From: DATDCY01 sp031406795 [NCBI: Candidatus Rokuibacteriota bacterium]
GTDB taxonomy: Bacteria; JAUVQV01
DNA: 7,609 bases
NCBI GenBank assembly: GCA_031406795.1
Contig: JANOHV010000182.1
Location: forward strand, 1 to 7,609
Reading direction: 5' to 3'
Made by a program: the position numbers and the translations under genes. Below, in pieces: positions 1 through 7,609 of this stretch. The notes under the pieces are model-generated. The model was given only the letters and a program-made list of their open reading frames with translations, was not told the origin of the DNA and ran no database searches. Every line of letters starts with the position of its first letter. Position 1 is the first letter of the stretch.

Positions 1-376
1 CTGGATCTACAACGGCGACAACTTCTATTACAAGGAAGCGGGCGAAGGCTTCCTCTACATCCCCTACCAGTACGCCTACAACAACTACTACTGCAATTTC
101 GGCAAGGTGAAGGGCCGCAGCGACAATCCCGGCGGCTGGCCGCTTGAGGCGTGCTACATGAGCCAGGACGAGCCCTGGAGCTCCTCGAAGTGGTACACCT
201 TCGACATCACGTGGGACGGTTCGACCATCACGCTGAGCGTCGACGGCAGGGTCAGGCACTCCGGACAGCTCGACCCCGCCAGCAGGAATCTCGTCGCCGG
301 CCTCGGCTGGCCGCCGGCTGAGCACGAAGGCGTCATCGGCATGGAGTTCCGCAACTGGAGCTTCAAGAAACTGTAG
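1..376 (+). CDS. C-terminal part of a probable exported protein with a concanavalin A-like (LamG-type) beta-sandwich; 5' end outside the window
   Basis: The frame is open from base 2 and ends at a TAG at 374-376, giving 124 residues of a longer protein. The fragment is rich in Tyr, Trp, Asn and Gly. It contains alternating strand-like stretches, most clearly KWYTFDITWDGSTITLSVDG at residues 63-82. That is the wording of the back-sheet strands in LamG/concanavalin A-like lectin-glucanase folds ('W..v.i.wdg..i.lyvDG'). The closing stretch GVIGMEFRNWSF (residues 110-121) fits the last strand of such a jelly roll. Two cysteines (residues 31 and 51) could form a disulfide, which fits an extracytoplasmic location. 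A role in binding or cleaving polysaccharide is inferred from the fold only; no catalytic residues can be assigned. An internal ATG or GTG start is unlikely because the same amino-acid style continues upstream to the window edge. The hairpin just downstream suggests that this is the last gene of its transcript. Confidence 0.72.
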   Translation, partial: WIYNGDNFYYKEAGEGFLYIPYQYAYNNYYCNFGKVKGRSDNPGGWPLEACYMSQDEPWSSSKWYTFDITWDGSTITLSVDGRVRHSGQLDPASRNLVAGLGWPPAEHEGVIGMEFRNWSFKKL

Positions 377-401
377 CTATTTTCATCCGAACTGTTTCCG
401 T

Positions 402-434
402 CGAACGCCGAACCGGGCCCCGGTTCGGCGTTCG
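402..434 (+). terminator. Perfect 15-bp hairpin after the beta-sandwich gene, probable terminator
   Basis: Bases 402-416 (CGAACGCCGAACCGG) pair perfectly with 420-434 around a 3-nt loop (GCC, 417-419). It lies 25 bases after the stop codon of the upstream gene. The following bases are TTCGTTCAG, so the U-run is weak and interrupted. It could act as an intrinsic terminator with a poor tail, or as a 3'-end mRNA stabiliser. Its position between two genes, just ahead of a promoter-like sequence, favours termination. Confidence 0.6.
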
Positions 435-459
435 TTCGTTCAGCCCGCCCCCTTCCGCC

Positions 460-489
460 TTGTCTAGTATCGAAACGGGATGCTATAAG
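460..489 (+). promoter_or_regulatory. Sigma70-like promoter for the alpha/beta hydrolase gene
   Basis: A -35-like TTGTCT (460-465) is followed after 18 bases by TATAAG (484-489), which matches five of six positions of the -10 consensus. The -10 is preceded by TGC (481-483), an extended -10 motif. Initiation would fall near 496, leaving a leader of about 45 bases before the hydrolase start. It lies after the hairpin at 402-434, so the hydrolase probably has its own transcript. Inferred from motif matching only. Confidence 0.5.
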
Positions 490-541
490 GACCCAGGCGG
501 GCGGTTCTGTCAAAGGCGGGAATCTCCGACAGGGGAAATGC

Positions 542-1489
542 GTGGCGATGCATCGGATCAAAATGGTGTGCGCGGTGGCGGCGGCCATCGTCGCCGGCGC
601 CTACCTCTACGCCCGCATCCTTGACTTCACCGCCGCCTCCGCAAGCGTGATTGACCCGCCGGTACACCGGATCGCGACCGCCGATGTCCGATTCCCGAGC
701 GGGGACCTCCTGATCGCCGGCACCCTGTACACCCCCTCCCCGCTCGCCGGGACCCACCCGGCCGTAGTCATCAGCCATGGCGGAACCCGCCGCGGTCGCC
801 GGCTCGCCCTCTTCACCGTAGCCGCCCGCAAGCTCGCCGAGCGCGGCTACATCGTGTTGACCGTCGATTTTCGCGGCTTCGGCGACTCGGAGCGGCCGCG
901 CAATTTCGAGGCCGCCGCGGATCTGGATTTCGTCCAGGACGTCGTCGCGGCCGTAGACTATCTGGCCACCCTCAAGGGCGTCGACGCCGGCAGAATCAGC
1001 GCCGTCGGCCACTCCTTCGGGGCCGGGGTCGCGGTCGCGGCCGCCCTGCGCGACCGGCGCATCGACCGGGCGGTTTCCATTTCGCCGGGGCGCAATACGG
1101 CCAAGCGCTTTTTCGGGCCGGGCGCCCCCGACCCCGGCTACCCGAGCCGGCGGATGTCCCGGGACATGGGCGTCGATCCCCCGATCTCCCGCGCGCTCTT
1201 CGACCCGCACCTGAAGGCCTATGTCGCCGAGGCGATACTCGACCATCCCGTCCACCCGCCGATCCTGCTCGTCGACGGCGATAAGGAGGCCCCCGACGAC
1301 CTGGCGTTCCTCGCGGATGTCGCCGCGCGGATGACCGGGCCGAAGGGCTATGTCACGATTCCCGGAGCCGACCACTACTTCGGCACCCGCCAGGACCAGG
1401 ACGGGTCCGCGGCAGCGCCGCCCTACGACGCGCCGGTGATGGACGCCCTCGTGAGCGCGATCGACACCTGGCTGAAGAAGAACTTCTAG
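542..1489 (+). CDS. Alpha/beta hydrolase (serine hydrolase, dienelactone hydrolase/S9-S15-like) with N-terminal membrane anchor or signal sequence
   Basis: A 315-residue protein. A short basic N-terminus (HRIK) and a hydrophobic segment at residues 9-27 indicate a signal sequence or signal anchor, so the catalytic domain probably lies in the periplasm. The domain starts near residue 47 with VRFPSGDLLIAGTLYTP, typical of dienelactone-hydrolase-like or X-Pro-peptidase-like enzymes. HGG (79-81) is the oxyanion-hole region. VLTVDFRGFGDS (105-116) is the conserved post-beta4 motif. GHSFG (156-160) is the nucleophile elbow, with Ser158. GADHYF (276-281) carries the catalytic His279. The acid is less clear: LLVDGDKEAPDD (243-254) has Asp248 and Glu250 near the usual Asp site. 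Substrate unknown; an ester or peptide is possible. The GTG at 542 is chosen because AGGGGA (531-536) sits at good spacing; the in-frame ATG at 548 is the alternative. It has its own promoter and converges on the radical SAM gene. Confidence 0.9.
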   Translation: MAMHRIKMVCAVAAAIVAGAYLYARILDFTAASASVIDPPVHRIATADVRFPSGDLLIAGTLYTPSPLAGTHPAVVISHGGTRRGRRLALFTVAARKLAERGYIVLTVDFRGFGDSERPRNFEAAADLDFVQDVVAAVDYLATLKGVDAGRISAVGHSFGAGVAVAAALRDRRIDRAVSISPGRNTAKRFFGPGAPDPGYPSRRMSRDMGVDPPISRALFDPHLKAYVAEAILDHPVHPPILLVDGDKEAPDDLAFLADVAARMTGPKGYVTIPGADHYFGTRQDQDGSAAAPPYDAPVMDALVSAIDTWLKKNF

Positions 1490-1527
1490 TGATTCTTTGA
1501 CCGTCCACTGAAATACTCGGTGAACGG

Positions 1528-1675
1528 GCAGGCAGCTCAAAAAGGTCCAGGTGCAAGGCGGGCGAGTCCTGAGGAATGAGGCGTACGACTGTACGCCGCA
1601 GTTCTCCCCCCACTCGCTGCGCTCGCAGGGGGCAAGGTGCCCACCGCCGCAGATGGGCCTTTTTCAGCCGCCTGC
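1528..1675. repeat. MITE/REP-like palindromic intergenic element with 22-bp terminal inverted repeats
   Basis: The left end (1528-1549, beginning GCAGGCAGCTC) and the reverse complement of the right end (1654-1675) agree at 19 of 22 positions; the left copy differs at one base each near its middle and at a T/C before CCA. Inside, TGC and GGCGG motifs continue the long-range pairing (about 1552-1561 against 1641-1651). A perfect 7-bp hairpin, GGCGTAC/GTACGCC, sits at 1580-1597 with loop GACT. A C-run at 1606-1611 can pair with a G-run at 1628-1632. No open reading frame in it looks real. The phrases at both ends (TTTTTCAG followed by a GCCTGC-like end, and GCAGATGGGCC) match my memory of abundant intergenic repeats in deltaproteobacteria, but I cannot verify that here. 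A non-autonomous mobile element mobilised in trans is the best reading. Its right end overlaps the last codons of the radical SAM gene. Confidence 0.65.
1539..1664. terminator. Possible bidirectional terminator formed by the palindromic element
   Basis: The convergent hydrolase (+) and radical SAM (-) genes end on either side of this palindrome. Read on the plus strand, the right arm ends in GGGCC followed by T5 (1660-1664). Read on the minus strand, the left arm ends in GGACC followed by T5 (complement of A5 at 1539-1543). Each strand therefore shows a GC-rich pairing arm followed by a U-run, as an intrinsic terminator would. The loop is long, so folding may go through the smaller internal hairpins first. 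On the minus strand the right-hand arm begins within the stop codon of the radical SAM gene. Confidence 0.4.
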
Positions 1676-2716
1676 GAACAGCCTCGGGAGGTTGCCGAGG
1701 ATGCTCTGGTACGCCTCGCACGGGGTCCAGCAGTGCGGGCAGCGCCCCTCGCGGATCTCCCGCCGCACCGCGAGCGTCTCCGGCGCGTTCCAGATGCGCC
1801 CGAGATCGTAGCCCTGCTCCCGGATGTTGCCGAGCGGACGGTCCCACATGCTGCAGGGGTAGACATTGCCCGTCGGGTCCAGATAGCAGGAGTCGTGCAG
1901 CGCGTGGCAGGGAAGCGGCGTCTTGCCGGTCCGCACGTAGTCCCCCACGCGCCGCAGGTAGGCCCACTCCAGCAGCGCGGCCGGATTGAGGTGGAAACCG
2001 CGCAGCAGCCGGTAGCGTTCGACTTCTTCGCGCATCGCGTCGCGGTCGAGATCCGTGAGGCCCTCGTCCTGGTTGCCGTAGAACGACGAGACGTGGACGA
2101 TGTTCACGTGAAAATCCTCGTAACGCAGCCCGGGCAGCTCGGTCTGCGCGGCGGCGAAGGCGGCCGGGAACTCCCTCATGTTGAACTGCGAGATTGTCAT
2201 GCCCAGGGCGGCCTGCACCCCGGGGATCGAGCGCAGCTGTCGGAAGGTCTCGATCTGGCGCCGCCACCCGCCCTTGACGCCGCGGATGTCGTCGTTGACC
2301 CTCTCGTCGCCGTCGGTGCTCACCGTGATGAAGAGCCGCTCGGGGCCGAGCGCCGCGATCCGCCGCACCCCCGCCACGATCCGGTCCGTGAGGTACCCGT
2401 TGGTCGGGAAGTTCAGCAGCAGCAGTCGCGGCGAGGAACGGATGATCGCCTCGGCGATCTCGACGAAGTCCCTGCGAAGGAAGACCTCGCCCCCGGTGAG
2501 GTGGGCCCAGGAGAGGCCGCGGTTTTTCGCGAAGAACTCCCGGATCTCCTCGAGCGAGAGTTCGTCCGCGGGCTTGAGCCGCCAGATGCCGCAGGTGCGG
2601 CAGCGATAGTTGCAGCGGTGCGTGACGGAAAAGAGCAGCTTGTAGGGAAAGCGGGGCCGCCGCAGGTTCGAAGCGGCGATCGTCCCGGCAAACCGCAGGT
2701 AGCGCAGGGGATTCAT
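1664..2716 (-). CDS. Radical SAM protein with SPASM/twitch-like auxiliary iron-sulfur domain
   Basis: A 350-residue protein from the ATG at 2716; an in-frame GTG at 2734 adds six residues, and neither start has a clear Shine-Dalgarno site. CNYRCRTC (residues 35-42) is the CxxxCxxC motif holding the radical-SAM [4Fe-4S] cluster. TGGE (74-77) is the SAM-binding GGE motif. NFPTNG (102-107) and TVSTDG (131-136) are later barrel strands. Only six further cysteines occur, all C-terminal: 270, 277, 288, 326, 329 and 333. GNVYPC (283-288) and CPHCWTPC (326-333) are SPASM-type wording and should bind at least one auxiliary cluster. Such enzymes modify peptides, sugars or cofactors by radical chemistry; the substrate here is unknown. 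The gene lies 40 bases after the GT-C glycosyltransferase gene and is probably co-transcribed with it, so a role in glycan or lipid-sugar modification is an inference. The stop codon and last three residues (AGG) lie within the palindromic element. Confidence 0.88.
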   Translation of the reverse strand: MNPLRYLRFAGTIAASNLRRPRFPYKLLFSVTHRCNYRCRTCGIWRLKPADELSLEEIREFFAKNRGLSWAHLTGGEVFLRRDFVEIAEAIIRSSPRLLLLNFPTNGYLTDRIVAGVRRIAALGPERLFITVSTDGDERVNDDIRGVKGGWRRQIETFRQLRSIPGVQAALGMTISQFNMREFPAAFAAAQTELPGLRYEDFHVNIVHVSSFYGNQDEGLTDLDRDAMREEVERYRLLRGFHLNPAALLEWAYLRRVGDYVRTGKTPLPCHALHDSCYLDPTGNVYPCSMWDRPLGNIREQGYDLGRIWNAPETLAVRREIREGRCPHCWTPCEAYQSILGNLPRLFAGG

Positions 2717-2756
2717 GGTGCGCGAGATTCGCACAGAAGCGGCGGCGGATCAAGCG

Positions 2757-5339
2757 TCAGGAGGGGCCGCGCTCCCCGAACGCCTGCCGCAGCTCCTCCA
2801 GCCACCACAGCAGCTGCCGCTCCGGGTCGTTCTCGACGCGGACTCCCTCCAGTCGCACCGGCGCGCTTCCCCGGTTGACAAGGGGGAACTCCAGATCCCA
2901 CCCCGGCGACGAGGCGGTGACGCGCAGCGGCAGCGAAACCAGCTTCCGGCCCTCGGGCAGCGGGGCGGACACCGCGGCGAACTCCCGCCGCCCCGAGCCG
3001 CCGGTGACCCGGAAATCCAGCTCCCCGGCGCCTCCCGTCCCGCTCACCTCCCAGGTGACGCGGTAGAACCCGGGGACCAGCTGCTCGAAGGGTCCCGCGA
3101 TCCGGCTGCCCGGCGGGAGATCCGGCGGCGGCTGATCGGCCGCAGCGCCCTTGACGACAAAGCGCTCGAGCGCCACCTGCGGCCGAGGGTCGGCGTAGAT
3201 CCCGAGATCGACGCCTCCCGTCCAGGCCGCGTAACGCTCCGCCGGATCGCCCGTGCGCAGTCCCGGGAGCGCCGCCTCGACTGCGGCGGCGCCTTCCAGG
3301 CCGGCAGGCGCGCCCCCGAGGTGCTTATTGGCAACCGCAAGCCGCGCCGCGGACTTCCAGCCCGGCTTGTCGCGCTCCCAGGCCTCCAGCTCCCGCCAGC
3401 GCTCCATCATCAGCAGGAACCAGCCGCGCTCCTGCGGCGAAACGAGCCAGACGACCACCGGCACGTCGCTGCGCAGCCGAAGCGTGGAGAAGAGGCCGTT
3501 GTACAGGATGTCCGTCCGCCGCAGATCCAGGTCGACGAGGTAATCGCCGCCCTTCTCCACCCACAGTGTCCGCCACCGGCCGCGGTGCTGCAATCGCAAG
3601 CGGGCCTTGTCCCGGCCCGTCGGACGCGCGGGATAGTGTGCATAGAGCAGCCACGAAGACGCACCCGGCTCCTGGCGGATGTGCCGCGCGAGCGGTTCTC
3701 CCGGGACGAGGACCATCAGCGCGGACGACCGGCTCAGGGTCAGGTTGCCCGGGAAGAGCAGTTCTTTGCGCCCTGCTGCAACCCGCCGCGGCGGCGGAAA
3801 GAGCTCCACGTCCCGCTCCACCCCGTCGCTCCAGCGGATGCGCTGGGGGCGGTTCCGGATGTGGTTCAAGCTCGGGTTGCGCCGCTCGAGGTCGAAATTC
3901 GCCACGAGCGTCTTCATCCCCGCGGCCTCCTGCGCCCGCTCCGCCCGGGCCGCCGCGGAGAAATCCTCGAAGTCGATGCCGAACAGCCGCGGGTATATCT
4001 CCTTCCGGGCGTCATGCCGGGAACCGGGCATGAATCTCCCCGGCGCGGCGCTGTCGGCAAGCCAGCCTTTCGCAAGCCCGTACGTGCTCGGCAGCGTGAA
4101 GACGGCGGTGTCGGAGACCGCGGCGAGCAGCGCCCAGCCACCCAGCAGCCCGACCACCGCGACCCGGAGCCAGGGCTTGCCGAGCGCGCGGATCGCCGCG
4201 ACGAATGCGAAGCCGATGACCCACGCCAGCGGCGAGAGGACGCAGAGGTAGTGGTAGGGGACCGCGTTGGGGTGGCCAAGGGCGGCGACGGGGATGAGGA
4301 CGAGCGGGTAGAGCCAGAGGAAGCTCTCGCGCAAGCGCAGGCGGGAGACGAACACCCCGAGCGAGACGAGCGTGAGCCAGCCGGGCAGCGGCTCGAAGAA
4401 CCGCAGGAGATTGTTGAAGTGGCTGTACCAGAGGCTCAGGGCGAACGCGGTGCGCCGCCCCGTGTACTCCTCGGGAATCCTGAACGTCTCGAAGACGCCC
4501 ATCATCTCCTTGAGCGCCGTCACCGCGGCCTTCGGCGCGAGGATCAGCGTGGGGGTCGCCAGAACGAAGGCCGTCGCGAACGCCGCGAAGACGGCGAGCG
4601 GGCCGGCGAGCCGCCGGGGAGCGAGGGCGCTGCGCCACCCCTGCTGATCGCGCAGCCGCAGCTCGAGGAAGACCAGGCCGGGGGCGAGCAGCGTCAGCAG
4701 TCCGTTGTACTTCGTCGCGGCCGCCAGCCCGGCGCAGGCGCCGGCGGCGAGCCAGTCGCGCAGCCGCTCGCCATCGCGCAGCCGGGCACAGAAGTAGAAC
4801 ACCCCGAACATGAAGAGGCTGCTCGGCAGGTCCGCGCCGATGATGTGGCTCGTCTGGATGCGCAGCGACGAGACCGCGAGCACGCCGGCGGCGGCGAGCC
4901 CGACCCAGGGGTCGAAGATCCTCCGACCGATGACGAAGGCGAGGCCGAGGACGACGAGCTCGTAGACGCAGTTGAGCATCAGGCCGAACCGCCGCAGGTA
5001 GCTGCTGCGCGAGGGCCAGTCGTCGAGCGCCACCAGCGGCGGCGGGGTGTCCGGGGCGACGTGCTTCAGGACCTGTTCGTAACCCTTGTAGGCCCACTCG
5101 AGAAGGTGCATCGCGAAGTAGGGGTAGCCCGCGTCGTCCACGCCCGAGCGGCTGAGGATCTGGAGGTAGTCCCCCTGGATGAATTCGAGGGCTGCCCGGA
5201 CCTGCTTGCGATCGTCCGGGTGTACGGTGTCGTAGTCGAGCTGCCATGAGCGCAGGTAGAGCGCCGCCCCAACGACGACCGCGAGCAGAACGAATACCAG
5301 AAGGGGAGTCCCGCGGGATCCTTTGCCGGATGAACGCAT
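2757..5339 (-). CDS. GT-C membrane glycosyltransferase (GT39/ArnT-like) with a large soluble C-terminal region
   Basis: An 860-residue protein. GT-C enzymes move a sugar from a polyprenyl-phosphate carrier to an acceptor on the outer face of the inner membrane. A first membrane segment (residues 12-30) is followed by VHPDDRKQVRAALEFI (39-54), the position of the acidic motif, usually HPDE, in the first periplasmic loop. About nine more hydrophobic segments run to residue 412. Residues from about 425 to the end are soluble, roughly half the protein, which is long for the family. Residues 748-836 look like a beta-sandwich (AGPFEQLVPGFYRVTWEV then alternating strands to VRLEGVRVE), and a Trp-rich helix ends the protein. 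The ATG at 5339 is chosen because the membrane helix follows directly after a basic N-terminus; the longer frame from 5417 has non-family residues and would run across the divergent promoter region. The radical SAM gene lies just downstream. Donor and acceptor are unknown. Confidence 0.85.
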   Translation of the reverse strand: MRSSGKGSRGTPLLVFVLLAVVVGAALYLRSWQLDYDTVHPDDRKQVRAALEFIQGDYLQILSRSGVDDAGYPYFAMHLLEWAYKGYEQVLKHVAPDTPPPLVALDDWPSRSSYLRRFGLMLNCVYELVVLGLAFVIGRRIFDPWVGLAAAGVLAVSSLRIQTSHIIGADLPSSLFMFGVFYFCARLRDGERLRDWLAAGACAGLAAATKYNGLLTLLAPGLVFLELRLRDQQGWRSALAPRRLAGPLAVFAAFATAFVLATPTLILAPKAAVTALKEMMGVFETFRIPEEYTGRRTAFALSLWYSHFNNLLRFFEPLPGWLTLVSLGVFVSRLRLRESFLWLYPLVLIPVAALGHPNAVPYHYLCVLSPLAWVIGFAFVAAIRALGKPWLRVAVVGLLGGWALLAAVSDTAVFTLPSTYGLAKGWLADSAAPGRFMPGSRHDARKEIYPRLFGIDFEDFSAAARAERAQEAAGMKTLVANFDLERRNPSLNHIRNRPQRIRWSDGVERDVELFPPPRRVAAGRKELLFPGNLTLSRSSALMVLVPGEPLARHIRQEPGASSWLLYAHYPARPTGRDKARLRLQHRGRWRTLWVEKGGDYLVDLDLRRTDILYNGLFSTLRLRSDVPVVVWLVSPQERGWFLLMMERWRELEAWERDKPGWKSAARLAVANKHLGGAPAGLEGAAAVEAALPGLRTGDPAERYAAWTGGVDLGIYADPRPQVALERFVVKGAAADQPPPDLPPGSRIAGPFEQLVPGFYRVTWEVSGTGGAGELDFRVTGGSGRREFAAVSAPLPEGRKLVSLPLRVTASSPGWDLEFPLVNRGSAPVRLEGVRVENDPERQLLWWLEELRQAFGERGPS

Positions 5340-5346
5340 TGTCGGG

Positions 5347-5378
5347 ATTCTATAGCAGATCACCCTTCGACAGTTCAA
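5347..5378 (-). promoter_or_regulatory. Promoter for the GT-C/radical SAM operon, giving a very short or absent leader
   Basis: Read on the minus strand, TTGAAC (5378-5373) is followed after 18 bases by TATAGA (5354-5349). An overlapping TAGAAT (5352-5347) matches five of six -10 positions. The ATG at 5339 starts only 7-9 bases after these -10 candidates, so transcription would begin at or within a few bases of the start codon. No Shine-Dalgarno sequence precedes that ATG, which fits a leaderless message. Motif-based inference. Confidence 0.4.
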
Positions 5379-5398
5379 GCCGCCCGCGGACCCGGGCC

Positions 5399-5427
5399 TT
5401 GTGCCCTGCACACGCATCCCCCATAAT
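5399..5427 (+). promoter_or_regulatory. Promoter candidate for the GT2 gene
   Basis: CATAAT (5422-5427) matches five of six -10 positions. TTGTGC (5399-5404) lies 17 bases upstream as a weak -35. Transcription would start near 5434, giving a leader of about 30 bases that includes GGGGAG (5446-5451), the likely ribosome-binding site. It lies back to back with the minus-strand promoter at 5347-5378. Confidence 0.35.
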
Positions 5428-5463
5428 CCCCGTTCGAATCAACCCGGGGAGTCAGCTGCAGCG

Positions 5464-6204
5464 ATGAAGCTCTCGATCGTGATGCCGGCCTACAACGAGG
5501 CGAACACGTTGCGGGAGATTGTCTCGCGCGTCCTCGCCGTCGACTTGCCGGGCATCGAGAAGGAACTGCTGATCATCGACGACGGCTCGACGGACGGGAC
5601 GCGCGAGGTGCTGCTCGAACTTGACGGCAAGAATGGCGTGCGCGCGCTCTTCCACCCCCGCAACATCGGCAAGGGCGCCGCCGTCTGGACCGGCATGCGC
5701 GCCTCGACGGGGGACATCGTGCTGATTCAGGACGCGGACCTCGAGTACGACCCGCGCGAATACCCGGTCCTGCTGCGGCCGATCCTCGAGGGGGAGGCGG
5801 ACGTCGTGTACGGCTCGCGCTTTCTCGGCACGAGTGCGGGACACCGGGTGCTCTACTACTGGCACTCGGTCGGCAACTGGCTGCTGACGTTGATGTCGAA
5901 CGTTCTCACGAACATCAACCTGACGGACATGGAGACCTGCTACAAGGCGATGACTCGCGAGGTCGTCGACCGCCTCGACATCAGGTCCAGGAGGTTCGGG
6001 ATCGAACCGGAAATCACCTGCAAGGTGGCGCGGATGCACGCGCGGATCTTCGAGGTGCCGATCAGCTACCACGGCCGCACCTACGAGGAAGGAAAGAAGA
6101 TCGGCTTGAAGGACGCCTTCCAGGCCGCCTGGACGATCCTGCGCTTCTGCCGCTGGAAAGGCCCGCGCGGGGACCTCGGAGCGATCACCCTGCGCCGGGA
6201 TTAG
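5464..6204 (+). CDS. Family 2 glycosyltransferase, dolichyl/polyprenyl-phosphate sugar synthase (DPM1)-like
   Basis: A 246-residue soluble GT-A enzyme that probably transfers a hexose from a nucleotide sugar to polyprenyl phosphate at the cytoplasmic membrane face. It opens with LSIVMPAYNEANTL (residues 3-16), the GT2 nucleotide-binding strand. IIDDGSTDGT (37-46) carries the Asp pair contacting the nucleotide. NIGKGAAV (67-74) follows. QDADLEYDP (89-97) holds the metal-binding DxD-type motif. GSRF (117-120) and NLTDMETCYKAM (152-163) are typical of the Dol-P-Man/Glc synthase-like group, and RRFGIEPEIT is the late conserved region. There is no C-terminal membrane domain, so it resembles single-domain DPM1 rather than GtrB/ArnC-type enzymes with two helices. 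The ATG at 5464 gives the canonical N-terminus; GGGGAG lies 12 bases upstream, slightly far. It is divergent from one GT-C gene and convergent with another, and likely supplies their lipid-linked donor (inference). The sugar cannot be told from sequence. Confidence 0.92.
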   Translation: MKLSIVMPAYNEANTLREIVSRVLAVDLPGIEKELLIIDDGSTDGTREVLLELDGKNGVRALFHPRNIGKGAAVWTGMRASTGDIVLIQDADLEYDPREYPVLLRPILEGEADVVYGSRFLGTSAGHRVLYYWHSVGNWLLTLMSNVLTNINLTDMETCYKAMTREVVDRLDIRSRRFGIEPEITCKVARMHARIFEVPISYHGRTYEEGKKIGLKDAFQAAWTILRFCRWKGPRGDLGAITLRRD

Positions 6205-6225
6205 CGGGCCGCGGGCCGGGCCGCA

Positions 6226-7609
6226 CTACCGGAGCGGTTCACCCGCCCAGACGCCCGGCCGATAAGATACCAGCACCCGGTCGAAGGAAACCTTCGCGCC
6301 GCCGATCGTCTCCGCCGTGAACTCGAGAAACTGCTCCTGTTCCAGCGCGATCTCGGGCAGCGCGATGTCGGCAAACGCGCCGGTCGCGCCCAGCTCGAAG
6401 GCATCCGCGCGCTTCTCCGCCAGCACCGTGCGCCCGCGGTCCGCCGTGACCCGCAGGATGGCGACCGTCCCGGCGGCCGGCGGCGCGGCCCCCAGCCTGA
6501 AGGAGACCCGCAGCGCCCCCGGCTGATAGCGCAGATTGGGGCCCATGATCGCGATGCCGGGCGCCGCGGCCTCCCAGACCTCGCCGTTCGAAGCGCCCTC
6601 CTCGCGCACCAGCCGCCCGGTGCGGTGTCCGAGATATTCCGCCTCGAAGCGGTGCTCGAGCGCCGGGGGCACGAAGCCGAGCAGGCGCCAGGAGCCGGGG
6701 GGCAGCGGCCCCGGCACGGCGAGTTCCACGCTCCGGCCGGCGGGCACGGAGCGCGCGGTCGCCGCCGGGAGGACTACGTCGCTGCCGCCGCCGACGGGAT
6801 GGAGCAGCAGCGCCCCGTCGATGTCCCTCGCGCGCCTGGGGTCGTTGTTCCTAACGGTGATGGTGGCGGCCGCCTCGCCCGCGGCCGGCCCCGCCCGCGG
6901 GTGCGCCCCGGCGACGGCGTCGACCGACGGCTCGACCAGGCTGTAGAGGTAGTAGTGGTCCTTCTTGACGGCGATCGCGCGCACGACCCGCGCGCTGTTC
7001 ATTTCGGCGGGGTAGCGGCGATACCAGAAGTCGACTTCCCGGTTTCGCCCGCCCATGAACAGGTGCGTGAGCGGGAACCGGGCGAAGGTGTCGTTGCCGT
7101 TGAAGAACCGCTCGTGCGCGTGCAGCGCGCGGTTGCGGTTCTCGAGAGAGATCGTCGTGGCGCCGAGTCCGGCGACGTAGGCGTCCGGGATGGCGGCGCC
7201 GAACTCCCGCGACGTGTCGCGGATCACGTGGCGCCGGGTCGCCGCCCATTGCTGCCAGTTCCGGGCGTCGATGCCGAGGCTCAGCGCGGCCGGCAGGACG
7301 ATACAGGCGATAAGGGCGGCCCCGGGGGGGATCGGGATCGTGCGCCCGCGAAGATGCCTCGCCAGTGCGGCGGCAAGCCCGAGCAGCACGAGGGAGCCCA
7401 GGACGGCGCCGATTGCCAGGGGGCCGGGGGAGAGCCGCGGAGGGGTGCGGCCGATCCAGGAACCCGCGAGAGCCAGCTTCTGCGGCAACCCGTAGTAGAT
7501 GCTCACCGCGAGCCAGGGGAAGAGCAGCGCGAGGGCCGGCAGGCCGAGCCGCTCGGGGAGCCGCAGGCCGGTGCGGCGCCCGAGCAGCACCATCGCCCGT
7601 GCCGCCATG
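6226..7609 (-). CDS. C-terminal part of a second GT-C-type membrane glycosyltransferase with EAE-type carbohydrate-binding-like module; N-terminus outside the window
   Basis: At least 460 residues are visible. An ATG at 7608 lies one base from the window edge, but the protein begins directly among membrane helices and lacks the catalytic N-terminal loop, so the gene probably continues outside the window. Hydrophobic segments lie near residues 22-40, 62-82 and 95-112. Next comes a soluble region, RNWQQWAATRRHVIRDTSRE (116-135), GATTISLENRNRA (149-161) and THLFMGG to FWYRRYPAEM (181-203). I recognise this wording as the post-membrane part of GT39-like transferases. Residues 248-310 form a first beta-rich segment. 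Residues 321-450 form a second, opening with FEAE (321-324), HRTGR (328-332) and ASNG (339-342), as in CBM6/35-like galactose-binding folds, and ending FLEFTAETIGGAKVSFDRVLVSY-like strands. Sugar binding is inferred. It converges on the GT2 gene, with only 21 bases between the two stop codons. Confidence 0.75.
   Translation of the reverse strand, partial: MAARAMVLLGRRTGLRLPERLGLPALALLFPWLAVSIYYGLPQKLALAGSWIGRTPPRLSPGPLAIGAVLGSLVLLGLAAALARHLRGRTIPIPPGAALIACIVLPAALSLGIDARNWQQWAATRRHVIRDTSREFGAAIPDAYVAGLGATTISLENRNRALHAHERFFNGNDTFARFPLTHLFMGGRNREVDFWYRRYPAEMNSARVVRAIAVKKDHYYLYSLVEPSVDAVAGAHPRAGPAAGEAAATITVRNNDPRRARDIDGALLLHPVGGGSDVVLPAATARSVPAGRSVELAVPGPLPPGSWRLLGFVPPALEHRFEAEYLGHRTGRLVREEGASNGEVWEAAAPGIAIMGPNLRYQPGALRVSFRLGAAPPAAGTVAILRVTADRGRTVLAEKRADAFELGATGAFADIALPEIALEQEQFLEFTAETIGGAKVSFDRVLVSYRPGVWAGEPLR

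Follow-up and report, generated by a model that had tools for sequence, protein, structure and literature searches.

What is the palindrome that lies between two convergent genes in this contig, and which machinery could have placed it there? The window, i.e., the whole stretch of 7,609 nucleotides that was analyzed, contains an alpha/beta hydrolase gene (542–1489, plus strand) and a radical SAM/SPASM gene (1664–2734, minus strand), which flank an inverted repeat that the original prediction described as a MITE or REP/BIME-type non-autonomous element rather than a simple terminator.

Architecture of the Element

The 148 bp palindrome at 1528–1675 is confirmed. Read in inverted orientation, the predicted arms (1528–1549 and 1654–1675) agree at 19 of 22 positions, the predicted nested pairing at 1580–1597 is present as a perfect 7 bp stem (1580–1586 with 1591–1597), and a repeat search of the window extends the inverted arms to 27 nt with 81% match (1528–1554 and 1649–1675). 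The element folds at -84.4 kcal/mol on the plus strand (z -4.4) and at -87.1 on the minus strand (z -4.7), in both cases with none of 200 shuffles as good, far better than expected by chance.

Alignment to relatives, combined with inspection by eye, places the whole element, a degenerate MITE copy with IS5-type ends, at 1501–1674 (plus strand, ~174 bp). In the relatives, an arm denoted A lies ~27 bp to the left of an arm denoted B, and it is A and the right arm R that form the terminal inverted repeats (TIRs), B being internal; a single base beside the A run usually sets B apart from A (TCAAAAA vs. TGAAAAA), and the typical element of the family, with A/R TIRs, is ~155–160 bp long without inserts. 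Of the two arms originally taken for terminal repeats, then, the right one is a true TIR and the left one (1528–1549) is internal, with the true left end ~27 bp further to the left. In the window, the A arm (1501–1519, plus strand) is degenerate (CCGTCCACTGAAATACTC vs. the family sequence CAGGCTGCTGAAAAACTC, consensus score 0.67), and the left boundary is uncertain because the automatic choice (ACAC, score 0.72) differs from the end set by alignment and by eye. No target-site duplication (TSD) is recognizable around the window copy, with TTGA at 1497–1500 and CGAA at 1675–1678 next to ends that were set by eye.

The B arm, GCAGGCAGCTCAAAAA (1528–1543, plus strand), pairs with the right TIR, TTTTTCAGCCGCCTG (1660–1674, minus strand), which was identified from the repeats, the ends of relatives and insertion sequence (IS) ends; the mismatches between the two are the usual C of the family beside the A run and one more. 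The conserved motif CCAGGTGCAAGGC (1547–1559), recovered by pattern search, alignment and covariance model, is the 5′ strand of stem P2, and GCAGATGGGCCTTTTT (1649–1664), which was used in the 17-mer count, represents the 3′ strand of P2 together with a T run. Between them, repeats, fold and model alignment delineate a second conserved motif, GAGGAATGAGGCGTAC, with the apical stem-loop P4 (1571–1597; arms GGCGTAC at 1580–1586 and GTACGCC at 1591–1597), followed by the 3′ side of the middle stem (1601–1645), all on the plus strand. According to the model alignment and to comparison by eye with three relatives (L056, L092 and L057), the latter region is diverged or expanded and contains an extra GC-rich hairpin (ACTCGCTGCGCTCG); 32 letters are aligned here against eight positions of the covariance model, and the right-hand GA loops of the family are missing.

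No Rfam family matched, the only candidate being RF00236 outside the element (394–445; 21.6 bits vs. the cut-off of 45). A separate palindrome noticed by eye, CGAACGCCGAACCGGGCCCCGGTTCGGCGTTCG at 402–434 between the first ORF and the hydrolase gene, is probably an ordinary terminator hairpin.

A Multicopy Family in Environmental Genomes

A scan with the left-half pattern, with one genome per species, yielded at least 120 loci; of the 123 pattern matches, including the window, 106 were analyzed and 17 were dropped as too close to contig ends. Among the matches listed, most titles are Deltaproteobacteria, of Desulfo- or Syntropho-type, or unspecific (Pseudomonadota, Proteobacteria, bacterium), the others being Geobacter, Nitrospirae, Methylomirabilota, Rokubacteria and one Anaerolinea bin. 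The covariance-model search that had been proposed recovers the window (1525–1675, 68.4 bits, E = 1.3e-17; next match at E = 0.21) with a model built from 42 copies that excluded the window copy. The family is present in all 36 seed genomes, in 1 to at least 94 copies (scoring stopped at 94) and in 30 or more copies in 21 of them. The expectation of a multicopy element is thus borne out in the genomes of relatives, the refuting condition of no similar elements in related genomes is contradicted, and the suggested likeness to repeats common in deltaproteobacterial genomes is upheld for deltaproteobacterial and related bins. The window copy is a degenerate member of this widespread multicopy hairpin family.

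Among evenly drawn genomes, with 11 candidates scored per genome, the family was found in 110 of 297 from the phylum of a Deltaproteobacteria-titled seed (G007), at least nine of the 110 being seeds. The phylum that is Nitrospirae by title (that of G102) has it in 34 of 99 genomes, seed included, and the phylum that is Anaerolinea by title (that of G120) in one of 151, namely the seed itself; phylum names are those of the record titles. All 120 loci carry MAG or bin titles, so that contamination is possible for single hosts, and the genomes, being bins, may be incomplete; the host assignment of the Anaerolinea-titled seed, with its one copy, is suspect. The 17-mer CGCAGATGGRCNTTTTT (window 1648–1664) matches in six of eight genomes, with 93 matches in the Methylomirabilota-titled G004, and its reversed-pattern control gave none in all eight. 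The core of ~90 nt is shared across genomes and up to 94% identical between Nitrospirae- and Deltaproteobacteria-titled bins.

As to the host of the window, two distant matches (31–32% identity) were obtained among 95 genomes of the phylum of G004, and nine of 395 genomes in that of G007 gave a match, the best being G118 with 53% identity.

The repeats also seem to break assemblies: seven contigs of G101 (C153, C177, C298, C319, C336, C344 and C357) begin ~55 bp from a TIR.

Terminal Repeats, Target Sites, and a Candidate IS5 Family Partner

The same core is found within at least two TIR classes, class 1 with TGAYGGCTTCGTAAAAAGTC and class 2 with CAGGYTGYTGAAAAA, the latter being the class of the window. 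Both ends could be scored in 57 of the 106 copies, and an exact 4 bp TSD is present in 18 of these 57, compared to an expectation of 0.57 obtained by pairing the left flank of one copy with the right flank of another; several TSD lengths and offsets were tabulated, and 4 bp outside the ends is the natural register. Class 2 alone supplied 54 copies; after removal of 20 in which an end was poor, an exact 4 bp TSD is seen in 13 of 34 vs. 2.79 expected, the expectation being raised by the common preference for YTAR. YTAR is the predominant target and occurs at the left end of 15 and at the right end of 22 of the 34 copies. The family is short, multicopy and dispersed, lacks coding capacity, and has TIRs and TSDs, the TSD being absent in the window copy; judged from these sequence features, the element is a MITE by definition, and the window’s class has IS5-family ends. 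An attenuator-like choice between A and B for the right arm, conceived on sequence grounds, was rejected given that A, in view of the TSDs, is just the end of the transposon.

IS5 elements use YTAR targets, and YTAR is also directly seen here. A scan of viral contigs with the class-2 end retrieved IS ends along with unrelated MITEs that have the same ends. Complete insertion sequences from the viral contigs L266, L267, and L273 carry the ends CAGGCTGCTGAAGAAGTC or CAGGTTGCTGAAAAA, are bounded by the duplications CTAG/CTAG, CTAA/CTAA, and CTAG/CTAG, respectively, and encode IS5 transposases (NF033581; 254, 250, and 291 bits with a cut-off of 140), so that a transposase flanked by the same ends, proposed as a check, is found. 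In an element-bearing genome (G008), an IS5_4 transposase gene (263 bits) is followed by a class-2 end and CTAA, one end being seen (L177). The MITEs with IS5-type ends (L154:670–824, two copies in L156, and L158:6527–6682) have, by eye, interiors unrelated to the element and duplications TTAA/TTAA or CTAA/CTAA.

The IS5_4 transposase was matched in six of 20 element-bearing genomes, above the cut-off in three; none was found in G004 (at least 94 copies, genome possibly incomplete). The stretches with IS5_4 examined in G114 and G001 (L179 and L180) contain no class-2 end, the second IS5_4 copy of G008 (L178/L184) has an imperfect left end only and no right end, and four of nine transposase relatives on viral contigs (L269–L272) lack recognizable class-2 ends. 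Among the 122 loci and the window, there are six pairs of class-1 or class-2 ends 0.67–3.1 kb apart, one of them class 2, and each encloses at least one element core; a class-1 end with two mismatches lies near the DDE locus L170. The putative assignment of an IS5-family partner, which follows from the shared ends, covers the CAGGYTGYTGAAAAA class, with no partner shown for the TGAYGGCTTCGTAAAAAGTC class. The trans-acting transposase implied by the original prediction thus has candidates in IS5 insertion sequences that share the ends of the element, the mobilization in trans itself being probable.

Transport as phage or plasmid cargo was rejected, the window copy having no match in phages or plasmids at E 1e-5. 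All 23 matches of a first viral scan were by chance, the element being absent, and a viral scan with the class-1 end found class-1 elements in four stretches of viral contigs.

A Hairpin Core with a Strand Preference

In the alignment of 42 copies, 28 pairs are formed in 97.4% of the cells. Two-sided change is observed in 11 of the 28 pairs, compared to 7.4 ± 1.1 after shuffling (0 of 500 as high) and at most six in slid structures. Opposite the GA of the left strand, which is partly fixed by the search pattern, the right strand, which is free, keeps GA, GA, and GCA in 36, 37, and 37 of the 42 copies. That CCAGRTGCAAGGC and GAGGMRYGAGGCGTAC do not vary is built into the search pattern, and where the pattern fixes the left G, the comparison of G-T with A-C proves nothing; at the pairs common to the folds of both strands, G-T occupies 13 cells and A-C one, these cells not being independent events. 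Arms B and R covary as well, with the own partner beating the mean of the others in 47 of 48 rows (0 of 2000 permutations); 73 of 100 rows were parsed, the 48 include a few class-1 rows, and the sole exception is a mis-parsed row. The C mismatch beside the A run is retained in 38 of the 48 rows, as counted by eye. By eye, too, the middle stems of L257 and L259 (phylum of G102) differ yet remain paired around the same motifs.

The consensus fold reaches -29.2 kcal/mol in the plus orientation vs. -13.5 when reversed, and the plus orientation folds better in 41 of the 42 copies with RNA parameters and in 40 with DNA parameters. It is also the better one in 43 of 49 further copies outside the alignment, the window copy being among the six exceptions, which brings the one-strand preference to 84 of 91 copies, a per-copy tally that is partly inherited from a common ancestor. 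Such a preference points to RNA or to one strand of single-stranded DNA.

These features bear on a weaker form of the explanation that we favor, namely, that the element is a plain MITE in which pairing is kept by template-switch repair and the core has no function, an alternative to which we assign a substantial chance, albeit short of an even one. MITEs are often palindromic, some copies, including that in the window, are degenerate, co-directional copies are oriented evenly with respect to the genes (28 same, 27 opposite), and the folding preference could come from one ancestor. However, repair should erase mismatches, yet GA or GCA opposite GA is kept at the frequencies given above, and the C beside the A run persists while the outer arms covary; the prevalence of G-T over A-C and the occurrence of a single core within two TIR classes also speak against it.

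We entertain, as a tentative reading that we hold to be possible, that the core functions as a structured RNA (or single-stranded DNA hairpin) of one strand with tandem G.A loops, an independent cassette that would have been picked up by at least two transposon end-types and spread horizontally. This reading would cover bins with the titles Deltaproteobacteria/Desulfobacterales, Geobacter, Methylomirabilota, and Nitrospirae, in which copy numbers reach 94 or more per genome, and stems that appear exchangeable and covarying.

An origin as a REP/BIME-like element, mobilized in the form of a single-stranded hairpin by a REP-associated tyrosine (Y1/RAYT) transposase, would also account for a strand-specific hairpin with conserved internal mismatches, and Y1_Tnp genes are present in 17 of 20 element-bearing genomes. 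This origin is very unlikely nonetheless, given the paired TIRs with 4 bp target duplications, which Y1 transposition is not known to make, the match of the element ends to a DDE insertion sequence, and the lack of a Y1_Tnp match in the remaining three genomes, all copy-rich although possibly incomplete (G105, at least 94 copies; G118, 53; G103, 30). We reject a RAYT/REP origin on account of these three genomes and the TSDs, so that of the two options in the original prediction, the MITE stands, being supported by TIRs, TSDs, and multicopy occurrence, and REP/BIME is not supported.

Some elements harbor further repeats. Hairpins of ~20 nt built on GGGTACCC or ACCC..GGGT were noticed by eye inside elements, often at the same internal site, in G004 (L227, L231, L233, L237, and L238) and in the phylum of G102 (L245, L246, L248, L249, L250, L260, and L262); they resemble a second tiny mobile palindrome within the element. 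The same longer insert, starting with TGATTTACCCTGTTAAA, occupies one core site in five loci of bin CSMAG_2168 (L029, L031, L054, L072, and L098) and seems to be another repeat that targets the hairpin element.

Placement at Gene Ends

The hydrolase gene lies outside the element, and the last residues and the stop codon of the radical SAM gene come from it, the stop (1664–1666, minus strand) being supplied by the right TIR at +11 from the scored edge. The predicted location between convergent genes is correct with regard to the orientation of the neighbors but does not hold strictly, the radical SAM stop codon lying inside the right arm. Among 51 gene 3′ ends near a scored element edge, 15 stop at edge base 0 (first codon) and seven at +11, including the radical SAM gene of the window. 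Most homologs of the radical SAM protein terminate within a few residues of the same position, with two longer, which suggests that no more than a short tail was replaced by the element.

Only three of the 106 copies lie inside an ORF, although the loci are 86% coding (ORFs from a simple script), and 16 have no scored neighbor gene. The other 87 comprise 55 co-directional, 18 convergent, and 14 divergent arrangements, with no clear preference for convergent genes overall when compared to the background gaps (302, 73, and 74, respectively); with both neighbors within 300 bp (n = 63), the counts are 40, 15, and 8. The even orientation relative to co-directional genes argues against a simple 3′-UTR role.

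That the element is an intrinsic terminator serving two convergent genes in both directions, and recurs only because of the resemblance among terminators, is hardly credible: the GC-rich stem with an A run ahead of it and a T run behind it, the convergent neighbors of the window copy and the 15 convergent vs. 8 divergent close pairs would fit, but the ~90 nt core common across genomes, the TIRs and TSDs, and the overall gene arrangement do not, and a scan for a stem-loop (loop of 3–8 nt) with a U tract found 0 sites at 1400–1800. The scan and the arrangement counts bear out the earlier statement that this is not a simple terminator, a possibility that we reject; terminator activity, including long-stem termination, could still be a side effect.

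Copies were also seen directly upstream of tRNA genes, at L118:2732–2880 (between tRNA-Arg and tRNA-Lys) and L257:519–651 (between tRNA-Val and tRNA-Asp), and an apparent tRNA, identified by eye only, follows the copy in L259; a tRNA is present in few of 60 scanned loci.

A Proposed Origin and Relationship to Known Repeats

Taken together, the observations make it very probable that we are dealing with a MITE family that has IS5-type ends in the window’s class and a conserved hairpin core that may be kept folded as a single strand. For the family, the observations cover its multicopy occurrence, the TIRs and TSDs, the ends held in common with IS5 insertion sequences, the placement at gene ends, and the structured core; the window copy itself speaks against the account in that a TSD and the right-hand GA loops are absent, the left TIR is poor, and the plus strand has no folding advantage. 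We propose that the element was inserted into YTAR sites through the action in trans of an IS5-family (NF033581-type) transposase. Given that such sites can be the stop codons TAG or TAA, the element edge would supply the stop and insertion at a gene end would be harmless. The covariation, the GA loops, and the one-strand preference suggest that what is retained is the core in the form of a folded single strand, perhaps as RNA transcribed through gene ends by analogy with ERIC and Correia elements, and the folded core would influence transcript ends or stability, or aid its own spread. With respect to the original prediction as a whole, a multicopy, mobile, non-autonomous element is upheld; overlooked were the point at which the element truly ends on the left and the structured core with its strand preference.

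The closest known systems are IS5-family insertion sequences and MITEs, which have the same TIR (CAGGYTGYTGAAAAA) and the same YTAR 4 bp target duplication; unlike the insertion sequences, the element has no transposase gene and has its own conserved core, which is also found between a second TIR class. ERIC elements are imperfect palindromes of a size similar to that of the element. According to PMC10969869, they are likewise intergenic, with tens to hundreds of copies, and present in E. coli, whereas our element has other hosts, identified IS elements with the same ends, and YTAR TSDs; the sister element L057 has no match at E 1e-5 in 5,426 E. coli genomes, in line with a different identity. 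The same source describes the Correia/NEMIS elements of Neisseria, MITEs with TIRs at which transcripts are processed, and Chunjie of Geobacter uraniireducens, a MITE of 178–235 bp with TIRs, direct repeats, and 38 copies (PMC10969869). Judged from these descriptions, the former shares the MITE organization and TIRs in different hosts, and the latter, from a related lineage and of similar build, could be related. Geobacter metallireducens has multicopy intergenic families, one palindromic family being common among Geobacter species, and its class 4, described as CCYTC repeats, does not fit the element (PMC2700814).

No described family was found in Rfam or among the papers listed in the literature searches, Chunjie and the Geobacter families being candidates for one. 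The surprise is in the core, which recurs within two or more TIR classes and shows two-sided covariation, opposed GA loops, and better folding on one strand. If our account is right, the family would be a counterpart of ERIC and REP for environmental genomes, with a candidate transposase partner and a target rule, and would help to explain gene ends and assembly breaks in these genomes. If the cassette reading were true, the core would represent an undescribed class of mobile structured RNA rather than transposon filler. That a covarying core with a strand preference lies within exchangeable transposon ends raises the question whether a mobile element serves here to carry a folded RNA (or single-stranded DNA) that is under selection.
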